This document shows, one piece after another, positions 1-29,432 of a stretch of DNA of 29,432 bases. Positions within the stretch are counted from its first letter, which is position 1. Every line of letters begins with the position of its first letter. This stretch comes from a virus: IMG/VR virus record IMGVR_UViG_3300030450_000303, positions 1-29,432 of that record. One strand, written 5' to 3'. The notes under the pieces are model-generated. The model ran no database searches, was not told the DNA's origin, and saw nothing but the letters and a program-made list of their open reading frames with translations. The position numbers were made by a program, and so were the translations under genes.

Positions 1-6
1 TTGAGC

Positions 7-540
7 TCAATCCTTTTTGGAGAACTCACCTTCGATCACGTTTGACTCGCTTGCTCGCTTCTTGATCATTTCTTCAAGTCGAGTGAGTATGTCGTCTTTG
101 GACATCATATCGATCTTCGCGGTCAGGATCTCGCGTCTATCAATGTAGAGTCCGCCTGCCTTGCCTCGATGGACCTCCGCTGTGATGGCTGCGGATATCT
201 GTCCTTGGTCTTTAGCCTCCTCCCGCAGTTCGTGGAGAGTGGACAAATGGTTCTCTAGGGAAACTGCGTCCTTCTCTGAGGCTGTGATTTCCAAGTCAAT
301 GAGGTAGTTTCGTACAACTGGGTTATGATTTAGTAATACACTCCCTTGTGTCTTCGCACCCTTTCGATCTTTCGTATACCCTGCTTTAATAGCCGCTTCA
401 GTAGCTGTTTGACCTTTCAAATACTCCTTACAAAATAGTTTTTGCTTTGAGTTGAGCGGTTGCCATATCTTACCCTTGTCATCAATGTATGCTTTACCAT
501 CTTCTGTCGGCATTAATGAAGTATATGTTAGTTGTTTCAT
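7..540 (-). CDS. terS: Terminase small subunit
   Basis: This is the DNA-recognition subunit of the packaging motor, which binds phage DNA and hands it to the large terminase, expected just beyond the left edge. The N-terminal third has the Terminase_2-type helix-turn-helix: LNSKQKLFCKEYL followed by TATEAAIKAGY, then KTQGSVLLNHNPVVRNYL (about residues 29-85 of this start). The rest is helical and charged, fitting an oligomerisation region, and 177 aa is normal for the family. I chose the ATG at 540 because CAGGAG lies just upstream of it; a TTG at 561 would extend the frame by 7 residues but removes that ribosome site. It is the first gene after the regulatory gap at 541-856, so it probably opens the late operon. 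Family assignment is by recognised motifs; function is well established for the family. Confidence 0.88.
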   Translation of the reverse strand: MKQLTYTSLMPTEDGKAYIDDKGKIWQPLNSKQKLFCKEYLKGQTATEAAIKAGYTKDRKGAKTQGSVLLNHNPVVRNYLIDLEITASEKDAVSLENHLSTLHELREEAKDQGQISAAITAEVHRGKAGGLYIDRREILTAKIDMMSKDDILTRLEEMIKKRASESNVIEGEFSKKD

Positions 541-587
541 CGCATCTCCTGGACTTACCAAATGTTATTACAATAATATTAGAAAAC

Positions 588-600
588 TATATCAATTATA
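588..600 (-). promoter_or_regulatory. Candidate late promoter (-10 box) for the terminase operon
   Basis: On the minus strand TATAAT occupies 600-595, with transcription predicted near 588 and the terminase ATG at 540. No TTGACA-like hexamer sits 17 bp upstream, so the promoter would need an activator or another sigma factor. The 61-bp element at 715-775 lies 114 bp upstream, almost the same distance (117 bp) as its twin has from the TATAAT at 20803. Confidence 0.45.
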
Positions 601-714
601 TACTTTTCTCGTGCCCTCTAGGTATCTTACCATACATTTGTAATAACTAATAGAAAATCTATTACTTTTGATGATCACAACAATCCAATGACCAAGAGCC
701 TTGTAGAGCTATTC

Positions 715-775
715 TATTAGTATATTAGTGATATTAGTAGTTTTACGATTATTTTTTCAAAAACTTTTTTCTTTT
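715..775 (-). promoter_or_regulatory. 61-bp shared regulatory element, left copy
   Basis: Reading on the minus strand from 775 to 715, this stretch aligns without gaps to 20625-20685 on the plus strand, with about 47 of 61 bases identical by eye. It starts with an A-tract (AAAAGAAAAAA), continues with TTT..TGAAAAAAT, has a divergent centre, and ends with three copies of CTAATA spaced 9 then 8 bp apart. The same 9/8 spacing occurs in the other copy. It lies upstream of the terminase promoter. Activator binding, an iteron-type origin or a UP-like curved-DNA element are all possible; the function is inference. Confidence 0.65.
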
Positions 776-810
776 ACAGAATAACAATACACATAGAATA
801 ATAGGGCAAT

Positions 811-835
811 AAAAAACCCCGCACGAGACGGGGTT
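811..835 (-). terminator. Rho-independent terminator ending the early operons
   Basis: On the minus strand AACCCCG and CGGGGTT form a perfect 7-bp GC-rich stem (829-835 with 815-821) around a 7-nt loop, followed by a run of T (816-811) and TTATTG. It sits 20 bp after the stop of the gene at 857-1255 and separates the leftward early genes from the late promoter region. Confidence 0.9.
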
Positions 836-856
836 CATTAAAAACAGGTTAGCGAG

Positions 857-1255
857 TTATTCGTAGTGTGGCGTATACTCAGGATAGTTTTTACCTTTGT
901 TAGTTGTCACATCAATCCTATATGTGCCGCGTCCCCATGTGCCGCCTCGTATGAGGTAGTTGTCATCGCCGTTTCCAGCGTCGTCGCAACCATCATGCGG
1001 TCCATAGCCTGTGTTGTATTCGAGCTCATCTGCTTGTTCGAGCTCTTTTTTAACCTGTTCTGAGTAAGCAACAGCGGATTCATGAACATTTCCATATTCA
1101 CCCATGCCAAAGAATTGTTTCGTTTCTATTAGTTCTCCTGTGTCGTAATACCAACCACCTTCTTCAGGTCCTCCATATGCACGATCCACTATATAAACAT
1201 TAACGAACCAATCAACTCTGTCTGGTGTGGTAACAAATCTCTTAACTTTATTCAT
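857..1255 (-). CDS. Conserved small phage protein of unknown function
   Basis: A 132-aa acidic, soluble protein with no membrane segment. It is rich in Gly, Tyr and Asp: a run GGPEEGGWYYDTGE lies near residues 28-41, and YNTGYGPHDGCDDAGNGDDN near 80-99. I do not recognise a named domain. The start is well supported by AGAAAGGAGAAAGAC before the ATG. Its own ribosome site overlaps the stop of the gene at 1269-1448, so the two are probably cotranscribed. It is the last gene before the terminator at 811-835, at the far end of the early region, where host-takeover or accessory genes are often found. Function is unknown. Confidence 0.75.
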   Translation of the reverse strand: MNKVKRFVTTPDRVDWFVNVYIVDRAYGGPEEGGWYYDTGELIETKQFFGMGEYGNVHESAVAYSEQVKKELEQADELEYNTGYGPHDGCDDAGNGDDNYLIRGGTWGRGTYRIDVTTNKGKNYPEYTPHYE

Positions 1256-1268
1256 GTCTTTCTCCTTT

Positions 1269-1448
1269 CTAATAGTTGTTATTAACTAAAAACTGGTTTT
1301 CTCCGACCCTAGTAACAAACTCACAATCTAATGCCTGCTCTAGTAGTTCATCTTCGTCCAGTTCAAAATTAAAACAAGGTGCTTGGTTCAACCACAGTTC
1401 TTTCTTTGTAAAAACTGTTCTATTTTCTTCTTTGGTTACTGTATTCAT
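1269..1448 (-). CDS. Small hypothetical acidic protein (59 aa)
   Basis: A short frame beginning MNTVTKEENRTVF and ending GENQFLVNNNY. The centre is acidic (FELDEDELLEQALDCEF). The start has the strong site AGAAAGGAGAAAGTT before ATG. The stop codon TAG falls inside the AGAAAGGAG ribosome site of the next gene at 857-1255, which suggests translational coupling. It follows a predicted promoter and a 20-bp palindrome. No family is recognised. The strong ribosome site and exact fit between neighbours are the main reasons to believe it is real. Confidence 0.7.
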   Translation of the reverse strand: MNTVTKEENRTVFTKKELWLNQAPCFNFELDEDELLEQALDCEFVTRVGENQFLVNNNY

Positions 1449-1470
1449 AACTTTCTCCTTTCTAGTTTAT

Positions 1471-1490
1471 GGTTAAAATATTTTTTAACC
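1471..1490. repeat. Perfect 20-bp palindrome in a 5' leader
   Basis: GGTTAAAA and TTTTAACC form a perfect inverted repeat around TATT. It lies between a predicted -10 box (1504-1499, minus strand) and the ribosome site of the gene at 1269-1448, so it would overlap or follow the transcription start. It lacks a following T-run on the minus strand and so is not an obvious terminator. An operator or a leader hairpin fits better. Confidence 0.5.
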
Positions 1491-1498
1491 TTGCACCC

Positions 1499-1504
1499 AT
1501 TATA
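1499..1504 (-). promoter_or_regulatory. Possible promoter -10 box for the 1448-857 pair
   Basis: TATAAT on the minus strand at 1504-1499, about 50 bp before the ATG at 1448. The hexamer 17 bp upstream is TAGTAA, a poor -35 match, so this is weaker than the TTTACTTT promoters elsewhere in the window. Confidence 0.35.
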
Positions 1505-1554
1505 CTAAAGAATAAACCCATTTACTAGCAGTGCTACAAACCTCACGCGGACGA

Positions 1555-1890
1555 TTAAAAGAGGCTTTTTTGCTCATGCGATTCTTTATAAGGTAACAGT
1601 TCACACCAATAGCCGTCGGTCTCATTACTCCAACCATAAGTATAGACAAACTGCTCCCCTGTCTCCATATCTTCCAGTATTTCACCACTAGCGGTTTCAT
1701 AGTTTTGTAGTATAGGATCAGAAGTTAGTGATTCAATGGGTATTTCCAAAGAGAGCTTACTTTCTATTATGGTTTGGAAGAGTTCGCCATAATGCTCTAG
1801 GATATCTTTTACATCGTCGATTGTGCAAACACAAACATGAATTAATACTCCGCCTTCTGCTTCAAGGTAGAGTTGATATAGTTTTTTCAT
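1555..1890 (-). CDS. Hypothetical acidic phage protein (111 aa)
   Basis: A soluble acidic protein beginning MKKLYQLYLEAEGGVLIHVC. It alternates short hydrophobic strands and charged helices (DDVKDILEHYGELFQTIIES around 25-44) and ends with a Tyr/Trp-rich part (FVYTYGWSNETDGYWCELLPY). No known domain is recognised. The ATG has GGGAGG upstream and overlaps the stop of the 34-aa membrane peptide gene (1887-1991) as ATGA, so it is probably translated by coupling. Function is unknown; reality is supported by the ribosome site and codon-like composition. Confidence 0.7.
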   Translation of the reverse strand: MKKLYQLYLEAEGGVLIHVCVCTIDDVKDILEHYGELFQTIIESKLSLEIPIESLTSDPILQNYETASGEILEDMETGEQFVYTYGWSNETDGYWCELLPYKESHEQKSLF

Positions 1891-1991
1891 TGAGCACCTC
1901 CCGTTATCATAGCCAACGCAAACATAACAACCATAGTTATAATCAACGCCGACAAAACCAATATATCGTCAGGTCTATTATTTCTTCTCAT
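1887..1991 (-). CDS. Tiny single-span membrane peptide (34 aa)
   Basis: The frame starts MRRNNRPDD, a basic then acidic head, followed by about 20 hydrophobic residues (ILVLSALIITMVVMFALAMI) and ends TGGAQ. This is a clear single transmembrane segment with a positively charged N-terminus. It overlaps the end of the zinc-motif gene at 1978-2196 and its own stop overlaps the next start as ATGA. GGAGAG precedes the start. Without it, an 87-bp gap would be left in an otherwise gapless operon. A small holin-like, pinholin-like or membrane-regulating peptide is possible, but no family is identified. Confidence 0.6.
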   Translation of the reverse strand: MRRNNRPDDILVLSALIITMVVMFALAMITGGAQ

Positions 1992-2196
1992 TAGTTCTCT
2001 CCTGAGTCATAATCATAAGTAGTCGAGCAGGGATCACATGCTCATTATTGCAAGTATCACAACACCTGCCGTCGTTGATAGGTTCGGCGTTATTGCCGCC
2101 GTCCCAGACTATCTCGCCATCGTCATTCCTTAACGGCTCGATATACCCCTCGCAAATACTACATTTGCGGTCTTCTAGTTTAGTTACATTATCCAT
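1978..2196 (-). CDS. Small zinc-binding-type phage protein (72 aa)
   Basis: The protein carries two CxxC pairs, C12/C15 (CSIC) and C46/C49 (CDTC), separated by an acidic and Gly/Asn-rich linker containing GNNAEPINDGRCC. It ends with NEHVIPARL and a charged tail. The pattern CxxC-GNNAEPINDGRCCDTCN-VIPARL recurs in small phage proteins of unknown role and probably folds around one zinc ion. The start overlaps the preceding gene by 8 bp, and its end overlaps the 34-aa membrane peptide. No enzymatic residues are evident. Confidence 0.75.
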   Translation of the reverse strand: MDNVTKLEDRKCSICEGYIEPLRNDDGEIVWDGGNNAEPINDGRCCDTCNNEHVIPARLLMIMTQERTNEKK

Positions 2197-2434
2197 TACT
2201 CACCTCCTTAAAAAGTGATTTTTTGCGTCTAGCAATAGCTGTTCCGTCGCCCAGTTCATCTATTTGTTTGGCAACTGTGTTAATAGTGAACGCCATCGTC
2301 ATTGCACAAAACCAAGCGTTTTCTTTACCTGCGAATCCAGTCATGTAGTCCATAATTTCTTCGGTTGAATCGAAAGTAGCAAAGAAATTGTTTTCTACAA
2401 TCACTAAAGGTTCTTTCTTTTTAGGTTTACTCAT
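2189..2434 (-). CDS. Hypothetical phage protein (81 aa)
   Basis: A small protein with a basic N-terminus (MSKPKKKEP), a hydrophobic-aromatic middle (AWFCAMTMAFTINTVAKQ) and a basic tail (ARRKKSLFKE). The middle is not long or hydrophobic enough to be a confident membrane helix. The start has AGAAAGGAGAAATAT before ATG. It is the first gene behind the predicted promoter at 2475-2503 and overlaps the zinc-motif gene downstream. No family is recognised. Confidence 0.7.
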   Translation of the reverse strand: MSKPKKKEPLVIVENNFFATFDSTEEIMDYMTGFAGKENAWFCAMTMAFTINTVAKQIDELGDGTAIARRKKSLFKEVSNG

Positions 2435-2474
2435 ATATTTCTCCTTTCTAATAGTTTGTTTAATATACCCTTAT

Positions 2475-2503
2475 ATTATATAAAAGAGCAACGCCAATGT
2501 AAC
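2475..2503 (-). promoter_or_regulatory. Early promoter, TTTACTTT class (variant)
   Basis: On the minus strand GTTACA (2503-2498) followed by TTGGCG, then a 17-bp spacer and TATAAT (2480-2475). The stretch TTACATTGGCG is a variant of the TTTACTTTGSCG core of the other early promoters. It sits just after the mazG-like gene and would start transcription near 2468, ahead of the gene at 2189-2434. Confidence 0.65.
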
Positions 2504-2508
2504 CTAGC

Positions 2509-2829
2509 CTACGAGTCGCCATCCTTTTTGAACAAGCCATCTTCCAGTTTACCAGTGCGGTCTTTTATTTCATCCCATGCGGCGTCCATACACTCTAATA
2601 GAGTCATATTATTCTGTGCTGCTAGTATAATCAACACCACCACACAATCACCTATGCCGTCACGGAGCTCTTCTCTATTTCCGTAGGCGAGTGCTCTAGC
2701 CGTTTCACCGACTTCTTCTATTAGTTTGAGCATTTGTCTATCTGGGTTTGCTTTATCTCCGATTAAGCCTTTTTCCTTACCCCAGTCTTCTACTCTAGCT
2801 ATTAACATTCCTTCTAGTACGTATGACAT
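2509..2829 (-). CDS. MazG-like nucleotide pyrophosphohydrolase
   Basis: An all-alpha NTP pyrophosphohydrolase that would hydrolyse nucleoside triphosphates to monophosphates plus pyrophosphate; phage MazG proteins are thought to tune host nucleotide or alarmone pools or remove non-canonical dNTPs. The metal-binding pattern is clear: E38, E39 and E42 in KLIEEVGETARAL, and D57 and D61 in LRDGIGDCVVVL. At 106 aa it is a normal single-domain member. The start has AAGGAG and overlaps the preceding stop as TAATG. Its substrate cannot be told from sequence. In this phage it could also clean up dNTPs for the nearby DNA-modification system, which is inference. Confidence 0.88.
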   Translation of the reverse strand: MSYVLEGMLIARVEDWGKEKGLIGDKANPDRQMLKLIEEVGETARALAYGNREELRDGIGDCVVVLIILAAQNNMTLLECMDAAWDEIKDRTGKLEDGLFKKDGDS

Positions 2830-2987
2830 TATCTTTTCTCCTTTTTGAATTTTTCTCGTAAAAACGATTTGTTGTCTTTGATATAGTCTTCTTTAGATTT
2901 TATATCCGTTTCTTGATAAGCAGATTTTTCGTGACGATACTCGTTATACATATGATCACAAAAGTTGTCAAAAGCTTCATTACTCAT
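2829..2987 (-). CDS. Small charged hypothetical protein (52 aa)
   Basis: Starts MSNEAFDNFCDHMYNEY and ends in a very basic helix (REKFKKEKR). The frame stays open further upstream, but that extension is antisense-like shadow of the gene at 2980-3210. The ATG at 2987 has AAGGAG upstream and overlaps the preceding stop, so I place the start there. Predicted helical and soluble. No family recognised. Confidence 0.65.
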   Translation of the reverse strand: MSNEAFDNFCDHMYNEYRHEKSAYQETDIKSKEDYIKDNKSFLREKFKKEKR

Positions 2988-3210
2988 CGTCGTTCTCCTT
3001 GTCAATGGGGAACAAGTGCTCCGCACACCATTCCAATGTGTCCCACGACACACCCATAGAGGCATCGTGCTTTCTCTCTTGATACTCCAAAACCTCCATA
3101 CATTCATCGTCACTAAGATCAGGTCGTTGCTCTTTAACGTCATCAATACACCAAATAATCGCTATAGAATTGGTTTCGTTATATCCATATCCATAATCTA
3201 GTTTTGCCAT
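2980..3210 (-). CDS. Conserved phage hypothetical protein (76 aa)
   Basis: Begins MAKLDYGYGYNETNSIAIIW and contains IDDVKEQRPDLSDDECMEVL and MGVSWDTLEWCAEHLFP. This combination (SI.IIW..DDV...RPDL.d.e...VL then HDAs.GvsWD.LE..AE.LFP) is one I recognise from small phage and prophage proteins with no assigned function. The start at 3210 is preceded by AGGAGG and overlaps the stop of the upstream gene as TAATG. An alternative start 10 codons upstream lacks a ribosome site. Confidence 0.75.
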   Translation of the reverse strand: MAKLDYGYGYNETNSIAIIWCIDDVKEQRPDLSDDECMEVLEYQERKHDASMGVSWDTLEWCAEHLFPIDKENDDE

Positions 3211-3482
3211 TAGTTTGCCTCCTGTATAGGTGCACCCCACGCATCGTGAGGCTCTGCAGGTGCAGGGTCAACGAAATACTGGTCACACCACAAATCGAAA
3301 AAGTATTGAACATCGCCACGCTTGATCGATTGATATGGCTCGTAAACTCGGTGATAGTCATATATAACTTCATACACCCATTTATACGCATCCAGGATCT
3401 GCTCATCCGTAAGATTAAGCCACCTAGATAACTCGACAATATGCGGTAATGTTTGCTTTTTAATCTCGCGTAGGCTTAACAT
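3210..3482 (-). CDS. Hypothetical phage protein (90 aa)
   Basis: Helical and aromatic-rich: WLNLTDEQILDAYKWVYEVI near the N-terminus, then VYEPYQSIKRGDVQYFFDLW, and a Pro/Ala-rich tail. No known domain is recognised. The start overlaps the coiled-coil gene at 3460-3702 and has only a weak GAG upstream, so translation is probably coupled. Its stop overlaps the next ATG. Confidence 0.65.
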   Translation of the reverse strand: MLSLREIKKQTLPHIVELSRWLNLTDEQILDAYKWVYEVIYDYHRVYEPYQSIKRGDVQYFFDLWCDQYFVDPAPAEPHDAWGAPIQEAN

Positions 3483-3702
3483 CGTGTATCTCGGTAGTGG
3501 GTATAATTCCAGAAATAGTATCTATGACGTTCTTTGTATGCTCTGCCATCATGATTTTAGTTTCTAGTTCTTTTATGCGTTTAGCTAGGAACTCGTTAGC
3601 TTCTAACTGTCCTTGCATAAACTCCTGAACACTACGCTGTGTAGTGACTATAGTATCGATAGACTCAACTATCTTTACTAAGGTTTTTTCTAAGTCTTTC
3701 AT
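3460..3702 (-). CDS. Small coiled-coil protein (80 aa)
   Basis: Most of the protein looks like one amphipathic helix with heptad-like spacing: LEKTLVKIVESIDTIVTTQ, then LEANEFLAKRIKELETKI, ending with a Pro/Thr-rich tail. It probably oligomerises. The start has AGAAAGGAGAAATAT. It opens a run of coupled genes (3702 down to 2509). Enzymatic function is unlikely; the role is unknown. Confidence 0.7.
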   Translation of the reverse strand: MKDLEKTLVKIVESIDTIVTTQRSVQEFMQGQLEANEFLAKRIKELETKIMMAEHTKNVIDTISGIIPTTEIHDVKPTRD

Positions 3703-3739
3703 ATATTTCTCCTTTCTTAGTTATGAAATAGGTGTGTGG

Positions 3740-4063
3740 CTAGTTCGGGTATGGATTACTCAGTCTTATCCCTAATTCATCTCTGACCTTCAGGAGAGTT
3801 ACCAACCTCAAGGATTTTATAAGAGTTTCAACACCTAACCACACGTGAAGGTCTAGTAGTTTAGAGTCACTTCTCGGGATAACCTTCTCGCACCCGATGG
3901 CTGACTTGATGCCTAATGACAGATAACTATAAAAAACTGTCATCAGGACTTGAGAAAATGTCGGTTGTTCTCCTTGTTTATTTTTCATATAATTTATCCC
4001 CAACATACCTATATTATATAGTGCAGCGTACGATAATAAACCAGCACTATGATGCCCCCACAT
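3740..4063 (-). CDS. Hypothetical protein, start uncertain (up to 107 aa)
   Basis: The frame has a moderately hydrophobic N-terminal part (AGLLSYAALYNIGMLGINYM) and a basic/hydrophobic C-terminal half (LWV-type segments such as WLGVETLIKSLRLVTLLK). The first ATG at 4063 overlaps the end of the zinc-motif gene at 4047-4190 but has no clear ribosome site. An ATG at 3988 has GGGGAT upstream and would give 82 aa. I keep the longer form because neighbours overlap this way throughout the operon. No family is recognised, and it is one of the less certain genes here. Confidence 0.5.
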   Translation of the reverse strand: MWGHHSAGLLSYAALYNIGMLGINYMKNKQGEQPTFSQVLMTVFYSYLSLGIKSAIGCEKVIPRSDSKLLDLHVWLGVETLIKSLRLVTLLKVRDELGIRLSNPYPN

Positions 4064-4190
4064 CTTTTTTACTTACAGGGGGCTCAATATCTTGTTCACC
4101 ACAATCATCACAGATTAAAACATCCTGTAGTCTTCCGCTTGTCGTTATCTTATAACTATGGCTTATATCCTTATGCTCGCATTTTTTCAT
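4047..4190 (-). CDS. Zinc-ribbon-like microprotein (47 aa)
   Basis: Starts MKKCEHKDISHSY and contains a CDDC knuckle. C4, H6, C27 and C30 are spaced to bind a single zinc ion. AAGGAG precedes the ATG, which overlaps the preceding stop as TAATG. The frame exactly fills the gap between its neighbours. No named family is recognised; small zinc proteins of this kind are common in phages as adaptors or inhibitors, which is inference here. Confidence 0.65.
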   Translation of the reverse strand: MKKCEHKDISHSYKITTSGRLQDVLICDDCGEQDIEPPVSKKDVGAS

Positions 4191-4519
4191 TAGTGTAGCT
4201 CCTTATCTGAAGTAATCTCATAATCTGCATCAGGACTAAAGTCTGGATCGAACCATGATAGAGTCGGTTTAATCATGCCTCCAGTTCCTGGTTTGTATTT
4301 ATGCCAATAATCTAAATACTTTCTAGATATATCGGATAATAGTTCATTACGAGGTCTAGTATCGTGTGAAAACTCTTGTTCAAACAATACTAGATTAGGT
4401 CGTTTATTTTCATCTATGGCTTTATCGATAAACTCGATCATCTCAATATCAACATCTGTTAAAGTATTGAAAAAGTCTACCTTTTTCGCAGTTTCCGCCA
4501 TTAGTTCTTTAATCGACAT
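4190..4519 (-). CDS. Hypothetical acidic protein (109 aa)
   Basis: A soluble, acidic, mostly helical protein (MSIKELMAETAKKVDFF; DVDIEMIEFIDKAIDENK) with an aromatic, Asp-rich C-terminal half (LSWFDPDFSPDADYEITS). No domain is recognised. It starts at the stop of the DUF1281-like gene upstream and ends on the start of the zinc microprotein, so all three are probably cotranslated. Only a GGGG stretch precedes the ATG. Confidence 0.65.
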   Translation of the reverse strand: MSIKELMAETAKKVDFFNTLTDVDIEMIEFIDKAIDENKRPNLVLFEQEFSHDTRPRNELLSDISRKYLDYWHKYKPGTGGMIKPTLSWFDPDFSPDADYEITSDKELH

Positions 4520-4926
4520 TAATAATACCCCGCTATTTCCATTCCTGGTTCATCATAGAAAGCTGTAATACTCACCTCTGGGTATTTCTCTCTAAGTTTT
4601 TCGATAACACCTTCGGGCGGACTCCAAGCAGTGCTGAAAGTATATTCAATTTGCTCATCGTCCATCTCCATAACTTCACAGTCGTAACTGTTCCATTTAG
4701 TGCCCCAATTCTGAACTCGCCAATCCCACCACGCATGGTCTTTTTTGACGGGTTCATTATTGCCCCTGATATCAGGAAATGTTGGCTTTACTTCAACTTT
4801 ATCGTAATCGGGTTCAGGGAATATTTTTGTAAAGTCAAAATCTGTTTCTTCTGATTTAATCTCAGAGGCGATTTTACTCGCCTCTTTTCCGTAAATCTCT
4901 ATTCTATTATAACAATGATTTGGCAT
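4519..4926 (-). CDS. DUF1281/YubB-like ferredoxin-fold phage protein
   Basis: Begins MPNHCYNRIEIYG and contains WWDWRVQNWGTKWNSYDCEV, TFSTAWSPPEGVI and YDEPGMEIAGYY. This series (NHCYNR, W.WR..NWGTKW, F.TAWSPP, Y.EPG...AG) is the signature of the phage and plasmid family with the ferredoxin-like fold typified by YubB/DUF1281. Biochemical function is unknown. At 135 aa it is of family length. The start is set by GGGGAGG six bases before ATG; upstream in-frame ATG and TTG codons would put the ribosome site inside the gene. It overlaps the DnaJ-zinc-like microprotein by 20 bp. Confidence 0.8.
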   Translation of the reverse strand: MPNHCYNRIEIYGKEASKIASEIKSEETDFDFTKIFPEPDYDKVEVKPTFPDIRGNNEPVKKDHAWWDWRVQNWGTKWNSYDCEVMEMDDEQIEYTFSTAWSPPEGVIEKLREKYPEVSITAFYDEPGMEIAGYY

Positions 4927-5053
4927 TATCATCCTCCCCTGATCCGTAACAAGTGTCACATTTCCACCCTATTATAAATTCAGGTGCTGGACGTTTAAGT
5001 CCGCTCTCAACACCCACCATTCCTTTTCCGTTGCATTCTTTACACTTTTTCAT
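4907..5053 (-). CDS. DnaJ-type zinc-finger microprotein (48 aa)
   Basis: The protein is almost only a zinc module: CKECNGKG at 4-11 and CDTCYGSG at 32-39, the CxxCxGxG repeats of the DnaJ cysteine-rich domain, with a 24-residue linker. C4, C7, C32 and C35 would bind one zinc ion. There is no J domain. It starts 3 bp after the stop of the gene at 5056-5280 and overlaps the next gene by 20 bp, so translation is probably coupled. A protein or nucleic-acid adaptor is plausible; function is unknown. Confidence 0.7.
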   Translation of the reverse strand: MKKCKECNGKGMVGVESGLKRPAPEFIIGWKCDTCYGSGEDDNAKSLL

Positions 5054-5055
5054 GA

Positions 5056-5280
5056 TTAGTCCAGTAAAACCATATAGGCTTCAGGTTCGTGTTGTCTAAA
5101 CCAATCAAGTCCTGTGCGGACATCATCGTATAGTCTCATTGCTTCACTACCTTTGATCATGTCGTAGACTGCTACGGCATCAGGTTGTAGTGTGACCTTC
5201 TCACCAGTGTATGGGTTTGCCACTTCTACTGGTTCTTTATCAAGTATTTGTAAGCCCTTCGGCAACGTTCTAGTTTTCAT
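5056..5280 (-). CDS. Conserved small phage protein (74 aa)
   Basis: Contains ANPYTGEKVTLQPDAVAVYD followed by MIKGSEAM and a C-terminal GLDWFRQHEPEAYMVLLD. I recognise the layout NPYTGE.V.L.P.AVA.YD..KG...... GLDWF....YM.LLD from small phage proteins without known function. The start has AGAAAGGAGAAAGTT. It lies behind the predicted promoter at 5313-5341 and leads an operon running to 2509. No active site is visible. Confidence 0.75.
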   Translation of the reverse strand: MKTRTLPKGLQILDKEPVEVANPYTGEKVTLQPDAVAVYDMIKGSEAMRLYDDVRTGLDWFRQHEPEAYMVLLD

Positions 5281-5312
5281 AACTTTCTCCTTTCTTATTT
5301 AGTTATATATAT

Positions 5313-5341
5313 AGTTTACATACGAAAAACCGCAAAGTAAA
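5313..5341 (-). promoter_or_regulatory. Early promoter, TTTACTTT class
   Basis: On the minus strand GGTTTACTTTGCGG carries the -35 TTTACT (5341-5336), followed 17 bp later by TAAACT (5318-5313). Transcription would start near 5306, ahead of the gene at 5056-5280. It overlaps the end of the 25-aa peptide frame at 5316-5393. Confidence 0.6.
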
Positions 5342-5393
5342 CCGCTAACAGAAACCATGCAAAAACTAATATTGTTTTGTCTTTATCGTTCAT
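5316..5393 (-). CDS. Possible 25-aa membrane peptide
   Basis: A frame starting MNDKDKTILV and ending VYFAVFRM, with about 16 hydrophobic residues in a row, enough for a short single span. GGGG lies just upstream of tandem ATG codons, and the start overlaps the end of the gene at 5383-5565. The TTTACTTT promoter lies in its last third, so the reading frame could be a chance effect of that motif. Low confidence. Confidence 0.35.
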   Translation of the reverse strand: MNDKDKTILVFAWFLLAVYFAVFRM

Positions 5394-5565
5394 CATCCCC
5401 GTCCATAAGCTGTTCAACAGCGTCGATAACGCCGTTTATAAAGTCTGTTTCTAATGAATAATGATACGATGAATCCGCTGTCACATGCGGGTATATCGCT
5501 TTTGCTAGGGTGGTCACGTTAGTTGTAAAAGTCGTGCCGTCTTTTTTCTGTATTTCTATTTTCAT
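5383..5565 (-). CDS. Small hypothetical protein (60 aa)
   Basis: Begins MKIEIQKKDGTTFTTNVTTL, then helical and acidic, ending QLMDGDDER. No family is recognised. The ATG at 5565 has AGGAGAAACT upstream. A longer frame reaches 5658, but it runs through the terminator hairpin and the end of the previous gene, so it is not the real start. Confidence 0.65.
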   Translation of the reverse strand: MKIEIQKKDGTTFTTNVTTLAKAIYPHVTADSSYHYSLETDFINGVIDAVEQLMDGDDER

Positions 5566-5575
5566 AGTTTCTCCT

Positions 5576-5608
5576 AAAAATAAGGTGCACAAGTTTCCCT
5601 GTGCACCT
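5576..5608 (-). terminator. Rho-independent terminator or attenuator after the basic protein gene
   Basis: On the minus strand AGGTGCAC and GTGCACCT (5608-5601 with 5590-5583) form a perfect 8-bp stem with a 10-nt loop, followed by TATTTTTA. It lies just after the stop of the gene at 5615-5986. The ribosome site of the 60-aa gene follows at once and no promoter is seen between them, so read-through or attenuation is likely. Confidence 0.75.
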
Positions 5609-5614
5609 ATTAGT

Positions 5615-5986
5615 TTACGCTTTCGCGAAGTAGCCTTCTTCAACGAGTCTTTTCGCATAGAACCTAAAGATTCTGAGCGGATCTTGACCCGTAGTCAAAG
5701 TACCTTTCTTCACAGCCAACGCTACCAGATCCTGTGCGGTGAAACTAGCTGAGTCTAACTCAGTTTTCTTAGCTTCAACAACAGTAGTAATCAACGCATT
5801 CATTTGCGGTGTCTTACCTTCTGGTGCTTTGCCACTATACGTATACAAAGTTCTTGCGGAACCTCTACCTGCTTTCGTAGGTTTAGGTATCGCTGTCACT
5901 TTAGCTTTGCTAAGTGGCTTTGCAACTACTTTCGCAGTTGCTATTGGTGCTCTCTTTTTAGAGGGCGTAGAAGTAGATGTTTGCAT
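5615..5986 (-). CDS. Basic putative DNA-binding protein (123 aa)
   Basis: The N-terminal 45 residues are low-complexity and rich in Lys, Ala, Pro and Thr (KKRAPIATAKVVAKPLSKAK), like a histone tail. From about residue 62 the chain looks like a small winged-helix domain: MNALITTVVEAKK, FTAQDLVALAVKKG, then DPLRIFRFYAKRLVEEGYF. The layout suggests non-specific plus specific nucleic-acid binding. The start has AAAGGAGAAAGCAA. It has its own early promoter (6043-6071) and a terminator, so it may be made in larger amounts than its neighbours. DNA binding is inferred from composition and fold-like pattern. Confidence 0.7.
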   Translation of the reverse strand: MQTSTSTPSKKRAPIATAKVVAKPLSKAKVTAIPKPTKAGRGSARTLYTYSGKAPEGKTPQMNALITTVVEAKKTELDSASFTAQDLVALAVKKGTLTTGQDPLRIFRFYAKRLVEEGYFAKA

Positions 5987-6042
5987 TTGCTTTCTCCTTT
6001 CTTCTTGTTAATGTTATCCACCTTGCGGTAGAGCCAGTATCT

Positions 6043-6071
6043 AGTATGCCTTTCAATAACACGAAAGTAAA
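6043..6071 (-). promoter_or_regulatory. Early promoter, TTTACTTT class
   Basis: On the minus strand GGTTTACTTTCGTG gives -35 TTTACT (6071-6066), a 17-bp spacer and CATACT (6048-6043). Transcription would start near 6036, about 50 bp before the basic-protein gene. Confidence 0.65.
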
Positions 6072-6087
6072 CCAGTATAAAGAAGGT

Positions 6088-6176
6088 GAGAGAGGTCCAG
6101 TGGTGTAGGCATATCTTTGTCTATTTTCAACCACCAACATTGAGCCCCCTTATGCATGCCTCGAGGCACCTCTCTC
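6088..6176 (-). other. Possible structured RNA or stem region between genes
   Basis: GAGAGAGGT (6088-6096) and ACCTCTCTC (6168-6176) are perfectly complementary over 9 bp and enclose 71 nt. Inside, AGGCAT (6107-6112) can pair with ATGCCT (6156-6161). The interior also holds a GCCTCGAGGC palindrome. It lies between the stop of the gene at 6185-6415 and the next promoter. It does not fit a tRNA: no T-loop or anticodon arm is seen. It may protect or shape the 3' end of the upstream transcript. Confidence 0.4.
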
Positions 6177-6184
6177 TTTTAAAC

Positions 6185-6415
6185 CTAATGTAGCTTATCA
6201 TCCGAAAACTTTACCAGATCATTTTCTTCTAGGTAATTTTTCCAAAACATCAATATAAGTGAGGGATCATCCACCCCCACCAGTTCTTGACAACCTTGTG
6301 CAATCATAGTATCGGAAATTACCCGAGCCAGTTCATCGTTCCCTGACTCGAATAATTGCTCCCAAACCATACCTAAGACAGCAGCGTCTATTTTATATGA
6401 ATTAGGATTGTCCAC
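6185..6415 (-). CDS. Hypothetical acidic protein (76 aa), GTG start
   Basis: A helical acidic protein (MVWEQLFESGNDELARVISD; LILMFWKNYLEEND). The GTG start at 6415 shares its first G with the TAG stop of the DUF932 gene (TAGTG), and AGAGGG lies upstream, so translation is coupled to that gene. No domain is recognised. A DUF932 partner role is possible from position only. Confidence 0.6.
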   Translation of the reverse strand: MDNPNSYKIDAAVLGMVWEQLFESGNDELARVISDTMIAQGCQELVGVDDPSLILMFWKNYLEENDLVKFSDDKLH

Positions 6416-7443
6416 TAGGCAGCCCTCTGTAGAGCAAGTTCTAATGCCTTGCTTTTACGATTGGCTGCGGCACCAAACCATGCACTATGTAGAGCATTGC
6501 CTTCGGTTTGCGACTCACGTAAATGGTCTTCCACGTAGGTAACAGCATTCAATGCTCCCCACCACGTGCCTTTAGCAGATTTCAGGTTTGCACCTGGACT
6601 CTGATCTAGAGCATCGACCACTAATGAAGGAAACTTATTCAGTTTCTCTTTTAGAGGCTCTTGCATACCTATAGCTTTGCCTTCTTCACGTAGCTGTTGC
6701 TCCTTACGATATTCAGCGATCATTAACGGTTGGTATATTTCACCAACATAATCAAGGACATCGGAGTGTTTAGCTTTCGCTTTCGACAATAGAGTAGAGT
6801 TATTTCTAAACTCAGTCATAGCTGTCGCAGATAGACCTAATGCTTCTTCTGCGGCTTGTATAACGTCGTCACCGAACTCTTTAACGTGAGGCATACGGAA
6901 AGATGCTGTACCACTGTGCTGTAGTGCCATCGTGAGGGTGTTATTACACACAACTCTTATAGGCGTTAGCTTTATGGTCATCGATCTACCAACTATATGC
7001 GGTTGATTAATAAGAAGATAACCTTTTATAAGGTCGTCTCCCGCCAGTTCGAAGTCTTCTGAGATTTTAGCTAAACCCCATATTTCTCCGCCATCTTTTA
7101 AACTACCTGCGGTTTCCATGGTCATATGACCAGCTTCCGTAAAGCGTTTAAAGAATTTGAATACGTCTTCATTTTGAATAGGGACGTAGTCTCTACCGCA
7201 ATGTGATAGTATTCGGTTATCAGAATCACGAACGATGTGAAAAGTATTCTCCGCTTGGATAATACCAACATCTTCGCTCCATTCGGGGGCGTCTAGCGTG
7301 TAACTAGGACGTTTACTAACAGTCCAGTCTAGCTGTGCAGCCTCCTGCATTTGCAATGGTGTAAGGTTAGCGTCAACTTCAACACCCAATCCGTGCCAAG
7401 GTTTTTCACTAGCCCAAGCCATTGTTTCTACTTGATGTGCCAT
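6415..7443 (-). CDS. DUF932 / TIGR03299-type phage protein
   Basis: Starts MAHQVETMAWASEKPWHGLG and continues with VEVDANLTPLQMQEAA, LDWTVSKRPSYT, CGRDYVPIQNEDVFKFF, then MTIKLTPIRVVCNNTLTMAL near the centre. These are hallmark segments of the DUF932 'phage/plasmid-like' family: M(A)H.., W.GLG..., Y...QN...F.FF, and P.RVVC.NTL..AL. At 342 aa it is full length. Family members are widespread in phages and plasmids and their function is not established. AGAAAGGAGAAATAT precedes the start, and it has its own early promoter at 7494-7522. Confidence 0.88.
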   Translation of the reverse strand: MAHQVETMAWASEKPWHGLGVEVDANLTPLQMQEAAQLDWTVSKRPSYTLDAPEWSEDVGIIQAENTFHIVRDSDNRILSHCGRDYVPIQNEDVFKFFKRFTEAGHMTMETAGSLKDGGEIWGLAKISEDFELAGDDLIKGYLLINQPHIVGRSMTIKLTPIRVVCNNTLTMALQHSGTASFRMPHVKEFGDDVIQAAEEALGLSATAMTEFRNNSTLLSKAKAKHSDVLDYVGEIYQPLMIAEYRKEQQLREEGKAIGMQEPLKEKLNKFPSLVVDALDQSPGANLKSAKGTWWGALNAVTYVEDHLRESQTEGNALHSAWFGAAANRKSKALELALQRAA

Positions 7444-7493
7444 ATATTTCTCCTTTCTAAGTTTATGACAGTAGCTTAATTACTACTATGGTC

Positions 7494-7522
7494 ATTATAG
7501 CTACCAAAGCTACGAAAGTAAA
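7494..7522 (-). promoter_or_regulatory. Early promoter, TTTACTTT class (best match)
   Basis: On the minus strand GCTTTACTTTCGTA gives -35 TTTACT (7522-7517), a 17-bp spacer and a perfect TATAAT (7499-7494). It overlaps the last codons of the VRR-NUC gene and would start near 7487, about 45 bp before the DUF932 ATG. Confidence 0.75.
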
Positions 7523-7899
7523 GCAGTAGTTAGAGCGTCCCAGTCGTACGGTATTGTGAGCGTTAGTAGAGCATCAGATTTGTAGCCACCCTTCACTAGT
7601 TCTTTTATTCCTGTGAGACTGTCTATGTGGTAGAGTTTGATCTCATTGTTTTTTCTAGCCATAACAAAGACTTGTCCACCATGCGAGGCACGTTTAGCTA
7701 ACCAAGAAATTTGCATGGGTCGTAGAGTGAGTTGATTCCCCGAGTGTATTTCTTTTAGTTCTATCCAGAACTCTTTGCCTTTACCACAACCATTAACATC
7801 AGGAACACCTGCTCCTGTCATCCCAGTTTCAATCCTCTGTAGATGTATCTGTGTCAGATTTGTTCTTAACAAGAGCCATAAATTCTTTTCTTTTGCCAT
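7510..7899 (-). CDS. VRR-NUC family nuclease
   Basis: A small PD-(D/E)xK endonuclease of the VRR-NUC family, probably acting on branched or structured DNA during replication or maturation. The core is visible: GAGVPDVNG with D34, then FWIELKE with E47 and K49, and LRPMQISWL with Q63, followed by GGQVFVMARKN. At 129 aa it is a standalone domain of normal size. AGAAAGGA lies upstream of the ATG. Its start overlaps the zinc-motif gene at 7829-8482 by 71 bp. In phages such nucleases often act as junction resolvases; that role is inference here. Confidence 0.85.
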   Translation of the reverse strand: MAKEKNLWLLLRTNLTQIHLQRIETGMTGAGVPDVNGCGKGKEFWIELKEIHSGNQLTLRPMQISWLAKRASHGGQVFVMARKNNEIKLYHIDSLTGIKELVKGGYKSDALLTLTIPYDWDALTTALLS

Positions 7900-8482
7900 A
7901 TTTGTGTATTTCCTTTCTACTTAACCCTCTGTTGATCATAACCCATTCGTGAGCTTTTTGTTTTCTTAGTTCAGCTTGACTCACATCAGGCTGATACACT
8001 TTTCCGTTGGCGTATCTTGCTACAGGAAGTTCTTCTTCGAGTATTTTATTTATTTCTGCCATATCTTCCCAAACAAAATTATTATCGGCTTCTGCTTCTA
8101 CTACCCTCATTACTTTTAAAGGTAGAGCACAAGCAGGAAGCCAATCACGTCCTAATTTTCCATCAGTGCGTAAATCTTGTGTAACATCGGTTTTACTAAA
8201 ATCTGATCGATTATTATCATACTGTGTTTGTTTTTGACATTCAGTAGAGCAATACACTGCTGATTTATGTTTTTCATATTTAAATTCTTTTCTACATCGA
8301 ACACAACGAAAAGTCTTTTGTTCATTTAAATAATGATCTTGTGATTTTTTAATTGCTGTATCACAGCATTCCTTACTACAGTATTTTGTTCTTCGTGGAG
8401 GGAGGTTTTTTTGACATTCAACACAATAACCCCTTTCCGTAATTTCGTATTCAGAGTTTGTTATTTCAAAAAAGTTACCCAT
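7829..8482 (-). CDS. Double zinc-motif phage protein (217 aa)
   Basis: The N-terminal part has two similar modules: C20-x2-C23...C35-x3-C39 and C60-x2-C63...C78-x3-C82, each with YC(S)xxC, resembling treble-clef or MYM/TRASH-like zinc fingers. The rest holds a helical EMAEINKILEEELP region and a basic C-terminal part with GLSRKEIHKYGKR. A frame upstream to 8572 would add 30 hydrophobic residues, but it runs over the TTTACTTT promoter and has no ribosome site. I therefore start at 8482, where the predicted transcription start coincides with the ATG (possibly leaderless). A nucleic-acid-binding role is inferred; it is not an HNH nuclease, because no HNH residues are visible. Confidence 0.7.
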   Translation of the reverse strand: MGNFFEITNSEYEITERGYCVECQKNLPPRRTKYCSKECCDTAIKKSQDHYLNEQKTFRCVRCRKEFKYEKHKSAVYCSTECQKQTQYDNNRSDFSKTDVTQDLRTDGKLGRDWLPACALPLKVMRVVEAEADNNFVWEDMAEINKILEEELPVARYANGKVYQPDVSQAELRKQKAHEWVMINRGLSRKEIHKYGKRKEFMALVKNKSDTDTSTED

Positions 8483-8488
8483 ATAAAT

Positions 8489-8517
8489 AGGGTAAAGGAG
8501 ATAAACGCCAAAGTAAA
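8489..8517 (-). promoter_or_regulatory. Early promoter, TTTACTTT class, possibly leaderless
   Basis: On the minus strand GTTTACTTTGGCG gives -35 TTTACT (8517-8512), a 17-bp spacer and TACCCT (8494-8489), a weaker -10. The expected start, seven bases on, is 8482, exactly the A of the ATG of the zinc-motif gene, which has no Shine-Dalgarno sequence. Confidence 0.5.
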
Positions 8518-8671
8518 CTACTAAATAGAGTAAAAAGTCCCCATAGAAGCTGTTAAAGAGCCTACATCCCATATAAGCTAATCTGGGACGTTCTGGGGGC
8601 TTTTATATCCTTTTTAACTTACTTCCTTACCTACTAGTAGATCGTTTAGCCTGTGGCATCTGGTAAAGCCG

Positions 8672-8694
8672 ATTTTTAGAAAAAGCCTAAAAAT
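8672..8694. repeat. A/T inverted repeat in the 8573-8700 gap
   Basis: ATTTTTAG and CTAAAAAT form a perfect 8-bp stem with a 7-nt loop just after the stop of the HTH gene. There is no T-run after it on the minus strand, so termination is doubtful. The rest of the 128-bp gap holds no gene or clear promoter that I can see. Confidence 0.35.
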
Positions 8695-8700
8695 TTATAA

Positions 8701-9039
8701 CTACCAATCCCATCCTGTATGAGGAGCAACTTTTTGATTATCTGAAGCCAATTTGATCTCACGATCGTTTAACCACTCATTAAATGCCCTTTGTGTTTGA
8801 TCAACGTCCGAGTAGAGTTGTTTAAATTCTGACCACTTATTACGTGCAACTTGCACACCATAATAGTAATCACCGTCACCGAGCTTACAACGTGTAATTA
8901 TTTGCCACATACGTTGTTTTGTAACGTCGTATTCTTTTCCTAGTTGTTCTAGTGTAGTTTCTGAGTTGTTCCATTTGTCATACATACTTCTGTATCTAAT
9001 GGAGTTTTCTTTTGCTTTTTGTTGTGAGATACCTTTCAT
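8701..9039 (-). CDS. Sigma-region-4-like helix-turn-helix protein (112 aa)
   Basis: Begins MKGISQQKAKENSIRYRSMY. The centre, WNNSETTLEQLGKEYDVTKQ followed by RMWQIITRCKLGDG, matches the helix-turn-helix of sigma-70 region 4 (TLEqLGKeYdVTrqRvwQI). There is no region 2, so it is not a full sigma factor. The ATG at 9039 overlaps the TGA of the polymerase gene as ATGA, with AAAGGAAA upstream, which decides this start over an in-frame ATG 9 codons earlier. It may act as a transcription regulator, perhaps of late genes; that is inference. Confidence 0.7.
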   Translation of the reverse strand: MKGISQQKAKENSIRYRSMYDKWNNSETTLEQLGKEYDVTKQRMWQIITRCKLGDGDYYYGVQVARNKWSEFKQLYSDVDQTQRAFNEWLNDREIKLASDNQKVAPHTGWDW

Positions 9040-10904
9040 GTTTTTATTTCCTTTGTTTCGCCCCATGACGTACCTAGTTCTTGATCCACTAATAGGGGAA
9101 CAGCAAGTTCGACACAGTTCTCCATTATTCTTGTTACTGTGTTAGCTTGTTCTGTGTTCTCTATTGAAATATCAACTTCATCGTGGACTTGTAGGTGAGG
9201 AACTATTCCTTCCTCCCATAAACCTATCATTGCTAACTTAGTCATGTCAGCAGCAGAGCCTTGTATTAAACGATTTAGAGCCTTGTATGTGTATGACCTT
9301 TTTAAGTCTTCACCATATTTTTCTTTTGCCTCTTCAAGAGGTAAAGGTAGATTGCGTTCATATCTGCTTTCCCACAAATCGAAACGACAGTGTCTACCTG
9401 CGAACGTTTTGATATAGCCACGTTCCATAGCTACCCTTGCACATTGGTCTTGTAGAGCTCGAATAAAAGGAACGTTGGCGTGATACTGCCGAAAAAGTTT
9501 CTCAGCTTCTGTATCGTCTATACCTAGTTCTTTAATCAACTTTTCTTTACCCATCCCATAACTTAATCCTAGATTAATCGTCTTAGCCTGTTTACGAGGT
9601 ATGTTAGCCATGTCTGCAACTATCTGATGAAAGTCTGCGTTGTCGTCTCTATATTGAGCGACGGCATTCTCAGCACCATTTAGTTTCATTTGATTAGCAT
9701 AATGTACAGTTAATCTAGGTTCTTGTTGAGAGTAATCGAACACGCCCCACTGACACCCTTCTTCAGGAATAAACAACGAACGTATCAGGTTGCCTATTTC
9801 TGGGTCACGTGCAGGGACTTGTTGTAGATTAGGATTGCTATAACTAAACCTACCGCTGACTGTACCGCCACGATCATTACGCATAGGATGTGCTTCTGCA
9901 TGAATCCTACCGTTAAATGCGTGTTCCATAATCATCTTATCGATAAACGTAGTTCTAGCTTTGTTGAGTTTTCTAGCTCTAACAATTAATTGTGGAAGTT
10001 CATGCTCATGTCCTTCTAACCAGTCCTTTTGGAAACTAGCCATCCCCTTTTCTGTGCGAGGGAACCACAAGTCATTCTTTTCAAAAATATTTTGTAGAGA
10101 AGCGTTAGCCCATAGATTTACATCACTACCATACTTACGCTTTATCTCTACTTGTATTTTCTGTTCCTCAGTAGATAGTTGCTTGCTAACTACTTCAGCT
10201 TTCTCTTCATCTACTCTAACCCCTCTCCATCTCATTTCTAATAGAAGGGGAATCAGCTTAGATTCCATTTCAAGTATTTTTTCTAGCCCTTGTTCAGCTA
10301 TTTCTAGTTTAAGTTTATTCCATAACTTTAATGTAAGTGCTGCATCTTGTTGACCATAAGGTCCAACGTATTTAGCATGTAGCTTATACATCTCTGACTT
10401 AGGGTTGACACCGAAAGCCAACGCTGCATCTTGTAATAAAGACTCATCTTTCTTTTCATCACAATAAGCAACGCCTAAGTTATCGAGTGAGTAAGAAAAC
10501 CTATTCTCGTTTATTAAAGGAGCTGCAACAATCGTATCAAGTATATTACCTTTTACAATAATGCCTTCTCTCCTTAACCACCCTACATCGTAGAGAGCAT
10601 TATGAAATATAACGTCCCTCTTAGTAGAGCTGAGTAGATTTGTTAACCACCGTAGAACAATCGTCTCATCTAGATTACCACCACCTTCATGACGGATAGG
10701 GAAATAACCACACCAATTCTCTGTTGCTACTCCGATACCTACAATATGCCCACGACCTGTAGCCCATCCTGGACCACAAGTCGTTAGGTGAGGATCATAA
10801 GTTTCTAAATCAATAGCCACTGTCTCTGTCTCAGAAAACTGAGGAAAGACATCAGGCACTGTCCAGGAACTTTCAGGAGCGAAAAGAGAATTCTGCATGA
10901 TCAT
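9036..10904 (-). CDS. polA: DNA polymerase I family (family A) with 3'-5' exonuclease
   Basis: This is the phage replicative polymerase. The N-terminal proofreading domain has AIDLETYDP (D32, E34), FHNALYDVGWL (N102, D106) and YGQQDAAL (Y183, D187). The polymerase domain has TVSGRFS (348-354), motif A FDYSQQEPRL (D390, E395), motif B RKQAKTINLGLSYG (R437, K441, Y449) and motif C LQVHDEVD (H574, D575, E576). No 5'-3' exonuclease domain is present, as in T7-like polymerases. The residue equivalent to E. coli Phe762 is leucine (L445). At 622 aa it is complete. The first ATG overlaps the preceding TGA as ATGA. All catalytic residues are intact. Confidence 0.97.
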   Translation of the reverse strand: MIMQNSLFAPESSWTVPDVFPQFSETETVAIDLETYDPHLTTCGPGWATGRGHIVGIGVATENWCGYFPIRHEGGGNLDETIVLRWLTNLLSSTKRDVIFHNALYDVGWLRREGIIVKGNILDTIVAAPLINENRFSYSLDNLGVAYCDEKKDESLLQDAALAFGVNPKSEMYKLHAKYVGPYGQQDAALTLKLWNKLKLEIAEQGLEKILEMESKLIPLLLEMRWRGVRVDEEKAEVVSKQLSTEEQKIQVEIKRKYGSDVNLWANASLQNIFEKNDLWFPRTEKGMASFQKDWLEGHEHELPQLIVRARKLNKARTTFIDKMIMEHAFNGRIHAEAHPMRNDRGGTVSGRFSYSNPNLQQVPARDPEIGNLIRSLFIPEEGCQWGVFDYSQQEPRLTVHYANQMKLNGAENAVAQYRDDNADFHQIVADMANIPRKQAKTINLGLSYGMGKEKLIKELGIDDTEAEKLFRQYHANVPFIRALQDQCARVAMERGYIKTFAGRHCRFDLWESRYERNLPLPLEEAKEKYGEDLKRSYTYKALNRLIQGSAADMTKLAMIGLWEEGIVPHLQVHDEVDISIENTEQANTVTRIMENCVELAVPLLVDQELGTSWGETKEIKT

Positions 10905-11215
10905 TTCTTCTTTTTAACCCTCACGACTTTCACTTTTGGTTTTTTAGCCTTTTTCTTTTTCGGTGCTTTACCGCCTTCCCAAGCTTCGTTAACGTTTGGT
11001 GTAGACTTATCGTCTCCTTTATACGTTCCCTTTTTAGTTCTAGCTCTCTTAGGTTTAGCTTTAATCACAGGAGCGTCTTCAAACGAATCCAGTTTTACTG
11101 TGGCGTCTTCCACCGCTGATTTAATTACTTTTGCTTTCGCAACCTCGTCCACCTTTGCTGGCGGAGGTGTTAGAGGTGTGTTTATAAAAGCTATAAATTT
11201 TGACCACCAATTCAT
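10901..11215 (-). CDS. Lysine-rich basic protein (104 aa)
   Basis: Begins MNWWSKFIAFINTPLTPPP, then an Ala/Val/Lys-rich middle and a strongly basic C-terminus (KAKPKRARTKKG, then APKKKKAKKPKVKVVRVKKKK split by short linkers). There is no catalytic motif. The composition suggests non-specific nucleic-acid binding, like a histone tail, and its position next to the polymerase fits a replication or DNA-handling role, which is inference. The ATG at 11215 has GAGGAGG and follows the preceding stop by one base; a start 9 codons upstream is less likely. Confidence 0.7.
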   Translation of the reverse strand: MNWWSKFIAFINTPLTPPPAKVDEVAKAKVIKSAVEDATVKLDSFEDAPVIKAKPKRARTKKGTYKGDDKSTPNVNEAWEGGKAPKKKKAKKPKVKVVRVKKKK

Positions 11216-11216
11216 A

Positions 11217-11582
11217 TTAGTCCTCCTCTCTGTCTTCTTCAACAGAGTAATTTACATCATTAGCTTCTGATACTATTGTTGCTGTTTCTATGTCAGCAGT
11301 ATTAGTCATGATGTGTTCTTCAGTTAATAATAAATACCTACGCAAATCCCGTATATCATCGAGTAGACCTGCTTCGCCTTTATAGACTTCACCCGCCTCG
11401 AATATATCCCAACCATGCTTTTCAGCTTGGTGCTCGATCCTATCGAACTTACGTGCTAACATCATAAAGGCACCTACACCTCCACGACGTTTCCAAGAGT
11501 CGCCATACGACGTTTCGGCTCGTTTAAGAGCTTCTAAATCGTTTTGAGCAGACTCTTTCATTTTTTCCCATTTATTGCTCAT
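11217..11582 (-). CDS. Conserved phage protein, possibly Nmad1/DUF1599-like
   Basis: The core reads TSYGDSWKRRGGVGAFMMLA, then RKFDRIEHQAEKHGWDIFEA and DDIRDLRRYLLLTEEHI. The pattern YGxSWxxRG...RKxDRIE...DIRDLRRYLLL recurs in phage proteins near nucleotide-metabolism genes and resembles the 'nucleotide modification associated domain 1' pattern. That link is by memory of motif layout and is tentative. The C-terminus is acidic (YSVEEDREED). AAGGAG precedes the ATG, and the start overlaps the end of the ThyA-family gene by 11 bp, so the two are cotranslated. Its place beside ThyA and the hypermodification gene supports a role in modified-nucleotide synthesis. Confidence 0.55.
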   Translation of the reverse strand: MSNKWEKMKESAQNDLEALKRAETSYGDSWKRRGGVGAFMMLARKFDRIEHQAEKHGWDIFEAGEVYKGEAGLLDDIRDLRRYLLLTEEHIMTNTADIETATIVSEANDVNYSVEEDREED

Positions 11583-12621
11583 GAGTATCTCCTTTGTCCG
11601 TCTTGTTAATAGTCGTCTTGTCTCTCTTACGGACCCAATCGAGACAAGCCGTTCTCCAATCAGAAGCTTTTATTAAATTTATCTTGTTATAGACTTCTTC
11701 AAAATTCTTCATCGTATACGCCCTATGTACTTGAAGCATAGGAATAGCTATATCGGTGAATGCTGGGTTAACCCAATTATCTGTATAAGACTCTATGTCC
11801 ATAGGATGCATATTAAAAAATCTATTAAGTTCCCAATCCAAAACATCTACATCTTTGAATAATAAGCTAGGCTTATAATCATCTAGAGTATCATAAGGAT
11901 TCTTTATATCTCTATAAGTGTATATATCTATCTCCATGTGCTTAACTTTGTCCCACACAGGATTCAAATAGATATGAAAACTATCACTAACTTGTCTATA
12001 CACGCCAACCTCTATCTCTAAACAAGTAGCTATGTATTCTTGTAATACTGACATATGAACCACGTTAGCACCATAAGCCCCCCATAGCATATCGTTTGAT
12101 CGATTACATACTGTCATGTTTAATTTGTTATCTCGTATCTTGAAATAGATATTAGTATTACAAGGAACATCTTTGCCTTGTTTATCTAAATCATGTACAG
12201 GATCCCACATTTGTAATACGCATCGCCTATCTTCAGGATTTTTCTTTAACATCTTAATAATGATTGCTAATTGGTTTTTTAGGAAATAAGTCTTCCACCT
12301 ATAACCATAAGCCCCCCATAGAGTTTCACCATCATCTGAAAAATCTTCCATAGACTTAACAAAATAAGTTAATGGTTTTAAATCGTTGTGTCCTGCTAAC
12401 ATCCAAAGACTTTCTATAAAATGAAAGAAAGGGTTAGCGTCTCTTTGTTTATACAAACAGACTCGTTCGCAGGGTTTACTATAAACCGTTGTTACAGGTT
12501 GTAGAGCCTCGTATGTTGTTCCATTACGGCTTTCTTGTACTCTATACGCTGTGTCATCTAAAAATAAATCAATACCTAATAACAAAGCATCGTTTACGTT
12601 TCTTGCGTTAATCACTCTCAT
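11572..12621 (-). CDS. Thymidylate synthase family enzyme (TS or dUMP hydroxymethylase)
   Basis: A ThyA-superfamily enzyme that would add a one-carbon group from methylene-tetrahydrofolate to dUMP, giving dTMP (synthase) or 5-hydroxymethyl-dUMP (hydroxymethylase). The catalytic cysteine is C154 in DVPCNTNIYF. Phosphate-binding arginines are R132/R133 (EDRRCVLQMWDP) and R174 in CNRSND, with D177, N186 in GAYGANVVH, and H216/Y218 in DSFHIYLN. LWGAYG occurs twice, at 101 and 179. The loop before N186 is one residue longer than in E. coli ThyA, and HIYLNPVW replaces the usual HIYSNH. Such divergence is typical of phage hydroxymethylases and other ThyA variants. The ATG overlaps the preceding stop as ATGA. 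Placement beside the base-modification gene favours 5hmdUMP production, but this needs testing. Confidence 0.85.
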   Translation of the reverse strand: MRVINARNVNDALLLGIDLFLDDTAYRVQESRNGTTYEALQPVTTVYSKPCERVCLYKQRDANPFFHFIESLWMLAGHNDLKPLTYFVKSMEDFSDDGETLWGAYGYRWKTYFLKNQLAIIIKMLKKNPEDRRCVLQMWDPVHDLDKQGKDVPCNTNIYFKIRDNKLNMTVCNRSNDMLWGAYGANVVHMSVLQEYIATCLEIEVGVYRQVSDSFHIYLNPVWDKVKHMEIDIYTYRDIKNPYDTLDDYKPSLLFKDVDVLDWELNRFFNMHPMDIESYTDNWVNPAFTDIAIPMLQVHRAYTMKNFEEVYNKINLIKASDWRTACLDWVRKRDKTTINKTDKGDTHEQ

Positions 12622-12839
12622 AACGTTTCCTGATACCCATCTATTATTTCACCTATAAGAAAACTTATCTCGTTCTCGTTTAGTCTAGGAAGTTTTCTCT
12701 TTATGAACGCTACTGCCATTTTGTGATCAGCAGCGACTTTTAAAAAGAAAGCAACTTCTAAAAACTGGGTGTAATGTATGTCCACTGAGTCGCCCCAGTC
12801 TTCTAAAAGCTCAACCGAATATTCGTTAACTTTTCCCAT
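12618..12839 (-). CDS. Small hypothetical protein in the modification operon (73 aa)
   Basis: Begins MGKVNEYSVELLEDWGDSVD and is otherwise helical: FLEVAFFLKVAADHKMAVAF, then LPRLNENEISFLIGEIIDG. No known domain is recognised. AAGGAGAAAG precedes the ATG; the start overlaps the end of the base-modification gene and the stop overlaps the ThyA start as ATGA. This tight packing suggests that the three proteins are made together. Confidence 0.65.
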   Translation of the reverse strand: MGKVNEYSVELLEDWGDSVDIHYTQFLEVAFFLKVAADHKMAVAFIKRKLPRLNENEISFLIGEIIDGYQETL

Positions 12840-13758
12840 ATTTACTTTCTCCTTCTATTAAATCTTCCACCATAGGAAGATCGTTTGGTTTATATATAGA
12901 CCTTGTTCTGCCTTCTCCTTTGAGAATACGTGAGTATTTATCAAACTCACAAAGTCCACCTTCTATGTCGCGTAACTCATAGAATCTATCGTTACGCATG
13001 GTTATATGTGGGGGTAGTCTATCGACAACTATCGCATATAACTCTTGCATTTCTTTGTTCCAATCATGACTGCGATGAGAAAAATCTAGTGGTCTGCCTG
13101 TTAGCCTATTAAGTCCTCGCATAGCTCCTGGACCTGCATTAGCCCATGTCATAATATCAGTTGCCTCATCTAGTATGTATGTGTGTCTTAAATCAGTAAC
13201 TGCTTCGTATGCCATAAATGGACCCAAATAAGGGTATTGCCTCAGTAACGTCCAAGCAGACTTTAAGGAACTTACTCCCTCCGCTTTATCGAACTCTAAG
13301 CGTTTGATTAACCACGTCTTTTCTTCCCATAAATTATTAATACAGTCAACAACTCCTGTAACTTTATCCATACCGTTTGGTGTTTTGATGATATAAGAAC
13401 CAGTAATCCACTGAGGCTGTTCTTTTATAAGTTTTATGGCTTTATCACCATCCCAGTTCACCAATAAATCATTCTCTATTAACGTTCTTCCTGTCGGTAT
13501 ATAGTTAAACCAACGGAAGATAATCGTAGCCATAATAACATCTGAACTATTAACTAGAGGGTCTCTAATGTGTGTTCTAAACCACCTAGTTGTTCTATCG
13601 TCTTCTCGGAACACTTGACAAAACTTAAACTGTTGTAGAATAGGATCGTCTGTCCAAGGAGGAGGAAGTTTAGACTCCTCTTTTTGAAGTCTAATATTCT
13701 CCCTCTCTGTTTGCCAGTAGCAAAAACGGTCTAATTCTTCTGAATAAAATTCAGTCAT
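12826..13758 (-). CDS. Predicted DNA base hypermodification protein (aGPT-Pplase / HMUDK helical-domain family)
   Basis: The sequence matches what I know of the helical, HhH-glycosylase-derived family defined by alpha-glutamyl/putrescinyl-thymine pyrophosphorylases and the helical domain of 5-hmdU DNA kinases. Key segments are DDPILQQFKFCQVFREDDRT with TRWF (about 37-60), IIFRWFNYIPTGRTL, the HhH-like LGPFMAYEAVTDLRHT, and TWANAGPGAMRGLNRLTGR. There is no P-loop, so the kinase half is absent. In characterised phages this family acts on 5-hydroxymethyl-dU in DNA, replacing an activated hydroxymethyl group with another group to give hypermodified thymine. At 310 aa it is a standalone protein. 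AAGGAA precedes the ATG, which directly follows the methyltransferase stop. Family assignment is fairly firm; the exact reaction is unknown. Confidence 0.75.
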   Translation of the reverse strand: MTEFYSEELDRFCYWQTERENIRLQKEESKLPPPWTDDPILQQFKFCQVFREDDRTTRWFRTHIRDPLVNSSDVIMATIIFRWFNYIPTGRTLIENDLLVNWDGDKAIKLIKEQPQWITGSYIIKTPNGMDKVTGVVDCINNLWEEKTWLIKRLEFDKAEGVSSLKSAWTLLRQYPYLGPFMAYEAVTDLRHTYILDEATDIMTWANAGPGAMRGLNRLTGRPLDFSHRSHDWNKEMQELYAIVVDRLPPHITMRNDRFYELRDIEGGLCEFDKYSRILKGEGRTRSIYKPNDLPMVEDLIEGESKYGKS

Positions 13759-14670
13759 TTATTTTTTCCTTAACACCCAAGAACAGTTGTTAGCGTACTC
13801 AGGGTATGGTGTTGCTGCTACTACACGTAGAAACTGTCTGCCATACCTAGACTCTAACATTTCTAATTGTTCAGGCGACCATGCTCTAGGGTATCGTTTT
13901 ACATTTGAATAAGTAGGGATTCCATCTACAGAAGGTTCTACTTGTTCCTTCATCGCTTTCCTTAGATTAGGAAGCTGTATAAACGTTCCTGTAACATCTA
14001 TTATCTCGAAGTTACGTTCTAGTTCTTGTTTAAGTTCTTCAAACCCCCACTCATATATGTGGTCTTCAGGTAGCTTATCATTAGAGCCATCATGGTTAGG
14101 CGTAGAAACAAAAGCCAATCCGTTAGGTCTCATCGTCCTAGCGGCATCGTCTAGCCATGCACCTATAAACTCTCTCCCCATATGTTCAATAACTTCAGTA
14201 GTCCAGAAAAAGTCTATACTTTCATCAGCAATATCAAACACTTGTTTAGGGTTTTGAGGGTCTCTAGTTACCGTCAAGTCTTGTATTCTTATTTCACCAT
14301 TAAAGTTCTTAAACCATGTAGAGTCTTTTAAAGGCTCTCCACCATTAGACCAAAAAGGGTTTTCTAATTCACAGGCGGGATCAATATCGTAGCCAAGATA
14401 TGAAGCAATAACATCTGATTTCTTTATGACGTATGCTTTATATAGGTTTCTTAAAGTCCAACACTCACCACAACCTACTTCAAAAGTATCTAGTGGTCTA
14501 CCCAACCGCTTAGCTTCTTCAATACACATAGAAGCTATCTTATCGAAACGGCTCATATGAGCTATTTCATCAGGTCTCCAGTTTGCCAGTACACCTGCAC
14601 TAGCGATATCCATTCTTGTATTTTTACTGTCGTTTTCATTGACAGTTAGTTTCTTTCTTATTGATGACAT
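13759..14670 (-). CDS. Class I SAM-dependent methyltransferase
   Basis: A Rossmann-fold methyltransferase. Motif I is FEVGCGECWTLRNL (about 63-76 from this start), followed by YLGYDIDPAC (acidic end of strand 2) and FFWTTEVIEHMGREF, with RPNGLAFVSTPNHDG after motif IV; these are typical of the Methyltransf_11/23 group. The TEVIEHM segment is the usual post-motif helix of small-molecule or sugar methyltransferases rather than the NPPY of DNA amino-methyltransferases. GGGAGG lies upstream of the ATG at 14670, which overlaps the preceding stop as TAATG; a TTG 7 codons earlier would include the ribosome site. The target is unknown; the operon context points to the modified base or its precursor. 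Confidence 0.8.
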   Translation of the reverse strand: MSSIRKKLTVNENDSKNTRMDIASAGVLANWRPDEIAHMSRFDKIASMCIEEAKRLGRPLDTFEVGCGECWTLRNLYKAYVIKKSDVIASYLGYDIDPACELENPFWSNGGEPLKDSTWFKNFNGEIRIQDLTVTRDPQNPKQVFDIADESIDFFWTTEVIEHMGREFIGAWLDDAARTMRPNGLAFVSTPNHDGSNDKLPEDHIYEWGFEELKQELERNFEIIDVTGTFIQLPNLRKAMKEQVEPSVDGIPTYSNVKRYPRAWSPEQLEMLESRYGRQFLRVVAATPYPEYANNCSWVLRKK

Positions 14671-15161
14671 TATTGATTTACCTCCCACCAAGTTGGTTTA
14701 TTTCTACCCTTCTCCCACTTAGCGTAATGTTTTTCATGTATAACGTAATTACGATAAGCGAGAATAGAGCTCTCGTTTTTATACTCATCTGGCATAGCTT
14801 GTGCTACGTCGGTCATAAGACCTCTAGTAATGTTTTTAGGCATTACATATAAAGCATCAGCTAGTTTCTTAACACTAGCATGAGTACGCTTATAGCGATA
14901 GGAGTATTCACTACCTAATGCTAAAAAATGTTTATAGAGCCACCAGTAGTTACCACTACATTCTCTAGCCCATAAAGTGCACGGATGATTCATAAACGCT
15001 TTCTTATATAAACCGACTTCGTCTGCATAATCATCTCCATCTAATATCCTGTGAGCGGTGCATAACATCTGTGCAGTTTCTAAAGTCATCTTAACTAACA
15101 TCTTGTCAGGCTGAGATTTAGCAGAAACTACAGGATCCTCACTAAAATAAAATATGTTCAT
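14670..15161 (-). CDS. Conserved phage protein of the MNIFYxxEDP family (163 aa)
   Basis: Starts MNIFYFSEDPVVSAKSQPDK and has MLVKMTLETAQMLCTAHRIL, NHPCTLWARECSGNYWWLYK, EYSYRYKRTHAS and DVAQAMPDEYK. This order (DK..VKM.LETAQ.L.TAHR, NHP..LWARE..GNY.WLY.H, EY.YRY..TH) is common in phage proteins with no established role. Its end, KHYAKWEKGRNKPTWW, faintly resembles the C-terminus of pyrimidine dimer glycosylases, which is only a hint. AAGAAAGGAGAAAATT precedes the ATG and it sits behind the promoter at 15199-15228, so it leads the modification operon. Conserved His, Trp and Asp residues suggest an enzyme. Confidence 0.7.
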   Translation of the reverse strand: MNIFYFSEDPVVSAKSQPDKMLVKMTLETAQMLCTAHRILDGDDYADEVGLYKKAFMNHPCTLWARECSGNYWWLYKHFLALGSEYSYRYKRTHASVKKLADALYVMPKNITRGLMTDVAQAMPDEYKNESSILAYRNYVIHEKHYAKWEKGRNKPTWWEVNQ

Positions 15162-15198
15162 AATTTTCTCCTTTCTTTAAACATAAAATATATACATC

Positions 15199-15228
15199 TT
15201 TATACTTTACTTTTATATGCAAAGTAAA
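15199..15228 (-). promoter_or_regulatory. Early promoter, TTTACTTT class
   Basis: On the minus strand CTTTACTTTGCATA gives -35 TTTACT (15228-15223), an 18-bp spacer and TATAAA (15204-15199). It precedes the gene at 14670-15161 and probably the whole modification and polymerase operon. Confidence 0.6.
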
Positions 15229-15229
15229 G
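15205..15229. repeat. Inverted repeat of the promoter -35 motif
   Basis: CTTTACTTT (15205-15213) and AAAGTAAAG (15221-15229) are perfect inverted copies around TATATGC. One arm is the -35 region of the promoter at 15199-15228 and the repeat fills its spacer. It could be an operator controlling that promoter, or an end hairpin of the helicase transcript. Confidence 0.55.
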
Positions 15230-15234
15230 AACTT

Positions 15235-16731
15235 TTATATCTGATAGTGGCGTGGCGATTTAGGCTCAATCAGATATAGGTTCTCTTTTGTTCTCGTTAT
15301 ACCAACATAAAACACTCTGTTCTCATCATCAGGGTTTTGTTGATAGTTTTTATAAACTCTAGTTGTTATGTCCGTTAACAACACCACGTTGGTAGCCTCG
15401 CCTCCTTTAGCGGCATGGATAGTAGACAATCGTATACGTGGTTGTTTTGTTATCTTTTCTCCTCTACGTAGCATGGCTCTTATGTAACTAATCTCACTAG
15501 GACTTAATAAAGTAAAAACGTCATACCAATGACCGTCAGGTAAATCAGAGAACTGGTTTTTAAGGTCTTGGTATTGAAATGTTAAGTTAGAATCCAACAT
15601 ATCTAGTTTCTTATGCTTTTCAACTTTCACAAACTTTAATATGTTTGCTGCTTCAGTAAGACTGATAGACTCTCCTTTTCTTAATCGTTCCCAATAAATA
15701 ACCGCTCTTACTTTCGCTTCGGAAATACTGGGTCTGCCTTTAACTTCAAAGAACCACCCTTCGTTTCTACAATACTCATCCACATCTTCTAAAAGATAAT
15801 TGGTTCTAGCTAAAACCAACCAATCCCCTTCTTCCATATCTACTAGTTCTATAGTGGGTTCCCACCTAACCATGCCTTGTTCTTTTCTAGGAGTCCATTC
15901 TTTATATATTCTAGATCGAACTTGACCAATACACTGTCTAGCCACCTCATGAACAGCAGCAGGGACACGATACGATTGTTCTAAGACCAAAGCATCTTTA
16001 GAGTTTTGTATTAAGTAATCAACATCCGCTCCCGCCCACTTATAAATTGCTTGATCGTCGTCGCCTGCTACATATATCTTTTTAGCTTTTTCTGCAACCT
16101 TACGAACCACCGCCCATTGTAGAGGGGATAAATCTTGAGCTTCATCTACAAACATAACTCCTAATTCTGGTACGTCTCCCTCTTTCAAAAACTTATGTAA
16201 CATATCTGTGTAGTCAACTAATAATCTGTCTTCCTTAAACAACTGTAACCCTCTAGCAAACCGTTCTAATTCAAACCAACCAACAGCGTCCTCTACCTCG
16301 TGCCATTGTTCTTTTAATGGTACGTTACGCATTCTAGCCAAGTTCTCTATGAACGCTAATCGATCATCGTGAGTCATACCGAAGATATGCCCGTCGTCTG
16401 ACGTGGTTCTTCCTGTGAGTCGTAGGTTAAGTTTCTCATTAAGGTCTTTTATGTCTGTATGGCTTACTACACTTTCTCTTGTTAGTCCTAGTTGTCTAAA
16501 AGCTAACGAGTGTAGTGTTCTAAAGAAAGGCAGTTCTCGATCACTGATATTAAACTTATTCATAGCTCTTTCCTTACCTTCGTTTACTGCTTTTTTAGTA
16601 AAGGTAAAGAAACCAATACTCTCAGGTTGAGTACCGCTCTCTAGTTCATCTTCTATAAGACTAAGTAGAGTGCTGGTCTTTCCTGTTCCAGGAGGTCCAA
16701 GAATAACTTGTGTGTGGTTAGGTAACGTCAT
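15235..16731 (-). CDS. UvrD/Rep-like SF1 DNA helicase
   Basis: A 3'-5' superfamily 1A helicase. Motif I is LGPPGTGKTS (12-19 core), Ia GFFTFTKKAVNE, motif II VMFVDEAQDLSPLQW (D196, E197), motif III VAGDDDQAIYKWAGAD (223-235), motif IV LEQSYRVP, motif V STIHAAKGGEATNVVL and motif VI NRVFYVGITRTKENLYL. At 498 aa it is a compact version lacking the long UvrD inserts. The ATG overlaps the TGA of the AlkB-like gene as ATGA. It lies in the replication operon with the AEP primase and may serve as the replicative or recombination helicase. No DnaB-type helicase is seen in this window. All core motifs are intact. Confidence 0.94.
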   Translation of the reverse strand: MTLPNHTQVILGPPGTGKTSTLLSLIEDELESGTQPESIGFFTFTKKAVNEGKERAMNKFNISDRELPFFRTLHSLAFRQLGLTRESVVSHTDIKDLNEKLNLRLTGRTTSDDGHIFGMTHDDRLAFIENLARMRNVPLKEQWHEVEDAVGWFELERFARGLQLFKEDRLLVDYTDMLHKFLKEGDVPELGVMFVDEAQDLSPLQWAVVRKVAEKAKKIYVAGDDDQAIYKWAGADVDYLIQNSKDALVLEQSYRVPAAVHEVARQCIGQVRSRIYKEWTPRKEQGMVRWEPTIELVDMEEGDWLVLARTNYLLEDVDEYCRNEGWFFEVKGRPSISEAKVRAVIYWERLRKGESISLTEAANILKFVKVEKHKKLDMLDSNLTFQYQDLKNQFSDLPDGHWYDVFTLLSPSEISYIRAMLRRGEKITKQPRIRLSTIHAAKGGEATNVVLLTDITTRVYKNYQQNPDDENRVFYVGITRTKENLYLIEPKSPRHYQI

Positions 16732-17315
16732 AAACCACTTCTGAAGGTTAAGTTAATTCGTTCTTCTGCTTTTTCTAAATCAGGAACTGCGTGGGTAGAG
16801 GTCATCTGATTATGACCATCAAACATTAAAACATCACCATGTTCTAATAAGAAAAACTTTTCATCTATTAAAAAGTTCTCTTTTCTAACTTCTATCTCAC
16901 TGGTATCTGTTTGCATTTTAATTGAGTTCTCATACGTTCTTTGAACGAAGACTCTAGGAGCACCTAACGAGATCGAAACAACTATATCGTCTAGTGTAGG
17001 GACTGTGTCTGAGTGATGAGGAATCCCTTTGCCGTCTTTACCGTAATACCCACATAAGCAAAACGTAAATTGTTTATCTACTCCTATCTCGTCCCAAACA
17101 AGTTTCTCTGCTCTTTGTTTTATCTTATACATAGGGTCAGTCCATGCTGTAGGTTTATATAACTTACCTGCATAATTAAAAGAAGATGTACCATATCCTT
17201 TTGTTGGTCTGCCTTTTACCCTCTTGCCGTTAAACTTTCTTTCTCTAGGCTCGTCCCACTCCGTAATAATTCCAGGATCACAATCTCGAAAATGGTTTTT
17301 AATATAAATCATCAT
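16728..17315 (-). CDS. AlkB-like 2-oxoglutarate/Fe(II) dioxygenase
   Basis: A 195-aa dioxygenase with the double-stranded beta-helix signature. The iron ligands are H101 and D103 in GIPHHSDT and H175 in STHAVPD. The 2-oxoglutarate-binding arginine lies in ERINLTFR, the AlkB-type RxNLTFR box (R186, R192). SISLGAPRVFV and HGDVLMFDGHNQM are further AlkB core strands. AlkB proteins oxidise alkyl groups on DNA or RNA bases, releasing formaldehyde. A phage copy may protect phage DNA from alkylation; oxidising a base as part of the modification chemistry is an alternative, which is inference. The ATG overlaps the primase stop as ATGA and its own stop overlaps the helicase start. Confidence 0.9.
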   Translation of the reverse strand: MMIYIKNHFRDCDPGIITEWDEPRERKFNGKRVKGRPTKGYGTSSFNYAGKLYKPTAWTDPMYKIKQRAEKLVWDEIGVDKQFTFCLCGYYGKDGKGIPHHSDTVPTLDDIVVSISLGAPRVFVQRTYENSIKMQTDTSEIEVRKENFLIDEKFFLLEHGDVLMFDGHNQMTSTHAVPDLEKAEERINLTFRSGL

Positions 17316-18835
17316 AATAAATTGTCGTTAAATTCTGGCAAATCATGAGACTCATCTTGTGCTTTAAACTCATCTATGTGCCAGACGTTCACACCTTTTC
17401 CTTTTATATTAAAGAAGTAAGGCTCTCCGTGAAGTTGTTTTAATCGTGCCGTTAGTTTGTTTCTTTGATATTCTTTAAAATTGTTTCTATGTAAATAATC
17501 CATTAAGTCCATAAGCCTAAAATATGTTTTGCCCTTATTAGTCCAAGGTTTATGTAGTAATAATTCATCCCTCTCTCTAGCAGGTCTTTCTGTACAAAAA
17601 GCCTCTAGAAGCTCCATAAAGTACCCTTCTGTAGAACTCTCTTTAGGTACTTCTACTATGGTTATGGCGTCTAATAACTGCTGTATAATCTGATTCCAGA
17701 CGTTTTCTTTTACCTTCGGTGGTATCTTATTTAAAGCGTCCATACACTTACGTTGAAATCTGTTTTGATTTAACAAGTCGTCTGTCTCTAGTTCTAGTCT
17801 TCCGCCCTCTACATCCAGGAACCATATTGGTGGGTCACTATCCTGTTTTGTGAGGTTACTGAATAAAGGTGTACCGCCGTTAGCACCAATACCAAACTTA
17901 CGTGTTCTACATAACGGACTATTACAATGGCTCGCTATAGGTTGATCGTTACACCTGTAGAAATAATCTTTTCTTTGTAGCTGTTTGCCTACGGTTAAAA
18001 CCTCTTGTGCCCCCAATGGTGGTTGCATGTACTTTATATTGATATCTTCTAATCGTCTTTCCCAATCATCAGGAAACTTCTTCCTTAGAAAAACACCTAC
18101 ATTAAATAAGCCTGAGTTTCGTGATCCTTTAGGAAACCCTTGCACAACTAAGTGTTGTATACACGGAGGTGCTTGGTCTAACCACTCCATAGTTTCGTTT
18201 AACGGACTGGCTTCTAATCGTTCTAAAGCACTTGGTTTTAGTTCTATTTCAGAACAATAGTTTAAAAATTCTTCTGGAGTTAACGCTTGTCCTTCTTTTC
18301 CGTAAGCGTATCTAGTGGAATTCTCTCCACCGAAATAAGGCATGTTTAATGTACTGCCTCTGTCTCCTCTATCTAATAATAGTTTAGTTTGTTTAGGGAA
18401 TATTTCTACTTGTCCGTACCCTATTGCAGCAGCGATTTGTCTTAACTTTCTTTGAACCATAGACGCCGCTACGGGTTCACTAAGAAACATATAGATATGT
18501 GCTCCGCCACTTTTACTACGACAAAGAACTAATGGTAACTCCTGCTTTGCTATTTTGATTGCTAAATCTTTTAAATCTAGCTGATACTCGTCAACATCGA
18601 TGGCACCCCAGACACATTTATTGTCCTCGTCTATCGCTACAATCCCCACGCTTTGCTGACCAGACAAGTGGTCTTCCCATAACTTTAGTAAATCGTCGTC
18701 TGACAACTCCTTAGATATAGTGATGTTCTTACCACTCGCCTTGCCATCTTCCCTAGTTTCATTGTTAGCTGTAAAAGTTCCATACGCTTGACGTAGTCCT
18801 GCATAGCGTACAGCAAACTCGTTTGCTAACGACAT
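17312..18835 (-). CDS. AEP-type DNA primase with possible PriL-like Cys domain
   Basis: An archaeo-eukaryotic-type primase that would make primers for the family A polymerase. Motif I is WGAIDVDEY with D80 and D82, and motif II is SKSGGAHIYMF with H113, the catalytic and nucleotide-binding residues of the AEP fold. GQVEIFPKQTKL is the third conserved strand region. The C-terminal half has PPCIQHLV, GSRNSGLFNVGVFLRKKFPD, KDYFYRC and HCNSPLCR. Cysteines C225, C295, C304 and C309 are spaced like the four iron-sulfur ligands of PriL, so a cofactor-bearing domain fused to the primase is possible (inference). The ATG has AAGGAGATATTGT. It sits in one operon with the helicase and AlkB-like genes. 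At 507 aa it has no helicase domain of its own. Confidence 0.85.
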   Translation of the reverse strand: MSLANEFAVRYAGLRQAYGTFTANNETREDGKASGKNITISKELSDDDLLKLWEDHLSGQQSVGIVAIDEDNKCVWGAIDVDEYQLDLKDLAIKIAKQELPLVLCRSKSGGAHIYMFLSEPVAASMVQRKLRQIAAAIGYGQVEIFPKQTKLLLDRGDRGSTLNMPYFGGENSTRYAYGKEGQALTPEEFLNYCSEIELKPSALERLEASPLNETMEWLDQAPPCIQHLVVQGFPKGSRNSGLFNVGVFLRKKFPDDWERRLEDINIKYMQPPLGAQEVLTVGKQLQRKDYFYRCNDQPIASHCNSPLCRTRKFGIGANGGTPLFSNLTKQDSDPPIWFLDVEGGRLELETDDLLNQNRFQRKCMDALNKIPPKVKENVWNQIIQQLLDAITIVEVPKESSTEGYFMELLEAFCTERPARERDELLLHKPWTNKGKTYFRLMDLMDYLHRNNFKEYQRNKLTARLKQLHGEPYFFNIKGKGVNVWHIDEFKAQDESHDLPEFNDNLL

Positions 18836-18849
18836 ACAATATCTCCTTA

Positions 18850-19629
18850 TTAGATAGTGTCGCTAACAATATCGTTCTGCTGTTCTTGTTTTACTTCAAC
18901 GTCTCCTGACCTAGCGGCACCCATGAAGTCTTTAGCCATCATAGCTAGAGACATATCTGTAGCACCCTCTTGGTTGATTGAGTAACCGTTCCAACTACCT
19001 TTATCGTTAGATTGTGTAGTCGTAGTTAATCGGTAAGTATAAGCGAACATAGGAGCTTCAACTGATTCTCCCTTAGAGTTTTGTACTCTAGCCATTCTTA
19101 ACATGGTTAACCATTTTCTAGACACACCCAACTGTGTGGATGTAAATGCTAGAACTGCTTGTTGTGCAGTTTCACCAGCAACAACTAATATAAAGAACTG
19201 TGCCGTTTCAACAATCTCATTACCTTCAGGAGTGTAGTATCTTCTAGACTCGTCGTCTCTAGTACACTTAGAAAGAATAGATATATCGTGACCTGCGTTA
19301 ACAAGACCACCACCTTTTTCTCTAGGGATCCACTCAATGTACTTCTTATTATAAGCACACGGAATAATAGAGATGCCTTTATCCCCATCAAAAGCTTCGC
19401 CTGTAACGGTGTTGTACAGATCACCTGCACTAGCACCTTCTACAAAGCTTCCGTGTTTCTTTTGTAATTGAGGAGACATCGGTTGTAGAACTCTAATAAA
19501 GGGGATTGCGAAATCCTCTGTAGTTGTTTCTTCTAACCCTGTTCCGCCTGATAATAAACTATCATCAAACGTACTCAACGCTGTTGTTTTAGCTTCCGCT
19601 ATTTCATTTTTATTTTCATTTTCTGCCAT
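18850..19629 (-). CDS. Conserved phage replication-module protein, candidate ssDNA-binding
   Basis: Acidic ends flank a core with IPFIRVLQPMSPQLQKKHGS, GDLYNTVTGEAFDGDKG, ISIIPCAYNKKYIEWIPREK with GGGLV, and a region around AQFFILVVAGETAQQAVLAF and RKWLTMLRMARV. This core (IPf.r.LQ..SPq......GDlyNt.tGe....Gi..iP..y...y.eW.PRe.GGG) is a widespread phage family seen in replication modules. The acidic, polar tail (VEVKQEQQNDIVSDTI) resembles those of single-stranded DNA-binding proteins. A binding role is therefore likely but inferred from context. An AAGGA lies upstream of the ATG. Confidence 0.65.
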   Translation of the reverse strand: MAENENKNEIAEAKTTALSTFDDSLLSGGTGLEETTTEDFAIPFIRVLQPMSPQLQKKHGSFVEGASAGDLYNTVTGEAFDGDKGISIIPCAYNKKYIEWIPREKGGGLVNAGHDISILSKCTRDDESRRYYTPEGNEIVETAQFFILVVAGETAQQAVLAFTSTQLGVSRKWLTMLRMARVQNSKGESVEAPMFAYTYRLTTTTQSNDKGSWNGYSINQEGATDMSLAMMAKDFMGAARSGDVEVKQEQQNDIVSDTI

Positions 19630-19633
19630 AATA

Positions 19634-20209
19634 TTAATCCTTCTTAATAGTAGCTTTAGTACCTATATAGATACCAAAGGGCTCGGTTGGTATATCGTTC
19701 CCACTAGTAAACTGCTCTTTTACAAAAGCTTTTAATGTACTAGGGTGAACACTTTGACGCACCTCTGGTGATAGTCCTCTAGATTGTAAAGCTGACACGG
19801 TTTGTTCAACCACTTCGCTTTCCTCACGTCCGAACTTCATAAGAACTTCGTTCTTAATCAGTCCCTCGTGACCATTAGATACTAGCCATTCATACGCTTT
19901 TTCTTGGTTTGCCTTCGATATGTGAGCGTTATAAAACTCTTTAATGGTGATATTCTCACCCGTACTAAGTCTTATTTGAGTAAGCCCCGCCGCTTGCATA
20001 GCGTCAGGTAACTCTTGCTCCGAAGTCAAACGAAGTTCTTCCTTCTTAGCCTTTAAACCAGCTTCAAGCTCAGCTACTTCAGTAGCGAGTTTTAACTGTT
20101 TATTAGCTAATGTGGAAACTATAGAGAGTTCTCCATCAGTAACATCATTAGTCCATTCCTGGACATCTGCTGTTCCGACTAAGTCCTCAAAGGTTGGTTT
20201 CTTGCTCAT
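19634..20209 (-). CDS. Conserved coiled-coil phage protein of the replication module (191 aa)
   Basis: The middle has a coiled coil (LATEVAELEAGLKAKKEELR) followed by SEQELPDAMQAAGLTQIRLS, an NITIKEFYNAHISKANQEKA segment, AYEWLVSNGHEGLIKNEVLM and a C-terminal HPSTLKAFVKEQF. The order LP..M...Gl..i.l..G..i.....Y.A.I.......A..WL...G...LIKN is recurrent in phage replication modules next to the gene at 18850-19629. Its role is unknown, possibly as a partner of that protein. The start has AGAAAGGAGAAATAA and overlaps the preceding gene by 23 bp. Confidence 0.7.
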   Translation of the reverse strand: MSKKPTFEDLVGTADVQEWTNDVTDGELSIVSTLANKQLKLATEVAELEAGLKAKKEELRLTSEQELPDAMQAAGLTQIRLSTGENITIKEFYNAHISKANQEKAYEWLVSNGHEGLIKNEVLMKFGREESEVVEQTVSALQSRGLSPEVRQSVHPSTLKAFVKEQFTSGNDIPTEPFGIYIGTKATIKKD

Positions 20210-20528
20210 TTATTTCTCCTTTCTGGTGTAAATCGATATCAACGGGATAATATAAACCTTCCTGCCTATCCCATTTTAAGATACTATATTTACCTCGATT
20301 ATAAAATGCAGCGATAGAACACGCTACGCCAATGGCGGCAGGATCGCCGATTAATAATAAGTAATCGCCTTCTTTGTAGTCCTGTAAAAGGCTTTTCATC
20401 CTACGAACTGAGGGAGACGCACTTAACATAATTTGTGTGTTAGAAGGTAACAAAACTTCAAAATCACCATACTGTCTAGCAGAGGCAATGTTTCTACCTT
20501 GAACTTCTTGTACGACATATACTGTCAC
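20187..20528 (-). CDS. Conserved phage protein, GTG start (113 aa)
   Basis: Begins TVYVVQEVQGRNIASARQYG after a GTG start and continues with EVLLPSNTQIMLSASPSVRR, DYKEGDYLLLIGDPAAIGVA and YSILKWDRQEGLYYPVDID. The set VVQEV.GRNI..AR.YG, LLLIGDPAAIG and LKWDRQE..YYP..IDL is common in phages beside replication genes, with no known function. GTG at 20528 is chosen because AAAGGAG lies 6 bases upstream. It is the first gene of the leftward early operon, directly behind the promoter at 20572-20600, so it is probably made early. Confidence 0.78.
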   Translation of the reverse strand: MTVYVVQEVQGRNIASARQYGDFEVLLPSNTQIMLSASPSVRRMKSLLQDYKEGDYLLLIGDPAAIGVACSIAAFYNRGKYSILKWDRQEGLYYPVDIDLHQKGEINEQETNL

Positions 20529-20571
20529 TTTTTTCTCCTTTCTTATTTCTAGTTAATATATAACGTTATAA

Positions 20572-20600
20572 ATAATATATACCAATTACGGCAAAGTAAA
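20572..20600 (-). promoter_or_regulatory. Early promoter, TTTACTTT class, for the replication operon
   Basis: On the minus strand GCTTTACTTTGCCG gives -35 TTTACT (20600-20595), a 17-bp spacer and TATTAT (20577-20572). Transcription would start near 20565, about 37 bp before the GTG at 20528, and run through the primase and helicase genes. Confidence 0.7.
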
Positions 20601-20624
20601 GCTATTACCGATATGTCTTTTTAA

Positions 20625-20685
20625 AAAAGAAAAAACTTTCTGAAAAAATTTTTTAAGAGTAGCTAATATCGCTAATAAACTAATA
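20625..20685 (+). promoter_or_regulatory. 61-bp shared regulatory element, right copy
   Basis: Matches 715-775 on the opposite strand without gaps over 61 bp. It has the same A-tract start, TGAAAAAAT and three CTAATA units at 20663, 20672 and 20680 (spacing 9 and 8). It lies between the early promoter and the SNF2 promoter and points toward the SNF2 gene, just as the left copy points toward the terminase gene. The gap to TATAAT is 117 bp here and 114 bp there. Confidence 0.65.
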
Positions 20686-20751
20686 CTGACCAGTATATAA
20701 CACAGTGTTTAAGAGGTTATACCAGTATTAGATTTAAAATATCAGTATTAG
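20680..20751. promoter_or_regulatory. Operator-like cluster: dyad and direct repeats
   Basis: ATACTG-AC-CAGTAT (20683-20696) is a perfect dyad with a 2-bp spacer. Two exact copies of CAGTATTAG follow at 20723 and 20743, exactly 20 bp apart. CTAATACTG at 20680 is the inverse of the same 9-mer. A dimeric regulator bound on one face of the helix would fit this spacing. Confidence 0.55.
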
Positions 20752-20802
20752 AGGGCATGGGGAATCTATTAGCTTGGGCTATATATTAACTAGTTTGTAA
20801 TA

Positions 20803-20808
20803 TATAAT
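20803..20808 (+). promoter_or_regulatory. Candidate -10 box for the SNF2 gene
   Basis: TATAAT on the plus strand, 30 bp before the ATG at 20838, with no TTGACA-like box 17 bp upstream. The ribosome site AGAAAGGG follows at 20823. The promoter is probably activator-dependent, like the one upstream of the terminase. Confidence 0.45.
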
Positions 20809-20837
20809 CTCAGGTAGAAATTAGAAAGGGTATATAC

Positions 20838-22280
20838 ATGAATTATAAATTTAAAACTAAGCCGTATGAGCATCAGCTATTAGCGTTATCTAAGTCTTGG
20901 AATAAACGTGAGTATGCTTATTTCATGGAAATGGGAACTGGTAAGTCTAAGGTCCTCATAGATAATATAGCTATGCTTTATGATAAAGGCGGCATTAATG
21001 CTGCAATAATAGTTGCACCTAAAGGGGTTTATAGAAACTGGTCAGAGAAAGAAATACCTACTCATATGCCTGATCACGTAGAAAAACAAATAGCTGTTTG
21101 GACTCCCGCCCCTACAATAAAACAAAAAAGAGAACTAACTAAACTCTTTGAAAGAGGACATGATTTAAAAATACTTATTATTAATGTAGAAGCGTTTAGT
21201 ACCAAGAAAGGAGTAGCTTTTGTAGAAAAATTCATCTTAGCACACAATGCTTTGATTGCTGTAGATGAATCAACCACAATTAAAAATCCAAAAGCTCAAA
21301 GAACTAAAAACTTATTGAAGTTAGCTATCAATACTAAATACAGAAGAATACTTACAGGGTTTCCTGTTACTCAGTCGCCTTTAGATTTATATAGTCAAAG
21401 CAGTTTCCTATCCACACAGTTGTTAGGTTATACATCTTTTTATTCTTTCCAAAATAGATACGCTAAATTAATTAATCGTAAAATGGGAACTCGATCTTTT
21501 AGACAAGTTGTGGGATATCAAAACTTAGAAGAACTTACTAAAAACGTAAGCGAGTTTTCTTATAGGGTATTAAAGAAAGAATGTTTAGACCTTCCTGATA
21601 AAGTTTATCAAAGAAGGGAAGTAGAACTAACTACTGAACAAAAGAAAGTGTATAAAGAACTTAAAGACTATGCTATGGCTGAACTAGACTCTCATGAAAT
21701 AGTTAGTGTAACTTCTGTTCTTACACAAATCCTTAGACTACACCAAGTTGTTTGTGGTTTCGTTAGACATGATAACGGTGAAGAAGTAGAAGTTAAAAGT
21801 AATCGTTTAGATGAATTAGTTAACGTACTAGAAGAAGTACAAGGTAAAACTATTATATGGGCTAACTACCAATACGATATAAAAAGAATTTTAAAGAAGT
21901 TACATGACATAACAGGTGTTGATAGTGTAGCTACTTATTATGGAGAAACACCAGATCAAGAGCGTCAGGAAATAATTAGAAGATTCCAAGATCCAAATTC
22001 AGACCTACAATATTTAATTAGTAACACACAAACAGGTGGTTACGGCATAACACTTACTGAAGCAAGCAACGTTATTTATTACAGTAATAACTACGACTTA
22101 GAAAAACGACTACAGTCTGAAGATCGTGCTCATCGTATAGGACAAACTAATAAAGTAACTTATATTGATTTAGTAGCTAAAGGAACTGTTGACGAAAAGA
22201 TTGTAAAAGCTTTACGTAACAAACTTAGTTTAGCCCAAGAAGTTCTTGGCGATGAAAAGTGGAAAGACTGGATAGGTTAA
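20838..22280 (+). CDS. SNF2-like superfamily 2 helicase/ATPase
   Basis: The only convincing plus-strand gene. It has a Q-motif region (KPYEHQLLAL), Walker A MGTGKS (32-37), IIVAPKGVYRNW, motif II VDESTTIKN (D143, E144; DES rather than DEAH), motif III LTGFPV (172-177), IIWANYQYDIKRI, and motifs V-VI TQTGGYGITLTEA and SEDRAHRIGQTNKV (about 426-440). These are the signatures of SNF2/Rad54-type ATPases, which translocate on double-stranded DNA and displace bound proteins. At 480 aa it is the compact phage form without accessory domains. Its stop overlaps the opposite stop of the gene at 22277-23002. It is controlled from its own divergent promoter region. Remodelling of protein-DNA or branched-DNA intermediates is inferred. 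Confidence 0.92.
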   Translation: MNYKFKTKPYEHQLLALSKSWNKREYAYFMEMGTGKSKVLIDNIAMLYDKGGINAAIIVAPKGVYRNWSEKEIPTHMPDHVEKQIAVWTPAPTIKQKRELTKLFERGHDLKILIINVEAFSTKKGVAFVEKFILAHNALIAVDESTTIKNPKAQRTKNLLKLAINTKYRRILTGFPVTQSPLDLYSQSSFLSTQLLGYTSFYSFQNRYAKLINRKMGTRSFRQVVGYQNLEELTKNVSEFSYRVLKKECLDLPDKVYQRREVELTTEQKKVYKELKDYAMAELDSHEIVSVTSVLTQILRLHQVVCGFVRHDNGEEVEVKSNRLDELVNVLEEVQGKTIIWANYQYDIKRILKKLHDITGVDSVATYYGETPDQERQEIIRRFQDPNSDLQYLISNTQTGGYGITLTEASNVIYYSNNYDLEKRLQSEDRAHRIGQTNKVTYIDLVAKGTVDEKIVKALRNKLSLAQEVLGDEKWKDWIG

Positions 22281-23002
22281 GCCATCTTATATTTCATAAG
22301 ATCCGCCATAGCCTTATCTCGAGGATAGTGTTTGTTAATCACCTCTTTAACAGAAGGGCTATTCATTTGACCCACAACATTAGCCATAGCTTGTTCTTGA
22401 ACAGCAGGTTTTTGTAGGTTTTCCATAATCATCTGTCTTAATACATCACTGTCAGACATACTGCCTCCGCCTTCGCGATACAAAGGTCCGCCTTTTTTCA
22501 TACGGTTCATCATAGGCTGTTGTACTCTGCCTCCAGACATAGGATTTGGTACTGGTTGTCCACCAACAGGTTGTCCCACCATAGGAGGTCTAGGAATTCT
22601 AGGATTAGTTCTTCCTGGATGAGCTCTCATTAAAGGAGCTCCCATATTAGCCATTATAGGTTCTTCTGCTCCGCCGCTTTCAACACTAGCAATCAACAAA
22701 GCTTTTGCGTTATCTAACACAGCAATAGCAGCACCTACATCTCCTTGTGCTCTACCAACTACGGCTTCTGCAATCAGAGCCGAGTCTTGTTCTATATCCA
22801 TTCCTGCTTCTTCTGGCATAGGTTGTCCTTCCATAGCCATTTCACCCATTCCTGGTTCAGGCATAGGAGGAGCCATTGGCGGTTGTCCACCACCCATAGG
22901 AGGCATTGGAGGTTGTCCACCACCCATTGGCGGTTGTCCCATTGGTGCTCCGCCTTGCGGCATCATGCTTGCGATACCTGTTAGTTTTTCATTAGGGTCC
23001 AT
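22277..23002 (-). CDS. Gly/Pro/Met-rich late phage protein (241 aa)
   Basis: The N-terminal 65 residues are low-complexity, with repeats of the type MGGGQPPM. A short helical part follows (DSALIAEAVVGRAQGDVGAA; AIAVLDNAKALLIASVESGG). The second half has a Pro/Arg-rich stretch (HPGRTNPRIPRPPMVGQPVG), MKKGGPLYREGGGSM, and a helical C-terminus ending MADLMKYKMA. Late virion proteins of marine phages often show this build, and its place at the end of the late operon supports a structural or maturation role. No named family is recognised. It converges on the SNF2 gene with overlapping stop codons. The ATG lies just after the neighbouring gene's stop. Confidence 0.65.
   Translation of the reverse strand: MDPNEKLTGIASMMPQGGAPMGQPPMGGGQPPMPPMGGGQPPMAPPMPEPGMGEMAMEGQPMPEEAGMDIEQDSALIAEAVVGRAQGDVGAAIAVLDNAKALLIASVESGGAEEPIMANMGAPLMRAHPGRTNPRIPRPPMVGQPVGGQPVPNPMSGGRVQQPMMNRMKKGGPLYREGGGSMSDSDVLRQMIMENLQKPAVQEQAMANVVGQMNSPSVKEVINKHYPRDKAMADLMKYKMA
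22875..22934. repeat. 30-bp tandem repeat inside the Gly/Pro/Met-rich gene
   Basis: The segment beginning ATTGGCGGTTGTCCACC is repeated 30 bp later with few changes (ATTGGAGGTTGTCCACC), and a third partial copy follows. It encodes the repeated GGGQPPM peptide. Confidence 0.75.
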
Positions 23003-23004
23003 AA

Positions 23005-24399
23005 TTATCTCCTTGGTCGGAATCCGCTTTGGAATACCTGTGTTGTTAGTGTATCACCTTGTCCGTTCATCGGCAACATGGAAATACCTTTGTTTAAATA
23101 TCCACCACCTTTTGCTCCTGCTGGTGCCATAGCAATCATACGTGGGGGCTCTTTTGGGGGAACAAATATTTGATCATCCCTTCGTTTATCGGGGGGTTTA
23201 ATTATTGGTAATCTAGGGTTTGGTAGTCTTGGAGGAGTCGCTGGAAATCCAGGAGCTTGACCAAATTGTTGTGGTGTCATTTTTCTAGTTAACGGTGCTG
23301 TTCCACTATCTGTTGAATATGGTGTATATGGATTACTGAGGGGCTTGCCTGTATAATAATTTATCACAGGTTGTTCTTCAGGGTAGAACGGCGTCATTCC
23401 TGGTTCACTGGGATCAGGAACTATAGGATCAGGAACTATAGGATCAGGAACTATAGGATCATCTGGTAAATAAGGAGGTAAGTTCTCCCAATCATCTGGA
23501 TCAATATCAATACTGTCCCAAAAATCTCTTTCGTCTATGTCAAAAATATCTGTATATGGATTCCCTGAAGGTATATCTACATTAGGGATAACTGACGGAG
23601 TGAACGATTCATCTATTGACGGAACAAACGGCTCAGTTATTTGGTTGTTATAAAAGTCTAGACCAAAGTCGTCTTGAATGCTGTCTATAAAATCTCTTTC
23701 ATCTATATCTAAAACAGGGGCGGGAGGTACAAAAGGAATCGAGTCTTCATTAGGCATTGGAGGTATTATAGGGTCTGCAACTTCGGGGGTAGGTAACGGA
23801 GTAACAGGATTACCAATCCAGGGAATACTTGGGTTAGCCTTAACAAAAGGAGGAAGCTCTAGTTCATCAGGTATTACGGGCAAAGATGTTTCTGGTTGAG
23901 GTATAAAAGCATCGCCAATAGTATCTATAAAATCTCTTTCATCTATATCAGTTGGTGGAGTCTCTCTACTTCCCCAAATAGGAACGCCTCGATCATCTAC
24001 GGATTCTGATAAACGTTTATCTCTGGGGGCAGGAGTAAAAGAACCAAGACCTTCATCTACAAAAGGCTCTTGTGCTAATTCTAGTATTTCAGGAAGTGAA
24101 GCTATTCCTTGCTCTATTTCAGACGCTTGGATATCTTTAAAATCAGCAACGTCTGCTTCGTATTGATCTGTTGCGTTGTTCTTCGCATCGTTTGCATCTT
24201 TTCTAACGGTTATCGCTTCAAGAGCTTTATTAATAGCGTCTTGATCAATAGTAGGAGCGTCATAATCAAAAGACGGAATTGTAAATTCAGGCTCTCTTTC
24301 TCCTATCTTAATAGGTTCCCTAGCTATCCTTTTTGGTGCGTCTGGTGCCTCTGGTATTCGTAATCCTCTTAAACCACCTATGCCTAATCTTCCCCTCAT
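23005..24399 (-). CDS. Proline-rich repeat-containing late phage protein (464 aa)
   Basis: A long, acidic, Pro-rich and probably disordered protein. The motif DIDERDF occurs three times, at residues 151, 231 and 287, each followed by a short acidic stretch (DSIQDDF, DTIGDAF, DSIDIDP). A VPDPI repeat (DPIVPDPIVPDPIVPDP) lies at about 314-330. A helical region is found near 50-110, and the C-terminus holds GGGYLNKGISMLPMNGQGD and QVFQSGFRPRR. No catalytic domain is recognised. It shares its stop/start with its neighbours (the end of the 1129-aa gene overlaps its ATG). The repeats could be docking motifs for a virion partner, which is inference. Confidence 0.65.
   Translation of the reverse strand: MRGRLGIGGLRGLRIPEAPDAPKRIAREPIKIGEREPEFTIPSFDYDAPTIDQDAINKALEAITVRKDANDAKNNATDQYEADVADFKDIQASEIEQGIASLPEILELAQEPFVDEGLGSFTPAPRDKRLSESVDDRGVPIWGSRETPPTDIDERDFIDTIGDAFIPQPETSLPVIPDELELPPFVKANPSIPWIGNPVTPLPTPEVADPIIPPMPNEDSIPFVPPAPVLDIDERDFIDSIQDDFGLDFYNNQITEPFVPSIDESFTPSVIPNVDIPSGNPYTDIFDIDERDFWDSIDIDPDDWENLPPYLPDDPIVPDPIVPDPIVPDPSEPGMTPFYPEEQPVINYYTGKPLSNPYTPYSTDSGTAPLTRKMTPQQFGQAPGFPATPPRLPNPRLPIIKPPDKRRDDQIFVPPKEPPRMIAMAPAGAKGGGYLNKGISMLPMNGQGDTLTTQVFQSGFRPRR
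23411..23461. repeat. 15-bp perfect tandem repeat
   Basis: GGATCAGGAACTATA occurs three times in a row (23411, 23426, 23441), followed by a partial fourth copy. It keeps the reading frame and encodes the (VPDPI)n stretch on the minus strand, so copy number could vary between relatives without frameshift. Confidence 0.9.
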
Positions 24400-27300
24400 T
24401 ATAATACGCCTCCCATTTCTAGAACTCTCTCAGGGATAGGTACTATATCCTGTACTCTTGATTTTTCTGGAGTTTTTTGTGTTTTGTCTGTTGTATCATA
24501 ATACTTCATTTCATTTCCTATGTCGTTAACGGCAACCATATTATAAGAAGTTAAGAAACTTATAAACTTTTGAGTGTTTTCTCTGCCTTGTGCAAACGCC
24601 ATACTTCTTTTAAACAGTTCAGGATCCAATAACATACGACCAATAAACTTACGAGAGTTTTCTGCTTGTCTGTTAGTTATAGCGGTTGCTCGTCTACCCA
24701 TTTGTGTCAACGGCGGTATTAATAATCTCATCAGCATTCGAGCACCTTCTACGTTAGCTCCTGGACCGTATTCTCCTCTAGCCAATGCTCCTGCTACTTG
24801 TTCTGAAGGTGGAACTCCTATTTCTCTTTGAACCATGCTGTTTAATATTTTTAAATTTTTAACGAATTCTTTACCTTCTTTTTTACCCAACAAAGGAATC
24901 ATAAAACTATCGAAAGTTAGTCTCGGACCAACAACTTCTTCGGGACCAAAACCATCTTTTAATAGTTTATTTAAGCTTGCAGCATCTATTTGAAAACCGC
25001 CGCCTTGTCTAGGTGTGATAATATCTTGTAGTAAATATCGTTTAGTAACTTGTGCTACTTGTTCCGCTAGTTCTGGATTGTCTTTAGTAATGGAAGCAAG
25101 ATATTCAATATCCTCTAAAATACGTCCTGATTGTTTTTGTGTTCTACCTGTTGCTAAAATAGATTCAACAATATTAGTTACTCTTTTATCTGGATCGCCT
25201 GCTCTTGCCATACCAAAACGTGCTTCTATTCTAAGTATGTCCTCATTGTTTTGTTCTAATTGTTTAATAACTCTATTAAAAGAGTTAGGACTGCCAAACC
25301 TAGACATAAACTTCTCTTCTCCAAAAACTGCTCTTAATGTTCCTTCGTTTTCTTTTCTAAATTTTCTAAAATCTTGTGCTCTTTGCAAAGGAGTTCTGTC
25401 AGCATTTTCTAAAATTTCTCTTTGTATATAAGCAGCTAAACCGTTTTGTATTTCTAAAACTTCATCAGAGCCTTCTCTTTTCAATAAAGTCATTAAATCA
25501 GTCATAGGTTTGTTTTGTTTACTGCCTTTAGCACTAGTATTAAACATATACTGGGCTATTTTTTCAGGGTTGTCTTGTTGTAAAATAGAACGTATTGCTT
25601 GACTATTAGATAATTCGTATGCTTCTTTTTGATTACTCCAAGCGTGTCTTAAATCATCACCGTATTGGTTTTCGTTTATCCATTTATTTAACTCTGCTTT
25701 TCTTGTAATCTTTATTCCTGATTCCGCAGAAGCACCTTCTCGTAACAACTGATTCATTTGTTCTTCTAAGCCACGTTCTAATTTTCTAGCTTGTGCTGCT
25801 GCTGTTTGATTATTAGTTGTACTAGCAAACTCGTTTAATGCTACTCTAGATTCATTAAGTTCTTTTAATGTAAAATTAGGAGATTCAAAACCTCCCTTGC
25901 CTTTGGGACCTAGACCTCTTAATCTGTTTAAAGTGTTTTTAGCCCCCGCAGGTATTTGTTCAAACAATAATCTAACAGCTTCATCAGATTCAGCAGAACG
26001 GAACAATTTACTAGCTTCACCTTTTCTTAAATTCATCCACTCTTGTGCAGGTTTTCTTGTATAGCCTGCTCCTGTTTTTAAGTTAGTATATCGTGGGTTA
26101 TTTAAAGCATCAGTCCACGCTTGGTTAAAAGGCTCTAAATAGTTTTTTCTAATCTCTTTTATTCTTGTTTGTGTTCTCTCAAATATAGGACCACTAGACG
26201 CACTTGGGTTGTCTACTTGTTTTAATACAGCTTCCCCAGCGACTGCTGCATCATCAGCTCCCCCAACTTGACGTCTGACTTGGTTAATCATTTCTTCAGC
26301 TTGGGCATAAAAAGTGTCTATATCTTTTTGAGCTAAAACTCTAAGACCTTCTGAAACTGTTGCACCTGTTGCCTCACCACCAACATCAGGTCCAATTTTT
26401 CCTGTTAAAACTCTTACGAACTCATCAATAACTTCTTGGTTCCCGCCTTTTATTTCTTGATAAAGTTCTTTTAACTTAGGGTCATCAGCGTATTTTAAAA
26501 ACACAGATTCTAAATCAGCAGCTCCCACTGTTCCCGCTTGTGAAGTCATTGTTGGGTTATATCCTTTTCCAAACTCTGCCCCAAATTCATCTGTTAGTTT
26601 ATTTATTTGATCTTTGATTTGTTTTACAGATATATCATCACCGTATAAGAATCCAGGAGTCGCTGCATCCGTTTGTTTAGAAGCTTGTAATGCGTCATCG
26701 ATAGCTTCATATATCGCATCAGGAACATCCTGTTTACCTGTTATTCCTTTCCACAACTTAGTAATAGCTCTAGCCGATACAGTTATAACTGCGGTACCTC
26801 CAAAAGCCCAAGCACCTATAACACCTGCTTCTTTTAACATTTCTACTTCATCTAAATCGTGATAACCTAATTCTTTACCTGCTAGTAAACGCATGTAATC
26901 ACCACTTGCAGCTCCTATAGCAGAGGCACCTGATAATCCCAATACTTTACCAAGTTTTGTAACAAGTCCTCCTGTGGGTCCTGTTTTACCAAAACCGAAT
27001 TTTTTACCACCGTAGATTGTTGTAACTATGTCTCCCGCTATAGCAGGAAATTCTTGAGCTAAAAACTGTGCTGTGTCATCTACTGTTACTTGTGGTGAAT
27101 CAATGATTCTATAGTCTTCTTCACCTTTTGGTTTAAACGCCATACCTAATGATGGGTTGCTAGGGTTTATATAAATAAAATCACCTTCTAGTCCCATTTT
27201 ATCTGCAATAAATTTATAATTCTCTATTGTCATATTACGGGGGTTAAGAGCAACCATTCTATTGAATTTACCTTGATCTCCTGGATTTACAAATTGTATT

Positions 27301-27788
27301 TGATTATCTGGAGATGGCTCAAACCCAAGAGTAGCTATGTATCTACTTTTATCTAAGCCAAAAGGAGCGATAGGCTCTACTCTTTTATCTAATTCTCTTT
27401 GGTCAAGAATAGAAAAAGGAGCCCCCATTGGGTCTTGTCCTGGAAGTAATGAACTTTGATATTCATTATAGCTATCTAACCGTTTTTGATAATCGGGAAA
27501 ACGTTCATACATATCAAACTCGATAGGTGCTCTATTATAAGGAGCAACTCTTTTTTCCCAATTTACAGCTGATTCTATTCGTGCGATTTGTTCTGGGTCA
27601 TATATAAGAGAAGCTCTTGATTTAATATCAGGACTAAATATATGCGTTGCTAGTTCTAATTCTTTAGGCGACAACAACTGACCATAAGTAACGTTCGGAT
27701 TATCTTTAAGTGTTTTCTTAGCTAAACTATTCGCTGCTTCATTTCTTAAAGCGTAAAATTCGTCTAGTTGTTGTTGAGTAACTTCCAT
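24399..27788 (-). CDS. Large late phage protein, possible internal virion or DNA-ejection protein (1129 aa)
   Basis: The longest gene here. Residues 1-240 are soluble and mixed. A Gly/Ala-rich hydrophobic stretch follows at about 270-350 (LVTKLGKVLGLSGASAIGAA; AGVIGAWAFGGTAVITVSAR), which looks able to enter a membrane. The remaining 780 residues are mostly charged alpha-helix (for example LNRLRGLGPKG, RKLERGLEEQMNQLLR, EKFMSRFGSPNSFNRVIKQL). Size, composition and position between other late genes fit an internal virion or ejection protein of a short-tailed phage. I see no lysozyme or peptidase motif. Family membership is not established. The ATG follows the preceding stop after one base, with no strong ribosome site, so translation is probably coupled. 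Confidence 0.6.
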   Translation of the reverse strand: MEVTQQQLDEFYALRNEAANSLAKKTLKDNPNVTYGQLLSPKELELATHIFSPDIKSRASLIYDPEQIARIESAVNWEKRVAPYNRAPIEFDMYERFPDYQKRLDSYNEYQSSLLPGQDPMGAPFSILDQRELDKRVEPIAPFGLDKSRYIATLGFEPSPDNQIQFVNPGDQGKFNRMVALNPRNMTIENYKFIADKMGLEGDFIYINPSNPSLGMAFKPKGEEDYRIIDSPQVTVDDTAQFLAQEFPAIAGDIVTTIYGGKKFGFGKTGPTGGLVTKLGKVLGLSGASAIGAASGDYMRLLAGKELGYHDLDEVEMLKEAGVIGAWAFGGTAVITVSARAITKLWKGITGKQDVPDAIYEAIDDALQASKQTDAATPGFLYGDDISVKQIKDQINKLTDEFGAEFGKGYNPTMTSQAGTVGAADLESVFLKYADDPKLKELYQEIKGGNQEVIDEFVRVLTGKIGPDVGGEATGATVSEGLRVLAQKDIDTFYAQAEEMINQVRRQVGGADDAAVAGEAVLKQVDNPSASSGPIFERTQTRIKEIRKNYLEPFNQAWTDALNNPRYTNLKTGAGYTRKPAQEWMNLRKGEASKLFRSAESDEAVRLLFEQIPAGAKNTLNRLRGLGPKGKGGFESPNFTLKELNESRVALNEFASTTNNQTAAAQARKLERGLEEQMNQLLREGASAESGIKITRKAELNKWINENQYGDDLRHAWSNQKEAYELSNSQAIRSILQQDNPEKIAQYMFNTSAKGSKQNKPMTDLMTLLKREGSDEVLEIQNGLAAYIQREILENADRTPLQRAQDFRKFRKENEGTLRAVFGEEKFMSRFGSPNSFNRVIKQLEQNNEDILRIEARFGMARAGDPDKRVTNIVESILATGRTQKQSGRILEDIEYLASITKDNPELAEQVAQVTKRYLLQDIITPRQGGGFQIDAASLNKLLKDGFGPEEVVGPRLTFDSFMIPLLGKKEGKEFVKNLKILNSMVQREIGVPPSEQVAGALARGEYGPGANVEGARMLMRLLIPPLTQMGRRATAITNRQAENSRKFIGRMLLDPELFKRSMAFAQGRENTQKFISFLTSYNMVAVNDIGNEMKYYDTTDKTQKTPEKSRVQDIVPIPERVLEMGGVL

Positions 27789-27789
27789 A

Positions 27790-29432
27790 TTAATACAGAT
27801 TCTCGATAGCTTCTAAATCTTCTTCTAAAGTAGTTCCTGGATCTATTGTTGTTGTTTGATTAGGATCAAAATCTGTTCCTGCACGTCTTTTATGTTTTTG
27901 ATAAGCTACAACATCAGGCACTTTACTGTAACGTGAATAAAAGTTTCTAAATGTAACAAGATCCATGTTTGAAAAATCAGGGGTGCCATCAGCATTTCTA
28001 GGAGCGTCCCAATACCCTGAAAGAATACTTGTAAACAGTTTATCATCTAGTGGGTATTGTCCTGAACGTATTCTGTTTTCAGATATAGATCCCATCACTA
28101 CGTTATCTGTTTGTCTAACTAGTGTATCTACAAAACCTAAAATATTATCTTTAGCTGTTTGTGCGTCTTGTGTAGAACCGAAACCAACCATTTGTAAATG
28201 GAAGGCTAAATCTTTGTCAGATAACGTTCTACCTGTTTGACCATTAGCCGCTGCTGCTGCATAAGCTAACTGTAACATCGTTGCTCTAGTTCTTACATCG
28301 TTATACGCCATATCGCCTAACGAACCTAAAAAGCTAACACCGTATTCTTGACCTGCTTGTGATTGTTCAAAAGCTAACATAGCTGCTTTTATTTGATCGT
28401 CATCTCCAGATTGCAGAGCTGCGTATAAACGTTCCGCATTGTCACCTGTGCCTTCTCTACCGTTAGAACCTGCTCTACCGTTTTGTATATCATCGGCAGT
28501 AGCAAAAGCGGCTGATAAAGTCCCATCACCGACATAAGTCAAGACTTGTTCTGCGTTAGCTTTCGCACTGTTTAAAAAGTTACCAATACTAGTTACTACA
28601 GTTAATGGATTTTGACTAGGGTCGTCTATACCTTTGTCGAGCATTCTAACCATTTCGTTAGTAAGCGTCATTGTTGATAATAAAGCAGTATCTTTAACGT
28701 TTAGTTCTTCATCTTTTTTATTTAAATTAACTAGGCGTGGGTCTTTTAATTGAGTAGATAATGATGTTGTTGGTCTAGCAAGTCGCTCTACCCAATTACC
28801 CTCTAGTTCTTTTATGTTTGTATATCCTGATTTATCATCGTTCAGGACATACGCTTCCCCTCTAGGGTCAACAAAGCCACTACGGTAATCACTAACACCT
28901 ACTTTAGCTTTATCTACGTCTTCAAAGTTTTTAAATTGTAGGTTGTTTATATCTTTTAATGCTTCTTTTAAGAACGCTGTTCTATTTGTTTGTTCAGTTA
29001 ATCTAGATGTTTCTTTTTGTTTATCAATAGCCCTAGAAGTAGCGGCATACTCTTTTGATCCTCTACCCATTTGGCTACCTATAATCATATTAATAATTTC
29101 GTCCATGCCAAAACTATCTTTTTCTTCAGGCTCACCAAACTGTTGATATGTTTGTAGTTGTGCTAATTTCTTTTGATTACCCAATACATCAGCTAAATCA
29201 GTGCCTTCACTTAACCCACCAAGACTATCTAAATATTCTTGGTCAGTCATTGTTTCAGGTCCACCTTTAAGCATCCCCATAATCCCTTCTACCGCTATAG
29301 GTAGAAAAGGAGCTATTGTTTCTTTTAATTCAGGCTCAGGTGCACGTCTAGTGAACCTGCCTGCTGTAGGAAAACTCATTCTTGTAGGAGCTAATTTAAC
29401 AGGAGTTATACCACTGCCTTCTTGTCCCCCTC
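27790..29432 (-). CDS. Late phage protein, 5' end beyond the window
   Basis: The frame is open to the right edge. An ATG at 29379 would give 529 aa (MSFPTAGRFTRRAPEPELKE), but it has no ribosome site, and the 17 codons before it (ending GSGITPVKLAPTR) read like protein, so the gene probably starts outside. The protein is mainly helical and polar: a PELKETIAPFLPIAVEGIMG segment, then DEIINMIIGSQMGRGSKEYA and a long region with Asn/Asp/Gln-rich loops. A stretch AYAAAAANGQTGRTLSDKDL with FHLQMVGFGSTQDAQTAKDN follows. It resembles other late virion proteins beside large ejection-type proteins. No catalytic domain is recognised. Confidence 0.6.
   Translation of the reverse strand, partial: GGQEGSGITPVKLAPTRMSFPTAGRFTRRAPEPELKETIAPFLPIAVEGIMGMLKGGPETMTDQEYLDSLGGLSEGTDLADVLGNQKKLAQLQTYQQFGEPEEKDSFGMDEIINMIIGSQMGRGSKEYAATSRAIDKQKETSRLTEQTNRTAFLKEALKDINNLQFKNFEDVDKAKVGVSDYRSGFVDPRGEAYVLNDDKSGYTNIKELEGNWVERLARPTTSLSTQLKDPRLVNLNKKDEELNVKDTALLSTMTLTNEMVRMLDKGIDDPSQNPLTVVTSIGNFLNSAKANAEQVLTYVGDGTLSAAFATADDIQNGRAGSNGREGTGDNAERLYAALQSGDDDQIKAAMLAFEQSQAGQEYGVSFLGSLGDMAYNDVRTRATMLQLAYAAAAANGQTGRTLSDKDLAFHLQMVGFGSTQDAQTAKDNILGFVDTLVRQTDNVVMGSISENRIRSGQYPLDDKLFTSILSGYWDAPRNADGTPDFSNMDLVTFRNFYSRYSKVPDVVAYQKHKRRAGTDFDPNQTTTIDPGTTLEEDLEAIENLY

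Follow-up and report, generated by a model that had tools for sequence, protein, structure and literature searches.

The same element stands exactly twice in the window, the whole 29,432-nucleotide stretch of viral DNA analysed here, once before the packaging operon and once before a SNF2-family helicase gene, from which it seems probable that a single phage protein turns both on in concert. The sequence finding itself is solid and deeply conserved. We think it reasonably likely that phage promoters of an activator-dependent class with just two members, those of the late operon and SNF2, have the element as their upstream control region. The two copies and the genes that they face are as follows.

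7–540, minus strand: small terminase subunit gene, start of the late operon (Pfam Terminase_2, E = 1e-12)
715–775, minus strand: element copy T, directed toward small terminase and made up of an A-tract, TGAAAAAAT and a triplet of CTAATA units at 737–715
20625–20685, plus strand: element copy S, the same element as copy T (triplet at 20663–20685), directed toward SNF2
20838–22280, plus strand: SNF2-family helicase gene (Pfam SNF2-rel_dom, E = 2e-23; Helicase_C, E = 8e-16)

Copies T and S form an ungapped pair with 47 of 61 positions identical, and both read CTAATA-N3-CTAATA-N2-CTAATA, in agreement with the coordinates, orientation, gap-free alignment and shared triplet spacing given in the initial annotation. 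When dinucleotide shuffles of both intergenic regions were scored for their best 61-bp ungapped match, 2000 trials gave a mean of 32.7 and a maximum of 41 identical positions, compared with the observed 47. With up to two mismatches allowed, the CTAATA triplet pattern occurred in the 29.4-kb record at copies T and S and nowhere else, and a profile HMM run on the window with the window's own copies left out of training returned two matches of 36–41 bits, all others scoring at most 4 bits. An extent of 61 bp proved too narrow, as similarity between the copies continues to TAGAGGGCAYGRG at 620–608 (minus) and 20749–20761 (plus). The larger shared unit includes three direct CTAATA repeats, TAGAGGGCAYGAG and then TTGTAATA about 46 bp further on, usually with extra CTAATA/CTATTAG half-sites that are often inverted. 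We also observed TAGAGGGCAYGAGRAAA, at 602–620 and 20749–20768, as a second two-copy motif kept in nearly all relatives.

We assessed conservation in related loci from IMG/VR, 80 encoding SNF2 and 80 encoding small terminase. Choosing loci by their SNF2 and terminase proteins biases the set to this lineage; a scan of the whole viral collection used the DNA motif alone. Allowing up to a few mismatches, the triplet was found before terminase in all 79 loci that could be scored and upstream of SNF2 in 71 of 72 scored loci, window included, the exception (L071) having CTAATA-like units with their spacing swapped to 8/9. Among 17 large IMG/VR records, 16 carried exactly one forward and one reverse copy, always one ahead of small terminase and one ahead of SNF2, while the remaining record (G007) has the SNF2 copy only because it is cut inside the terminase gene. 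The proposal that the element is confined to two copies, at terminase and SNF2, therefore held, with no stray copies in the window and exactly two in 16 related genomes, and the copies point toward their own genes in the window and in relatives alike. Loss of the element in close relatives, named beforehand as refuting, was not seen; the element is kept. Profile HMMs trained without each tested genome's own copies gave two matches in each of 11 genomes (18–46 bits, against a background of at most ~13 bits). The collection-wide scan with the terminase-type triplet yielded 110 stretches, and all 97 newly fetched, classifiable loci had the match no more than 420 bp before TerS (96) or SNF2 (1). 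Conservation in alignments of non-redundant loci (38 SNF2, 28 terminase) was patchy and fell in motifs, namely the A-tracts, the CTAATA triplet, the half-sites, TAGAGGGCAYGAG and TTGTAATA; CTAATA columns were mostly at least 90–95% conserved and the flanks were not. A search of Rfam gave no match. In the most divergent relatives, L071 and L072, the units upstream of SNF2 have 8/9 rather than 9/8 spacing, with TAGAGGGC either degenerate or absent.

On the terminase side, the region between the preceding operon and the gene contains the following features.

814–836, minus strand: intrinsic terminator closing the preceding operon, shortly ahead of copy T (window example)
647–665, minus strand: inverted half-sites GTAATAG-ATTTT-CTATTAG, from the sequence and an alignment of the 28 non-redundant terminase loci
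624–632, minus strand: candidate extended −10 TGGTAAGAT, which contains GGTAAGAT
608–620, minus strand: second shared motif TAGAGGGCACGAG of the terminase promoter
565–573, minus strand: shared core-promoter candidate TTGTAATAA, 47 bp after the start of TAGAGGGC

The upstream operon finishes at this terminator, shortly ahead of the element, which leaves terminase dependent on a promoter of its own. Folding the sequence before T-runs revealed a strong terminator hairpin just upstream of the element in 77 of 79 terminase loci and 2 of 79 shuffled controls; a simple hairpin finder detected 36 of 79. Across the aligned loci the terminase half-sites usually read CTAATAG-AATT-CTATTAG, exactly (in many relatives) or nearly, and are accompanied by a further CTATTAG or TATTAC. 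These inverted half-sites would be centred at about −39 if the start follows the TAAGAT box of TGGTAAGAT. GGTAAGAT was invariant or had one mismatch in all 78 scored terminase loci, each time 11–12 bp before TAGAGGGC, and was absent at SNF2. The corresponding features before SNF2 are listed below.

20731–20772, minus strand: three inverted CTAATA copies between copy S and SNF2 (start bases 20772, 20751 and 20731)
20749–20761, plus strand: second shared motif TAGAGGGCATGGG of the SNF2 promoter
20774–20779, plus strand: TTGGGC, a conserved −35-like hexamer 18 bp before TAATAT and 23 bp before TATAAT
20795–20808, plus strand: TTGTAATATATAAT, the conserved SNF2 −10 region

SNF2 and its upstream neighbour are transcribed in divergent directions, and this arrangement, together with the terminase terminator, indicates that both genes need initiation inside these regions. 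Inverted TATTAG copies recur as half-sites in the alignment of SNF2 loci. The distance from TAGAGGGCAYGAG to TTGTAATA or TTGTAATAT was 46–47 bp in 34 of 42 SNF2 segments and 29 of 39 terminase segments. TATAAT boxes do lie 114 bp (600–595, minus) and 117 bp (20803–20808, plus) from the element, as first described. The idea that this distance is fixed failed in the relatives, where the terminase TATAAT is not conserved and the SNF2 TATAAT is conserved at a variable distance from the element. Triplet-to-TAGAGGGC distances were 117–119 bp at terminase loci and ranged from 66 to 115 bp at SNF2 loci, one SNF2 subgroup having the triplet without TAGAGGGC; the agreement between 114 and 117 bp is thus a coincidence of this genome. 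Apparent 10.4-bp steps in the distance from triplet to TAGAGGGC (66/67, 86–88, 97, 103, 106–108, 115 and 117–119 bp) were rejected as helical phasing, as they were not significant (p ~ 0.10), and intrinsic bending by the A-tracts was set aside as a special feature, being predicted to be only moderate and not exceptional in copy S. A separate observation is the leader TAGAAATTAGAAAG (~20814–20830, plus) just before the SNF2 start, which is nearly invariant in all relatives, a degree of conservation beyond the need of a ribosome-binding site alone.

Neither core promoter has a consensus −35, TTGGGC before SNF2 being a weak partial one, and the two are not identical, since nothing at SNF2 corresponds to the extended −10 (GGTAAGAT) of terminase. 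A sigma-70 scan found no good promoter pair where one would be expected for terminase or SNF2, and the sole pair that it detected toward terminase sits inside the element itself. The same scan picked up the divergent early promoter beside copy S, with sigma-70-like spacing at 20600–20572. This promoter belongs to a second group of sites.

20572–20608, minus strand: divergent early-type promoter TTTACT-17-TATTAT, abutted by a GTAATAG half-site at 20608–20602
20600, 8517, 6071 and 5341, minus strand: promoter-like TTTACTTT sites that share the strand of the early genes

TTTACTTT sites occur many times per genome between genes. A considerable part of them resemble promoters and share the early-gene strand, on which most of those in the window lie, and relatives repeat them too, often as GTGCTTTACTTTCG followed by a TATAAT-like box. 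Unlike the element promoters of the same phages, the TTTACTTT early promoters come in several copies with a visible −35 and without a CTAATA triplet; the suggestion that the element defines a class distinct from this multi-copy, promoter-like one is therefore upheld. Many SNF2 loci have a CTAATAG-like half-site right against the early −35, with TAATAG or TAATAA before CTTTACTTTG in 48 of 71, so the early promoter may be contacted as well by the factor that binds the element. The TTTACTTT site at 15206–15228 is a palindrome, TTTACTTTTATATGCAAAGTAAA, which recurs in relatives.

In the arrangement that we favour, a DNA-binding protein that the phage makes early or midway through infection would bind CTAATA(G) half-sites of 6–7 bp, three of them direct and far upstream, others nearer the start and often inverted. 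Once bound, it would recruit host RNA polymerase to the core promoters that lack a good −35 and so turn on both the late operon led by small terminase and the SNF2 helicase gene on the opposite strand. We infer activation rather than repression at the element promoters, and their timing is probably late; terminase and virion genes are expressed late in most phages. Two proteins of the window could bind the element.

8701–9066, minus strand: candidate activator, a 121-amino-acid helix-turn-helix protein resembling Mor and sigma region 4 (Pfam Mor, E = 3.7e-5)
5615–5986, minus strand: second candidate DNA-binding protein, with a basic tail and a predicted winged-helix-like core, distributed as the element is

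The protein encoded at 8701–9066, directly after DNA polymerase in the early/replication operon, may well be the activator and is the leading candidate, at a likelihood that we place a little short of even. Its match to PF08765 (Mor) reached 24.1 bits, against a gathering cut-off of 24.9, and Pfam Mor matched 19 of 19 homologues at E values up to 0.1 (best 2.9e-6); it also matched the PHROG late transcriptional activator and sigma region 4. Most positions of its helix TKQRxWQIxTRCKL are invariant among homologues, and the CTAATA units are nearly so. An AlphaFold2 model (pLDDT 79) is helical with a helix-turn-helix, and the closest structures were DNA-binding domains, including Mor and sigma region 4, with weak scores: against 1rr7 the whole-chain match was weak (Z 4.4, rmsd 7.6 over 55 residues), and against a phage Mor model 37 residues matched at 0.7 Å but with E = 1.4. 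Foldseek returned no significant match for the models of either candidate. The 8701–9066 protein occurs in 20 of 21 records of the element lineage and is absent from HTVC027P, HTVC023P, 023Pt_psg01 and DSL-LC04. We rejected this co-occurrence as proof of its role, given that about seven other lineage proteins follow the element in the same way; its distribution is not specific, which makes the link to the element a lead rather than proof. The protein at 5615–5986, small and found across the lineage, has a Lys/Pro-rich tail and a predicted core that resembles linker histone, with matches of that type that were not significant, and it could be a nucleoid or regulatory protein.

The repeats could instead be operators for a phage repressor that holds terminase and SNF2 off early, its release leading to late expression. 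The inverted half-sites overlap the −35 position at terminase, and the half-site abutting the −35 of the divergent early promoter is placed such that a bound protein could block polymerase there. We nevertheless consider repression unlikely, because a triplet placed some 100 bp upstream of the core promoter is unusual for simple repression, because core promoters without a good −35 suggest a need for help, and because the candidate protein at 8701–9066 resembles activators.

Activation by recruitment has its closest described parallel, by analogy of outline, in the Pm promoter of phage Mu with its activator Mor, where a Mor dimer on inverted repeats centred at −43.5 stands in for the −35 element (PMC4390567). 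Both systems combine a sigma-70 −10 without a normal −35, inverted half-sites near −40 (−43.5 in Pm; with a start after TGGTAAGAT, about −39 here), upstream DNA rich in A/T and a small phage-encoded helix-turn-helix activator, here the candidate at 8701–9066. To the plan of Pm the present system adds a triple direct repeat far upstream and TAGAGGGCAYGAG as a second motif, and it serves the late operon and SNF2 from separate promoters; the candidate scores slightly below the Mor gathering cut-off and, over its whole chain, matches the Mor fold weakly. The early-late switch at the phi29 A2/A3 promoters is run by protein p4. It is similar in having divergent early and other promoters, a common intergenic region with A-tracts and an early protein that would favour one set, but the motif here differs and its predicted curvature is only moderate. 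An elaborated form of the activator reading, which we regard as distinctly unlikely, is that an oligomeric phage protein bridges separated CTAATA clusters within a promoter and possibly between the two sites, forming a DNA-looping switch that would time the packaging genes together with the SNF2 remodeller, with SNF2 serving late transcription or packaging.

Binding by a host regulator, with the motif marking two host-controlled promoters, would be in line with the host sigma-70-like early promoter, and the phage origin of the binding protein is a presumption. In 257 Gb of bacterial and archaeal genomes, however, we found ~31 triplets, scattered over unrelated phyla at chance level; none was near TerS or SNF2, which indicates chance matches, and those in SAR116 and other bacteria were accordingly rejected as hosts or proviruses. 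Relatives without the element also lack the Mor-like gene, and together these results make host control quite improbable. The element could also be an iteron-like replication origin present twice, as short direct repeats with A-tracts in AT-rich DNA are the general form of iterons and both copies have them in AT-rich intergenic DNA. This is very unlikely in that each copy faces a gene and the motifs near the promoters recur in both at set distances, and no GC-skew sign change was found at the copies besides the SNF2 gene itself, a test weakened by uniform gene direction. A pac or end-processing signal duplicated by chance is hardly credible: pac sites usually lie beside the small terminase gene, as one copy does, but are normally single, whereas the second copy is found ~20 kb away beside SNF2 in every genome and the promoter-like architecture would go unexplained.

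The element was not found in every phage with a related SNF2 gene. HTVC027P, HTVC023P and 023Pt_psg01 (HTVC023P-type pelagiphages) and the lake phage DSL-LC04 have SNF2 proteins of 46–57% identity in the same gene neighbourhood, but the triplet was absent before SNF2 in all four and occurred nowhere in HTVC027P or DSL-LC04. Searching the DNA before SNF2 in these four relatives for element-like repeats likewise gave none. Only 49–70 bp precede SNF2 in HTVC027P, HTVC023P and 023Pt_psg01, and the 70 bp of 023Pt_psg01 hold consensus-like TTGACA and TATAAT, a simple host-type promoter, which suggests that the present lineage acquired CTAATA control or that the others lost it. An RNA-seq paper on HTVC027P, a phage without the element, does not name terminase or SNF2 in its main text (PMC12753301), and in the literature that we searched we met no description of a late promoter from this group of phages.

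The proposed regulon of these abundant uncultured marine phages is compact, with two promoters, one defined motif and few candidate regulators, such that the switch from middle to late expression becomes directly testable. It would also tie the phage SNF2 helicase, a widespread protein, to packaging and virion genes and thereby narrow its possible roles. Elsewhere in the window, at 11572–14670, a thymidylate-synthase-like gene lies near genes for a methyltransferase and a protein with a 5-hmdU DNA kinase helical domain (PF18723, E = 5.5e-41), and judging from these genes the phage probably hypermodifies thymine in its own DNA.
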